53,308 bases of DNA, from the NCBI RefSeq assembly GCF_025370785.1, contig NZ_JAMXFA010000043.1, positions 1 through 53,308 of the forward strand, in the 5' to 3' direction. The notes beneath the pieces are model-generated. The model had not been told where the DNA came from. It made no database searches and saw only the letters and a list, made by a program, of their open reading frames with translations. Both the position numbers and the translations under genes were made by a program. This DNA is from Laspinema olomoucense D3b. GTDB taxonomy: Bacteria; Cyanobacteriota; Cyanobacteriia; Cyanobacteriales; Laspinemataceae. This document shows positions 1 to 53,308 of this stretch, one piece after another; the stretch's first letter is position 1, and each line of letters opens with the position of its first letter.

Positions 1-314
1 CTTGCTTCGCGCTCTTCCCTCCTTCGGCTGATGGACATTTCTTATTTTCCTCTGCCTAGAGTGACAAAAGAGGGATAGGCGGCGTCCTAGAGTTGGAAAA
101 GACTGCTAGAACCAGAGTAGAATTTAATCGCAGATTCGTTGAACATTTCTGGGTAATACGGTAAAATAAAGCGACTAGAGTCGGATGCAGTAATCATCCA
201 TTCCAGTTTGGAGCCTTTCTGCTTGCCTTTGAGACTTCCTTTCTTGGTTGCCGAGGTCGGCAAAAAATGAGGCTTTAAAGCTCCAGGTGAAGCATCCAAT
301 ACAACTCTGTTCGT

Positions 315-337
315 GTGCTTAGAGAAACTCTAAGCAC
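315..337. repeat. Perfect 10-bp inverted repeat (hairpin)
   Basis: GTGCTTAGAG at 315-324 is followed by a 3-nt loop and its exact reverse complement at 328-337. A stem this tight with a triloop suggests a transcribed hairpin or a terminator. No gene on either strand clearly ends here. Confidence 0.6.
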
Positions 338-430
338 TTTGCGGGATACCGCCTCTGTTACCTTAACGGGTAATAGTGCTGTCGTAGCATTGTCCGGGAA
401 AACCCGGGAAAATGTCGCGTAAATGTATCA

Positions 431-468
431 GGCAGGTCAAACCATAGCATGACCTGCCTTCTGTTTTT
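431..468 (+). terminator. Rho-independent-like terminator
   Basis: GGCAGGTCA at 431-439 pairs exactly with TGACCTGCC at 450-458. The tract after it (459-468) is TTCTGTTTTT, the expected layout for intrinsic termination on the plus strand. It lies about 70 bases upstream of the gene at 526 and would insulate that gene from read-through. Confidence 0.55.
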
Positions 469-525
469 CTAGCCGCTATCGTTAGAAAAGACCTTATTAT
501 TGCTATCGGATCCAAATCACAGGCT

Positions 526-1392
526 ATGGCAAGACCCCTCGAACTCATTGACCAGGACATTGCAGAGCTAGAACAGGCAGCGCAAGACCTAGCGGGACAA
601 TTTCAGAAGACCTACAGGCATTATTTAACGACCTTGGGACAAGCAGTGCGACAGCAACTGGTCTTAGCGGGCTATCATATTTGCACCCAAGGATATCCCG
701 AGCATTTTCTGGACTTATCCTTATCCCAGAAGCAACAACTGCAATCCCAACTGAGGTTGATCGTCAAGAAAGCAGAAGCTGAGGCGATCGCCCTCGTTGA
801 AGACCCCAACCCCGAAGATAGCCCAGTTGTCCTGATCGTCGAAGGTCTTTCCGAACAGGGAACCCCTCCCGAGGACATTACCCTCGTTGAAGAGGAACAG
901 GAACTCACTCCCCTGGAAGAAATTGCCGACCCCGAAAATTTATCCAATTGGCAAGATCGGATAGAATCGGGAATTGTCCAACTGTTGCAACAAGTCTCCC
1001 ATGAAACCAACCAGGTCCTGCGCGCTGCTGGAATTGGGTCCAAAAACGTTCCTGCCATGTTGCTAGAAGCCGCCGAAAAACTGCCCAATAGTGAGGCGAT
1101 CGGAGGGCCACCGAATCTAGTCACCCTGACCCTAGAAGCGCAAGGGACCGACGAGTTACCCCAAATGCCCGGTTTAGCCTCCCTACTCAAAGGGCCGGTT
1201 CATATCATGGCCGTTCATTTAAGATTAACCGATCTAGAATTTGCCGACTCCCGGCTGAGTGCATCCCGAGGACAAATTCGCAGCCTCTCGGGACGGCTAA
1301 ATTCACTCAAACGAGACTATCATCAAAAACAACGAGAACGAGCGATCGCCCAAGCAGAAGCTGCATGGCGTTCAAGCTGGTTTGAAGACTAA
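526..1392 (+). CDS. Cyanobacterial conserved hypothetical protein upstream of recG
   Basis: This is a 288-residue soluble, acidic protein with no signal peptide and no membrane segment. The N-terminal ~100 residues and the C-terminal ~50 residues are heptad-rich and probably helical or coiled coil. The middle (about residues 95-135) is rich in Glu and Pro. I do not recognise a named domain. The stop codon lies only 18 bases before the recG start and both genes run in the same direction, so co-transcription is likely. A role linked to DNA repair is only inferred from this position. Confidence 0.8.
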   Translation: MARPLELIDQDIAELEQAAQDLAGQFQKTYRHYLTTLGQAVRQQLVLAGYHICTQGYPEHFLDLSLSQKQQLQSQLRLIVKKAEAEAIALVEDPNPEDSPVVLIVEGLSEQGTPPEDITLVEEEQELTPLEEIADPENLSNWQDRIESGIVQLLQQVSHETNQVLRAAGIGSKNVPAMLLEAAEKLPNSEAIGGPPNLVTLTLEAQGTDELPQMPGLASLLKGPVHIMAVHLRLTDLEFADSRLSASRGQIRSLSGRLNSLKRDYHQKQRERAIAQAEAAWRSSWFED

Positions 1393-1410
1393 TCAGGTAG
1401 GGGGGAAACC

Positions 1411-3933
1411 GTGAACGCAGAATCACTAGATTGGGGTCGATTGCAAAAAGCCTTGTCTGTCGAAGCACAACGCGGATTTACTGATGTTGTCGGCAGTCAA
1501 TATCGCTTTAGCGAATTTCTTCAAATTAGTTTAAAAGACTCCCCTGCCAATCTCGTCTCGGCAGATCTTCGCCGCTGGCAAAGCATAGCCGCAGAATTTG
1601 GTCGATATCCAGAACTGAACCTCGAAAAGCGACAAGCCTTAGTGTCAGATACCCGCAGGTTTCTTCTGGATATGGAACGAATTTGTAGCAAAACTCCACT
1701 TCCCCAGAATGGCACTGCCCAACAAAACCGACTTGTAGAACAACCTCCCACCTCACCGCTGCGATCGCGCAGCCTCTCCCCCGCAGAAACCCTCTCAACC
1801 ACCCCCTATAATACCACCCGTTCCACTTCCCCAGTCTCCCTCAACCAAGCCTTAAGTCAAGTTAGCGGCATTGGAACACGCAACGCCGACAAGTTAGCCA
1901 AATTAGGGCTTTATACTATCTACGATCTCCTATACAACTTCCCTCGGGACCATATTGATTATGCCCGCCAGGTGAATATCAAAGAACTGGAAGCTGGAGA
2001 AACAGTCACTATTATTGGGACAGTCAAACGATGTGATTGCTTTAGCAGTCCGCGCAATCCGAAATTAACTATTTTAAATCTGGTTATTAAAGATAGTACC
2101 GGGCAAATTAAACTCAGTCGCTTTTTTGCCGGAAGGCAAAGCAATCGCGGGTGGCAAGAAATTCAAAAGCGAACGTATCCGACAGGTGCAGTGGTTGCCG
2201 CATCGGGGTTAGTCAAAAGCAGTAAATATGGCGTCTCCCTGGATAATCCCCAAATTGAAGTGCTGGATGAAAGCGGCACTATTGAATCCCTTAACGTTGG
2301 ACGAGTTGTCCCCGTTTATGCATTAACCGAAGGGATTACCGCCGATGTTGTGAGAAAAGGGGTACAGAGTGTGATATCCCATGTGGGTTTACTGGGTGAC
2401 CCTCTGCCGGATAGCCTGCGATCGCGCTATCAACTCATGGGATTGCAGGATGCTGTTTCTCAAATCCACTTTCCGCGCGATCGGGACATCCTCGAAGAAG
2501 CGCGTCGCCGCCTCGTCTTCGATGAATTCTTCTACCTGCAACTCGGACTCCTCCATCGTCGCCAAGGGCTTCGAGACACCCAAACCGGCGCAATCTTATC
2601 CGGGAAAGGCAAATTAATCAATAAATTTTATAAACTCCTCCCCTTTAAACTCACCCATGCTCAACAGCGAGTCATTGCCGAAATTCTCGAAGACTTGCAA
2701 AAACCCAAACCCATGAACCGCCTCGTCCAAGGGGATGTCGGTGCCGGTAAAACCGTCGTTGCCGTCGTTGCCATCTTAGCCGCCATTCAAGCCGGATATC
2801 AAGCCGCATTCATGGCACCCACGGAAGTATTAGCCGAACAACATTATAAAAAATTAGTCAGTTGGTTTAACCTCCTGCATCTCCCCGTCGAACTCCTCAC
2901 CGGGTCCACAAAAACGGCCAAACGCAAACAAATTCTCCCCCAATTAGAAACCGGAGAATTACCCGTTTTAGTCGGGACCCATGCCTTAATTCAAGACCCG
3001 GTAAACTTCCACAAACTGGGACTAATCGTCATCGATGAACAGCATCGATTTGGAGTAGGACAACGGGCGAAACTGCAACAAAAAGGGGAAGATCCTCATG
3101 TTTTAACCATGACCGCCACTCCCATTCCCCGAACCCTGGCACTTACCTTACATGGGGATTTAGATGTCAGTCAAATCGATGAATTGCCACCGGGAAGACA
3201 AGCGATTCAAACCACGATTTTCTCGGGGAAAGAACGCACCCATGCTTATGATTTAATCAAGCGGGAAGTGGTGCAAGGACGGCAAGTTTATGTGGTGTTG
3301 CCATTAGTGGAAGAATCGGAGAAATTAGATTTAAAATCGGCAATAGAAGAATATCAAAGACTGCAAGAGGTGATTTTCCCAGAATTTAAAGTGGGATTGC
3401 TGCATGGCAGGATGAGTTCAGCAGAAAAAGAAGAGGCGATCGGACTATTTCGCGATGGATATACCCAAATCTTAGTCTCTACCACCGTAGTTGAGGTGGG
3501 GGTAGACGTTCCTAATGCCACCGTCATGCTCATCGAAAATGCCGAACGATTTGGATTATCACAATTGCACCAATTGCGAGGAAGAGTTGGACGGGGTGCA
3601 GAGAAATCCTATTGTATCTTAATGACCCATCCCAAAGCCACTACCGATGCGCGCGATCGCCTCAACGTCATGGAACAATCACAAGATGGGTTTTTCATCG
3701 CTGAAATGGATATGAGATTGCGCGGACCCGGAGAAGTCATGGGAACGAAACAATCGGGACTCCCTGATTTTGTCTTAGCGAGTTTAGTTGAGGATAAAGA
3801 AATATTAATTTTAGCGAGGGATGCAGCAGAAAAAGTTATTAAGAAAGACCCAATCTTGGAAAGATGGCCGGTGTTAAAAAGTGAGTTAGATAAGCGGTAT
3901 GAGAAGTTGTTAGGCGGGGCGATTTTGACGTAG
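1411..3933 (+). CDS. recG: ATP-dependent DNA helicase RecG
   Basis: RecG is a superfamily 2 helicase that remodels stalled replication forks and branched DNA such as Holliday junctions. The 840 residues show a cyanobacterial N-terminal extension (about 1-145), the wedge/OB-fold region (about 150-290), Walker A GDVGAGKT at 441-448, the DEQH box at 542-545, TATPIPRT at 568-575 and a C-terminal QLRGRVGRG helicase motif. The protein is longer than E. coli RecG (about 690 residues) because of the N-terminal extension. The start is GTG at 1411, preceded by a purine-rich GGGGGGAAA ribosome-binding region. It converges on the STAND operon, with a hairpin between the two. Confidence 0.97.
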   Translation: MNAESLDWGRLQKALSVEAQRGFTDVVGSQYRFSEFLQISLKDSPANLVSADLRRWQSIAAEFGRYPELNLEKRQALVSDTRRFLLDMERICSKTPLPQNGTAQQNRLVEQPPTSPLRSRSLSPAETLSTTPYNTTRSTSPVSLNQALSQVSGIGTRNADKLAKLGLYTIYDLLYNFPRDHIDYARQVNIKELEAGETVTIIGTVKRCDCFSSPRNPKLTILNLVIKDSTGQIKLSRFFAGRQSNRGWQEIQKRTYPTGAVVAASGLVKSSKYGVSLDNPQIEVLDESGTIESLNVGRVVPVYALTEGITADVVRKGVQSVISHVGLLGDPLPDSLRSRYQLMGLQDAVSQIHFPRDRDILEEARRRLVFDEFFYLQLGLLHRRQGLRDTQTGAILSGKGKLINKFYKLLPFKLTHAQQRVIAEILEDLQKPKPMNRLVQGDVGAGKTVVAVVAILAAIQAGYQAAFMAPTEVLAEQHYKKLVSWFNLLHLPVELLTGSTKTAKRKQILPQLETGELPVLVGTHALIQDPVNFHKLGLIVIDEQHRFGVGQRAKLQQKGEDPHVLTMTATPIPRTLALTLHGDLDVSQIDELPPGRQAIQTTIFSGKERTHAYDLIKREVVQGRQVYVVLPLVEESEKLDLKSAIEEYQRLQEVIFPEFKVGLLHGRMSSAEKEEAIGLFRDGYTQILVSTTVVEVGVDVPNATVMLIENAERFGLSQLHQLRGRVGRGAEKSYCILMTHPKATTDARDRLNVMEQSQDGFFIAEMDMRLRGPGEVMGTKQSGLPDFVLASLVEDKEILILARDAAEKVIKKDPILERWPVLKSELDKRYEKLLGGAILT

Positions 3934-3944
3934 GAGAAAACAAA

Positions 3945-3976
3945 GGGGTGAGGAGGGCGATTAAGCCCTCTTCCCC
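3945..3976. terminator. Bidirectional hairpin between recG and the STAND gene
   Basis: GAGGGC at 3953-3958 and GCCCTC at 3965-3970 form a perfect stem with loop GATTAA. Flanking GGGG (3945-3948) and CCCC (3973-3976) can extend it. It lies in the 53-bp gap between two convergent genes, where a shared terminator is expected, although the T-tract is weak. Confidence 0.5.
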
Positions 3977-3986
3977 TCATCCCAGA

Positions 3987-6900
3987 TTACGGATTTTCCG
4001 GCCAACAGCGATCCAGTAACTCCTGAATTTGCAATTTGCGTCCTTTACTGTCTTGTGGCGGCGTTTCAAATACGGCTAATCCGTGAAAAATAGGGAGATG
4101 ACCCAAGGGCGGATTCTCAAAATTGGGTCTAGCATAACCCAGATAGAACCAGCGATTTGTTGTATCATTAAATCGTTCTTCAACTAACCATTTAGAATTT
4201 AACTGTTTCCATCCGACGCGATCATACATGGTTTCCCAATTTTTTCCGGTTTCTTGATAAATTTTGTTCTGAACACTCACTCCCAAGGTCCCCCCACTCG
4301 CAGCAACCCACAAATCATCAATGAGTGTTAATTCTTGACAAGAGAACTGTTTATACTCATCAGGATTGAAATATCCTTGCTTTTCAGATTCGGGACCTGC
4401 TATCGAAAGGAGTAATTCATAAGTCTCCTTATCCGCTTTTTCCCATTCCCTGTTTGCTAAATGTTCCTGGAGAATACTATAGTCAAAGGGGGTTTGGGAG
4501 TCTGCAATTAAAGTAGACAAGACTCGACGGACGCTTACCGGATCGCGATTCCGAGCAAAAGTGATAACTGTTCTTTTTTCAGCTTCTAATTTAATGGTCA
4601 ACTCTTCTAAGCGTTGTGCATTTTCTACCGCTTGATTTTTTTGAGCTTCGAGTTGTTGATTAACTTGTTCTCTCTCATCCTGTTGGGTTTTTAAATCCGC
4701 AGCTAATTGACGAGATTGAACGGCTAAAACCACTGCACCACCAGCTAAAATAGCTAAACCGATGCCAGCGGCAAAGGTGGCTTTAAGCTGCCGTTTTAAT
4801 ACTAAATTTAACTGGCGATCGCTTTGTTCCTTTTCAGCTTGAGCCTTTTTCAAATCCTCCTTAAGTTTAGCGATGTTTTCCTCATTTTTCGCACGCACAA
4901 AAGACACCAAATAGTCATGAACTAATTGATATCGATTCGCCGGAGATTCAGGTAACATAAATACCAGACCTGACTTAACAAATACATAAAGTATTAAATT
5001 CAACCGCTCAGGTTCATCCAGCAAATTAGTCGTTAATCCTTTCAAGTCCGTTTCCAAGTCGGCCCGAGTTTTGAGAGGACGAGTATAATTTTCATCGGTG
5101 AGCAAATATAAAATCAGTTCAGCAAACTCTTTATTTTCCTTGCCACAATCTCGGACCACTTCTTCTAAATATCGGTGGACCAGTTGTTCTTTCGGGTTAG
5201 GTGCAAGTTGCCGATATTCTGCCAAGGTTGTCATATTATCGCTTTGTAGTTGTGCACCGACAATCTGCAACTCAATGGGACGGACTGCTTTTAACTTATT
5301 AGCTAAATCTGTGACAACTGCCTCGATTAATCGGCCTTCTAAAGGGAAATGCGCCCGATCGCTCAAACTGCGAATAATGTCCACCGCATCTGCCGGTAAA
5401 AAATTTCCGACGGCATATAGCGTATTCTTACTCAGGATATCCGAGTTGATTGCCTCAAATCCAGGTTGGGAATTATAGTGCAACAAATAATGAATATAAT
5501 CCTCTCGGAGAGAGAGTACCACCTTAACAAAAGGAATCTGAAAACAACTCGCCAAAAACTCAAAGAATTTCTGGCGCTTTTCGGATTCCTTACAAACAAA
5601 GAAAAACTCTTCAAATTGATCGAAAATCAGTACGGTTAGCAGGTGATTCGATTCATTTTGACGCAACTGTTCCAGGACCCTATCCACCGTATCAGGAATG
5701 GCGTCAATCTGCATCCCTCGTTGTGCCAGGGCCTCACGCAGTAATTGACCCAAGGTTTTCACCCAATCCGTGTATAGGCGTTGGGAAACGGGTAATATAT
5801 CCCGATCGCCAATCCCAGTTTGTTTCAATGCTGGCAGCAATCCCGCTTGCACCAGAGAACTTTTCCCCACCCCCGAAGGACCGTGAATCACCGTTAATTT
5901 GTATTGGGTACTGCCGATCCGTTGGATTAACCGTTCTAGATCCTTTTGTCGTCCCGAGGCGAGAATTTCTCGGGCTACACTTCCGGGAGACTCCATTGGC
6001 ATCGGTTGCGATCGCGCTTGTCGTTGCGGTTCCAACCGTCCTGCACCAATGAACGCCCGCAACCCAAATTGCTGCTCAATTGAGAGTCGTTCTTGCTTGC
6101 GATCAAATGCGGACACATACTGCGATTGCTTGTAATATAGCGATCGTAACTCCTCCAAAATTTCAATATATAAATGTGGATTATCCGCCGGGTCACCCTT
6201 TACCGCCTCTTCCAAACGATCGTGGGCCTCCTCTTCTTCCCCTAACTGCCGCAAACTTCGCGCCAACAGCAGCAAATATAATCCCTGGTGCTGTTGTCCT
6301 TGTTGGGTGTTGGTGACTAAAATTTCTAGGGCCTTTTCGGCGAGTTCTTTCGCATGGTCCCAGTTCTGCTGATGTAGGGCAACTTGTGCTAAAAATCCAT
6401 AATCTCGCGCCAACTGCACGGTATTCCCTGATGTTTGGTGTAATTTTATCGCACTTTGCGCCAGTTTTTGCAAACTGGCATAATCATTCAACTGCCGGAA
6501 GGTTTCCCCAAGCTGACCGATAAATTGGGCTACTAAGTCCGGTCTTCCTGCTGCATCGAAGGAATCTAGGCACTGTTGAAACACCGACTGTGCTTGCTTC
6601 CAGCAGAGCTCACTATTGCCTCGATCCAGTTCTGCCGTGCGAGCGTAACACAATCCGATATGATAAAGAACTGCTGCGGCCCGTTCCTGAGCCCCTTTGG
6701 CATCTTGTTGTTGCCACAATTGCAAACTGTGCTGATAGTAATTTAACGCCTCATCTATGCGATCGCACGTATAAGCCTCGCGCCCCCAGACGAACGGCAA
6801 AGTCGCGGCTAAGGTAGGATTCAAGGGCTGACGAGCTTTTTCCAAATCCTGCAAAGCTAAGGTCATCTCAAACGGATAGCGCTTGCGAAAAATCTCCTTA

Positions 6901-7448
6901 TTGGCCACAAAACGTTGATTGCCCGCAGCAAATACCTCCACAAACAGGCGATCGGTCTCTTCTGTCAGCGCGGCTAACAAATCCTCTGGTGCGATCGCAA
7001 ATTCACTCAAACTCGCCCAACTTTCAAAATCCGGGGCTAACCGCGTCAACTGAACTGATACCTCATCATTGATCCAAAAAATGACGGGAAAGGGGCAGTT
7101 TTTTCTAAATTCCTCTCTCACCTGGTTGAGAGAAGTCAGCACCACATCTAAGGCAGCCGCTGATTCCAAACCAAAAATCATCACAGCATCCGGAATTTCA
7201 TCACCGAGGCGCTCTCTCAAACTGGAATATACTTGTTTTACCGTCGGTTCTAGGACAATCTCCCGGATATTTAAGGTACATTGTTCTCGCAGTTGTTGCA
7301 CCAGGACATCACGCAACGTCCCATAATTACACCGGACCAACATCAGCTTAAATTGCCCTCGGGACATTTCCACCGCCCAGATCAGTTCGGCCAACGCCTG
7401 CTGATTTTGATTGATGGCATCCCCCTCAACGATGATAGTTTCACTCAT
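3987..7448 (-). CDS. TPR-STAND NTPase with C-terminal GUN4-like domain
   Basis: The protein has 1153 residues. Residues 1-170 form a P-loop-less alpha/beta domain ending in a PVIFW...APDFESW stretch of the kind seen in STAND-type proteins. Residues 220-460 are TPR-like helices. An AAA/STAND module follows, with Walker A GPSGVGKSS at 523-531 and Walker B LIFDQFEEFF at 607-616. A coiled coil (about 855-885), one membrane helix (about 892-910) and a second coiled coil (913-965) come next. Residues about 989-1130 match GUN4 in order: a helical start, the GYFNPDE and GVSVQ segments, DRVGW and GHLP. GUN4 domains bind porphyrins such as Mg-protoporphyrin. Its ATG overlaps the upstream ATPase stop (ATGA). 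A membrane-anchored signalling STAND protein sensing a tetrapyrrole is inference; the domain calls are from motifs. Confidence 0.85.
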   Translation of the reverse strand: MSETIIVEGDAINQNQQALAELIWAVEMSRGQFKLMLVRCNYGTLRDVLVQQLREQCTLNIREIVLEPTVKQVYSSLRERLGDEIPDAVMIFGLESAAALDVVLTSLNQVREEFRKNCPFPVIFWINDEVSVQLTRLAPDFESWASLSEFAIAPEDLLAALTEETDRLFVEVFAAGNQRFVANKEIFRKRYPFEMTLALQDLEKARQPLNPTLAATLPFVWGREAYTCDRIDEALNYYQHSLQLWQQQDAKGAQERAAAVLYHIGLCYARTAELDRGNSELCWKQAQSVFQQCLDSFDAAGRPDLVAQFIGQLGETFRQLNDYASLQKLAQSAIKLHQTSGNTVQLARDYGFLAQVALHQQNWDHAKELAEKALEILVTNTQQGQQHQGLYLLLLARSLRQLGEEEEAHDRLEEAVKGDPADNPHLYIEILEELRSLYYKQSQYVSAFDRKQERLSIEQQFGLRAFIGAGRLEPQRQARSQPMPMESPGSVAREILASGRQKDLERLIQRIGSTQYKLTVIHGPSGVGKSSLVQAGLLPALKQTGIGDRDILPVSQRLYTDWVKTLGQLLREALAQRGMQIDAIPDTVDRVLEQLRQNESNHLLTVLIFDQFEEFFFVCKESEKRQKFFEFLASCFQIPFVKVVLSLREDYIHYLLHYNSQPGFEAINSDILSKNTLYAVGNFLPADAVDIIRSLSDRAHFPLEGRLIEAVVTDLANKLKAVRPIELQIVGAQLQSDNMTTLAEYRQLAPNPKEQLVHRYLEEVVRDCGKENKEFAELILYLLTDENYTRPLKTRADLETDLKGLTTNLLDEPERLNLILYVFVKSGLVFMLPESPANRYQLVHDYLVSFVRAKNEENIAKLKEDLKKAQAEKEQSDRQLNLVLKRQLKATFAAGIGLAILAGGAVVLAVQSRQLAADLKTQQDEREQVNQQLEAQKNQAVENAQRLEELTIKLEAEKRTVITFARNRDPVSVRRVLSTLIADSQTPFDYSILQEHLANREWEKADKETYELLLSIAGPESEKQGYFNPDEYKQFSCQELTLIDDLWVAASGGTLGVSVQNKIYQETGKNWETMYDRVGWKQLNSKWLVEERFNDTTNRWFYLGYARPNFENPPLGHLPIFHGLAVFETPPQDSKGRKLQIQELLDRCWPENP

Positions 7449-8800
7449 GAAAGCAACTCCTTCGCTTCTGCCAACAGGGGATTAACATCAAACCAAGACT
7501 CGGACGCATCTCGATACTCGTAAACGAACATACTGCGAATTAAGGTCTGATATCCATCATCACCGGCCACCTTTTTCTCCTCTCTCACCCGCCGCAATAA
7601 TTTCCACTCCGCATCGGTTACCGCTAAAATCCGGGCATTGCGATAGAGGGAAATTACATCCTCTAGGGTTTTGCCAGTCAGGGGCAATTGCCGTTGTTTT
7701 TTAATCCCATCGTTGAGCATTCGCAGCACATTCCGTACATGACCCCCACTGACTCGGCATAAACGATCAAGGGTCTGGTGGTTCTCAAAAATGACGGTCA
7801 TTTTTTCCAGGCGCTGTTCGGGGGTGAGATCCGGAAAAGCTCGGGCGAGGAGCATTTGGCGCAGGAGGTTCATGCCTTCCGTATGTTCACTGCCATCTCG
7901 GGATTGGACTGGCACCATCGGCAGAACATGGGGTTCAACGATAAAGCGCTCAATCAGGGTCCCGAAGTCATTGGAGAATCGTAAGGCGAGGGGAATCGTA
8001 TAAACCAGGTGGCAGTGGAGCGCTCGCAACTGTTCACCGCGATCGACAAATAGGTATTCTTGTTGGGGGCGTCCCCAAGGTTTGGGGGAACTATCCACCT
8101 TGTCCAGATTATCGACGATCGCCACCAGTCCTTTTTTGCCCTGCTGCTTCAGCTTGGCGATCGCCGGTTCGAGCAATTCTTTATTAATCGCCTCAATAAT
8201 CCCATTGGTTTGGGGTTCCAGATATCCTCTTAATTTACTGCGCAGATCGGGACTGGCTTTCACCTTAGCAGTAATTTTGGCAATCCCCATTGCGACAACC
8301 GTCACCCCTTCCTGATTGGCGGTGATTTGAGCTGGACCTATCGTGCCGCCTACTTCATCTAATTTAATTTCTGTTTGTAACAGTTTCGCCGCCCCTTGGA
8401 GGATGCTTTTCAGGCGTTTGGGTTCTTCTAGGGTGAGGCGATCGAGACTTTCACTGACTCGTTTGGCGATCGCCAACAAAATATCCCCCACATCCACGTC
8501 GCCCATTTCCAAGTCTTTAGACGACTCGAAATAGACCACGTGAAAGCCCTCCCGTTCTAACTCCGCCTTGAGACGCAATAACTCCGTGGACTTCCCGCAG
8601 CCGATATGTCCTGTGAACAATTGGCAGGTGGGTTCTTCTGGGGACCAGAGGGTAATATTATCCCTTAAATCCTCAATAATTTGGCCCCCGCGCACGGAGG
8701 AAAAATCAATATAATATTGCTGATCCAGTTCCGAATCTTCGACAAACAGAGTCTTACTCGGATTTGTAGCATCAAAGAATTGCTTTAAATCAACCATCAT
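7445..8800 (-). CDS. AAA-type P-loop ATPase, partner of the STAND-GUN4 protein
   Basis: This 451-residue soluble ATPase has Walker A GHIGCGKST at residues 64-72 and a Walker B-like LVAIVDNLDKV at 225-235. The helical C-terminal half carries a conserved-looking SGGHVRNVLRML segment typical of AAA+ lid domains. The family is recognisable by its opening DFSSVRGG and FTGHIGCGKST motifs and, as I recall it, occurs in cyanobacteria next to TPR-STAND proteins. Its stop overlaps the next start by 4 bp, so the two proteins are translationally coupled and probably work together. Two ATG codons lie in tandem at the start (8800 and 8797). The substrate is unknown. Confidence 0.85.
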   Translation of the reverse strand: MMVDLKQFFDATNPSKTLFVEDSELDQQYYIDFSSVRGGQIIEDLRDNITLWSPEEPTCQLFTGHIGCGKSTELLRLKAELEREGFHVVYFESSKDLEMGDVDVGDILLAIAKRVSESLDRLTLEEPKRLKSILQGAAKLLQTEIKLDEVGGTIGPAQITANQEGVTVVAMGIAKITAKVKASPDLRSKLRGYLEPQTNGIIEAINKELLEPAIAKLKQQGKKGLVAIVDNLDKVDSSPKPWGRPQQEYLFVDRGEQLRALHCHLVYTIPLALRFSNDFGTLIERFIVEPHVLPMVPVQSRDGSEHTEGMNLLRQMLLARAFPDLTPEQRLEKMTVIFENHQTLDRLCRVSGGHVRNVLRMLNDGIKKQRQLPLTGKTLEDVISLYRNARILAVTDAEWKLLRRVREEKKVAGDDGYQTLIRSMFVYEYRDASESWFDVNPLLAEAKELLS

Positions 8801-9282
8801 AATGCTGGCCCTGTTAATGAGGGATAAAACCCGCCTGATGGGGGTTAGGGGCTAGATGCCGACCTGATGGTTATTTTCAGCTTGAGATCTGAGTCTTCGG
8901 GACAGTTTAAATAAGATTAATGCAAACTGTTTTATGCTTCTGTCTTACTCTCTTCAAACTGCAATTGTCAAGAGATAAATTAATAAGTTTTAATAAAAAT
9001 AAGCGGAGTGAATACACTTATAAAAAGTAGTGTTTAAATGAGATATTGTAGAAAATCGAGACAGGGTAAAGACTTTACAAACCAGTAACCCAAACAACTG
9101 CCTCAAGTGAAATGTGAAGAAAGGATAAAGCCCTGAAACGGGTCTCCTCAGCCCTAAAACAGTTAGGGGCCAAAGACTAAGAACTATGGGTTCGCATCAA
9201 TAGGGCTTACCACAACTTCCCAGACTCTAGCCCCTAACTTCAGGGTTGAGGCAACTACATTGCTAAAGAGAGCAAAATGTAA
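8801..9282. other. Intergenic region upstream of the ATPase-STAND operon
   Basis: No gene is seen. It should hold the operon promoter (right-to-left) and the 3' end of the cpcG transcript. A small hairpin, CCCTAA/TTAGGG with a 5-nt loop, lies at 9152-9168. A longer inverted repeat pairs 9161-9170 with 9230-9239. The central part (about 8930-9060) is AT-rich, as expected for a promoter, but no -35/-10 pair stands out. Confidence 0.5.
9161..9239. repeat. Inverted repeat downstream of cpcG
   Basis: AGTTAGGGGC (9161-9170) and GCCCCTAACT (9230-9239) are exact reverse complements 59 bases apart. The left arm can instead pair with CCCTAA at 9152-9157. Position just after cpcG suggests an mRNA 3'-end structure or terminator, but there is no T-run. 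Confidence 0.45.
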
Positions 9283-10044
9283 TTACTTCTTACGGGGAAC
9301 CAACGCTTCGTAATTCATATTGAACGTAGAAACGCGGGTCGGGGGGTTACCTTTCCCGTTGTTCAGGTTACGAGCCATATCCATATAGAGGGACGGATCC
9401 CCTGCGCGAGCCACCTTGTCTTGGGGAACGTAGCGACGCACTTGGCTTTGCCAGATGATTTGTGGGAAGCCCAACTGAGCGCGATGGTATTCGCCATAAC
9501 GGGGGGTCTTCAGGTTAAAGGGAGTTTCACCTTTAGCCTGTTGGGGTAGAATCCGGCGACGCTGATAAGGAACCGTGTTGTAACCAAAGCTGTTCAGGTA
9601 TTCTTCGCTATCGAGTACGGCATCGATAAAGCCTTGGACACCCTTAGTCGCGATCACGATAGACCATGCAATTTTTTCGCGTTCGTTGTAAACGTCGCGT
9701 CCTAAAATGCGTTGGACGCAAATTTCGGCGAAACGGTAGTTGCTGTTGGTCTCGTAGTTGAGCCGAATGAAGGCATCCGAGGTAGCCAAAGCGCGAATGA
9801 AATCACGAACTGTGATTTGACCATATCTCAGTTGAGATTCCGCGAAGGTTTGGCGGTTGCTCTTGAGGATTTGGTGTTCGCTGAACACTTGGCGGTAGCT
9901 GGCCCAAATTACCTCATCCATCTCGGTAGGAGAGGGGAGGTTTTCGGTGGTATAGATTTTGGGTTGCTCATCGCTTCCCACTTCATATCCAGCAACCCGC
10001 TGGTTTTGGCTCTTAGGAGCGTACTGTAACAAAGGTAATGCCAC
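9283..10044 (-). CDS. cpcG: Phycobilisome rod-core linker polypeptide CpcG
   Basis: CpcG anchors phycocyanin rods to the allophycocyanin core of the phycobilisome on the thylakoid surface. The 253-residue protein opens with [21 protein letters not shown], a classic CpcG start, followed by the PBS linker domain (about residues 15-150) with the [16 protein letters not shown] and [11 protein letters not shown] stretches. The C-terminal region has the [13 protein letters not shown] segment of core-binding CpcG proteins. The length is usual for the family. The start is GTG, with GGAG about 8 bases upstream. It lies downstream of the cpcS lyase and the HExxH gene, on the same strand, with a 265-bp gap before it. 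Confidence 0.95.
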
Positions 10045-10309
10045 GTCAGAATCTCCGTAAGTTCAAATTTTAACTTCTGCTTTCAGTGGCAGATGCAGCG
10101 AATTGGCCCTTAAGGTATGGGAACCCCCTAGAAAAACCGATATGGTCTGTTCTAGAGATGGCTTGAACCCGTAGCGCTCAACGGTCACTGCTACCGACTG
10201 ACTGCCGATTTCAATAAATAGACATCCTTCAGATTACGGGATGACGGTCAGATCAGTTTCATTTTTCTCACCGAACGCAACAATCTGTAATATTTCGCCA
10301 CAAAAAGTA

Positions 10310-10855
10310 TTATCCGTTACCTCGCCAAAAGGCTAGGGGTTCAGCGGTAGCGTTACAGTGTGGCCAATTTCTTAACATCTGATCCATTGCCCTCTCATCC
10401 ATTCCCGTAGCATTGGGGGGTTCGAGTCCCAGTCCCAAACACAGATGGGTTAGGACCTCCAGGAGTCGGGCGTCATGTCCAGGGCAGCTCAAATAGGCAT
10501 GAGCATATTCATGGACGACAATGCTTAACCAGTCTTGGGGTGCAGTCCGACCCACATCAATGACGATCGCCACCGGATCCACCAGGATATTGCAGAGGGC
10601 ATCTATCCCGTATTCCGGGGCGATCGGCGCGGCAAAAATGACTATCTTTCGCCGTTCAGAAGCGGGAAAACACTGATGGCAGGCTTCCAAATACTCCCCC
10701 AGTTGTTGGTTAATCGTTTCGATATGCTCTCCAATCCAGCTACAAACTTGGATCCGCTGGATAATATCCTCACCGGACCAAATGGTACTCGGGTCGATCG
10801 CAATCTGACGCACCGCATTGAGATAATCAGACCCCCGGACTAGGGGGTCGGACAT
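10310..10855 (-). CDS. Putative HExxH metal-dependent hydrolase, unknown family
   Basis: This is a 181-residue protein from ATG 10855. It carries VVHEYAHAYLSCPGHD, with HEYAH at residues 115-119. That is the zincin signature, and H127, E133 or H137 could supply a third ligand. The frame stays open further upstream, but there it would run through a Pro-rich low-complexity stretch and into cpcS, so I place the start after that repeat. No Shine-Dalgarno sequence is visible in the C-rich leader. It has no signal peptide or membrane helix, so it would be cytoplasmic. It sits between cpcS and cpcG in the same direction, 85 bp after cpcS. Peptidase activity is inferred from the motif alone. Confidence 0.7.
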   Translation of the reverse strand: MSDPLVRGSDYLNAVRQIAIDPSTIWSGEDIIQRIQVCSWIGEHIETINQQLGEYLEACHQCFPASERRKIVIFAAPIAPEYGIDALCNILVDPVAIVIDVGRTAPQDWLSIVVHEYAHAYLSCPGHDARLLEVLTHLCLGLGLEPPNATGMDERAMDQMLRNWPHCNATAEPLAFWRGNG

Positions 10856-10856
10856 G

Positions 10857-10910
10857 ATGGGGGGGATGGGGGAGGTGGGGGGGATAGGGGGGATAGGGGG
10901 GATGGGGGAG
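10857..10910. repeat. G-rich low-complexity tract between cpcS and the HExxH gene
   Basis: The plus strand is a run of imperfect GGGGGAT, GGGGGAG and GGGGGATA units. The minus-strand mRNA would be C-rich here. The plus strand has many G-runs of four or more and could form a G-quadruplex. It resembles the 9-nt repeat after bioB and is probably the same kind of expanding purine repeat. Confidence 0.75.
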
Positions 10911-10940
10911 CCTTCAAGACTCCCTGGGTCTTCCTTTTGA

Positions 10941-11552
10941 TTACCAGCCGAAGGCGGATTGGAATTGGGGGGTGGTTCGGGCATTCTTGTCAGAGTCAGA
11001 GGGGGAATCACTGGTACCTGAGTTGGATTCGACCTGGATCCGGCTTTCGCTACAGAATGAAGCCGTACTGAACCCCCCAAACCGGGTGACGGTACTCGTC
11101 CGCAGTCGCAGGTCCGGGCTGGCAAACCAGAACCGTTCGACAACACTCATGGTTTCATATTCCGTCACTAGAATCAGACCTTCTTCGTCATCCATTTCAT
11201 ATAGACCCGCTACGGGTACTATCTCGGCATAACCCCGCTCTCTGAGGAGTTTTCCAGCTTTGGGGTTATCCTCTTCCGGGACCAAGGCAAAGACGGTGGA
11301 ACCCGAGTGATTTTCATCATTCTGGTCCCATTCCATTGAACCCGCCCAGGTGACAAAGGCTCCACCGACTGCACGTTGCGGATCGATTTGATGTAACTCG
11401 CAGATTTCTACAACTTGGGGATGATCTTTATCTAAGGTTTCCACCCGGATTTCTGAATCTCCTAGTTCGGCTCGTCGAAAAGCAAGGTGATGGGTCGTGC
11501 GCTGCGATCGCCACTTCCCTGCACTCCGGCGAAAAAACTCCATTGCGTCCAT
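10941..11552 (-). CDS. cpcS: CpcS/CpeS-type phycobiliprotein lyase
   Basis: This lyase attaches phycocyanobilin to phycobiliprotein cysteines (mainly the Cys-82 site in phycocyanin and allophycocyanin). The 203-residue protein opens with MDAMEFFRRSAGKWRSQRTTH and continues with GSTVFALVP, RGYAEIVPVAG, YETMSVVERFWFASPDLRLRTS and FGGFSTASFC, the landmarks of the lipocalin-fold CpcS family. The last ~25 residues are a Ser/Asp-rich tail beyond the usual end. The ATG at 11552 has GGAG about 9 bases upstream. It is transcribed divergently from nblA, with a palindrome in the shared 229-bp spacer. Confidence 0.93.
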   Translation of the reverse strand: MDAMEFFRRSAGKWRSQRTTHHLAFRRAELGDSEIRVETLDKDHPQVVEICELHQIDPQRAVGGAFVTWAGSMEWDQNDENHSGSTVFALVPEEDNPKAGKLLRERGYAEIVPVAGLYEMDDEEGLILVTEYETMSVVERFWFASPDLRLRTSTVTRFGGFSTASFCSESRIQVESNSGTSDSPSDSDKNARTTPQFQSAFGW

Positions 11553-11647
11553 TAGGCTTATCTCCGTTGGCTGATGTTTCGGCGCTTTTTCCCTTCTATA
11601 ATAAGGCTTACAGGGCTTTGATAAACTTTTGTAGCAGAAATTAATCT

Positions 11648-11672
11648 CAAAATGTACGTTTTGGACATTTTG
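11648..11672. promoter_or_regulatory. Perfect 8-bp-arm palindrome between cpcS and nblA, possible NtcA site
   Basis: CAAAATGT (11648-11655) and ACATTTTG (11665-11672) are exact reverse complements separated by 9 bases. The core fits the loose NtcA form TGT-N9-ACA, not the stricter GTA-N8-TAC. A candidate -10 GATACT starts at 11688, 20 bases after the TGT-N9-ACA core, close to the spacing of NtcA-activated promoters. nblA is a known nitrogen-starvation gene. The palindrome is seen directly; the regulator is inferred. Confidence 0.5.
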
Positions 11673-11781
11673 TCAAGCAAACTTAATGATACTTTACAAT
11701 TAGCGGGACCAAACCAAACGGATCACCCGTCTATTCCGGTAGTAAATAAAAATAACCAACGAAACCACCAGGAGCAAACCA

Positions 11782-11952
11782 ATGGATATGCCAACAAATT
11801 TGAGCTTGGAACAAGAATTTAAACTCCAACTCTTGAAAGAACAAGTCCGGGGCCTAACTCAAGAGCAAGCCCAGGAATATTTACTCGAAGTCCTGCGGCA
11901 AAATATGGTCAAGGACAATATGTTCAAATACCTGCTCAAAAAGTCAGCGTAG
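11782..11952 (+). CDS. nblA: Phycobilisome degradation protein NblA
   Basis: NblA is a small proteolysis adaptor that binds phycobiliproteins and recruits Clp chaperones to dismantle phycobilisomes during nutrient starvation. The 56-residue product has the typical layout: LSLEQEFKLQ near the N-terminus, then LTQEQAQEYLLEVLRQNMVKDNMFK, ending in a short basic tail. This matches the usual 55-65 residue helical hairpin. AGGAG lies 7 bases before ATG 11782; a second in-frame ATG lies at 11788. A strong terminator follows. It is divergent from cpcS, pairing antenna destruction with antenna maturation. Confidence 0.93.
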   Translation: MDMPTNLSLEQEFKLQLLKEQVRGLTQEQAQEYLLEVLRQNMVKDNMFKYLLKKSA

Positions 11953-11966
11953 TGCAGAGCATCAGC

Positions 11967-11984
11967 GGGGAAAGTCCCCTTTTT
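11967..11984 (+). terminator. Intrinsic terminator of nblA
   Basis: GGGGA (11967-11971) pairs with TCCCC (11975-11979) over a 3-nt loop and is followed directly by TTTTT. It starts 15 bases after the nblA stop. Confidence 0.8.
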
Positions 11985-12189
11985 ACCAAGGTTCTGACTC
12001 TTTCAGGGCCTAATTCACCTGTCATTTTACCGGCAACACCCGGGTGATCGCCAAATTCAACAGAATATCTTCCAGTTAATTATTAAACCTTGAGAGTTTC
12101 CCTAGGGAGGTGAGGTTGCACTTCATTATTTTTTCTTCCACACCGCTTGTCCCCTGGCCGTAATTTACCTTAATTTGTCAGAGGTTATG

Positions 12190-12217
12190 GTGACCACCCT
12201 AATCATTAATTGGTCAC
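12190..12217. promoter_or_regulatory. Palindrome upstream of bioB
   Basis: GTGACCA (12190-12196) and TGGTCAC (12211-12217) are exact reverse complements 14 bases apart, about 108 bases before the bioB start. The arm sequence does not match the BirA operator consensus, so a biotin regulator is only a guess. Confidence 0.3.
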
Positions 12218-12324
12218 GCCTAAAAATAGTGCCTTAACCCATAATTGCCAAAATCCACTCGAAAACGGTAAAGCCCCGATGGTAAAATGCCAGAACTTCA
12301 GGAACTGTCATAGAAGGGCTGAAA

Positions 12325-13437
12325 GTGGTTCAAGCACCCGTATCCAAAATTTCCCATCCATCCGCAGCAGTGGCCGAGAATGACGCCGCCAGAGGGACAA
12401 CCGAAACCCTGGGCGAGTCGCTCAAGCAATTGGCCGATCGCATTATTGCTGGGCATCGCCTCACCCGAGAAGAAGCGATCGCCCTGACTCAAATTGAAGG
12501 TCAAGACTCCATCCTGCTGCTGTGCGAAGCCGCAGATGCCGTCCGTCAAGCCTGCTGCGGTAATACCGTTGATTTATGTAGCATTATTAACGTCAAATCC
12601 GGCAATTGCTCGGAGAACTGTGGCTTTTGCTCCCAATCCGTGCATCATCCCGGCACCGATTCGCCTGTTTATGGACTCAAACCCCGGGACGAAATTCTCG
12701 CCCAAGCCAAAGCCGCAGAATCCGCTGGCGCCAGCCGGTTTTGCCTCGTGTCCCAAGGCAGAGGACCCAAATACAGCAGTCCCAAATCAAAAGAATTTGA
12801 AGAGATCCTGGCAACGGTCCGCCAGATTATTGAGGAGACCAACGTCAAACCCTGCTGTGCCTTGGGTGAAGTGACGCCAGAACAAGCTAAAGCCTTAGCC
12901 GAAGCTGGGGTGACGCGCTATAACCATAACTTAGAATCCTCGGAAAACTTTTACCCAGAAATTGTCACAACCCATACTTGGGGCGATCGCGTCGCCACTA
13001 TCAAAAATCTCAAAGCCGCAGGCATCCAAGCCTGTAGTGGAGGGATTATTGGCATGGGAGAAAGCTGGGAAGACCGGATTGATTTAGCCTTAGCGGCGCG
13101 GGAATTGGAAGTGGAATCTGTCCCCCTCAACTTGCTCAATCCCCGGTCCGATACGCCTTTAGGCAATCTACCCAAACTTGATCCCTACGAAGCCTTAAAA
13201 GCGATCGCCATCTTCCGCCTCATCCTCCCCGAGCAAATTATTCGTTATGCTGGAGGACGAGAATCGGTCATGGGCGAACTCCAACATTTAGGACTCAAAG
13301 CAGGCATCAACGCCATGTTAATCGGTCACTACCTGACCACCCTGGGCCAACCCCCCGACCAAGACCGTGCCATGCTCGAAGAATTGGGACTACAAGGCAA
13401 TGAAGCCCCAGTCCCCAAGGGAAAGACTGACGATTAG
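12325..13437 (+). CDS. bioB: Biotin synthase
   Basis: BioB is a radical SAM enzyme that inserts sulfur into dethiobiotin, the last step of biotin synthesis. The 370-residue protein carries the cluster motif C95-x3-C99-x2-C102 within [14 protein letters not shown], followed by YNHNLESS and the [10 protein letters not shown] stretch. Length is slightly above the usual 320-350 because of about 25 extra N-terminal residues. The start used is GTG 12325; a shorter protein cannot be excluded. The stop codon directly abuts a 9-nt tandem repeat, and the biotin transporter gene follows. Confidence 0.96.
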
Positions 13438-13440
13438 GGA

Positions 13441-13525
13441 GGATGGGGAGGATGGGGAGGATGGGGAGGATGGGGAGGATGGGGAAGATGGGGAGGATGG
13501 GGAGGATGGGGAGGATGGGGAGGAT
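13441..13525. repeat. 9-nt tandem repeat GGATGGGGA, nine copies
   Basis: Nine back-to-back units run from 13441 to 13521, one with a single change (AGATGGGGA at 13486), and a partial unit follows. The array begins three bases after the bioB stop. It pairs with the C-rich block at 13559-13636, so bioB-bioY transcripts could fold into a long GC hairpin. Confidence 0.9.
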
Positions 13526-13558
13526 ACGCAATTTTGTAGTCATGACTTCAGTCGTTTC

Positions 13559-13636
13559 CTCCCCCACCTCCCCTATCTCCCCCACCTCCCCCATCTCCCC
13601 CATCTCGATGGCGGTCTCCCCCATCTCCCCCATCCA
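13559..13636. repeat. C-rich block complementary to the GGATGGGGA array
   Basis: Imperfect CTCCCCCAT and CTCCCCCAC units form the pyrimidine counterpart of the preceding purine array, about 35 bases after its end. Confidence 0.7.
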
Positions 13637-13640
13637 ACGA

Positions 13641-13668
13641 CCAATGACCAATGACCAATGACCAATGA
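13641..13668. repeat. 7-nt tandem repeat CCAATGA, four copies, containing the bioY start
   Basis: Four exact units run from 13641 to 13668. Each holds an ATG; the last one, at 13665, is the apparent bioY start. Because 7 is not a multiple of 3, successive ATGs fall in different frames. Such CCAATGA-type heptamers recur in filamentous cyanobacterial genomes. Confidence 0.9.
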
Positions 13669-14243
13669 CCACCGTGTCTGCTCCACTTGAACTGATATGG
13701 GCTTTGATTGGCCTATTGCTTACCATTGGTGGCACTTTTTTAGAAGCCTCAATTGCTAGTCCTTCCTGGAATGGAATCCAGGCGGGTATCCCGATCCATT
13801 CCCTGGGAGTCACCTATCAAATCGGAGCTGTTCTCCTGGTGGGATGTCTGGGGGGGAAAAATGCCGGTGCCTTGTCTCAAATTGCATATCTGGCTCTGGG
13901 ATTGATGTGGCTGCCGGTGTTTACCGAAGGCGGTGGACTGGACTACATCAAACAGCCGACTTTTGGCTATTTACTGGGGTTCATTCCTGGGGCCTGGGTT
14001 TGTGGTTGGCTGGCCTTTAAAATGGCCCTACGGCTAGAAAGTTTAGCCTTTAGCTGTGTTTGTGGTTTACTCAGCGTTCATGCGATCGGCCTGATTTACC
14101 TGGCGATTAACTTACTCTCGGATGCTCAAACCCTAATCGATGGAGTGTTCAAATATTCCGTTTATCCCTTACCCGGACAATTAGCGGTGGTTTGTGCCGT
14201 CACTGTCTTGGCGTTCATCCTGCGAAGACTCATGTTTTATTGA
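13665..14243 (+). CDS. bioY: Biotin transporter substrate-binding subunit BioY
   Basis: BioY is the S component of ECF-type biotin uptake. The 192-residue protein has about six hydrophobic helices, with the loop GGKNAGALSQIAYLALGLMWLPVF and the GGGLDYIKQPTFGYLLGFIPGAW stretch that mark the family. No ECF ATPase or T component is nearby, so it either acts alone or shares components encoded elsewhere. The ATG at 13665 lies inside a heptamer repeat and has no Shine-Dalgarno sequence; GTG 13674 is an alternative. Its place after bioB indicates a biotin locus. Confidence 0.92.
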   Translation: MTTVSAPLELIWALIGLLLTIGGTFLEASIASPSWNGIQAGIPIHSLGVTYQIGAVLLVGCLGGKNAGALSQIAYLALGLMWLPVFTEGGGLDYIKQPTFGYLLGFIPGAWVCGWLAFKMALRLESLAFSCVCGLLSVHAIGLIYLAINLLSDAQTLIDGVFKYSVYPLPGQLAVVCAVTVLAFILRRLMFY

Positions 14244-14329
14244 ACGGTCAGTTGTTAGCTGTCCCTGACTTTTAGCAGAAAGCACAGAAGATCGGTAACG
14301 CTTGTCCTATTGACTCTCCACTGTTGGTA

Positions 14330-14815
14330 ATGAAATTCAAAAACAACTCGCTATTCTGGATTGCTGGTGCTATTAGTGTAATTTTCGACCAACTGACTAA
14401 ATATTGGGTCGTACAAAATTTTGAGTTCCGAGAATCTTGGCCCCTATGGGAAGGGGTCTTTCATTTTACTTATGTGACCAATACGGGAGCAGCCTTTAGT
14501 TTGTTTAGCAATAATGGAGCCTGGTTGCGCTGGCTTTCCTTGGCCGTCAGTCTGGGTTTAATGGCATTAGCCTGGTTTGGTCCGAGGATGAACCGATGGG
14601 AAGAGGTGGGATTTGGCTTGATTTTAGGCGGTGCCGTCGGGAATGGGATTGACCGATTTATGTTAGGTGAAGTGACTGATTTTTTGGATTTTCGCTTAAT
14701 TAATTTTCCGGTTTTTAATGTAGCGGATGTCTCAATTAATATTGGGATTATTTGCCTGTTGATTGTGATGTTCCGACCCTCTCCACCTCGGAATGAGGGG
14801 CCTAAAAACCCTTGA
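14330..14815 (+). CDS. lspA: Lipoprotein signal peptidase (signal peptidase II)
   Basis: LspA cleaves the signal peptide of diacylglyceryl-modified prolipoproteins in the plasma membrane. The 161-residue protein has four membrane helices and all landmarks: FDQLTKYWV, TNTGAAFSLF, GAVGNGIDR, VTDFLDF with catalytic D117, and FNVADVSI with catalytic D133. I chose ATG 14330 over the TTG two codons earlier. It follows bioY by 86 bp on the same strand. Confidence 0.96.
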   Translation: MKFKNNSLFWIAGAISVIFDQLTKYWVVQNFEFRESWPLWEGVFHFTYVTNTGAAFSLFSNNGAWLRWLSLAVSLGLMALAWFGPRMNRWEEVGFGLILGGAVGNGIDRFMLGEVTDFLDFRLINFPVFNVADVSINIGIICLLIVMFRPSPPRNEGPKNP

Positions 14816-15148
14816 GTGAGGGATTAAGGGGAAGGGAAGGGTGATGGACCTCCGATCCGGCACAGAAAACCTAAAATAGAAAAAAGATGATTTGTCCCAA
14901 ACAGGGGTCTAACTGGGAACTCGCACCCTTGGGGCCGATCGCCCCCAAGGTTCGGGAAAAGCCCGTGCCTGAGTTGTTGTTGCCTTCACCTTCTCTAAGC
15001 CGTAGGTACAGTAACGGTCAGACAACCGGGCTTTCTTTACACAATCTATGTTTGCTTGGCAACAAATTAACTAGAGAAACCCGGTAACAGTTCTATGTTT
15101 GATTCAATATTGTCCTTGGTTATCGATTAAGCGCGCAACTATAGCATA
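14816..15148. other. Intergenic region between lspA and the FHA-PBP gene
   Basis: No gene is evident. CCTTGGGG (14927-14934) and CCCCAAGG (14943-14950) make a perfect 8-bp stem around a HIP1-like GATCGC core, followed by no T-run. The 100 bases before 15149 are AT-richer and probably include the promoter. Confidence 0.45.
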
Positions 15149-17404
15149 ATGAGTCCACCGCAGCCCCCCCAACAGCCCAAAACTCTCTTAGGTACGATTA
15201 CCCAAGTGACCCAGACGGTTTTGGCAAAGGTTCATTTTTCCCGAGTGGCCCTCAAACCGAATGCCAGAGTGCCAGAACTTTGGGTTCAAGATGCGGGTAT
15301 CCCAAAACCCGAGGTTTATCCCCTGTTGGGCGATCGCTATATCATTGGGCGATCGTCCAAAACTAGCGATATTGTGGTCCGCAATCCCGTGGTGAGTCAA
15401 ATTCATGCCTCCCTCTCCCGGGATACCAATCGTCGCAATACTCCCTTCTATCTCAAAGACGAAAACTCCACCAACGGCATCTATCGCGGTAAGCGTCGCA
15501 TTACCGCCACCCCCATCCGTCACGGTCAAACCTTTACCCTCGGCCCCCCGGAACTCGCCGATTGCGTTCAGGTCCAGTACATTGACCCGCCCCCCTGGTA
15601 TGTCCGCGCTGCACGATGGAGCTTTTATACCAGTAGTGGAGTGGCGGGGTTAGTTGCAGTATTTCTCGGGGTGGAATGGCAAAAATTTCAGGTGCGCCCT
15701 TTCCCCATTTCTATGCAGGGTCCCGTGGTTGTCTATGCCCGGGACGGATCCACTCCCCTACGTCCGCCCTTTAATAACGCTCACCGGGAACTGAAGCAGT
15801 TATCCGAATTTTCTCCCTACCTATCTAATGCCCTCGTTGCTTCAGAAGATAGTCGTTATTATTGGCATTTTGGGGTTGATCCAATTGGGACCCTGCGGGC
15901 TTTGAGTGTGAATTTACGCGGAGGCAGTCTCCAAGGGGGCAGCACCCTCACCCAACAACTCGCCCGCAGTTTGTTTCGGGATTATGTGGGAACGGAAGAC
16001 TCGGCGGGTCGCAAGATTCGCGAGGCGATCGTCTCTTTAAAATTAGAAACCTTTTATAACAAAAATGAGCTGCTGTTAACTTACTTAAACCGCGTTTATT
16101 TAGGCATTGACCTCTATGGGTTTGAAGATGCCGCCCGGTTTTATTTTGCTAAGTCTGCTGCGGATTTGACGTTATCGGAAGCGGCAACTTTGGTGGGGAT
16201 TTTGCCTGCACCGAATGCCTTTAATCCGGTGCAAAATTATCAACTCGCGGTGAAATACCGCGATGGGGTAATTTATCGGATGCGGCGGTTAGGGATGGTG
16301 ACTCAGGAAGAGGCCGATCGCGCAAGGCGATCGCGCATTGAAATTAACCCCCGCGCCGTGGAAATTCTCGGCAGTACGATCGCCCCCTATTTCTACAGTC
16401 ATGTTTTTGCCGAACTCGAAGAATTATTAGGGGAACAACTGGCGCGAGAAGGGAATTTTATTGTGGAAACTTCCCTAGACCCAGCGATTCAAACCGAGTC
16501 AGAAAAGGCGTTACAAAATACGGTGCAGACGAACGGTGCGCAATTTGGCTTCTCCCAAGGCGCAGTCGTCACCCTGGATTCCAGCAGTGGGGAAATTTTA
16601 GCCCTGACTGGGGGGGTCGATTATCGCGAAAGTCAGTTTAATCGCGCTACTCAAGCGTTACGTCAACCGGGTTCGACCTTTAAGGTGTTTGCTTATGGTG
16701 CGGCCCTCGATCGCGGAATCTCCCCAGGTCAGACTTTTTCCTGTGAACCTTTCAGTTGGTCGGGGCAAACTTATAGTGGGTGCGAACGCAGTAGCGGTTC
16801 CATTGATATGTATCAAGGCATGGCGCAATCGGAAAATTCCGTTGCTTTGCGAATTGCCCGAGATGCGGGGTTAGAGCAGGTGGTACAAATGGCCCGTCGT
16901 CTGGGGATTCAGTCGGAACTTAAGGCGGTTCCGGGGTTGGTACTCGGTCAAAGTGAGGTGACGGTCCTGGAGTTGACCGGCGCTTTTGGGGCGATCGCTA
17001 ATCGGGGAGTTCGCAACCGTCCTCATGCGATTCAGCGGATTTTTGATACCAGTGATTGCAGCGATCGCGATGACTTGAGTACCTGCCGGGTGATTTACGA
17101 TTATCAAAGCGATCGCACTGCTAATCAAGATGTTCTCTCTGGAGAAGTCTCGGATACTCTCACTGTTTTATTACAAGGGGTGATTCGCGGCGGGACCGGC
17201 AGCAATGCTTCCCTCGGGTTGGATGAAGCTGGGAAAACAGGGACGACTAACGATAATGTAGACCTGTGGTTTGTGGGTTATGTCCCCTCGTCCGAATTAG
17301 TGACTGGAGTTTGGTTGGGAAATGATGATAATACTCCCACTTCCGGAAGTAGCGCTCAAGCGGCCCAGCTATGGCGGGATTATATGCGTCAAATCGTTCC
17401 TTAA
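15149..17404 (+). CDS. Class A penicillin-binding protein with N-terminal FHA domain
   Basis: This is a bifunctional peptidoglycan synthase. Order in the 751 residues: a Pro-rich start, an FHA phosphothreonine-binding domain (about 63-145; IIGRSS, SQIHASL and NSTNGI are visible), a membrane helix (about 157-178), a GT51 glycosyltransferase with catalytic E233 in ALVASEDSRYYWHFG and GGSTLTQQLARSLF, then a transpeptidase with S509 (GSTFK), SEN 561-563 and KTG 696-698. The FHA domain lies on the cytoplasmic side and should read Thr phosphorylation, linking wall synthesis to kinases. It appears to be a single-gene transcription unit. The architecture is known in cyanobacteria and is intact here. 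Confidence 0.95.
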   Translation: MSPPQPPQQPKTLLGTITQVTQTVLAKVHFSRVALKPNARVPELWVQDAGIPKPEVYPLLGDRYIIGRSSKTSDIVVRNPVVSQIHASLSRDTNRRNTPFYLKDENSTNGIYRGKRRITATPIRHGQTFTLGPPELADCVQVQYIDPPPWYVRAARWSFYTSSGVAGLVAVFLGVEWQKFQVRPFPISMQGPVVVYARDGSTPLRPPFNNAHRELKQLSEFSPYLSNALVASEDSRYYWHFGVDPIGTLRALSVNLRGGSLQGGSTLTQQLARSLFRDYVGTEDSAGRKIREAIVSLKLETFYNKNELLLTYLNRVYLGIDLYGFEDAARFYFAKSAADLTLSEAATLVGILPAPNAFNPVQNYQLAVKYRDGVIYRMRRLGMVTQEEADRARRSRIEINPRAVEILGSTIAPYFYSHVFAELEELLGEQLAREGNFIVETSLDPAIQTESEKALQNTVQTNGAQFGFSQGAVVTLDSSSGEILALTGGVDYRESQFNRATQALRQPGSTFKVFAYGAALDRGISPGQTFSCEPFSWSGQTYSGCERSSGSIDMYQGMAQSENSVALRIARDAGLEQVVQMARRLGIQSELKAVPGLVLGQSEVTVLELTGAFGAIANRGVRNRPHAIQRIFDTSDCSDRDDLSTCRVIYDYQSDRTANQDVLSGEVSDTLTVLLQGVIRGGTGSNASLGLDEAGKTGTTNDNVDLWFVGYVPSSELVTGVWLGNDDNTPTSGSSAQAAQLWRDYMRQIVP

Positions 17405-17704
17405 TCTGTCAAAGTTTTGGGGAGTTTAGGTTGACCTGAGATTGAACAATGAGGCCGCCTAAATATTTTTCTCTGTTAAGGAAAATATTTATTTTTGTGT
17501 TATTATAGACTATAATGGGAATAGTGACTAAAATTTTAAAATCGCCAATATTCCCATTATAATAGAATTTTAACAAAAGTCAAGAAAAAGCGCAAGACAT
17601 TTGAAAAAAAAGTCGCCAAAATTTCAAATGGCAACTTTAAAATTTTTGTTTTAAATTAGGAGAAGGAGTTTACCGAATGGAAGCCCCCTCAAGATAATAG
17701 AGGA
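17405..17704. other. AT-rich intergenic region with a 13-bp inverted repeat
   Basis: No gene is seen. The region lies between the convergent PBP and dockerin-like genes. It is markedly AT-rich compared with its surroundings and carries the inverted repeat described at 17511-17561. Confidence 0.5.
17511..17561. repeat. 13-bp perfect inverted repeat
   Basis: TATAATGGGAATA (17511-17523) and TATTCCCATTATA (17549-17561) are exact reverse complements with a 25-nt AT-rich loop. It may be a shared transcript-end structure or the relic of a small mobile element; no target duplication was identified. Confidence 0.7.
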
Positions 17705-18247
17705 TCAAGGATTCGTTAAAAACCGACTGGCTAATTGAATAGCATCACCGATATTCACATCCCCATCATTATTGGCATCTAAAAATTGATTGAGAACAGG
17801 ATTAGAACCCGTTTGAGGATTTTCAGAACTGGCCCCGGTTTGTAGCAATTGGAGAACAACCGGGATTAACAGAGGGAGCATGGATTGGATTTGTTGGGGA
17901 TCTAAGCCCGTGCGGGAGGCGATCGCAGAAATCATGGCATTGAGTTGAGGGATTGAAAACAAGGCAGCGATCGCAGCCGAATTAGCACTCGTTCCACTAA
18001 ACTGATTAACCAAAGCCTGGACCGAATTATCCCCGCCAGTTGCCCGTTTTTCCTGTAAAGAAGACCGGACAAAATGGCTGACAATTGATAGCATAGATTG
18101 AGTCGTTCCGGGGTCGGTATGGTAAGTCTGACTCAGTTGTTGGACTGCATTGATCACACCGCCAAGTTGATTGGTACTGGCTTCTTGGTTAGGATTACTG
18201 ATCGCACTCACGATTTGGTTAAATAGTTCCATGAATTGTGACTCCAA
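17705..18247 (-). CDS. Small protein with C-terminal dockerin/EF-hand-like calcium loop
   Basis: The 180-residue protein has a helical N-terminal and central part with a repeated LPLLIPVVLQLLQTG-type stretch reminiscent of DUF937/YidB-like proteins. It ends in a single FLDANNDGDVNIGDAIQLASRF loop (about residues 154-176) that fits the Ca2+-binding D-x-N-x-D-G pattern of dockerin type I or EF-hands. No signal peptide is seen. Only one loop is present, whereas dockerins have two. A second Met (residue 6) could be the start. Function unknown. Confidence 0.7.
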   Translation of the reverse strand: MESQFMELFNQIVSAISNPNQEASTNQLGGVINAVQQLSQTYHTDPGTTQSMLSIVSHFVRSSLQEKRATGGDNSVQALVNQFSGTSANSAAIAALFSIPQLNAMISAIASRTGLDPQQIQSMLPLLIPVVLQLLQTGASSENPQTGSNPVLNQFLDANNDGDVNIGDAIQLASRFLTNP

Positions 18248-18512
18248 AAGAGTTGAACAAAAAATCGAGAAACCAATGGCAGCAAGCCGCCAGGTAGGTC
18301 ACTCTACTATTACGATAGTCGAAATCAGGCAGATTGGCTGGCCGAGGAAAAAGGGCCGTTGAAAACCTTGGGGTGTCCCGAATAAAGGAAGGTAGACCAC
18401 ACTAGGGTGCTCAGTCAAAGGCGCGATCGCCACCCAGGGGAAAAGAGCGCAGGGAATTCCCCAGCTCCCATTCCCAGTGTTACATTGTAGGCAATCACTA
18501 TGCGGAAGAACT

Positions 18513-21470
18513 ATGAATTATCTCTCAAAGCAAGTAAATCCTAAAGAAGTTGCGGATATTTGGATGAGTAAATTTTGGCTAAATAGGCGAAATGGATTGA
18601 GAATTTTGGTTGCGATCGCCTTTGGAAGTTTTTTCTATCCTCTTAGCAGTCCAGCCCAGGCACAAATCTTTCCTGATGGAACACTTCCCAGTCCAAGCGT
18701 GGTAACAAATGAAGGGACAATTCAGAGGATTACGGGAGGGACAGAAATGGGAGAAAGCCTCTTCCATAGCTTCCAGGAATTTTCTTTGATGACCGGCAAT
18801 ACCGCCTTGTTTGAAAATTCATTAACCGTAGAAAATATCCTAACTCGAATTACAGGAGTAAACAGTTCCCTCATTGATGGAATCATCCGCGCCAATGGCA
18901 GTGCAAATCTGTATTTAATCAATCCCAACGGCATTGTTTTCGGTCCGAATGCTCAACTCAACATCGGAGGTTCATTTTTTGCCAGTACCGCCGAGAGTAT
19001 AGTCCTAGGAGATGGAACTTTATTTAGTGCGATCGCCCCAGAAGCACCCCCATTGCTGACCCTCAACGTGCCGGTGGGGTTACAATTTGGGGCCAATCCG
19101 GGGAACATTGGGGTTCAGTCGCAAGGGGTAAACAGTAGCGGAGAACCCGTGGGATTGCAAGTGTTGCCGGGACAAACTCTGGGACTATTTGGGGGGAACG
19201 TGCTCCTAGATGGGGGACAAGTGCGATCGCCCGGAGGACGGATAGAAGTGGGTAGCGTAGGCGGCAATAGCCGGATTAGTCTAACACCGACGGACCGGGG
19301 GATGAAGGCGGGATATGAAGGGGTCGAAAGCTTCCAGGATATTCAACTGACGCAACAGAGTGGGATCAACACCAGTGGGGATGGGGGAGGAACCATTCAC
19401 CTGCAAGGACGGCGAATCGCCGTAGGGGAAGGGTCTCAGGTCCTGGCAGTCAATGTCGGGTCACTTCCGGGGGGATCTCTCAATATCAAAGCCTCTGAAG
19501 CCGTCGCCATTACCGGCGCTGACCCGGAGAATTTTACCGCAGTTTTCAGCGATACTCGGGGAGTGGGGACCGGGGGAGACTTGAATATTGAAACGGGACA
19601 ATTTTTAGTCCAGGGGACCGGATTGGTCTCTGCCAGCACCTTTGGACAAGGGGCCGGGGGAAATCTTATCATAAAAGCCGCCGATTCGATTACCGTGATT
19701 GGGGCTGGATTGGAGCCATTACAATTATTGATTGGGGGAGCATTAAGCGGACAACTGCAACCGGAAGATCGCATCGGGGGTTTGGTAATGGGAACCGTGG
19801 GAGAAGCACCCACGGGGAATATGACCTTAGAAGCGGGGAATGCGATTGGGTTGTATAATGGCGCATTAATTTATAGACCGACCTTTGGGGATGCGGCAGG
19901 GGGTAACCTGCTGATGAGGGCGGGAAATAAGATAGAAGCGATCGCCGCTGGGGTGTTATCCAATACTGCCTTTGGGAGTGGCGGTTCTGCCGGGGATGTT
20001 ACCATTGAAACTCGCAACCTGATTATCACCGATGGCACTGTGATTTCCAACGGCACCCTGGGGAATGGTCCCGGGGGGAATATTACCGTCAATGCCTCAG
20101 AGATGGTGGAAATTAGCGGAACCGTACCAGGAAATATCCTACCGACGGGAATTTTAAATAACACCTTATTTGGGACTGGGACTGGGGGTGACGTGACGAT
20201 TAAAACTGCCCGGTTAATTAATCGCGGGGGTGGATTGATTACGACCAATAGTGGTGGGGGAAATATTAGCATTGGAGTGGTGCCATTTGGGGGAGTGGGA
20301 GGGAATATTACCATTGAAGCGAGTGAGTCAGTGGAGATTTCCGGCGTGTCCCCGGATGGGAAAGTCACCAGTGGTCCGGGGACAACGACATTTAGTGAGA
20401 ATCCGGCGGGAAATTTAACGATTTCCACTGGGAAGTTAACTATTAGTGAGGGGGCGATCGTGTCCTCAGCGACGTTTAATAGTGGGGATGGGGGAACCCT
20501 GACGGTGAATGCTTCAGAAGGGATTGATATTTCCGGACAGTCGCCGATTACCGGATTACCGAGTACCTTAGTTTCCTCTTCCGGACGGGCAGATATTCCG
20601 GATTTGGAAGTCACCGGATCTGGGGGAAACTTGCGCGTGAGCACCGGAGAATTAGTGGTTCGGGATGGAGCAACTTTAGATGTGAGGAGTTTTGGGGCAG
20701 GGAATGCCGGGACTTTAGAAATTGTCGCCGACGCCGTGCGGGTAGATACTGGGGGGAGTTTGAATGCGGCAACAGTTTCCGGTGCCGGGGGTAACATTCA
20801 ACTGCGATCGCCCACCCTGCTGTTACAGCGCGGGGGCAATATCACTACTAATGCCGGGAATACCGATGGAGGGAACATTGCGATCGATACCCAAATTTTA
20901 ACCGCTTTTGATAATAGTGATATTACAGCCAATGCCTTAGCAGGACGAGGGGGACGAGTCAGCATCAGTGCCGAGGGTATCTTTGGTACCGAATTTCGCG
21001 AAGCAGACACCCCGCGCAGTGATATTACCGCCACCTCGGACCTGGGACCAGAGTTTAGCGGTACTGTGGAACTGAACACCCCCGATGCAGATTCCAGCTT
21101 GGGAGTTGTGCAGCTACAAGATAATTTTGTAAATGCAGATCAACTGATTGCTCAGAACTTCTGTGCCACAGGAGAAGTGAGTAGCTTTACGGTGACGGGA
21201 CGAGGAGGACTGCCCGACTCTCCCACGGAACTGCTGAATTCTACGGTGATTTTAGATGATTTGCGCCTGGTGCAGAGTGAGGGAACAGCAGTCCAGGGTC
21301 AATCCAATCCAGGTGGGGAGATCACGGGAGAGAAAATGGCTCAACCGACTCCCCTGGTAGAAGCGCAAGGCTGGAGTGTTAGCCCAGAGGGGACCGTGGT
21401 TTTAGTGGCCCAAGCCCCCCAGGTTACCCCGCTCAGTTCTTGGCTTAAGCAACAGAATTGTGGAGATTAA
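18513..21470 (+). CDS. TpsA-like exoprotein, filamentous haemagglutinin N-terminal domain
   Basis: This is a predicted two-partner secretion substrate, exported by a TpsB outer-membrane pore and folded as a beta-helix. The 985-residue protein has a signal peptide ending near PLSSPAQAQ and the TPS domain (about residues 45-270) with NGSANLYLINPNGIVFGPNA and GGSFFASTAESI. About 500 residues of Gly/Asn-rich beta-helix repeats follow, including recurring GNITVNASE-type units. It ends with a conserved NFCATGEVSSFTVTGRGGLP segment and a unique tail. ATG 18513 has GGAAG upstream; a GTG 12 codons earlier is less likely. A close paralogue follows 149 bp downstream. No tpsB gene is visible in the window. 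Confidence 0.9.
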   Translation: MNYLSKQVNPKEVADIWMSKFWLNRRNGLRILVAIAFGSFFYPLSSPAQAQIFPDGTLPSPSVVTNEGTIQRITGGTEMGESLFHSFQEFSLMTGNTALFENSLTVENILTRITGVNSSLIDGIIRANGSANLYLINPNGIVFGPNAQLNIGGSFFASTAESIVLGDGTLFSAIAPEAPPLLTLNVPVGLQFGANPGNIGVQSQGVNSSGEPVGLQVLPGQTLGLFGGNVLLDGGQVRSPGGRIEVGSVGGNSRISLTPTDRGMKAGYEGVESFQDIQLTQQSGINTSGDGGGTIHLQGRRIAVGEGSQVLAVNVGSLPGGSLNIKASEAVAITGADPENFTAVFSDTRGVGTGGDLNIETGQFLVQGTGLVSASTFGQGAGGNLIIKAADSITVIGAGLEPLQLLIGGALSGQLQPEDRIGGLVMGTVGEAPTGNMTLEAGNAIGLYNGALIYRPTFGDAAGGNLLMRAGNKIEAIAAGVLSNTAFGSGGSAGDVTIETRNLIITDGTVISNGTLGNGPGGNITVNASEMVEISGTVPGNILPTGILNNTLFGTGTGGDVTIKTARLINRGGGLITTNSGGGNISIGVVPFGGVGGNITIEASESVEISGVSPDGKVTSGPGTTTFSENPAGNLTISTGKLTISEGAIVSSATFNSGDGGTLTVNASEGIDISGQSPITGLPSTLVSSSGRADIPDLEVTGSGGNLRVSTGELVVRDGATLDVRSFGAGNAGTLEIVADAVRVDTGGSLNAATVSGAGGNIQLRSPTLLLQRGGNITTNAGNTDGGNIAIDTQILTAFDNSDITANALAGRGGRVSISAEGIFGTEFREADTPRSDITATSDLGPEFSGTVELNTPDADSSLGVVQLQDNFVNADQLIAQNFCATGEVSSFTVTGRGGLPDSPTELLNSTVILDDLRLVQSEGTAVQGQSNPGGEITGEKMAQPTPLVEAQGWSVSPEGTVVLVAQAPQVTPLSSWLKQQNCGD

Positions 21471-21619
21471 AAGGGAAATCAATTGGTAGGGGGGTCAGGG
21501 GAGAGGTTGGAAATAGTTGGGGCGATCGCTCATTTTGTGCTACAACCCTGGTGGGGTTCGCGAAGAAACCATTAGAGGAAAAATCGCCCACTCTTTTCCT
21601 TTTAAACAGGTTAAAATGA

Positions 21620-24568
21620 ATGCTTCATTTCAGCCGAGTCCATTCTCACGAATTTATCCGATTATTTTCTAAGTCATTCGGTCTAAAGCCCCGCCATGTC
21701 ATCACGCTTTCAGGAGTGTTAATCCTGTGGAGTGGATCATTGAGATGCGCTGGCAAAGCCGAGGCGCAAATCATGCCCGATGCCAGCCTGAATCAACCCA
21801 GCCTTGTTACCCCCGATGGCACGATTTATCGAATTACCGGAGGCACAGAAATTGACGGAAATTTATTCCATAGCTTTCAGGAATTTTCTCTGAGAATGGG
21901 TAATACGGCCTGGTTTGAAAATTCAGGGAGGGTAGAAAATATCCTGACCCGAATTACAGGGGAAAATCTTTCCACCATTGATGGCATTATCCGCGCCAAT
22001 GGCAGTGCAAATCTCTATTTAATCAATCCTAACGGGATTGTTTTTGGTCCCAATGCTGAGTTAAAGATTGGTGGTTCATTTTGGGCGAGTACCGCCGAGA
22101 GTATAGTTTTAGGAGATGGGACTCTATTTAGTGTGATCGACCAAGAATCATCCCCATTGCTGAGGGTAAACGTGCCAGTCGGGTTACAATTTGGACCCAA
22201 CCCAGGGACTATTGTGGTGCAATCTCAAGGGATAGATAGAGAAACCGGAGGATTGCAAGGGTCACCGGGGCAAACCTTGGGATTATTTGGGGGAAATGTG
22301 TTGCTGGAGGGGGGACAAGTGCGATCGCCTGGAGGACGGATTGAGATAGGTAGCGTGGGAGGCAATAGCCGGATCAGTCTAAGCCCCACGGAACGGGGAA
22401 TTCAAGGGGGATATGATACTGTAGAGGGTTTTCAAGACATTCAACTCACCCAACAGAGTCGGATCAATACCAGTGGAGAGGGGGGAGGAACAATTCACCT
22501 GCAAGGGCGGCAAATCGCGATTTCAGAAGGCTCTCAGATATTGGCTCTGAATATGGGTTCCCAACCTGGGGGACCTGTGAATATAAAAGCTACGGAGTTA
22601 GTCGCACTCACTGGCGCGGATCCCGAGAATTTTAGTGCAATTGTGAGTGACAGTCAGGGAGTAGGGACCGGGGGAGACTTGACGATCGCAACGGGACAAT
22701 TTTTACTCCAAGGCACAGCCTTTTTATCCGCCAGTAGCTTTGGATCCGGTGCTGGGGGAAATCTCAACATCAATGCCGCCGATTCCATCACCCTGATGGG
22801 GGTAGGATTTGGACCCTTAGAACTGGTGCTGGGAGCTGCATTAACGGGACAACTGCAACCGGGCGATCGCATTGGCGGATTGTTTGCCGGAACCGTCGGC
22901 GTGGCCCCAGCGGGGAATATCACCTTAGAGGCAGGGAATGGGATTGGATTGTATAATGGGGCGATCGTCTTTAGTCCCACCTTTGGTACAGAATCCAGCG
23001 GGGAAATTCAGATGCGGGCAAACCATCGCATCGAGGCGATCGCCAGTGGAATTTTTTCCAATACTGCCCTCGGCAGTGCCGGATCAGCGGGAAATATTGA
23101 GATTGAAACACCTCATTTGAGGATTCAAGACGGGAGCATCATTTCTAGTTCCACCTTGGGAACTGGACCGGGTGGAGATATTACCATTAATGCCTCCCAG
23201 AGGGTGGAAATCTCCCGTACCATACCCGAGAACCTCCTGCCCACAGGCATTCTAAATAACACCGTGTTTGGGTCGGGGACCGGGGGAGATATTAAAATTA
23301 CCACGGGACAGTTGAGCATTCGTGAGGGAGCATTAATTGTCACCAGTACCGGAACAGGTCCCAACGTCGGTTCCCTAGCTGCCGGGGGACCCGGGGGCAA
23401 TATTCAAATAGAGGCGAGGGAGTCGATAGAAATTGTGGGAGTCTCTTCCGATGGAGCAGTAACCAGTAGTATTGCTACCAGTACCTTTGGGAATCCCCCA
23501 TCTGGTAATCTCACTATATCTACGGGGCAGTTAACCCTAACGGAGGGGGGAATCGTTTCCACCGGGACCTTTGGTTCCGGGAGTGGTGGAACCCTGACGG
23601 TGAATGCTACGCAAGGGATGCACCTTTCTGGGAAATCGCCGATTACGGGACTGCCGACGGGTTTAGATTCCTCGTCAGGACGTGCGGATTTCGAGAATCA
23701 GGAGATTAGCGGATCTGCCGGGGACCTGCGCATTAACACCGGACAGTTGCGGGTTCGGGATGGGGCAAATATTGATGTGAGGAGCTTGGGATCGGGTAAT
23801 GCGGGTACTCTAGAAATTATGGCGGAGTCGGTCCAGTTGGATACGGGAGGGAGTCTCAATGCCACCACCGTTTCTGGTGCAGGGGGTAATATTGAACTGC
23901 GATCGCCGGATATATTACTCTTTAATGGCAGTAATATCACCACCAACGCCGGGAATACCAACGGCGGAAATATTACCCTCCAGACCCGAGTTTTGAGCGC
24001 CTTGGGAAATAGTGACATTACTGCTAATGCCCTAGCGGGACGGGGTGGACGAGTTAGTATTAATGCCGAAGGCATCTTCGGGACCGACTTTCGACAGACC
24101 CCCACTACCAGTAGTGACATTACCGCCACCTCTGAACTGGGACCGGAGTTTAGCGGTTCCGTCGAACTGAATACCCCAGATACGGATTCGAGTTTAGGAA
24201 TTGTGTCATTGCAAGAAAATTTTGTAGATGCTGCTCAACTGATTGCCCAAAACTTCTGTGCCAAGGGTCAAGGGAGCCGCTTTACCATTACGGGACGAGG
24301 GGGTTTACCCGCCTCTCCCACGGAAACCCTCAATCCGTCAGTCATTTTAAATGATTTGCGCCTCGTTCCTACGGCAGGAACGCGGGTTCAGGGTCAAGCG
24401 GGGTCAGAAGAGGTCCTCCCTGGGAGCAAAGAACCCCAGAACCCGTCCCTGGTGGAAGCCCAAGGCTGGCGGGTCAATCCAGGGGGGACGGTGGTTCTGG
24501 TCACTGAAACCCCCCGAGTCAGCCCTCACAGTTCCTGGTTGAGGGCTGGGGTGGATTGTCGGCAATGA
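21620..24568 (+). CDS. TpsA-like exoprotein, paralogue of the preceding gene
   Basis: The 982-residue protein shares the order and most motifs of the previous one: a signal peptide, a TPS domain with LINPNGIVFGPNAELKIGG, Gly/Asn-rich beta-helix repeats and the C-terminal QNFCAKGQ...TITGRGGLP segment. The signal peptides differ in sequence (here ending near AGKAEAQ). The two genes clearly arose by tandem duplication and then drifted. They may be alternative surface proteins using one secretion pore encoded elsewhere. Confidence 0.9.
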   Translation: MLHFSRVHSHEFIRLFSKSFGLKPRHVITLSGVLILWSGSLRCAGKAEAQIMPDASLNQPSLVTPDGTIYRITGGTEIDGNLFHSFQEFSLRMGNTAWFENSGRVENILTRITGENLSTIDGIIRANGSANLYLINPNGIVFGPNAELKIGGSFWASTAESIVLGDGTLFSVIDQESSPLLRVNVPVGLQFGPNPGTIVVQSQGIDRETGGLQGSPGQTLGLFGGNVLLEGGQVRSPGGRIEIGSVGGNSRISLSPTERGIQGGYDTVEGFQDIQLTQQSRINTSGEGGGTIHLQGRQIAISEGSQILALNMGSQPGGPVNIKATELVALTGADPENFSAIVSDSQGVGTGGDLTIATGQFLLQGTAFLSASSFGSGAGGNLNINAADSITLMGVGFGPLELVLGAALTGQLQPGDRIGGLFAGTVGVAPAGNITLEAGNGIGLYNGAIVFSPTFGTESSGEIQMRANHRIEAIASGIFSNTALGSAGSAGNIEIETPHLRIQDGSIISSSTLGTGPGGDITINASQRVEISRTIPENLLPTGILNNTVFGSGTGGDIKITTGQLSIREGALIVTSTGTGPNVGSLAAGGPGGNIQIEARESIEIVGVSSDGAVTSSIATSTFGNPPSGNLTISTGQLTLTEGGIVSTGTFGSGSGGTLTVNATQGMHLSGKSPITGLPTGLDSSSGRADFENQEISGSAGDLRINTGQLRVRDGANIDVRSLGSGNAGTLEIMAESVQLDTGGSLNATTVSGAGGNIELRSPDILLFNGSNITTNAGNTNGGNITLQTRVLSALGNSDITANALAGRGGRVSINAEGIFGTDFRQTPTTSSDITATSELGPEFSGSVELNTPDTDSSLGIVSLQENFVDAAQLIAQNFCAKGQGSRFTITGRGGLPASPTETLNPSVILNDLRLVPTAGTRVQGQAGSEEVLPGSKEPQNPSLVEAQGWRVNPGGTVVLVTETPRVSPHSSWLRAGVDCRQ

Positions 24569-24898
24569 GGAAAGGTGAGGAAAGGTAAGGATATTTATTC
24601 TTAATTCTCCCTCATTCGCCCTCTTTTCAGAGGAGAGGGAGAATGAGTGGAGTGTAGGGAAGGAGGGGATTAAATCGCTTAGGGAAGTCTATTTTTAGGG
24701 TGCAATAGCTCTTGTCTGTGTCTGGGGGAGGGGAGAGCTAACCCCCCAACCCCTTTCCCTCCCTCTCCTTTTAGAATTTGTCACAAACCTGAACTTGTAA
24801 GGAGGTTAGGGGGTATCTTGAGGAATTATACAGAGGATTTATTTTATTGTCAGAGGTTCAAGAAATAATCACGATTCATTCCCAAAGGACATCCAAAA
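24569..24898. other. Intergenic region before the CHAT gene
   Basis: No gene is seen. The region has pyrimidine-rich CCCTCC/CTCTCC runs around 24740-24775 and a purine-rich run near 24620-24660. Only the last part, with AAGGA at 24884-24888 serving the next gene, has a clear role. Confidence 0.4.
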
Positions 24899-27547
24899 AT
24901 GCAGAAATTTAGATTTATTATTGTTGCCTTGTTGGGTTTTAGTTTAAGCCTGAGTGTTCGGGTAGCTTGGGGGTTGAGTCCTGATGGATCATCCTCCTTA
25001 AGTTTGAATGCCCAAGCGGTTACGGAATTATTAACTCAAGGAAAAAGTCGCTATGAAGCGGGACAGTTTTCTGAGGCAGTGCAGTTTTGGGAACAGGCGG
25101 CGATCGCCTTTTCAGAAGAAGGGAATTTATTGGGTCAAGCCCAGGCATTGAGCTTTTTGTCGTTAGGGTATCAGAGTTTAGGAGAGTATCCCAAAGCCAG
25201 CGAGGCGATCGCCTCCGCACAAGAGGCTATTGCCCAAGTTTCTAAAGGCGATCAAGGCGATCGCGAAACCGTCCGCGCCCAAATTCTCAATGCAGAAGGT
25301 CGTTTACAATTCTTCCGGGGAAATGCAGAAGCAGCCTTAACTACCTGGCAAGAAGCCACCGATGCTTATCGCCAAGCGCAAGACCCGACGGGGGAAATTC
25401 TCAGCCAAATTAATCAAGCCCGGGCGATGCAAGGACTAGGACTCTATCGCCGTGCTACCACCCTATTAGAACAGGTGGAAGAACGATTACAAAACCAGTC
25501 CGATCGCTCGATTCAAGCGGTAGGATTATTAAACCTGGGAGAGGTCCGGCGAGCAAGTGGAGCATTTGAGGAGTCGGAACGACTGTTGCGCCAAGCCTTA
25601 ACTTTACAAAACAACCGGGCCTCTACGGAACAAAGCGGGGCAATTTTATTAAGTTTGGGCAATACCTTACGGGCCTTAAATAATTCAGAGGAAGCGATTC
25701 GCCTCTATCAAACTGCGGCGGAAACGGCGAGTCAATTTCCTCAAATCAAACTGCAAGCGCAATTAAATCAACTCAGTTTATTAATTGAAACCGAAAATTG
25801 GGAAAAAGCCCGCCCACTGAGTGGGGAAATTTCTGAACCCCTTTCCCTGTTATCGGCCTCTCGACCGGGAATTTATGCGCAAGTGAATTTTGCCACAAAT
25901 CTGATTTGCCTAGAACAGCAAAAAGCGAACTGCCTCGGACAGGAAGAAGAAAATCCCATTCCGGGAAAATTTCAGTTTGGGGGAACGATTCTTTTATTAG
26001 AAAAGGCAGTCATCGCCGCGCGGGAGATTACGGATCAACGGGCTGAGTCTTATGGTTTGGGAAATTTAGGGAGAATTTATGAAGAAATGGGCGAGGTGAA
26101 GAGAGCCCGAGAGTATAGTGAAACTGCCTTAAATATTGCTCAAACCATTCAAGCCTCGGATATAGCCTATCAGTGGCAATGGCAATTAGGAAGACTGCGG
26201 ATTCAGAGTGGAGATAAACCCGGGGCGATCGCGGCTTATAGTGAAGCGGTAAATAGCTTGCAATCTCTCCGCAGTGATTTGGTGGCGATTGATCGTCAGG
26301 TGCAGTTTTCTTTCCGCGATCGCGTCGAACCTCTCTATCGACAACTGGTGAGTTTATTGCTCGATCGCGCCAAAGAAGTCGAACCTCAACCCGCCCAAGA
26401 CTATCTCAAACAAGCTCGGGCCACCATTGAATCCCTGCAACTGGCAGAACTGGATAACTATTTTAAAGATGCCTGTTTGGATGTGCAACCGGAGCAAATT
26501 GATGAAGTAGACCCAACAGCGGCTACACTTTATCCCATGATTTTGCCCGATCGCTTGGCGATGATTGTCTCCATTTCTGGACAACCCCTCCTCCAGTATG
26601 AAACCCTCCAACCTGCTGCCGAAATTGAGAACACCCTAGAGCAATTCCAGCAATTTCTTAACCCGGCTTTTTCTAACCGGCAGCGGTTACAATTGTCCCA
26701 AACACTCTATGATTGGTTAATTAGACCGGCGGAAGCCTCATTAGCTGAAAATGGCGTAGAAACCTTAGTTTTTGTCCTGGATGGGTTCTTGAGAAATCTA
26801 CCCATGTCAGCCCTCCATGATGGCGATCGCTATGTCATTGAGCGCTATAATATTGCTCTAACTCCGGGCTTACAACTCCTCGCCCCGCGACCCTTAACGG
26901 GGGAAACAATTCAAGTCCTCAGTGCGGGAATTACCGATGCAAGGCAGGGTTTCAGTGCATTACCGGGGGTGCAAATTGAATTAGAGCAGATTGGAGATTC
27001 GGTCCCGAATGCCAAAATTTTGCTCGATCGCGAATTTACCGAATTAAACCTGGCGACTGCGATCGCTGCGGTGGATTTCCCCGTGATTCATTTAGCTACT
27101 CACGGTCAATTTAGCTCCGATTCTGAGCAAACCTTTATTCTGACTTGGGATGATAAAATTCGCGTTACTGAGTTTGAAGAACTGCTACAGACTCGGGAAT
27201 CGGGGTTAGCAAATCCCATTGAATTACTGGTGCTGAGTGCCTGTCAAACCGCTGCCGGAGATAAACAGGCTGGTTTAGGCTTGGCGGGGGTCGCGGTGCG
27301 CTCTGGTGCAAGGTCTACCTTAGCCACCCTGTGGGCGGTGAATGACCAATCTACCGCCCTGTTAGTCACGGAATTTTACCGCAATTTGGTGGGCGTGGCA
27401 ACGACCGACGGAATCCCCCAATCTGGACAATTGCCCATGAGTAAAGCTCAAGCCCTGCGTCAGAGTCAGTTAACCTTATTACAAGACCCGAAATATGAGC
27501 ATCCCTTTTATTGGGCACCCTTTGTACTGGTTGGAAATTGGCTCTAA
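24899..27547 (+). CDS. Secreted TPR-CHAT domain protein (caspase-like)
   Basis: CHAT proteins are clan CD (caspase-type) cysteine peptidases. This 882-residue protein has a signal peptide (about 1-25), TPR-like helical repeats (about 45-460) and a C-terminal CHAT domain (about 600-882). Catalytic His is H735 in HLATHGQFSS and catalytic Cys is C782 in VLSACQTAAG, both intact. Because of the signal peptide it acts outside the cytoplasm. It lies downstream of two TpsA exoproteins on the same strand with 330 bp between, so processing or quality control of those exoproteins is an inference. AAGGA upstream supports ATG 24899. Confidence 0.92.
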   Translation: MQKFRFIIVALLGFSLSLSVRVAWGLSPDGSSSLSLNAQAVTELLTQGKSRYEAGQFSEAVQFWEQAAIAFSEEGNLLGQAQALSFLSLGYQSLGEYPKASEAIASAQEAIAQVSKGDQGDRETVRAQILNAEGRLQFFRGNAEAALTTWQEATDAYRQAQDPTGEILSQINQARAMQGLGLYRRATTLLEQVEERLQNQSDRSIQAVGLLNLGEVRRASGAFEESERLLRQALTLQNNRASTEQSGAILLSLGNTLRALNNSEEAIRLYQTAAETASQFPQIKLQAQLNQLSLLIETENWEKARPLSGEISEPLSLLSASRPGIYAQVNFATNLICLEQQKANCLGQEEENPIPGKFQFGGTILLLEKAVIAAREITDQRAESYGLGNLGRIYEEMGEVKRAREYSETALNIAQTIQASDIAYQWQWQLGRLRIQSGDKPGAIAAYSEAVNSLQSLRSDLVAIDRQVQFSFRDRVEPLYRQLVSLLLDRAKEVEPQPAQDYLKQARATIESLQLAELDNYFKDACLDVQPEQIDEVDPTAATLYPMILPDRLAMIVSISGQPLLQYETLQPAAEIENTLEQFQQFLNPAFSNRQRLQLSQTLYDWLIRPAEASLAENGVETLVFVLDGFLRNLPMSALHDGDRYVIERYNIALTPGLQLLAPRPLTGETIQVLSAGITDARQGFSALPGVQIELEQIGDSVPNAKILLDREFTELNLATAIAAVDFPVIHLATHGQFSSDSEQTFILTWDDKIRVTEFEELLQTRESGLANPIELLVLSACQTAAGDKQAGLGLAGVAVRSGARSTLATLWAVNDQSTALLVTEFYRNLVGVATTDGIPQSGQLPMSKAQALRQSQLTLLQDPKYEHPFYWAPFVLVGNWL

Positions 27548-28445
27548 AGGGTGACAATCCGGTGACGTTTGTCATCACACAGAAGGGGAGGAGAACAAGA
27601 GGGTAAATAATTGAAATTAAGGGAAAAATGGGCCTGCTGACTGGGGGAAATGATCACGGGTGAGCAATATCATACACCCCGGATCAAGGGGATTGATTGA
27701 AGTCTGAACTGGCACAGCACTGGGATCTATTGCGAGTCTTGTAGGAATTCGATAGCAAAGGGGTGGGAGTAGCTTGGTGCTTACTGTAGCAAGGGAGCAA
27801 GAGGCTCCCACTCCTGAATTTTAGGGTCAGACTGTTGCAAGACTCGCTACAGAATGGAGTTAAAGCAATTCCTAAATTGCGCTGATCTGGATGGTGAAAT
27901 CAGAAAATTTGCTTAAGTTTTGTAATTCTCTGGCCGAGAGAATTTACTCCCTGGGATTGTAAAATTTTGATGAACTAGAAACCGGAATTAAGGAAGGGGG
28001 CGCACTGAGCCATAAAAGGCCTCTTTTCCGTGTCCGATCTTGCCTTCAAGCTGTGGAGTCGGATTGTCCCGGACCTCTGTAGTACCGTTTTGACGCCGAG
28101 TTTAATCAAAAATTTTGCAAAGGGGGCGATCGCCTATAGACAGAGGTAATTTAGCTTGTTATAGTAAACGTATAAAAGCCTATCGGGTGCTAAATTTGGG
28201 AGCCGAATCCGTCGGGATTCATTCAGCCACTTCATGGTGGTAATTTGTAGATAACTAGACAGGGCAAGCCAATCGAGTCAATCAGCAGAATTTCTCACTC
28301 CCTGAGAACATCCAGTGCAGATTAAGCCAAATTATTTTAGAGAGCGGTTCGTTCCTAATGGGCAACCTTGATCCCTAAAATTAGAAATCTTAGAGAGGCG
28401 CTGACCCTGAGTCCCCCCATCGAATCATTAAAAGGTAGCAAAATC
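27548..28445. other. Long intergenic region with nested inverted repeats
   Basis: No convincing gene. It carries the nested inverted repeats at 27732-27847 and a tetraloop hairpin GAATCC-GTCG-GGATTC at 28205-28220. The stretch from about 28240 to 28445 probably holds the promoter and leader of the DUF928 gene. A short minus-strand frame near 27617-27811 is likely spurious. Confidence 0.5.
27732..27847. repeat. Nested inverted-repeat element
   Basis: Outer arms GCGAGTCTTG (27732-27741) and CAAGACTCGC (27838-27847) are perfect. Inner arms GTGGGAG (27763-27769) and CTCCCAC (27805-27811) are also perfect, and GGGAGC/GCTCCC (27793-27809) offers an alternative stem. This layout suits a MITE-like element or a structured RNA. 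Confidence 0.6.
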
Positions 28446-29198
28446 ATGGCCCGTAAAAATTACCAGGGTTCCTGGGCACTCTGTTCTATCGCCCTATCTC
28501 TCAACTTAGCTTTTCTGGCCGCTTTACCGAGTCGAGCGCAAGTCTCGTCCCCCTTGTCCGGTCCTCAAATCCTAGCCAGAGTGACCTTTGAACCCCCTAC
28601 CCGGGAACGTCTGAACGATTCCGCCGGAGGAGCCTCTCGTCAAGGAGGATTCTGCCCCCAGGATGGGATGGTGGAAGGTCCTTCGTTGATGCCCATTCTG
28701 CCCGATAGTAAGGAAGGGTTAACGGTATCAGAGCGCCCCACGTTGTTTGTCTATGTTCCCGAAACCAAGGCAGAGAATGGCTATTTTATCCTAAAAGACC
28801 AAACTGAGGAGTATTATTACCAAACCCAGGTCAGCATTCCCCAGGAAGGAGGTATCGTCCGCCTCACCCTTCCGGAAAATGCTCCGGCCCTAGAAATTGG
28901 GACAACCTATCAGTGGTCCTTTGTAGTCGCCTGCGAACCTCCGGTGCGAGCAGATAGTCCCCGGGTTGAGGGTTGGTTACAGCGAGTGGAACCTACGGCA
29001 AAGCTGAATAGTTATGAAGGCGTGGACTCGATTGAAGCGGCCACTTCCTACGGAGCCGAGGGGATTTGGTATGATGCGGTGAGTACCTTAGCGGATCTAC
29101 GGCGATCGCAGCCCCAAACCTACAATCAAGAGTGGGTAGACTTTTTAAGCTCCGTAGGACTGGAAAACGTTGCTAACGAGCCGATTTTGGAACCTTAA
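28446..29198 (+). CDS. DUF928 domain secreted protein
   Basis: The 250-residue protein has a signal peptide ending near LPSRAQVS and the DUF928 core: FCPQDGMVEGPSLMPILP, GLTVSERPTLFVYVPET, VRLTLPENAPALEIGTTYQWSFVVACE and VEGWLQRVE, then GIWYDAVSTLADLRR near the end. The function of this cyanobacterial family is unknown. I placed the start at ATG 28446, preceded by an AAGG-like sequence; an upstream TTG frame lacks a signal-peptide context. As I recall it, DUF928 genes tend to sit next to CHAT, CHASE2 and haemagglutinin-type genes, as here. A strong terminator follows. Confidence 0.88.
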   Translation: MARKNYQGSWALCSIALSLNLAFLAALPSRAQVSSPLSGPQILARVTFEPPTRERLNDSAGGASRQGGFCPQDGMVEGPSLMPILPDSKEGLTVSERPTLFVYVPETKAENGYFILKDQTEEYYYQTQVSIPQEGGIVRLTLPENAPALEIGTTYQWSFVVACEPPVRADSPRVEGWLQRVEPTAKLNSYEGVDSIEAATSYGAEGIWYDAVSTLADLRRSQPQTYNQEWVDFLSSVGLENVANEPILEP

Positions 29199-29548
29199 CA
29201 CTCCGAAGGGAGCCCCAAAATCCCACAACACTCTTACTGTAATAATGAGTTCCATAGAAACCCGGTTTTGTAAAAAACCGGGTTTTTCCATCCCTTCAGA
29301 AAGTTCAGATAGCACCCGAGAATTTCACCTACTGGGGATTTATGTGTTCCTAAACCGACTTGAGTGCCTGGAATACCACAATTTGGGGAACCAGGAAAGA
29401 TATCGAGAAGATAGAGATAGATGAGGACAGGGAAAACCTTGGGTTATCCTTAGAATGTAAAGTGGGGGAGGAACTAGGGCATGATACCTAGAGATGAGGA
29501 CCTCTTTTCTGTTGGCGATCGAAATCAATTCTGGGTTCAGCGAAATCT
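29199..29548. other. Intergenic region between DUF928 and CHASE2 cyclase genes
   Basis: It contains the DUF928 terminator (29258-29287). The rest shows no gene; the stretch 29420-29545 likely holds the cyclase promoter. Confidence 0.45.
29258..29287 (+). terminator. Strong intrinsic terminator after DUF928
   Basis: AAACCCGGTTTT (29258-29269) pairs perfectly with AAAACCGGGTTT (29274-29285) over a GTAA loop, and T residues continue to 29287. The stem is preceded by A-rich sequence, so it could work in both directions. Confidence 0.85.
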
Positions 29549-32134
29549 ATGTGCCACAAGCTCAGAGTGAGCTTAAAACGAAAAGTATGGCAATGGCGTG
29601 CTCCATTGATTACTGCACCTGTGGTAGCCGGGATCGCGATCGCTATCAACTCCCTCGGATGGCTTGAGACTCAGGAGTTGGGAATGCTCGATCGCTTTTT
29701 TCGGTGGCGTCCGAAAGAAGCACCCGAGGAACGCATTGTCATCGTCACCATTGATGAGTCGGACATCCGCCATGTGGGACAATGGCCCATGCCCGATCGC
29801 GACTTAGCCCACTTAATTCAAACCATCAAAGCCCAAGAACCTGCTGCTATTGGGTTGGATCTGTATCGAGATCTTCCCGTGGAACCGGGACATCACGAAC
29901 TGGTACAGGTGATAGAGTCCACCGATAACCTAATCGGAGTGGAGAAAGTGATTGGTGCTAGTGTCGCAGCGCAACCTACCTTAAAAAAGTTAGAGCAAGT
30001 GGGGATTGCGGATGTGGTCTTAGATGAGGATGGCAAAATCCGCCGAACTTTATTGTCTCACAAAAATAAATCCGACGAAACCCAGCTGAGTTTTCCCGCA
30101 ATCCTGAGCTTGCTTTATTTGGAAAAACAAGATATCCACTTAGAAATGCTCAATCCTGAGCGAATGCATTTAGGATTGGGAAAAGCCGTATTTGTCCCTT
30201 TTAGTCGCAATGATGGGGGATATGTTCGCGCCAATGCCGGAGGGTATCAGATGTTGCTCAACTACCGAGGGCCCCTGGAACAGTTCGGACAGATTTCCAT
30301 GACGGATGTTTTAGAAAACCGGATTCCACCGGATCTGATGCGCGATCGAATTGTGCTGATTGGGGCCACAGCACCCAGTCTGAATGATTTTTTCTTTACC
30401 CCTTATATCAGCGGGTTTCATCGGAACCGCAATCTGTTAATCAACTCCGAACGGACCCCGGGAATTGTGATCCATGCGAATACAATCTCTCAAATGCTCA
30501 GTGGAGCCTTAGAAGGACGACCTTTTTTACAGGTTTGGTCAAATCGGGTTGAGGTTTTATGGGTTATGGTGTGGTCCAGCGTCGGTGCGGCGATCGCATG
30601 GCGGTGGCGTGGGAGTAGTGCGGCTGAACAAAAGAGAATTTGGTCCCCGCTGCTGATCGTTAATGTTTTGTTCGGGGGATTCAGTACAGTCGCTTTTGGA
30701 TTCGTGGCTTTTTTGTACAGTTGGTGGATTCCGGTTGTGACTCCCCTGGTCGCCTTAGTTGGGTCCGCCATTGTGGTAACAGAGTATCACAGTCGAAAAT
30801 TGCTTCGCGATCGCGATCGGAAACTCACTGAATTTTTAGAAGCAGTGCCAGTGGGTATTTCCATCGTTGATGCCCGAGGCCAAACCTATTTTATCAATAA
30901 AAAAGCTACAGAAATCCTAGGCCCAGGGGTGATTGCAGCGGAACAAAATAATGGCAAAAAACCCCTTGAGTACAACTATGAAGCCGGGACAGATAACCTC
31001 TATCCCTTAGCGAATTTACCCGTGAATCGCGCCTTAAAAGGGGAATATACCACGGCGAATGATATTGAAATCCATCAAGGGGATAAAATCATTCCCATTG
31101 AAGCTTGGGGAACCCCAATTTATGACGAAGAAGGCAATGTAGCGTTTGCCATTGTGGCTTTTCAAAATATTAGCGATCGCAAACAAGCCGAATCCGAACG
31201 GCAAGCCTTCGTTCAAAAACTCTGTGAACTCAATGAAGATTTAGAACGCTCCCTAGATGCAGAAGAACGCTTAACCGAAGTTGCCGAACGCTTTGTCCCC
31301 AATCAATTCCTCTCCTTCTTAGGCTATGAAAGCCTTGTGGAAGTCAAAGTGGGTGATGCCGTAGAACAAGAAATGTCCGTCTTATTTTCCGATATTCGCA
31401 ACTTTACCACCCTCTCCGAGAGCATGACCCCGGAGGAAAACTTTAAATTTATCAATGGAGTCCTGTCCCGCCTGGAACCCTCCATTATTGAAAATAATGG
31501 GTTTATTGATAAATATATTGGCGATGCAATTATGGCCTTATTTGGGGGAGAACCTGATAATGCCGTCAAAGCCGGGATATCCATGTTAGAAAAATTAACC
31601 GAATATAACAGCACCCGAGGTAGACCGGGACGCCCTACCATTAAAATAGGGATTGGCATCAATACCGGCTCTTTAATGTTAGGAACCGTAGGCGGACAAA
31701 ACCGAATTGATGGGACGGTGATTGGGGATGCGGTAAATTTAGCCTCCCGCATTGAAACCCTCACGAAAGCTTATGGAGTTTCGTTATTAATCACCCAAGA
31801 AACCTTTTTGGGCTTAGAAAATCCCAATGATTATCACATTCGCTTGATTGATCGGGTCACCGTTAAAGGTAAATCCCAAGAAGTTACTGTCTATGAAGTC
31901 TTTGATGCCGACTTGCCAGAAAGTCGCGAAGGAAAGTTGAAAACAAGACCGGATTTTGAACAAGGGATTTTATGCTTTTATTTGAATCATTTTCGGGAAG
32001 CACAAGTTCTGTTTGAACGCTGTCTGAGTATCCACCCCGGAGATACTGTCGCCCAAATTTACCTCGATCGCTGTCACCAAAAAGAGGCCGAAAGTCTCCT
32101 GGATAACCCCGAACACTCCGAGAATCACTCCTAA
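29549..32134 (+). CDS. CHASE2-PAS-adenylate cyclase membrane sensor
   Basis: This is a class III nucleotidyl cyclase with an extracytoplasmic sensor. In the 861 residues: a membrane helix (about 19-38), a CHASE2 domain (about 45-330), three membrane helices (about 333-412), a PAS domain (about 424-545), then the cyclase domain (about 605-770). Metal-binding D615 (FSDIRNF) and D659 (GDAIM) are present. K655 and T723 are the purine-selecting pair expected of a class IIIb adenylate cyclase, the type often stimulated by bicarbonate. It ends with a short TPR-like helical tail. cAMP as product is inferred from those residues. A GTPase gene follows 112 bp later on the same strand. Confidence 0.92.
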   Translation: MCHKLRVSLKRKVWQWRAPLITAPVVAGIAIAINSLGWLETQELGMLDRFFRWRPKEAPEERIVIVTIDESDIRHVGQWPMPDRDLAHLIQTIKAQEPAAIGLDLYRDLPVEPGHHELVQVIESTDNLIGVEKVIGASVAAQPTLKKLEQVGIADVVLDEDGKIRRTLLSHKNKSDETQLSFPAILSLLYLEKQDIHLEMLNPERMHLGLGKAVFVPFSRNDGGYVRANAGGYQMLLNYRGPLEQFGQISMTDVLENRIPPDLMRDRIVLIGATAPSLNDFFFTPYISGFHRNRNLLINSERTPGIVIHANTISQMLSGALEGRPFLQVWSNRVEVLWVMVWSSVGAAIAWRWRGSSAAEQKRIWSPLLIVNVLFGGFSTVAFGFVAFLYSWWIPVVTPLVALVGSAIVVTEYHSRKLLRDRDRKLTEFLEAVPVGISIVDARGQTYFINKKATEILGPGVIAAEQNNGKKPLEYNYEAGTDNLYPLANLPVNRALKGEYTTANDIEIHQGDKIIPIEAWGTPIYDEEGNVAFAIVAFQNISDRKQAESERQAFVQKLCELNEDLERSLDAEERLTEVAERFVPNQFLSFLGYESLVEVKVGDAVEQEMSVLFSDIRNFTTLSESMTPEENFKFINGVLSRLEPSIIENNGFIDKYIGDAIMALFGGEPDNAVKAGISMLEKLTEYNSTRGRPGRPTIKIGIGINTGSLMLGTVGGQNRIDGTVIGDAVNLASRIETLTKAYGVSLLITQETFLGLENPNDYHIRLIDRVTVKGKSQEVTVYEVFDADLPESREGKLKTRPDFEQGILCFYLNHFREAQVLFERCLSIHPGDTVAQIYLDRCHQKEAESLLDNPEHSENHS

Positions 32135-32246
32135 TCCTGCCCTCAAGACCCCAGGGTCGATCGCCCCACTGGATCTCCCCGAAGCCGCCACATCCACCAA
32201 GCCACGCATTAAGATCGAAGCAGACTCCATCCCATCACAAACTCTC

Positions 32247-33965
32247 ATGCGTTTAACCCGTCTGTTAACCCTATTCGCCGGAATCATCCTCATCTTGGGG
32301 ATGGTCCTATGGCTGGTGAGTTCCATTTACCAGCTTTATGTGCAGATTAGCTTTACAGCCCCTCTGCTGGCTACCTTGCTGCTGTTGCTGGTGATCGCCC
32401 TCCTGATCGTCCTGATTGGGGCGTTTATTTACTATCTGCAACTGTTTGCCGGGGGTTCTTCGTCCCGTCGGGGTCGGGGGAAACGTCGGGTCAAAATCCC
32501 AGAACGAAAGTCAGATGCGGCAGGACAAACCCTACAGGTAGTCCGGCAACAGGTCGATCGCATCCAGGATGAAGTTACCAAAAAAGCCTTATTGCAGCGA
32601 TCGCGTGAGTTGGAACAAAATCTCTCCCGAGGGAACATTCAGGTGGTGATTTTTGGCACCGGATCCTCGGGGAAAACTTCTCTGATTAATGCCTTGTTAG
32701 GGCGGATGGTGGGACGAGTGGATGCACCAATGGGGACAACGGAGGTGGGAGAAACCTATCGGTTGCAACTGCAAGGACTGGAACGGGAAATTGTGATTAC
32801 GGATACTCCCGGAATTTTAGAGGCAGGAGTTGCCGGAACTGAACGGGAAAAATTGGCGCGATCGCTGGCAACGGAAGCGGATTTATTATTATTCGTGGTT
32901 GATAATGATTTAACGCGATCGGAACATCAACCCTTGGAAGTTTTAGCCCAAATTGGCAAACGGTCCATTGTGGTTTTAAATAAAATAGACCTCTATCCCG
33001 ACGAAGAACGAGAATATATTTTAGCTAAACTTCGGGAACGAGTGACGGGATTTATCTCAGCAATGGATGTGGTGGCGATCGCCGCTAATCCCAAAGCTGT
33101 TCCCTTAGACAATGGTGGCGTTTTCCAAGCAGACCCGGATATCATGCCCTTAATTCGTCGGATGGCGGCAATTTTGCGGGCAGAAGGGGAGGATTTAGTA
33201 GCGGATAATATTTTATTACAATCTCAACGCCTTGGGGAAGAAGCGCGACGGTTAATTGATTCTCAGCGTCGCCGCCAAGCCGAAAAAGTGGTCGATCGCT
33301 TTCAATGGATTGGCGCTGGGGTGATTGCTTGTACTCCTGTTCCGGTGATTGATGTGCTGGCAACTGCCGCTGTCAATGCCCAAATGGTGGTAGAAATTGG
33401 CAAAATATACGGCTGTGAAATTAATCTGGATCGGGGACGGGAATTAGCCTTATCTTTGGGCAAAACTCTGGCGAGTTTAGGGATTGTGGAAGGGGCGATT
33501 AAGTTAGTAACGGCAGCCTTACAGTTAAATTTAGGGACATTTGTGGTGGGGAAAGCTATTCAAGGGGTAACGGCGGCTTATTTAACCCGAATTGCCGGAA
33601 AAAGTTTTATTGAATATTTCCGTCAGGATCAAGATTGGGGGGATGGCGGAATCACGGAAGTGGTGCAGCGACAATTTCAATTGACGAAAAAGGAGGAGTT
33701 TGTCAAGGTTTTTGTCAAAGATGCGATCGCGAGGGTGGTTGACCCCTTAAAAGAGGCATTTGAGTCCGAGGATGATGACCATTATGAGGATGATCCAGAA
33801 GGGTATGAACCGGATTATGGCCGAAATGATGACCGGGATTATGATAAAATTCCCGTAACTCGCGATCGGCAAGACTCTCCAGAACGAGCACCGTTGGTTC
33901 GTTATTTAGGAGAGGAACTGGAGGACGATTGGCAAGTCGATCGCCGCAGACGGGATGATTGGTAA
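32247..33965 (+). CDS. Membrane-anchored GTPase with C-terminal DUF697-like region
   Basis: The 572-residue protein starts with two membrane helices (about 8-28 and 40-66). A basic linker follows, then an Era/dynamin-like GTPase domain with G1 GTGSSGKT (137-144), G3 DTPG (186-189) and G4 NKID (245-248). The region from about 340 to 480 is a hydrophobic helical module of the YcjF/DUF697 type, with TPVPVIDVLATAAVNAQM. The C-terminal 60 residues are highly acidic and Tyr/Asp-rich. This family is widespread in cyanobacteria and presumably acts in membrane remodelling or trafficking, but its role is unproven. Confidence 0.88.
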   Translation: MRLTRLLTLFAGIILILGMVLWLVSSIYQLYVQISFTAPLLATLLLLLVIALLIVLIGAFIYYLQLFAGGSSSRRGRGKRRVKIPERKSDAAGQTLQVVRQQVDRIQDEVTKKALLQRSRELEQNLSRGNIQVVIFGTGSSGKTSLINALLGRMVGRVDAPMGTTEVGETYRLQLQGLEREIVITDTPGILEAGVAGTEREKLARSLATEADLLLFVVDNDLTRSEHQPLEVLAQIGKRSIVVLNKIDLYPDEEREYILAKLRERVTGFISAMDVVAIAANPKAVPLDNGGVFQADPDIMPLIRRMAAILRAEGEDLVADNILLQSQRLGEEARRLIDSQRRRQAEKVVDRFQWIGAGVIACTPVPVIDVLATAAVNAQMVVEIGKIYGCEINLDRGRELALSLGKTLASLGIVEGAIKLVTAALQLNLGTFVVGKAIQGVTAAYLTRIAGKSFIEYFRQDQDWGDGGITEVVQRQFQLTKKEEFVKVFVKDAIARVVDPLKEAFESEDDDHYEDDPEGYEPDYGRNDDRDYDKIPVTRDRQDSPERAPLVRYLGEELEDDWQVDRRRRDDW

Positions 33966-34011
33966 ATACGAGGGTAAATGCGAGTTTGGCGATGAGAGGA
34001 ATTAGCCCAAC

Positions 34012-35376
34012 TTACCGCAGGCGATCGCTTTTATTCGAGAGGCGTTTGGGACAAAACCAAGTGATGCAAACCGATGCCAGGAGACATCCCAGTAATCCGG
34101 CGATCGCACTCAAGGACAAAGCGAGGCTAAAATTGGTCCAGGGTTCCGGAACTTGTAAGTGATCCACCGTCGCAGCGATCAGGGCCGACTGTTTGAGGGG
34201 AATCACCCAAGAGGGGGAGGAGGAAGCAACCACGCCCGCCGTCCCAATTCCCGTCCCCACCAGACAAGCAAAAGTTTGGAAATCGCGATCGCTTTGCGCT
34301 TGGGAAATCTCCACAATGGAGGCGATCGTCCCACGCAGATGTTCTAGGATATTCAAATAGGGGCGCAAACTGGCATAATCTTGTTCAAGTTGCTTTTGAT
34401 ATTTAGCCTTGACAATGGCACTAAACTCTTGTAAAAACTTGAAATCGTTACTTACCTGAAAAACGTTTCCTGCTTTTTTAGCAATGGATTGAACGGATTT
34501 TTCATATTGATGTAAGTTTAGGTCAATTTCATGCTGTCTGACTTCAATACTATTAATATTGTTAACAAAGTTTGATAAGGCTAAGGAATTATTTTGCAAA
34601 GCTAACTTTAGTTCACAGAGGTCTAAATTATATAATCCTTTAATGGACGCAGACATCTCATTAAATTCCTCGACCATTTGTTCCTTCAATTCCCGGCTTT
34701 GACCGTAAGCCCAAAGGATTTTATTCCGGTAGCAAAATAAGCCTTTCCAATCCTGATGAAAGTCCGCCCCAGTTTCCATTGCTTTTTGATTGGGATATAG
34801 AATCAGGATCAGATGACTCGCGGCTTCCATTTTTTCCCAACGTTGCGGGGAAGAACGCCAAAATTCAAAGACTGTCCCCCCTAAAAATTGACCTTTTTCT
34901 TGATATTGCCATCCTTCCTCTATTAAGGTTTGGTAAACATCATTGGCTAAAATCTCGCGATCGTCCTTCTCTGGATTTTCCACCCAACCAGATACCATCC
35001 AAGTTTGACCTAATTTACCCGGTAGGTGACCCTGTTCTGGAATCAGGGTCAACATCACCTCCAGGCATTGGACTACTTCCTGACCATTAAACTTGCCATC
35101 AACGGATATATTTAAAGCTAATCCGTAATTTTCATCCAGGGCAAATCGACCAACGGAACCCTTGATCCGGTTGTCGGTTTTTAACTGCCCCTCAAATTCA
35201 ACAGCAGATTTATCGAAATGGGTAACTTCTAAAAATTTAATAGCTTTGGGGTCAGTTCCACTACCTTGTTCTACAATATTTGCCCTAAAGTCTTGGGGGT
35301 AAGTTGCAGCCCCAACCCCTCCTTCCTGGAGATGATAAATAAATAGATCAAGTGTAGGACAAACTAAATTAATCAT
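34012..35376 (-). CDS. Hypothetical protein with C-terminal membrane segments
   Basis: The protein has 454 residues from ATG 35376; a TTG six codons earlier is possible. The N-terminal ~230 residues are alpha/beta with no motif I recognise. Residues about 245-375 are a long helical, coiled-coil-like region. Two hydrophobic segments lie near the C-terminus (TFACLVGTGIGTAGVVASSS and FSLALSLSAIAGLLGCLLA), with a short basic tail. The layout resembles a membrane-anchored coiled-coil protein with a cytoplasmic sensor-like head. It converges on the GTPase gene with a 46-bp gap. Function unknown. Confidence 0.7.
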   Translation of the reverse strand: MINLVCPTLDLFIYHLQEGGVGAATYPQDFRANIVEQGSGTDPKAIKFLEVTHFDKSAVEFEGQLKTDNRIKGSVGRFALDENYGLALNISVDGKFNGQEVVQCLEVMLTLIPEQGHLPGKLGQTWMVSGWVENPEKDDREILANDVYQTLIEEGWQYQEKGQFLGGTVFEFWRSSPQRWEKMEAASHLILILYPNQKAMETGADFHQDWKGLFCYRNKILWAYGQSRELKEQMVEEFNEMSASIKGLYNLDLCELKLALQNNSLALSNFVNNINSIEVRQHEIDLNLHQYEKSVQSIAKKAGNVFQVSNDFKFLQEFSAIVKAKYQKQLEQDYASLRPYLNILEHLRGTIASIVEISQAQSDRDFQTFACLVGTGIGTAGVVASSSPSWVIPLKQSALIAATVDHLQVPEPWTNFSLALSLSAIAGLLGCLLASVCITWFCPKRLSNKSDRLR

Positions 35377-35703
35377 AACAATTAAAGGCGTCAATAGGGG
35401 AAAATTAAATCCGGAAGGAGTCGGACAGGATGACCTGTAGATGCTTGCCCTGAATGAGAGGGAAGGAAGCGACGAAGGGAGTTAAATGATGTTACCCTCG
35501 TCATGAGAGTGGAACCGGATCATCTTCAAATTGTGGGGTAACCCCAGGCTTTACCGGGAAATGACTCTCGTCACTCTGTGGATCTTACCCTGTAGAAATA
35601 AGCGGGAGAGGGAATCACTGAAGTGGTAGAGTTGTCATTAATACCGCCCCCTGATTATCCCTCTCAACCGGAGAACCGGGTAAGGGTGTAAACCCCCCAG
35701 ATT
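35377..35703. other. Intergenic region
   Basis: No gene. TGGGGT-A-ACCCCA at 35534-35546 is a perfect short palindrome; nothing else stands out. Confidence 0.4.
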
Positions 35704-35943
35704 TTATTTTCCGAAAAAGGGGGCTAACAGTTTTTCTCCTTTTTCCCAGATTGGAGAGAGAAAGCCTTGAACCGGACCCCATAAATCAGTCATGCCGATG
35801 CCAAAAATGACCTGCAATCCTAACACTAACAGGGCCATTAAAATAGCAGTTTTGACCGTGGCTTTGAGGACAGTGACCAGCCAAGTAAAAATTAGCCAGG
35901 AAACAACGACTGCCGCAATAAGAATCAGTAAATCAGTTGACAT
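35704..35943 (-). CDS. Small cyanobacterial membrane protein
   Basis: The 79-residue protein has two hydrophobic helices (about 4-27 and 31-52) and an amphipathic C-terminus (FLSPIWEKGEKLLAPFFGK). It starts 20 bp after the TPR gene stop on the same strand, so the two are likely co-transcribed. The family is unnamed to my knowledge. Confidence 0.75.
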   Translation of the reverse strand: MSTDLLILIAAVVVSWLIFTWLVTVLKATVKTAILMALLVLGLQVIFGIGMTDLWGPVQGFLSPIWEKGEKLLAPFFGK

Positions 35944-35963
35944 TAACTGAAAATTGTGAGAGG

Positions 35964-36647
35964 TTAATTACCTTGTTGAATTTGACGGGCAATGGCTTCT
36001 GAACGCTGGGCTAAAGCCATGTTACCTTGAGAGCGAAACAGTTCAGCGGCTTGTTGAAAATCCGCGATCGCCTCTTGGTTGTTTTGCTGCAATAACTGAA
36101 CTCCCCCGCGATTATAATAAGCAGCGGCTTCAGCGGGATTCAGCCGCAAGGCTTGATTAAAATCATCCATCGCTTTTTTATACTCTTCCCGGAAGGCATA
36201 CACCCCACCGCGACCAATATAAGCCTCACCATAATTGGGATTTAACCCCAAGGCCGCATTATAATCCTCCAGGGCTGCATCATAATTTTGCATCATGGAA
36301 TGGGCACTGGCACGTCCAATATAGGCATCAATGTTATTGCCATTTAACCGTAACACTTGGGTATAATCTGCGATCGCCCCGGCTTGATCTCCTGTGCGCG
36401 ACAGCAAATTCCCCCGCCTAATATAGGCTTCTGGACTATTGGGATTCAGGGCGATCGCCTGAGCATAATCCTGAAGCGCCCCCTGGAAATCCCCCTGACT
36501 GGCTTTTTGCTGCGCGGAACTCAGCCAATTCTGAGCATTATTTTGGGCGATTATTCCTTGGGGTAAGGTTGTCCCCAAAACCGGAGAAATTCCCCCTAAA
36601 ACCGCGAGGAGTCCTAACAGAGTAATGTTCGGATAAAGGTTCTTCAT
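35964..36647 (-). CDS. Exported TPR repeat protein
   Basis: The 227-residue protein has a hydrophobic signal segment (about 8-25) and about five canonical TPR units between residues 40 and 215, each with the A-L-x-D-Y...A-L-x-L-N-P-N pattern (for example GALQDYAQAIALNPNSPEAY). TPRs form superhelical scaffolds for protein binding; the partner is unknown. It lies downstream of dxr and upstream of the small membrane protein, all on the minus strand. Confidence 0.85.
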   Translation of the reverse strand: MKNLYPNITLLGLLAVLGGISPVLGTTLPQGIIAQNNAQNWLSSAQQKASQGDFQGALQDYAQAIALNPNSPEAYIRRGNLLSRTGDQAGAIADYTQVLRLNGNNIDAYIGRASAHSMMQNYDAALEDYNAALGLNPNYGEAYIGRGGVYAFREEYKKAMDDFNQALRLNPAEAAAYYNRGGVQLLQQNNQEAIADFQQAAELFRSQGNMALAQRSEAIARQIQQGN

Positions 36648-36732
36648 GGTTTACTTGGATTCCAGAAAAAAATGGCTACGCATAAGTTATGAGTTTACTC
36701 GCTCTTTTATCCTTTACCGGATTGAAAATCCA

Positions 36733-36760
36733 GCCCTCACCCGGACCGGGTGGGGCTTTT
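36733..36760 (+). terminator. Hairpin downstream of dxr
   Basis: GCCCTCACCCGG and CCGGGTGGGGC form a GC-rich near-perfect stem with a one-base loop, followed on the plus strand by CTTTT. It lies between dxr and the TPR gene. The T-run is on the plus side, so its role for the minus-strand genes is unclear. Confidence 0.35.
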
Positions 36761-36776
36761 TCCGGTGGAGACGGGA

Positions 36777-38012
36777 CTATCCAGCGGTTGCCGGAGTTGC
36801 ACTCCCCAAGGGCTTAATCCCTGGGGTAAAGGATTTAGCCTCACCTTTCAGGGTAGCACTTGCCTCTAAAACCGCTTGTCTAGCCCAGCGATCGGCAGCG
36901 AGAATCTCTTCTAAACCGGGTTGGGCACAGTTATCCGCCTGATGGCGATCGCAGACCCGTTCAATCACCCGGGGAATATCCAAAAACTCAATTTTTTCCT
37001 CTAAAAATAACTCCACTGCCTGCTCATTGGCTGCATTTAAAACCGCAGGCATAGAACCCCCAGAACGACCGGCAGCATAAGCTAATTGCATACAGGGATA
37101 CTTGTCATGATCGGGTGATCGGAAGGTCAAATCTCCGGCTTTCACTAAATCTAACCGTTCCCACTCCGTATAAATTCGCTCCGGCCAAGACAAGGCATAA
37201 AGCAATGGCAGACGCATATCGGGCCACCCCAATTGCGCTAAAACCGAAGTATCCTGTAACTCAATTAAAGAGTGAATAATACTCTGAGGATGAATCACAA
37301 TATCAATATCATCATAATCCATTCCAAATAAGTAGTGCGCCTCAATGACTTCTAATCCTTTGTTCATTAAGGTAGCTGAATCAACGGTAATTTTGCGACC
37401 CATTGACCAGTTGGGATGCTTCAGCGCATCCGCCACTTTCACCGTGGCTAATTTCTCCACCGGCCAATCCCGGAAGGCCCCTCCGGAAGCCGTTAAAATA
37501 ATCCGACGTAACCCCCCAGGCGGGACCCCTTGCAAACATTGAAAAATTGCCGAATGTTCCGAGTCTGCCGGGAGTAACTTCACCCCATGCTTTTCAATCA
37601 GGGGATTGACCACAGGTCCCCCAGCAATCAAGGTTTCCTTGTTCGCCAAGGCGATATCTTTACCCGCTTCGATCGCGGCGATCGTCGGCAGTAACCCCGC
37701 ACAGCCGACAATTCCTGTAACAACTGCTTCCGCATCCCCGTAACGCGCCACTTCCACCACACCCTGTTCTCCTGCCAGGATCATCGGCTTCGGGTCCAAG
37801 TCGGCGATCGCCGCGAGTAGTTCCGGCAGCTTGTCTTCCTGACAGATGGCGACGATTTCCGGGCGAAACTGGCGAATTTGCTGCGCCAACAGTTCCACAT
37901 TCCCCCTAGCTGCTAACCCGACAATCCGAAACCGATCGGGGTGGTGTTCCACGATATCTAATGTCTGAGTCCCGATTGAACCAGTGGATCCGAGGAGAGT
38001 AATCGCTTTCAC
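36777..38012 (-). CDS. dxr: 1-deoxy-D-xylulose 5-phosphate reductoisomerase
   Basis: Dxr converts DXP to MEP with NADPH, the committed step of isoprenoid synthesis, which feeds carotenoids, phytol and quinones. The 411-residue protein starts [16 protein letters not shown] (NADPH-binding GSTGSIG at 8-14), then has [11 protein letters not shown] and the catalytic [17 protein letters not shown], and [25 protein letters not shown] chose GTG 38012, which gives the usual family length and start; the frame is open for a further 29 codons upstream without recognisable homology. Confidence 0.95.
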
Positions 38013-38441
38013 AATCTTAATTTTTATGATTTTCTGCCCCTCCACTATAAATTCTTTGGTCTCCCTCTTAACAGGGTTGATCCCGGTTTTCCTACTCATC
38101 CCTGGTGGGTCCTGGGAGTCTATCAGCAGTTGTGCTCAGGATGAGTCAGAATCCGGGGAGGGTTTCAAAAAATTTGGTATTTTATCACAGCCAATATTTA
38201 AGTTATGTTAAATTCTCTCGAAAATCTTTAATTTTTGTCAAGGAATCATGAATTTTTAGTTTAAATCGTCTATGCTGTCACTACATCAGTCGTTCAGCCG
38301 ACATCTAAAGTCAGGAGGGTAAACATACCTATCTGAATGTATAGGTCTTTTCTACCCTCTTTTACCCACCCTGATTTCAGGGAATAGATGCTTTCCCGGG
38401 CGACAACCTTTTAAGAATTGATTTACCAGGAGTTTAGATTT
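38013..38441. other. Intergenic region and structured leader of the Nif11-like gene
   Basis: No gene. It contains a two-helix hairpin (38315-38359), a short CCCTGA-TT-TCAGGG palindrome (38369-38382) and AGGAG at 38428-38432. It is the shared upstream region of the divergent dxr and Nif11-like genes. Confidence 0.5.
38315..38382 (+). promoter_or_regulatory. Structured 5' leader of the Nif11-like gene
   Basis: Outer stem GAGGGTA (38315-38321) / TACCCTC (38353-38359) encloses a perfect inner stem ACCTAT (38327-38332) / ATAGGT (38341-38346) with loop CTGAATGT. A second palindrome follows at 38369-38382. The structure lies 60-125 bases before the start codon and could be an attenuator or RNA element. 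I could not match it to a named riboswitch. Confidence 0.45.
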
Positions 38442-38675
38442 ATGACACAGAAAAACGCAGCAGCCCTTTTCAAAGCAGTTAAAGAAGATTTAGCACTTCA
38501 ACAACAAATGCAAGCGGCTAAAAATCCAGAAGCTATCAGAAAATTGGCTCAAGAACGAGGCTATAGCTTCACCGATGAAGAATTGAACCATGAAATCAGC
38601 CAATTATCAAAAGAAGAGTTATCCTGTATGATCAATCCGGGCATTGCCCCTCGGGAACATCTGATTCGCCGGTAA
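38442..38675 (+). CDS. Nif11-like leader-type small protein
   Basis: The 77-residue product opens MTQKNAAALFKAVKEDLALQ and continues with AKNPEAIRKLAQERGYSFTDEEL, the Nif11 fold found in leader peptides of ribosomal peptides and in stand-alone nitrogen-related proteins. The tail is KEELSCMINPGIAPREHLIRR, with one Cys and no Gly-Gly cleavage site, so a modified core peptide is not obvious. No maturation enzyme lies nearby. AGGAG is 9 bases upstream of ATG 38442. It is divergent from dxr with a structured leader. Confidence 0.8.
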   Translation: MTQKNAAALFKAVKEDLALQQQMQAAKNPEAIRKLAQERGYSFTDEELNHEISQLSKEELSCMINPGIAPREHLIRR

Positions 38676-38692
38676 TTTTTCACTGTAAAAAT

Positions 38693-38742
38693 CCACACCC
38701 TCAAGGGTGGGTCTATACGGACAAAGCCTGCCGTCCCAGGCT
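38693..38742 (-). repeat. Interspersed two-hairpin repeat, copy A
   Basis: The minus-strand form shares a 32-base identical core with copy B at 40281-40331. Landmarks are a CCCTCAAGGGTG hairpin and the CTATACGGACAAAGCC element, then a second stem made by GCCTG/CAGGC. Copy C is at 50739. Confidence 0.8.
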
Positions 38743-38792
38743 GCAACAGAAGATTGACTTTTGGCGACCAAATTTGGTATAATTAGGTCTGC

Positions 38793-38828
38793 AAAAACCC
38801 GACACTCGATGCAGAGTGTCGGGTTTTT
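38793..38828. terminator. Bidirectional intrinsic terminator
   Basis: A perfect 15-bp stem: AAAAACCCGACACTC (38793-38807) and GAGTGTCGGGTTTTT (38814-38828) with loop GATGCA. A- and T-runs at both ends let it terminate both the Nif11-like gene and the convergent acyltransferase gene, whose stop is at 38831. Confidence 0.93.
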
Positions 38829-38830
38829 AC

Positions 38831-40213
38831 TCAACCGGCAATGGTTTGTTCTAAAGCCGATCGCAAATCTTGGGTTAAGTCCGCGATCGCCGATCGCCGA
38901 CTGGTTTTGTAGGCATCCCAGCGATCGCTCACCCAAATCGGTTCACCGATTGTTAGCTGGACCGACTGTTTGCCTAATTCCGGACGAGAAGAGGGACGTT
39001 CTCCTTTAATCCGCGCAATGGTATCCCACACCAAGAGGGTCGTTTCTGCAAACCGCTCAAAGGTGGGTTTTTCTCGCACATACTGTCCCGTGACTGCCAC
39101 GAAACATTCCACCAATCTCATGTGCCACATTCGCAAATTGGCTTCTTCCGCCACGCGATCGGCGAGTCCGCGTTCCAAAGGAGACAACGCCTCAATATTC
39201 TCTATATCTTCTCGATAAATCCGATCCCATCCCGCTTGTTCTAACCGTCTACAGCGGTCAATGACCGTTCCCTTAGACGGCAGTTTAAAATACTCCTCAG
39301 CTACCTGTAATGCCATATCCAGCAAGGCAGGAAGGCGAGTGGTTAAATCCTGGGGATCTCCTGCGGTATCGGGTAAGGTGCGATGGTAAAAGCGGCGATA
39401 AAAATCTTCCATTAACGATAATAAATGTTGTCCCAATCGAATTAAACGCGGGTAAAGTGAGGAGAGAGAGGGGGGAGAAATATTACCCGCAGGTTCTCCA
39501 GGAATGGGGAGGGAAGATAAGCCACAATCTAACTCCATTTGAGTCAGTAAGGCTGCCACTGCATCCCATTCTTCTTTTTCATATTTGTAGCGAATCCCAA
39601 TCGGTAAAATTGCCACGCGATCGCCTCGATTTTCTTTTTGTACATCCTCCATACACCAGAATGCTAACTGAGCAATCCCCGGTTCCAACGGACTAATAAT
39701 TTCATTATGTCCGTTCGTCCCCCCTTCCGGAGAAGCAGCCAGAGGAAATTGCCCTTTAGCAAATAGTTCCCGCGCCGATCGCAACCCCTGGCGGTCTATT
39801 TTTCCTCGGACAATGGGAGTGCCTCCTAGTTTGGGTAAGAGATATTCTAACCATTTTCCCGCCCATAATGGAATGCCGCGATCGTACATAAAATGAAAAT
39901 GCATCGGAGAAGCGAGGGCAATATTTTTGGACCGCGCCACTTGCGGAACTTCCTGCCAAATTAAGTGAGCAATGGGAAATGGGTCGTATGTACTCGGATG
40001 GCGAAAAGCCATCATAAAGCGGACTTTTTCCCCTTGGAACTGCTGATACAGTTCCAGCAACTGCTCGACATTTTCCGTTTGAATCTGCGTAATCGGAGTC
40101 CGAAATTTTCTCCATAAAGGCATTACGAATTTCGCCACCTGCAACATCACCGGATTAAAATTGGGGGGAATAAATTCTAAAGGCGGGTGAGCGCCATCAA
40201 TGGATTTAATCAT
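38831..40213 (-). CDS. PlsC-like lysophospholipid acyltransferase
   Basis: The 460-residue protein has an acyltransferase domain with the H-x4-D motif RHPSTYD (H72, D77), GGTPIVRGKIDRQGL and SPEGGTNGHNE, the PlsC/LPLAT signature set. Its extra C-terminal ~230 residues are helical and of unknown use, making it longer than plain PlsC (about 240). Acylation of lysophosphatidate or a related lipid at the membrane is the likely role. I chose ATG 40213; a TTG lies seven codons earlier. Confidence 0.85.
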   Translation of the reverse strand: MIKSIDGAHPPLEFIPPNFNPVMLQVAKFVMPLWRKFRTPITQIQTENVEQLLELYQQFQGEKVRFMMAFRHPSTYDPFPIAHLIWQEVPQVARSKNIALASPMHFHFMYDRGIPLWAGKWLEYLLPKLGGTPIVRGKIDRQGLRSARELFAKGQFPLAASPEGGTNGHNEIISPLEPGIAQLAFWCMEDVQKENRGDRVAILPIGIRYKYEKEEWDAVAALLTQMELDCGLSSLPIPGEPAGNISPPSLSSLYPRLIRLGQHLLSLMEDFYRRFYHRTLPDTAGDPQDLTTRLPALLDMALQVAEEYFKLPSKGTVIDRCRRLEQAGWDRIYREDIENIEALSPLERGLADRVAEEANLRMWHMRLVECFVAVTGQYVREKPTFERFAETTLLVWDTIARIKGERPSSRPELGKQSVQLTIGEPIWVSDRWDAYKTSRRSAIADLTQDLRSALEQTIAG

Positions 40214-40280
40214 GAGGTTAGCAACAATCAACAATCATTAAAATCGGGAGATCAATCAGGGCTGAAAATGAGTCGGTATT

Positions 40281-40331
40281 AGCCCGCACAGGCGGGCTTT
40301 GTCCGTATAGACCCACCCTTGAGGGTGCGGG
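40281..40331 (+). repeat. Interspersed two-hairpin repeat, copy B
   Basis: AGCCCGCACAGGCGGGCT hairpin, then TTTGTCCGTATAG, then an ACCCACCCTTGAGGGTG hairpin ending GCGGG. It is the most complete of the three copies (A inverted at 38693, C at 50739). Confidence 0.85.
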
Positions 40332-40357
40332 TTTAGCGAAGAACACCGGATTGGGTA

Positions 40358-43300
40358 TTAATCCCAAGACTCTAACTCTACCCGCCAATTTTGGAGGAGG
40401 GTAACCAGTTGTTCTCGACGAGTTTCCACCGTTGCGGCAATCCAAATACAACCAATTCCCACGAATAATCCAATTACCCAGCGCAAAAATGGATAGAGGG
40501 CGTTGAGAATGATTAGCTGATAGGTGGCATTGAGTAACAAGGTGACAGTTCCCACATAAAGAAAAGCACGGATTCTCAAGCTTAACCCAGCCACAGCAAT
40601 CAAGAAATTGATGATGCCTGAAATGAGCCAGTGATTGGTCATTAAGGAGATCAAGCTAATACTGGCGATCGCCAATACCCTGATCCCGTGACGGATTCCT
40701 TTGCGATCGCGGGGTTGGAGGCTGGGTTCAACCTGGGCAAAGTATAAGATAGCGGCAGCCATAGGAATAATATAAGCGATCGGCTCAGTGACCATTGCAT
40801 CCAAAAGGCCCCGCAGAATCACCCAATTGAGTAGGATAGCACTCCAATAAGTCAACCGAATTTGATTATGGAAATAGCTCAGGAATACATAAAAAGCAGC
40901 AACGATGAGTGCAGAAACAGACCATTCTTGAGTGCTGTCCCCCAAAAACCTCATTCCCGTGGTGATAATCGCGAATCCGGGGAGGAGTCTCGCCATCAAC
41001 CGCCAGGGTCTCAGGGGCCATCCCCAACGGTCCCAGGGGAAAACATCTAAGAAGTAAGCCGCAACACAGGCGATCGCACCTCCCCAGATAATGAACATTC
41101 CCTGTAAATTGCTGGGAAGATATCCAAACACATAAAAGCCCACTGCTGCGGATTCAGCCATACTGATATACACCCAAGTTTCAGCGGTTTGAAGCGCTTC
41201 GGGGCGATCGCGAGGATCGGGTTCACCCTCCTTGAATTCTGGAAACCGGCCCTGAAGCAGGGCATAATTGGTTAAAAACACCCCCGTTCCCACGCAAATC
41301 AGGTCGATTGACCCCAGGGAACTGGCAGCCGTCGCACTTTGGGAGAACACCACCACGGCACTCAACCAGATAAAACTACTCAAACCCCAATGAGTGTGGG
41401 CAAAAAATTCGACTTCCTGTTTGGTCAAATTCAGGTAATCCGTTAACCAAGGTTCCAGCCATCGATAGTTATAAACAATCGCCGCACCCAAAGTAGCAAT
41501 GGCAATGAATTTAGCAGGATCGGGTAACCCAGAAATTTGATAATAGAGAAACTCATAAGCGGAAACAGAAATGCCAATTAAGGCTAAATAAACCAGGGGT
41601 TTCGCTTCCCGGCTGCGCCGTCCAATGGTCAAGGCAATTACTACTAATGCCAAGGTGGTAAATCCACTCCAACTGGTCAAAGTTCCCCAGCGTAATGCCT
41701 GTCCCAATACCCCATAAATTAACGGAATCACTTTCCAACTGGTGCGAAGGGGTCTGCCAGTGCGACGAATCCACCACTCACCGGCTAAGGCAGCAACCAG
41801 TCCGAGGATGAGGTTGGCGATCGCCAAACTGATCAGCGATCGCCCGAAAAATATCAACGTTTCAGCGGCGATTAATTCAACACTCCAACCCAAGGCATAA
41901 AATGTCCAAGCCGCCGGAGATAACCACATCCGATAAGTGAGGGTTCCAGCTATCAAAATGGTCGCGATTAAAATCGGCACTGAGGATTCCATAAATGCCC
42001 CGAAATACAGATTAGAGGCATGAGTAGAAATCACCGCTAATGTGAGACCCCCCAGACCAATCCCCCATCCTTGATAGGCTTTCGTATAAATTTGAGCCAG
42101 GGAACTGGACCGTTGTCTCGTCACGGCATAACTGATGCACAAGGTGACGACAGCGATCGCACTCACAACAAACCACCCCTCTGGGGAAATGGGCAGTAAT
42201 CCAAATACCCCCATGTTTAATAAGTGAACCACAAAAGATAATGCAAACCCAATGGCGATCGCCGCCACAGCGGTATATCTCAATAGCCTGGTATTCACCA
42301 CCATCAACAAGGTGCCGATTCCCAATCCCAATAACAACGTTGCTGGGGTCAACAACACTAATACCTGAGCCAAAATTAACGTAGTGATACTCAATCCCGT
42401 TGCAACCCTGCGGCGATCGGGGGAAAAATGGGCGATCGCTGTCAATGCCAAGGGAGTCGCAAACCAGAGAATTCCCCAGTGTGCGGCATCAATGGTGGAT
42501 AACCCATCATAATTTCCCACCCAGAATACATAACTTAAACTAGCCAGTCCTAACCCAACGGGCCAACAACTTTCAAGCCAAGCCGAAATCCGCAGATTCA
42601 AAGCCAAATCCGGCCTTAATTCTAAGGTGAGAGAAACTGCCCATTCTGCCAGGGCGAGGGCTAATAAAAGGAACCCCCAAACGAAGATAGGTAAACGGGG
42701 AAATCCCCAATGGACACAGGAAAAGAGTGCCAGCAATCCACTCACATGACTTAAATAAACTAAAAAATCAAACGGCCCAAACTCTCCCGGACGGATGGCG
42801 CGAGACGAAGTTGGGCCATGAGTTCGCCAGTTTAAACGGCGATCGGTTACCACGGCCAGAGTGAGGGTAGAAGCTAATAAATTCAGCGATCGCATGGAAG
42901 AGGCAGGCACACTCAACAGCGTGAGAAGTACCCCAAATCCCAATGCCCAAATATCCCCGGCTTGGGCTGAAACTTTGGCTCCTTGCTCTAATTGAGCCGG
43001 TGTGCGACGATACAACCAGTCGGTTAGCCAGACAACAAAGAGTAGATAGGGAAAGAAGGTTAAGCCCAGCAATGCCCAGGGACTCTGTTGTGCCTGAGCT
43101 AGTTGAGTCCCCGTGGCGATCGCGCTGGTGCGAACTGCCGGGGGAATAATATCGCGAATTAACCAATAGCCTTGTAAGGTGATTGTAAAAATAGCAATCG
43201 TATCAAACAAGTGGAAAAATCGGGGGAGACGACGACCCAGCCACCATAAGGCTAGACCACTAATGGCGATCGCCTGCCAGGGTTGCTGTCCCACAGACAC

Positions 43301-44500
43301 CAACCAACCGGCAAACATCAACCATCCCCCCAGATAACCGAAGAGTTGAGGGGGATTCGCACTTACTGGAGTGGGGAGAATTACCACTCCGGGTTGAGGG
43401 GATACCGGGGATAGAGGTTCTCTAACGGGGGTAGAGTCTTTTGTGAGATCGGATTCCAAGATGATCCAACCCCCAATGGCGATCGCCAATCCTAACTGAG
43501 CGATCGGCACCCCGACTCCAAAAATTGCCCGTCCAAAGAGAATGGCTAAGGCATAAGAAAACAGGAGAATTTTAAAAGAATTAAAAGGCTGAAGAGTAGA
43601 GGGTGAGGGGGATTCGGAGTTAACCCCTGATTTTTTCGTCCCGGGATACACGGTTGCTAAAGCGGTGGCGATGGTTCCTAGATAAACGGCGATCGTCGGC
43701 AATCCCGGGAATGACCATCCCCAATGGAGATAACAGAGGACGGGGTAAACTGCCAGGTGAAACAGAGTCCGTCGCGATGGGCGCGCAGTGCCCAATACCC
43801 GGGGAAGCACCTGCCAAGCGATGAAACTGAGGACGGGTGTAGCAACGGCGATCGTCACCCATCCCAAGGGCGACTCCCACAAACCAAACCCATCCATCGT
43901 CCAGAAATTCACCGGCAGCAGCAACAGACTCACCCATTGCAAGGTTTGAGCCGTCAGCCGTAATTGAGACTGCCGTTGCGCCCAAACACTCACCCCCCAA
44001 AAAATCATCGTATAGGCAAATAAGACCAAATACTGACCGGCGGGGGGAAATCGCTCCCATTGGGTTGCTGCCAGGACCCCAGAGGAGAGCACCACCATAA
44101 ATACTCCAAGGAACAGTAACCAGCGGACACTCAGTTCCGCCATCAGAGACTGAATCCATTGAGGTTGACGCGGAGTTGGGGTTTTCGTCGCGGCAACAGG
44201 AGATAATACCGGAGGCAATTGAGCCGGAGTCGTGGCGTTAGTCGGGGATACAGGAGATAATACTGGAGGGAGTAGAGGCTTAGGCTCCCGCTCATCCTCC
44301 TCCACCTTCTGAGCGATCGGTGATGCAATCACCTGGGGTTCCGGTAACGGTTCGCTCAGATAGGTTCGGCACAAAACTTTTACCTGTGCATCAGAGACCA
44401 AACCCAAACTCACTAAAGCATCGAGCTTTGCCAAGAGACCGGGTTCACGGAGTCGGAGTTTTACTTCAAGTTCGATCGGTAGCTCAAAGTCAGCAGACAT
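40358..44500 (-). CDS. Giant multi-spanning membrane protein
   Basis: The protein has 1380 residues from ATG 44500. The N-terminal ~105 residues are soluble: an ELPIELEVKLRLREPGLLAKLDALVSLG helical pair, then Pro/Thr-rich linkers (SPVSPTNATTP). From about residue 120 to the end there are more than 30 hydrophobic helices. I know such proteins only as cyanobacterial hypotheticals, and no transporter motif is visible. GAGG at 8 bases upstream supports this start rather than the ATG 13 codons earlier. Function unknown. Confidence 0.8.
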   Translation of the reverse strand: MSADFELPIELEVKLRLREPGLLAKLDALVSLGLVSDAQVKVLCRTYLSEPLPEPQVIASPIAQKVEEDEREPKPLLPPVLSPVSPTNATTPAQLPPVLSPVAATKTPTPRQPQWIQSLMAELSVRWLLFLGVFMVVLSSGVLAATQWERFPPAGQYLVLFAYTMIFWGVSVWAQRQSQLRLTAQTLQWVSLLLLPVNFWTMDGFGLWESPLGWVTIAVATPVLSFIAWQVLPRVLGTARPSRRTLFHLAVYPVLCYLHWGWSFPGLPTIAVYLGTIATALATVYPGTKKSGVNSESPSPSTLQPFNSFKILLFSYALAILFGRAIFGVGVPIAQLGLAIAIGGWIILESDLTKDSTPVREPLSPVSPQPGVVILPTPVSANPPQLFGYLGGWLMFAGWLVSVGQQPWQAIAISGLALWWLGRRLPRFFHLFDTIAIFTITLQGYWLIRDIIPPAVRTSAIATGTQLAQAQQSPWALLGLTFFPYLLFVVWLTDWLYRRTPAQLEQGAKVSAQAGDIWALGFGVLLTLLSVPASSMRSLNLLASTLTLAVVTDRRLNWRTHGPTSSRAIRPGEFGPFDFLVYLSHVSGLLALFSCVHWGFPRLPIFVWGFLLLALALAEWAVSLTLELRPDLALNLRISAWLESCWPVGLGLASLSYVFWVGNYDGLSTIDAAHWGILWFATPLALTAIAHFSPDRRRVATGLSITTLILAQVLVLLTPATLLLGLGIGTLLMVVNTRLLRYTAVAAIAIGFALSFVVHLLNMGVFGLLPISPEGWFVVSAIAVVTLCISYAVTRQRSSSLAQIYTKAYQGWGIGLGGLTLAVISTHASNLYFGAFMESSVPILIATILIAGTLTYRMWLSPAAWTFYALGWSVELIAAETLIFFGRSLISLAIANLILGLVAALAGEWWIRRTGRPLRTSWKVIPLIYGVLGQALRWGTLTSWSGFTTLALVVIALTIGRRSREAKPLVYLALIGISVSAYEFLYYQISGLPDPAKFIAIATLGAAIVYNYRWLEPWLTDYLNLTKQEVEFFAHTHWGLSSFIWLSAVVVFSQSATAASSLGSIDLICVGTGVFLTNYALLQGRFPEFKEGEPDPRDRPEALQTAETWVYISMAESAAVGFYVFGYLPSNLQGMFIIWGGAIACVAAYFLDVFPWDRWGWPLRPWRLMARLLPGFAIITTGMRFLGDSTQEWSVSALIVAAFYVFLSYFHNQIRLTYWSAILLNWVILRGLLDAMVTEPIAYIIPMAAAILYFAQVEPSLQPRDRKGIRHGIRVLAIASISLISLMTNHWLISGIINFLIAVAGLSLRIRAFLYVGTVTLLLNATYQLIILNALYPFLRWVIGLFVGIGCIWIAATVETRREQLVTLLQNWRVELESWD

Positions 44501-44904
44501 GGGTAGGCCCTCATAGCGCTTATCAAGATTATGCGCCATCTTTTCTCAATTAGGCGATCGCCTAGAGCCAAATTCATAAACTGTCACAACCCCCACTATC
44601 AGGACCAGAAAACTTTTAGCCAGAGTGCCAATCTGGTTGACCAAACTTTCTGCAACACCAAGGGTTCTCCAGATCTAGACCTCTCGGCTTTTCCAGACTT
44701 GACTTTTGTCCCATCTTCTTAAGTGGTTACCCATCACCTGTGCCTTGTCATCAGTAATTGTTATATAGCGGTTCTTGCAGGAATGTGACCCTCACCCCCT
44801 TCCCCTCTCCCGTTGGCAGGCCAAAGGGAGAGGGGTGAGGGTCCAGTGTCAAACGGCACGTAAGACTGGCTATAATTATTTCATCATTCTGCTGAACCCA
44901 ACCC
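44501..44904. other. Intergenic region
   Basis: No gene. It contains a GC-rich inverted repeat at 44787-44843 and the leader of the small gene at 44905. Confidence 0.4.
44787..44843. repeat. GC-rich inverted repeat
   Basis: GACCCTCACCCC (44787-44798) is the exact reverse complement of GGGGTGAGGGTC (44832-44843); inner CCCTCTCCC and GGGAGAGGG extend the fold. This CCCTCACCCC...GGGGTGAGGG pattern is a common intergenic repeat in filamentous cyanobacteria. Confidence 0.8.
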
Positions 44905-45225
44905 ATGATCAACCCCCGCTCAGAAGGGAATAATACCAGTCCCAATCGGCTATTGCGCAAACATCCTCTCAACATAGACGACCAATCTAAACTTGCAGAA
45001 TCGAGGGCCAAATTTGAGGCCAAATGCCAAGCCATCTTTGAAAAATTGAAACCCGTTTTGAGTGAGGATTATTACAATTGGTTTATGGTCATTGAGCCAG
45101 AAAGTGAGGACTATTTCATTGATGCTGATGAGATAGAGGCAGAGAGAAAAGCTCGGGAAAAACATCCCGAGGCAGACTGCCTGATTCTCTGCATTAATGA
45201 GACCGGAGCTTGTGGACGAGCATGA
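44905..45225 (+). CDS. Small hypothetical protein, first gene of a two-gene unit
   Basis: The 106-residue acidic, helical protein ends ...CLILCINETGACGRA. There is no domain I recognise. Its TGA overlaps the ATG of the aspartic-protease-like gene (ATGA), the arrangement of coupled pairs. No clear Shine-Dalgarno sequence precedes ATG 44905. Confidence 0.65.
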   Translation: MINPRSEGNNTSPNRLLRKHPLNIDDQSKLAESRAKFEAKCQAIFEKLKPVLSEDYYNWFMVIEPESEDYFIDADEIEAERKAREKHPEADCLILCINETGACGRA

Positions 45226-45587
45226 TTGATGGGAGATTCAACCGCAAGGGGGAGTTGATTTTTGAAATTGGATTAATTACGGCAGATGAAGCGTTAATCT
45301 CCGTGCCAGCACTGTTAGATACAGGATTCACCGATTGGTTATTACTCAATAATGAAATGGCTCTGGATTTGGGTTGGGTGCAAACCCGGAGTCAAAAGCG
45401 AATGCAAACGGCAGGAGGAATTATAACTTTTAGAATTTATCAAGGTATCATTCTTTTTGATAGAGAGGAATTAATAATTAGAGCGTTGGGGGGAGATGAA
45501 ATTCCAGACATTCTGTTAGGGGTGAAATGGCTCCAGATTAAACGGCTAGTCGCAGATTATTCTCAAAATATTTTAAGGTTAGAATAA
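45222..45587 (+). CDS. Retropepsin-like clan AA aspartic protease
   Basis: The 121-residue protein carries PALLDTGFTDWLLL (active-site D-T-G at about residues 34-36) and the downstream ILLGVKWLQI (matching the I-L-L-G hydrophobic motif) of single-domain retroviral-type aspartic proteases, which act as dimers. The ATG at 45222 overlaps the previous stop by 4 bp; a TTG start four codons earlier is possible. Protease activity is inferred from motifs. Confidence 0.8.
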   Translation: MIDGRFNRKGELIFEIGLITADEALISVPALLDTGFTDWLLLNNEMALDLGWVQTRSQKRMQTAGGIITFRIYQGIILFDREELIIRALGGDEIPDILLGVKWLQIKRLVADYSQNILRLE

Positions 45588-45704
45588 TTAAAATTCCCAT
45601 TATTCATAGCATAGTTGAAGCCATGTCATGAATAATGGCACGGGAGGCTGGATGATTTTGGATATGAGTTTTGCTACAATCCAGCCATGACTGAATCGGC
45701 AGAC

Positions 45705-45797
45705 TCAGATTTTCATTGGGGTGCTGGATATAAGGACATTGGCATTATAAACTGCCGTAAAACTTGACACTCCAAGAATTTGAGGCCATTTACTCAT
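45705..45797 (-). pseudogene. Remnant of a PIN-domain toxin N-terminus
   Basis: A 30-codon frame begins 16 bp after the antitoxin stop. It encodes FTAVYNANVL, close to the FTAVYDANVLYPAP start of cyanobacterial PIN toxins paired with this antitoxin type, then diverges and stops. The rest of the toxin, with its acidic active-site residues, is missing from 45588-45704. I read it as a deleted toxin. Confidence 0.45.
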
Positions 45798-45813
45798 AGC
45801 CAATATTTAACGC

Positions 45814-46242
45814 TTACTCATCCAAAGTTTGCCGCCGTTTCTCATCAATCTTGCTTTTGTAGTGCAACACATCTTCGTAACGCACCTGTTGCTTTGTTTC
45901 CACTATTTGGGAGGGTATTTCTCCCGATTCGAGTAATTCCACCAAATAAGGATGGGACACCTCTAAAATATTGGCAGCTTCTTGAGTCGTGAGTTCTGCG
46001 GGTAAGGAAACTAGGCTAACGGCTTTCCCCTGAGCCATCTGTTCTAAAATTTCAACTAACATCAGAAAAGCAGACTTAGGAATTGCGATCGCCTGACTAT
46101 TCATTTCATCAGTCTGAATGATAATTTGCGGTTTCTCTGCATCGGTGTAACCTGCCAAAAGTCGGCTACTTTCCTGCGCTAATTTAACTTCCTCCTTTGT
46201 CGGAGGCAACGGATAGGCGGATTGAAAATTAGAAGGGTTCAT
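45814..46242 (-). CDS. Excisionase-family antitoxin
   Basis: The 142-residue protein ends in a helix-turn-helix of the excisionase type: SLPAELTTQEAANILEVSHPYLVELLESGEIPSQIV, then VRYEDVLHYKSK. N-terminal residues 1-80 resemble a dimerisation region. As antitoxin it would bind the operon promoter and neutralise a PIN toxin, but only a toxin stub follows. The C-terminus (KRRQTLDE) looks shorter than usual. ATG 46242 is preceded by GAGG; a GTG two codons earlier is possible. Confidence 0.75.
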   Translation of the reverse strand: MNPSNFQSAYPLPPTKEEVKLAQESSRLLAGYTDAEKPQIIIQTDEMNSQAIAIPKSAFLMLVEILEQMAQGKAVSLVSLPAELTTQEAANILEVSHPYLVELLESGEIPSQIVETKQQVRYEDVLHYKSKIDEKRRQTLDE

Positions 46243-46348
46243 CCTCACCTCATTTAACTCTAGTATTGCTTAAATCATCAGTTAACAATCAGCAACAATC
46301 ACCTAAAACACCCTGAACCCATTGGATATGGATTCAGAGAGAAAGTTG

Positions 46349-48364
46349 TTACAATTGCGCCGTTTGATAGACCATCTCTTGGAAATGGATCTGATCCTCA
46401 CGGGGGTCTGCATAAGCAACTTGCAGATCCAGCCGATCGCCCAGGGAAACCGCCCGAGGGAAACGCCATGCCAACTCGATGCCAATATCTTCCAACAGAA
46501 TCAACCCGAGATTTTCATCCTCACGCAACCAGCGCAACACCACCGCCTGCCAAACTTCTCCGGAGTGACGACGCAGATATTCCAAAATCCAATAACGATT
46601 GGTTTGGCGTTCTACCAACGATGCCTCGCGCACTGCCATCCCGATACTCTGGACAATTTCCTGCACCTCTAACACCGCCAAAGGCAGCGGGTCCCCCCGC
46701 AGGTGCGCTTTAATCTGGAAATGGGCCAATAAATCGCTATAGCGACGAATTGGAGAGGTGACTTGGATATAAGCATCCAACCCTAAACTGGCATGACGGG
46801 AGGGAGTCGTTGCCATCTCGCTTTTTGGCATACAACGCCGAATCGCACTCGATCGCACCGGACCCGGAGGTAAACTCAGCAATTCCTCTTCTGGAGGCAA
46901 TTCCGGCTGAGGTTGACCGCGAAATGGGACCGGAATATTGTGGGTTTGGGCGTAGCGTGCACCCAATTCCCCGGCCAAAATCATCATTTCCGCCACCAAT
47001 TGCCGAGACGGACAATCTTCCAGGAGTTGAACGGTGATTTCCTCATTTTCATCTACCTTGATGGAGGAATCCGGCATGGAAATAGTAATGGCCCCTTGGG
47101 AGACCCGCCAAGCATGGCGACGTTTGGACCAAGCGGCGATCGCGCTAATTTCCGGTTCCGCTTGCAACCCCAATTGCAACATCTCATCCACATCATCGTA
47201 AGTCAACCGATAAGTCGGCTTAATCGTCGAGACATGGATGCTATATTCCGCTACCGCGCCACTCTCCTCTAAAATCACCGCAAAACTCAGGGCCGCGCAG
47301 AGTTGCGACTGCACCAAACTCATGGGACCCGTTGCCAGTTCATGAGGAAACATGGGCACCATCCCCGTCGGCAGATAAACCGTAGTGCTGCGCCGACGGG
47401 CCTCTAAATCCAATTCATCTCCCGGAGACAGCAAGCGTGTCGGGTCCGCAATATGAATCCATAGCCGTTGACGGCCATCTTCCAGGTATTCCAAACTCAC
47501 CCCGTCATCGATTTCTAGGGTGCTTTCATCATCGATGGTATAGACCTTGAGATGGGTCAAATCTAGGCGGTTGTTCGCATCCAGATCAGGAGGCGGAAAA
47601 TTCAAACACCGTTGGGCCACTTCCAGTACCTTGGTAGAAAAATGAGTTGGGATCTGAGTTCGCCGTAAAAACAGATTTTCGTGTTCAGACCATACCTTTA
47701 ACTCTACCAAAAGCTTAAAGGCAGCTTGGGGCGTGTCGGTCCGGCCTAGAGATGAGAGAGTTTCCTTGGCTTGATTGCGTTCTCGCGCTTCTTCTGCCAA
47801 GGCTGCATATTTTTCTAGGGCTTCGATGCGGATGCGATCGCTATTCTCCCACTCCACCAGATTCCCGGCGAGTCGTTGCTGCACCCGTGCTACAAAATTG
47901 CCCCACTCTTGCTGTCGTTGGGTTTCTACTTCCTGTTGGTGTTTGAGTTCCGCAACCTGCGTGGCCGATCGCGGCTCATAACGGTCCCCTTTTTGCTTGA
48001 AATAGAGTTTATCCTCAGACAGCAATAAGTAAGAGGCATAGCGATTAGGCGGCTCATTTTCTGAAAAGAGCAACATCGCCATTTCCCCGGGGTCAACCCC
48101 CCGGTTTTCCTCAACCAGGATTTCCCACGCCACCTCTAAACTATCCGGGTCGAGATATTTCTCTACTTCCTTGCGGAAGTTCGGGATATCGGAGGGTTTA
48201 TAGGAACCTCCACCGATTTCGTAGGCGATTTGTCTGGGTGGAATGCTATTGGCTTGACCATGTTCATCCACCACAACCCAGTTCTTTTTGCCATCCGGAC
48301 GGTCGGCTACGGCTAGACGTCGGTCCCCGTTCAGCCGATATTCGAGCAGCGTTCCCTTTTCCAC
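46349..48364 (-). CDS. RNase II/RNase R-family exoribonuclease
   Basis: This 3'-to-5' exoribonuclease has an RNB domain. In the 671 residues, TIDDESTLEIDDGVS (about 277-290) holds the metal-binding Asp cluster, followed by LWIHIADPTRL, YLPTGMVPMFPHELA and, near the end, YIQVTSPIRRYSDLLAH. The N-terminal ~220 residues are cyanobacterial in type, and no clear S1 domain is seen at the C-terminus. The start is GTG 48364. The order rpmG-rpsR-RNase II, all on one strand, is standard in cyanobacteria. Confidence 0.93.
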   Translation of the reverse strand: MEKGTLLEYRLNGDRRLAVADRPDGKKNWVVVDEHGQANSIPPRQIAYEIGGGSYKPSDIPNFRKEVEKYLDPDSLEVAWEILVEENRGVDPGEMAMLLFSENEPPNRYASYLLLSEDKLYFKQKGDRYEPRSATQVAELKHQQEVETQRQQEWGNFVARVQQRLAGNLVEWENSDRIRIEALEKYAALAEEARERNQAKETLSSLGRTDTPQAAFKLLVELKVWSEHENLFLRRTQIPTHFSTKVLEVAQRCLNFPPPDLDANNRLDLTHLKVYTIDDESTLEIDDGVSLEYLEDGRQRLWIHIADPTRLLSPGDELDLEARRRSTTVYLPTGMVPMFPHELATGPMSLVQSQLCAALSFAVILEESGAVAEYSIHVSTIKPTYRLTYDDVDEMLQLGLQAEPEISAIAAWSKRRHAWRVSQGAITISMPDSSIKVDENEEITVQLLEDCPSRQLVAEMMILAGELGARYAQTHNIPVPFRGQPQPELPPEEELLSLPPGPVRSSAIRRCMPKSEMATTPSRHASLGLDAYIQVTSPIRRYSDLLAHFQIKAHLRGDPLPLAVLEVQEIVQSIGMAVREASLVERQTNRYWILEYLRRHSGEVWQAVVLRWLREDENLGLILLEDIGIELAWRFPRAVSLGDRLDLQVAYADPREDQIHFQEMVYQTAQL

Positions 48365-48445
48365 GATCGATACCCCAGCGTTTAGGTTTTAGACTTTAGA
48401 TATCAGATCGCACCTAAAATCTAAAAGCCTTCAGTGCCACTATTT

Positions 48446-48661
48446 TTATCCTTCTTGGTTCACAAATGGCAACAAGGCGACAATTCTGGCGCGCTTAATT
48501 GCTTGAGTGAGTTCCCGCTGCTGCTTGGCGGTTAAGCCTGTAATCCGCCGAGGCAGAATCTTTCCGCGCTCGGTGATGAATTTTTGCAGCAGTTCTACAT
48601 TTTTGTAGTCGATGGGTTCATCCGGTTTAATTGGCGAAACACGCCGACGGTAGTATGCCAT
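48446..48661 (-). CDS. rpsR: 30S ribosomal protein S18
   Basis: The 71-residue protein is complete: [29 protein letters not shown], then [19 protein letters not shown], the classic S18 core that contacts S6 and 16S rRNA. It lies between rpmG and the RNase gene on one strand. Confidence 0.98.
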
Positions 48662-48771
48662 AGCAGTTCAATCTCTGTACAGTTTTTTGAATGGACAAGT
48701 CAGGGACTCTTAACAAATTTTGAGACGCCACCTCAAAGCCCCAGTTGTTGCCTTGAGGATCAACGCCTCAT

Positions 48772-48960
48772 CTATTTGATTTCTTTATGGACCGTCGGTT
48801 TGTTACAGTACCGGCAGAATTTTTTAAGTTCTAAGCGTGCGGTAGTATTTCGACGGTTTTTCTGAGTGGTGTACCGAGACACTCCAGCAGAGCGCTTGTC
48901 CGGATTAGTCCGGCACTCGGTACATTCCAAGGTAATAATGATTCGGACACCTTTAGCCAT
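48772..48960 (-). CDS. rpmG: 50S ribosomal protein L33
   Basis: The 62-residue protein has the full cyanobacterial L33 pattern, with CTEC near residue 14 and CRYC near residue 51, so this is the four-Cys zinc-binding form. It starts a small ribosomal operon with rpsR. Confidence 0.98.
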
Positions 48961-49125
48961 TAGGTCTCCCCGCTCCCAATAAGGACAGATTTAGACACGA
49001 TTTATGATTATCTCATAGAATTGTCTATTTCGGCGATTTTCCCTAAATTAAGTTTTCTTATCAATCCCAATCCCGGTTAACAATCGTTAACCCACGGGGA
49101 TTTGCTCTCCCCAGTCCGGCTAAAT

Positions 49126-49797
49126 CTAATCCTGAAAGTCATCAAAGTTATCGCGATCGCCTCGATATGGGCGAGTGTCTTGAACTTCATCGCGATCGCC
49201 TCGATATTGGCGAGTGTCCTCAAACGAGCGACTGCTGCGATTTTGCTTAAATTCTTGGTAGGCTCGTCGGAGTTTGCGATAGGCCCGTTTTAATTTGATA
49301 TCGAGGGAAAATCCCCGCAGGGTCCCGATAATCATCGTATTGGCAATGCGATCGTGAAACGCTTGGCGGCGAAAGGGGTCCGAGGAAACCGCGCTACAGT
49401 CGATCGCCAAGGGAACGAGTAAGAGCATCCCCATACCATGCCCGGGGTTCAGGTGACTCAACCCGATCGCCACTAACACGGCACCGACACCGGCGACTGC
49501 CTCCCGCTTAAATAAATCCAGCAATAACGGGGTGCGCCCAAATCGCAACCCAACCAGGGTAATATCGAGCGCCCAGCGTCCCACACTTTGGCCGTGATTG
49601 CGCCCGGGAAGGAACACCCGCAGGAGCACCCACAGGAGGAGGAACCAGAAAGATTGACCCCATGACATCCCCTCCACCGTGCGATCGGCCCCCAGGGAAC
49701 TCAACAACCACACAATCCAATAATCAATCACAAAAGCAGCCCCCCGTCGAGGGATCTCAACTTTAGGAAAGCGCGTATAAAGAGGATCCGTATCCAT
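49126..49797 (-). CDS. RDD family membrane protein
   Basis: The 223-residue protein begins PRRGAAFVIDYWIV, the R-x-x-A...D signature of RDD proteins, followed by three or four membrane helices and QAFHDRIANTMII, the conserved second D. RDD proteins are often linked to ion antiport or membrane stress, but roles vary. The C-terminal tail has a 13-residue duplication (DTRQYRGDRDEVQ / DTRPYRGDRDNFD), coded by a 39-bp DNA repeat containing HIP1 sites. Confidence 0.85.
   Translation of the reverse strand: MDTDPLYTRFPKVEIPRRGAAFVIDYWIVWLLSSLGADRTVEGMSWGQSFWFLLLWVLLRVFLPGRNHGQSVGRWALDITLVGLRFGRTPLLLDLFKREAVAGVGAVLVAIGLSHLNPGHGMGMLLLVPLAIDCSAVSSDPFRRQAFHDRIANTMIIGTLRGFSLDIKLKRAYRKLRRAYQEFKQNRSSRSFEDTRQYRGDRDEVQDTRPYRGDRDNFDDFQD
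49150..49226. repeat. 39-bp direct repeat in the RDD gene tail
   Basis: Two near-identical 39-bp units start at 49150 and 49189, each with a CGCGATCGCC core. They code for the repeated 13-residue tail peptide. Confidence 0.85.
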
Positions 49798-49964
49798 GAT
49801 CCTGGAATAATCCTGAATGCTTACCCCTCTATAGTGACACGCTCCTCACTCCACTGTGGAGCAACCTCACCGCATCGAGTCAGGGTTTTCTGAAGCTATC
49901 CACCCGATCGCCACACCCGAAACCCTCTCCCCGAGGAAATCTCAGCCTTTATTAAAAAAATATG

Positions 49965-49992
49965 TTGCAATCTGAGAAAGTCATGCTATATT
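49965..49992 (+). promoter_or_regulatory. Promoter of tRNA-Gly
   Basis: TTGCAA (49965-49970) and TATATT (49987-49992) are separated by 16 bp, a sigma-70-type spacing. The tRNA begins 26 bases after the -10 box. Confidence 0.65.
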
Positions 49993-50018
49993 GGATCATG
50001 TAGCTAACGCTGCCAACT

Positions 50019-50089
50019 GCGGGCATAGTTTAGTGGTAAAACCATAGCCTTCCAAGCTATTGATGCGAGTTCGATTCTCGCTGCCCGCT
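50019..50089 (+). tRNA. tRNA-Gly(UCC)
   Basis: A full cloverleaf: acceptor arms GCGGGCA/TGCCCGC, D-arm GTTTAGTGGTAAAAC, anticodon stem ATAGC/GCTAT with loop CTTCCAA (anticodon TCC at 50051-50053), T-arm GCGAG-TTCGATT-CTCGC. The discriminator is T and no CCA is encoded. A run of eight T follows (50089-50096) and can terminate transcription. Confidence 0.97.
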
Positions 50090-50139
50090 TTTTTTCGGTT
50101 GATTGAATAGATAATGGGTTGTTCCAGACATTCTCTGTG

Positions 50140-50295
50140 TCTGATGTTCCCAATATTATTGCCAAGCATCAACTAAACGACACTCACAAAAATTTCCTAC
50201 TCAGAATTTTCAATAGGCTCCCTAAACTTCTGGCTCAAGGGATGATCCTAATTGATAAACCAGAGGAATAGATGAGTGTCTAGCAGTAATTTCAT
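50140..50295 (-). pseudogene. Decayed PIN-domain (VapC-type) toxin gene with in-frame stops
   Basis: The ATG at 50295 overlaps the antitoxin stop (ATGA). It encodes MKLLLDTHLFLWFIN, the D-T-H start of PIN toxins, then TAG. The same frame continues with DHPLSQKFREPIENSE, TAG, EIFVSVV, TAG, LMLGNNIG, still recognisable as PIN sequence. Three in-frame stops and loss of the C-terminal half mean no working RNase. Confidence 0.8.
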
Positions 50296-50570
50296 TGGGG
50301 ATAAAATAAATCAATAACTTCATCGGGTAAAGGCTTATTAAAATCATCAGGCACAATAAATTCCCTGGCACATAGCCCACAGGGGCGCAACTTACCTTGC
50401 TGACGATATTGTTGCATCACCGCCTCGATTGTGGCATTTTCATCCAAACTACCCTCTGACTCATCGACAACAATAATTACCTGGAGTTTTTGTCTAGCTG
50501 AAAAGGGCAAATCAGACAAAATTACCTGTCTTGATTCATCAATCGTAATCGACTTTTTATAAAAAGTCAT
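50292..50570 (-). CDS. VapB-like antitoxin, orphaned
   Basis: The 92-residue protein has a typical cyanobacterial antitoxin start (MTFYKKSITIDESRQVILSD) and the tail LRPCGLCAREFIVPDDFNKPLPDEVIDLF, the toxin-wrapping end. AAGGA lies just before the ATG. Its toxin partner, overlapping by 4 bp, is broken. It may be retained as a repressor or antitoxin against related toxins. Confidence 0.8.
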   Translation of the reverse strand: MTFYKKSITIDESRQVILSDLPFSARQKLQVIIVVDESEGSLDENATIEAVMQQYRQQGKLRPCGLCAREFIVPDDFNKPLPDEVIDLFYPQ

Positions 50571-50738
50571 CTTCCTTGAACTCCATTAACATTAAAATAT
50601 TCTGACATTATCTCCCTTCCCATTCAATCTATATCTGAGCGACGTTCCCAGGATTGTCGCAGAGGGTTGGGTGAAAACAGATTCCCCTCCTGCACTATCT
50701 CATACCAAATCCGGTTGGTAAAAATCGGTTTTCTCTTG

Positions 50739-50789
50739 AGCCCGCGTGCCCGGGCTTTGTCCGTGTAGCCCCAGGGTTCAGCTTGCGGG
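50739..50789 (+). repeat. Interspersed two-hairpin repeat, copy C
   Basis: AGCCCGCGTGCCCGGGCT, then TTTGTCCGTGTAG, then a CCCCAGGGTTCAGCTTGCGGG arm. It matches copies A and B at the first hairpin and the TTTGTCCGTRTAG core and differs in the second hairpin. Confidence 0.75.
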
Positions 50790-51176
50790 AGTCTATCACA
50801 ACCGGATTCCGTATCAAGCGCCCGATCGCCGTTTGCTGGTTTGAGGCTGGTTTCAAATTGAGAAAGGTTCTGGCACTCCCACTCTGAACAAATCATTCAC
50901 CTCAGTCGTATTGTAAGCGATTGAGCGTCCTTGGCTTCCAGCAGGGCGTAAACTTGAGATCCGGTGCAAGTGGTTTTCCCGTTTCCCATTGCAATCAATA
51001 ACTGACCGAACGGAAAAGGCGATCGCATCTTCCTGAGAGGGACCCCACGGATGAGTATTTTCTGCGTTAGCAGGGAATCTCAAAGCGATCTGCTGCCAGT
51101 GGAAATCATTTCTAACGAAAGCCGAGGGTCCATTAAATTAGGGAGTAGGGTCCCAGTATCCAAATGCCTACGCTAT

Positions 51177-51217
51177 ATCTAGTGTTTATCCCCTCAAACT
51201 TGAGCGCATCTAGTGTT
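51177..51217. promoter_or_regulatory. 10-bp direct repeat upstream of the accessory triad
   Basis: ATCTAGTGTT occurs at 51177-51186 and 51208-51217, three helical turns apart (31 bp). It lies about 125-165 bases before the first gene of the triad, where an operator could sit. No regulator gene is adjacent. Confidence 0.35.
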
Positions 51218-51340
51218 ATTCACCTCTAATGTTAAATTCTGTTAAAATAGAGCCGCTAGAAGACTTGTTTTGGTGTAAGCTAGGGACATTGTTTCCCAAT
51301 TTGTATTCTTTTTAAAAATTAAAAAACTTTATACCTTTCT

Positions 51341-52144
51341 ATGAATATACCAGAATCACCTAGAGTCATTTATCAATTGAATCCTCTGGCAGAAGTGAGC
51401 TGCCAATTAAGTTTTCCCACTATCTTAAAAATAGGTACTCAAGAGCCTGCTGAATTTCAAGACAGGATTCGCTCCCAATATCCAATTTATGAAATTGTTC
51501 AAAATCTTGATTTATCTCCGGAACTTCAAAACTTGTTAATAAGGTTTAGTAATCCGCTTACGAGTGACTTGATTTATCAATTCACATCTGAAGACTTAAC
51601 TTGGAGAGTTTTTTTACATAAAGATTTTATAGGGTTAGCTACTAGAAAATACAGCAGATATGAAAATTTCAAAAATAGGTTGAAAAATTTGATAGGTATA
51701 TTTGAGGAAATTTATAGCCCAAATTTTTATTCTCAAGCCAGATTAAAATATGTAGATTTAATTATTCAGTCTGAATTAAATATTAACGAAGAATGGACGG
51801 AATTAATCCAACCCCACCTGGCTAATGAATTACAAATTCAAGAATTTAAGGGATCAATTATTGACTTCATAAATATTATAAAATTACGAATGCAAGACCA
51901 AGGAGAAATTGTATTAAAGCATGGCTTAGTCCACCTGGAGAATGAAGAAAAAAATATTGAAGAGGAAGGCTACTTAATAGAAACGGAATTCTTTACTCTA
52001 CCGAATAATATACAGAAGGGAAATGATGTCTGGAAACGTCTCGACCAATACAATGCACTATCAGGAAGAATATTCCGTTGGAGTATCACGAAAAAACTTC
52101 ATGACGCAATGGCTCCCCAACCGATTGACCACAACGCTTCCTGA
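51341..52144 (+). CDS. TIGR04255-like protein
   Basis: The 267-residue protein has the N-terminal NPLAEVSCQLSFPTIL, ...FQDRIRSQYP and C-terminal WKRLDQYNALSGRIFRWSITKKLHDAM layout of the sporadically distributed TIGR04255 family. Function unknown. It is AT-richer than the core genes of the window, which suggests acquisition. It is the first gene of a same-strand triad. Confidence 0.8.
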   Translation: MNIPESPRVIYQLNPLAEVSCQLSFPTILKIGTQEPAEFQDRIRSQYPIYEIVQNLDLSPELQNLLIRFSNPLTSDLIYQFTSEDLTWRVFLHKDFIGLATRKYSRYENFKNRLKNLIGIFEEIYSPNFYSQARLKYVDLIIQSELNINEEWTELIQPHLANELQIQEFKGSIIDFINIIKLRMQDQGEIVLKHGLVHLENEEKNIEEEGYLIETEFFTLPNNIQKGNDVWKRLDQYNALSGRIFRWSITKKLHDAMAPQPIDHNAS

Positions 52145-52229
52145 CTATGGACGAGTTCCAACCCGTCTGGCGGTTAAACGGCATTTTGAGGTAGAAAATA
52201 GACCACAAAAAGAGCAATATTATACCTCA

Positions 52230-52766
52230 ATGACTATCAATTTTAAAACCGAGGAGGTGTACCAAAAAAACTTAGTTTTTTTAAATTTGTTCTTTTTGCT
52301 AAATACTTTACCTCCTGAAGTGCTGGAGATGGCAATATCCCAATTAAGTCAACTGGTACAAGATTATGTTGGTGGCCCAGTAACTCCGCCAAGTTTAACT
52401 CAAGTCACTCAAAAATCATCTACATCTTGGCCAGTGGTGACCGTATCGACTGGTTTTAAGGTTAAGCAACCGGCTCAAGTTTCTGATCGAGAAACATTTG
52501 AAAGGCTGAAATTAGAGTGGAAAGAAGCCACAGAAATGCTCTCTTCAATTACCAAAAAAATCAAACATCCTGCTTATCAAGAGATCATCGGGATGGGAGA
52601 CAAAGTGTTGCCCTGGATCCTTGAAGAACTCCAGAAAGAACCCAGCCACTGGTTCTCTGCTCTGAGCGCGATCACCAAAGTCGATCCAGTGACTGCAGAT
52701 GATAATTTTGAGCAAGCGGTTGAGGCTTGGTTGAATTGGGGTAGAAGTCAAGGATATATTCAATAA
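52230..52766 (+). CDS. Helical partner protein of the accessory triad
   Basis: The product has 178 residues from ATG 52230. The frame stays open upstream to 52023, but there it overlaps the previous gene. The C-terminal half has HPAYQEIIGMGDKVLPWILEELQKEPSHWFSALSAIT, a helix pair I have seen in small cyanobacterial proteins beside such genes. The N-terminal half has a hydrophobic stretch (LVFLNLFFLLNTLP). Function unknown. No clear Shine-Dalgarno sequence is seen. Confidence 0.6.
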   Translation: MTINFKTEEVYQKNLVFLNLFFLLNTLPPEVLEMAISQLSQLVQDYVGGPVTPPSLTQVTQKSSTSWPVVTVSTGFKVKQPAQVSDRETFERLKLEWKEATEMLSSITKKIKHPAYQEIIGMGDKVLPWILEELQKEPSHWFSALSAITKVDPVTADDNFEQAVEAWLNWGRSQGYIQ

Positions 52767-52773
52767 CGTCTCG

Positions 52774-53223
52774 ATGAGTTCTATCAAGCTCGAATTGACC
52801 TGGCCTAATCTGAGAAAAACCGGATATGAAATCACGAGCCAGCCTACTCCAGCATACAACTGCATTGCTTGGGCTGCAGGGGTTACAGATCGTCCTTGGT
52901 GGCCGATAGATCAAAAGCCATATTATTGGCCTTTAGAACCCCGAATTAAATCTTTACAATCTTTTATTAAGGCGTTTGAGCAATTAGGATACGAAATTTG
53001 CTCCAACAGCGATTTAGAACCCAATCTTGAAAAGGTCGCAATCTATGTTGATGAAGACGGGGAGCCAACTCACATGGCTCGTCAATTAACAACAGGCCAG
53101 TGGACCAGTAAGTGTGGTGATTGGGAAGATATTAGTCATACTTTAGAAGGTTTAGCAGGTGAATTCTATGGAGAAGTCTCTATTTTTATGAAAAGACCCT
53201 TGGCGAACCAACTAGAGAGCTAA
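52774..53223 (+). CDS. YNCIAWA-type hypothetical protein, possible Cys/His hydrolase fold
   Basis: The 149-residue protein contains AYNCIAWAAG (residues 27-36), EDGEPTHMARQL and WTSKCGDWEDISHTLEGL. The C-x-A-W start and later THMARQ recall papain-like or transglutaminase-like folds, and the family is, as I recall it, catalogued as DUF7689; neither is proven. The start lies 7 bp after the previous stop, so the two genes are tightly linked. Confidence 0.7.
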   Translation: MSSIKLELTWPNLRKTGYEITSQPTPAYNCIAWAAGVTDRPWWPIDQKPYYWPLEPRIKSLQSFIKAFEQLGYEICSNSDLEPNLEKVAIYVDEDGEPTHMARQLTTGQWTSKCGDWEDISHTLEGLAGEFYGEVSIFMKRPLANQLES

Positions 53224-53308
53224 GAAAACTATTATAGCGGTTCCCGGACTCATGAGGTACAGTAGCAACAATGAGCAAACCAATTGCGAATATCTTGTTG
53301 AGTGACTT

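Follow-up and report, generated by a model that had tools for sequence, protein, structure and literature searches.

The question raised by this locus is what a GUN4 domain does at the end of a STAND NTPase, and whether it gates that protein by a chlorophyll or bilin precursor, as an earlier note on this DNA had suggested. The window (the whole stretch of 53,308 nucleotides from Laspinema olomoucense D3b that was analysed) indeed contains the two-gene ATPase operon described in that note, both open reading frames being found at its coordinates and overlapping by ATGA. The features on which we rely are the following.

7445-8800, reverse strand: gene 1, 451 aa, ORC/STAND-like P-loop ATPase (ORF list, Walker motifs, fold match)
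3987-7448, reverse strand: gene 2, 1153 aa (ORF list), with its start codon inside the gene 1 stop
6894..7448, reverse strand: gene 2 residues 1-185, inactive domain of AAA+/P-loop fold, hereafter NT (model, Foldseek, Walker A absent)
6009..6893, reverse strand: residues 186-480, TPR region (TPR_12, best stretch 352-418; bounds approximate)
4902..5954, reverse strand: residues 499-849, nSTAND1 NTPase with Walker A at 523 (Pfam)
4509..4898, reverse strand: residues 851-980, linker with a membrane helix (892-910), exchanged along with the C-terminal domain
3990..4508, reverse strand: residues 981-1153 (Pfam 984-1087), GUN4 domain with a diverged porphyrin loop (Pfam, phmmer, alignment)
9283-10044, reverse strand: PBS_linker_poly gene (Pfam), called cpcG by eye
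10941-11552, reverse strand: CpeS-like gene

A sigma-70 promoter scan of 8700-9400 found 0 where 1.4 were expected, and an Rfam search of 3900-9400 gave 0 matches.

The gene pair is a widespread cyanobacterial system. Gene 1 was found in 83 of 386 genomes (mostly with at most 4 candidates per genome scored), and the survey of co-occurrence proposed earlier indicated that gene 2 usually follows it. An NT-bearing gene 2 came after 75 of 86 gene-1 ORFs, window included, in a set of 80 stretches hand-picked among the gene-1 hits (in 3 cases the stretch ended too early, and in 8 neither applied). It came after 73 of 82 in a locus set made of the best 80 of 523 candidates encoding a relative (5 and 4 cases, respectively), the two sets having genomes in common. 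Short or split versions of gene 2 were common, and of 149 ORFs with NT, 15 were closed without a STAND match. From loci picked by gene-1 similarity, 140 proteins with NT and STAND were obtained, leaving 112 distinct closed homologues once 21 open at the 3' end and 7 duplicates (last 300 residues identical) were removed. At least two WD40 repeats were found in 88 of these, a lower bound because the HMM was built from seven repeats of one orthologue, and three more had one repeat. A GUN4 C-terminus was found in two (the window and Laspinema palackyanum D2a) and a PAS-HisKA-HATPase-REC C-terminus in one. The domain standing in place of GUN4 is mostly WD40. Absence of GUN4 from most homologues, with no sensor equivalent, had been named beforehand as evidence against a GUN4 sensor; the absence is real, but an equivalent, WD40, is present.

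In the window, the pair does lie directly downstream of phycobilisome genes on the same strand, with a gap of 482 nt between the linker gene and gene 1. The linker gene adjoins the pair in 4 of 4 loci of this genus versus 0 of 76 others in the locus set, 59 of the 76 having at least 2 kb of upstream sequence. It was upstream in none of the 80-stretch set, where mostly about 500 bases were present upstream and three stretches were without gene 1. The WD40 alleles also adjoin the linker gene, and the phycobilisome link looks incidental. A functional tie to phycobilisomes through the neighbourhood was rejected, since the linker gene stands beside the pair in this genus only.

Gene 1 carries a Walker A motif (GHIGCGKS at residue 64), present in all 45 gene-1 rows aligned, and a Walker-B-like motif (LVAIVDN at 225). 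No Pfam family exceeded its cut-off on gene 1, and the best E of its profile against PDB sequences was only 0.0082; Cdc6/Orc1, RdrA, NLRP3 and CED-4 were among the Foldseek matches of its model. In gene 2, the P-loop-less N-terminus, TPRs and STAND NTPase described earlier were all recovered. The model of residues 1-180, a region for which structure prediction had been advised, is AAA+-like (mean pLDDT 89.5), with RAD17-RFC first in Foldseek (E 8e-5), then RuvB and ORC, Avs4 at rank 38 and TnsC at rank 47, and none of 50 aligned NT rows has a Walker A. The listed TM-scores for the NT and gene 1 models are modest (0.26-0.56 by query length). TPR_12 was detected at E 2.4e-10. A STAND switch, as claimed, is predicted from nSTAND1 (114.7 bits versus a cut-off of 27.1, E 9.8e-33) and from Walker A (GPSGVGKS at 523) and Walker B (VLIFDQ at 606) motifs, Walker A being present in 124 of 124 homologous STAND domains. 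Residues 1-916 had 0 matches among PDB sequences. The membrane helix noted earlier corresponds to a hydropathy peak at 892-910 (Kyte-Doolittle mean 2.37), and a hydrophobic 19-mer follows STAND in 88 of 102 homologues; the coiled coils beside it were assigned by eye only. By eye too, a single membrane helix would leave GUN4 and STAND on opposite sides of the membrane, a difficulty for sensing in the cytosol. Pfam revealed no effector enzyme in either protein, so that the output is inferred from the membrane helix only. PADLOC gave no whole-protein defence model: PD-T4-6 matched residues 980-1093 only, and its other matches were weak ATPase ones.

The C-terminal end differs between strains at one and the same locus. 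In four congeneric genomes the gene order is conserved (linker gene, gene 1, gene 2, then recG), and their gene-2 core is 78-79% identical to that of the window, followed in all four by WD40. Identity of two of them (L211, L214) to the window, counted per 25 residues, falls from 15-22 to 3-8 near residue 851, and a similar break was judged from the alignment of the other two WD40 orthologues. With the same locus, a conserved core and WD40 versus GUN4 at the end, this is a natural swap, GUN4 lying where a WD40 propeller sits in relatives. It suggests that the C-terminal end of gene 2 is an exchangeable sensor; the sensor role claimed earlier is one that we infer, the four same-locus orthologues having WD40 instead. 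A 186-aa ORF beside one WD40 allele matched 0 Pfam families. Gene 2 is also highly diverged, exceeding the adjacent genes 2-6 times in synonymous divergence. Its dS in three strain pairs is 0.58-0.90, versus 0.10-0.37 for flanking ORFs (setting aside three ORFs that overlap longer ones, at 0.04-0.41). Such divergence might be that of a recognition locus, and it may come from import of diverged alleles, not from selection. Gene 1 dS between both GUN4 carriers is 0.25, i.e., background. The two carriers group in trees of gene 1 (1.000), the gene 2 core (1.000) and the linker gene (0.988), but not in the recG nucleotide tree (node support 0.156), and given this discordance, the trees are compatible both with a single swap inherited by the two carriers and with a single swap that later passed between them by exchange.

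As claimed, the C-terminus is predicted to be a GUN4 domain, on the evidence of Pfam (PF05419, residues 984-1087, 105.2 bits versus a cut-off of 29.2, E 4.2e-30) and of phmmer with residues 980-1153 against PDB, which returned 7e2r (1.1e-18), 4ykb, 1z3x, 1z3y and 1y6i (E 1.1e-18 to 8.6e-13). This independent search and the Pfam score rule out a chance match. In Synechocystis numbering, the domain retains W150, V162, W189 and the G205-H206-L207 motif among the 19 positions compared, while R214 (At R211) is replaced by Ala, F132 by Pro, V135 by Tyr and R113 by Tyr. The last three we take to be porphyrin-binding residues of GUN4; the gene-2 domain thus departs from the porphyrin residues of the family (R214A, F132P, V135Y, R113Y). 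Its loop is shorter, and F196 and W192 could therefore not be aligned with certainty. According to PMC8967248, Synechocystis R214 and F196 bind porphyrin, W192 also being named, and the single change At R211A reduces the affinity for Mg-protoporphyrin 7.5-fold. Five distinct true GUN4s, the strain's own and four from the PDB, keep R214. Of 58 further GUN4 rows, 2 do so, in a comparison that includes near-duplicates and has an uncertain loop alignment.

In this context, control of the switch by a precursor of chlorophyll or bilin is unsupported, and with these residues replaced it stands unproven. We consider it unlikely that the STAND switch is gated by a tetrapyrrole bound to GUN4, be it Mg-protoporphyrin, protoporphyrin or a bilin. 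Clear GUN4 homology, the kept GHL motif, W150 and W189, and the proposal of fused GUN4 domains as tetrapyrrole sensors by Kaur et al. (2020; PMC7159879) speak for it. The four replacements, the shorter loop, the cost of At R211A (PMC8967248), a topology that by eye would put GUN4 outside the cytoplasm, and orthologues without GUN4 at the same locus speak against it, although the R214 argument weakens if other accessory GUN4s, mostly R214-less, bind porphyrin by other residues.

The genome holds 12 GUN4 stretches, including one 246-aa true GUN4, which rules out that the gene-2 domain is the strain's sole GUN4. GUN4 could act as an EAD-like adaptor, linking the STAND receptor with further cellular proteins that bear GUN4, in line with these 12 stretches and with the paired-domain logic of EADs (effector-associated domains) set out by Kaur et al. 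(PMC7159879). In the search for GUN4 relatives (at most 6 candidates per genome), the four closest outside relatives among the matches listed were fusions of a protein kinase with GUN4 from other genomes (L198-L201), also in line with such coupling. A Pfam search, however, found no further GUN4 in the contig, hence none in the operon, and WD40, which the orthologues carry instead, does not belong to the EADs; we regard an adaptor as possible but doubtful.

The GUN4 domain is under purifying selection, being identical at 162 of 174 positions between both carriers, with dN/dS 0.12 at dS 0.29. This argues against a functionless fusion through recombination, which we hold to be highly improbable even with two carriers only among the matches listed and the 112 homologues, and with an in-frame stop after 258 codons interrupting gene 1 in D2a, the other carrier. 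Given this interruption, the pair may not be working in D2a. Plant NLRs contain integrated domains that act as decoys. By analogy, the GUN4 look-alike could be bait for invaders attacking chlorophyll or pigment synthesis, the whole sensor cassette being exchanged between strains. The exchange of an orthologous sensor for a host-regulator domain, a fold kept with its ligand residues lost, purifying selection and a diverged gene 2 would all fit, but the plant analogy is drawn from general knowledge, and we find such a decoy very unlikely.

We favour, at a probability of about 0.5, an NLR/Apaf-1-like two-protein switch with an exchangeable sensor, in which GUN4 replaces WD40 and the output would be at the membrane. 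From a mechanistic point of view, gene 2 would be the receptor, its inactive AAA+ domain and TPRs forming an N-terminal docking part, nSTAND1, predicted from its motifs, a nucleotide-driven switch with the membrane helix next to it, and the C-terminal domain a putative exchangeable recognition module. Gene 1 would be the usual ORC/CED-4-like partner and probably helps to load or hold the switch. Since several porphyrin-site residues are lost, GUN4 probably recognises a protein or other ligand, not Mg-protoporphyrin. Recognition would then release the STAND domain, leading to oligomerisation and action at the membrane.

The pair shares features with several known systems. With the Mg-chelatase cofactor GUN4 (PF05419; 1y6i, 1z3x, 4ykb, 7e2r) it shares the fold, by sequence (105 bits), but the gene-2 domain is STAND-attached, with a shorter loop and the four residues above replaced. 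Kaur et al. (2020; PMC7159879) describe accessory cyanobacterial GUN4 fusions with kinase, caspase, trypsin and TIR; as in these, of which R214 is mostly absent (56/58), GUN4 is here an extra module on a signalling protein and has no R214, whereas the protein bearing it has TPRs, nSTAND1 and a membrane helix, comes with a partner ATPase, and gained GUN4 by exchange at one locus. The iSTAND ternary system (Kaur et al., 2020) was rejected, as gene 1 has no MoxR/vWA (Pfam, E up to 1) and the neighbours are the phycobilisome linker gene and recG. Like the nSTAND1 proteins of predicted conflict systems (PMC8195603, PMC10907252), gene 2 has an nSTAND1 switch and a variable C-terminal module; unlike them, it is without EAD, protease or C-type lectin by Pfam and has an inactive AAA+ N-terminus and an ATPase partner gene. 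With Avs and bacterial NACHT systems (PMC10907252), it shares a STAND switch, repeats and C-terminal sensor logic, and Avs4 was among the NT fold matches, but no N-terminal effector enzyme was found in gene 2 by Pfam and no whole-protein match by PADLOC. The gene pair also occurs in N. punctiforme NIES-2108 (L237). Leipe and colleagues reportedly defined, in 2004, an Npun2340/2341 family of STAND NTPases, a name that denotes neighbouring Nostoc punctiforme genes. These are possibly the same adjacent gene pair. The family is named in PMC8195603.

The porphyrin-tied residues are mostly replaced in the 58 other GUN4 rows too, and the idea that such domains report tetrapyrroles (PMC7159879) thus merits a direct binding test. 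STAND sensor modules are usually inferred from comparison of distant proteins; WD40 versus GUN4 on one conserved core, at the same locus and in one genus, offers a natural pair for the sensor hypothesis.

The two ORFs claimed in the earlier note were found at their positions, overlapping as ATGA, with the following features:

7445-8800 (-), gene 1, a P-loop ATPase of 451 aa
3987-7448 (-), gene 2, 1153 aa, whose parts are given by residue below
N-terminal of nSTAND1, TPRs (Pfam)
residues 499-849, nSTAND1 (Pfam)
residues 984-1087, GUN4 (Pfam score 105.2 bits, cut-off 29.2)

The C-terminal GUN4 assignment was also upheld by a PDB search with residues 980-1153, which matched five GUN4-type chains (E 1.1e-18 to 8.6e-13), the sole non-GUN4 chain being ribosomal (E 0.2). 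Twelve GUN4 stretches occur in this genome, including a true GUN4 of 246 aa (E 2.5e-63). The PADLOC model PD-T4-6 matched window 4170-4511 (-), residues 980-1093 of gene 2, through profile positions 301-411 of 450 only, and this defence model therefore seems to include GUN4-bearing proteins. Elsewhere in the window, 9-bp tandem repeats, GGGAGGATG and CCTCCCCCA, were seen at 13437-13525 and 13558-13606, following an ORF that by eye resembles biotin synthase.

The N-terminus of gene 2, described earlier as lacking a P-loop, indeed lacked Walker A in all aligned sequences (0/50 rows). Residues 1-180 were modelled with a mean pLDDT of 89.5 (50 rows) and resembled the AAA+ domains of RFC, RuvB and ORC, with Avs4 and TnsC weaker; by these fold matches and the absent Walker A, this is an inactive AAA+-like domain. 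Gene 1 (mean pLDDT 88.3, 45 rows) kept Walker A in 45/45 rows and matched Cdc6/Orc1, RdrA, NLRP3 and CED-4. Given modest TM-scores, the matches of both models denote fold classes rather than memberships.

The C-terminus of gene 2 is exchangeable. Among 112 distinct homologues whose 3' end is closed, at least two WD40 repeats were present in 88 and GUN4 in two, namely those of the window and of Laspinema palackyanum D2a (G388, locus L217), whose gene 2 is 84% identical to the window's across its whole length. By the same test 22 had neither, many being short ORFs that stop in or just past STAND; one of these, L066:4587-6128 (+) in another genome, ends in PAS-HisKA-HATPase-REC in place of WD40, a second kind of replacement. 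With the last 283 residues as query, no further full-query match appeared among the matches listed in 39 relatives or 386 genomes. Loci named within the genus are L217 and L218 (Laspinema) and L219 and L220 (Oscillatoria).

This exchange was observed at a single locus. The phycobilisome linker gene that adjoins gene 1 in the window was present in 8/8 genus genomes searched (E < 1e-80), and the order linker gene, gene 1, gene 2, recG was kept in the six stretches spanning the locus (the window, L197 and L211-L214); in G386 and G390 the contig stops within gene 2. In L211-L214, gene 2 is 1611-1612 aa long, its first 870 residues are 78-79% identical to the window's, and it ends in WD40 (local HMM, 4/4; L211 also by Pfam). 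For L211 and L214, identity computed in windows of 25 residues drops at about residue 851, the end of STAND. A 186-aa ORF without Pfam family, L211:1907-2467 (-), lies between the WD40-type gene 2 and recG and is absent from the GUN4 allele; L212-L214 align with the beginning of its DNA, and the gap between gene 2 and recG in the GUN4 form is about 53 bases. WD40 being the most frequent C-terminus, the simplest reading would be that GUN4 is derived at this locus.

Against three relatives, dS in the shared stretch was 0.10-0.37 for flanking ORFs (leaving aside three that overlap longer ones, 0.04-0.41), 0.25-0.64 for gene 1 and 0.58-0.90 for gene 2. Within the genus, the gene-2 core reached 0.68-1.05 in 14/15 pairs (L211-L212, 0.31), with 0.26-0.35 for recG and 0.10-0.26 for the linker gene in all 15. 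Between the two GUN4 carriers, dS stayed at background across gene 1 (0.25), codons 1-75 of gene 2 (0.33) and the part past codon 900 (0.25-0.33), but was 0.41-1.45 over codons 76-900; gene 2 is therefore a mosaic, most of its core being more diverged between the carriers than the GUN4 cassette that both have (GUN4 dN/dS 0.12). Such a mosaic suits a recognition locus exchanging alleles, though the same pattern could arise merely from the import of diverged alleles. As to the origin of the GUN4, the four closest outside relatives among the matches listed were protein kinase-GUN4 proteins (L198-L201). NACHT-GUN4 proteins (L204, L205, L207) and a 1667-aa TIR-WD40-GUN4 protein, L202:4842-9845 (-), also exist, and repeated attachment of GUN4 to STAND proteins is therefore probable.

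The co-occurrence survey proposed earlier placed a gene 2 with this N-terminal domain after gene 1 in 75/86 gene-1 ORFs from hand-picked fetched stretches and in 73/82 from 80 named loci, two sets with genomes in common. Gene 1 homologues occurred in 83/386 cyanobacterial genomes (E 1e-10), often several per genome, and in 7/72,556 plasmid records; in the one record inspected, the next gene (5.5 kb) is annotated 'ribosome assembly protein 4', a name also given to WD40 proteins. Gene 2 copies are often short or split, as 15 of 149 ORFs bearing its N-terminal domain are closed yet gave no STAND match. An in-frame stop follows 258 codons of the D2a gene 1, L197:3746-5101 (+), and six gene-1 homologues among the matches listed in the 386-genome search contain one stop each, as expected for an accessory system frequently lost. 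At L068, L070, L071, L073 and L295, gene 1 lacks gene 2 and a same-strand downstream ORF resembles, by eye, shikimate dehydrogenase (aroE).

Gating of the switch by a tetrapyrrole, as the earlier note proposed, is possible, but not favoured. R113, F132 and V135 of Synechocystis GUN4, reported as pocket positions in its structure, are Tyr, Pro and Tyr, respectively, in the window (gap-free alignment across the stretch), and R214, counted from the kept GHLP motif, is Ala. W192 and F196 belong to a loop that is shortened here, so that no residue can be assigned to either. W150, V162, W189 and G205-L207 are retained. R214 was found in 5/5 distinct true GUN4s against 2/58 other GUN4 rows, and F132 in 0/58 of the latter. 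Passages of PMC8967248 describe a contribution of F196 and R214 (At F191 and R211) to the binding of porphyrin and an altered W192A mutant. Given the replacements in these rows, the suggestion in a passage of PMC7159879 that GUN4 domains in fusion proteins are tetrapyrrole sensors calls for direct evidence of binding. The observation in the earlier note was confirmed and its interpretation supported in part.

From a mechanistic point of view, the C-terminus of gene 2 would most likely be the sensor and nSTAND1 the switch, with the TPRs and inactive AAA+ domain most likely docking gene 1. Output would most likely be at the membrane, because no enzyme was found and a hydrophobic 19-mer lies C-terminal of STAND in 88/102 homologues; the positive-inside rule, applied by eye, would put the C-terminus on the non-cytoplasmic side. 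In literature on GUN4 with STAND/NTPase/NACHT, GUN4 domain and kinase fusions, WD40/NACHT in cyanobacteria, nSTAND1, Laspinema and Npun2340, the relevant passages of PMC7159879, PMC8195603, PMC2853523, PMC8967248, PMC10811720, PMC9500459 and PMC10907252 describe neither the gene pair nor the swap. A passage of PMC8195603 names the Npun2340/2341 STAND family, which may be the same gene pair. The valuable part of the finding is the swap at one locus.
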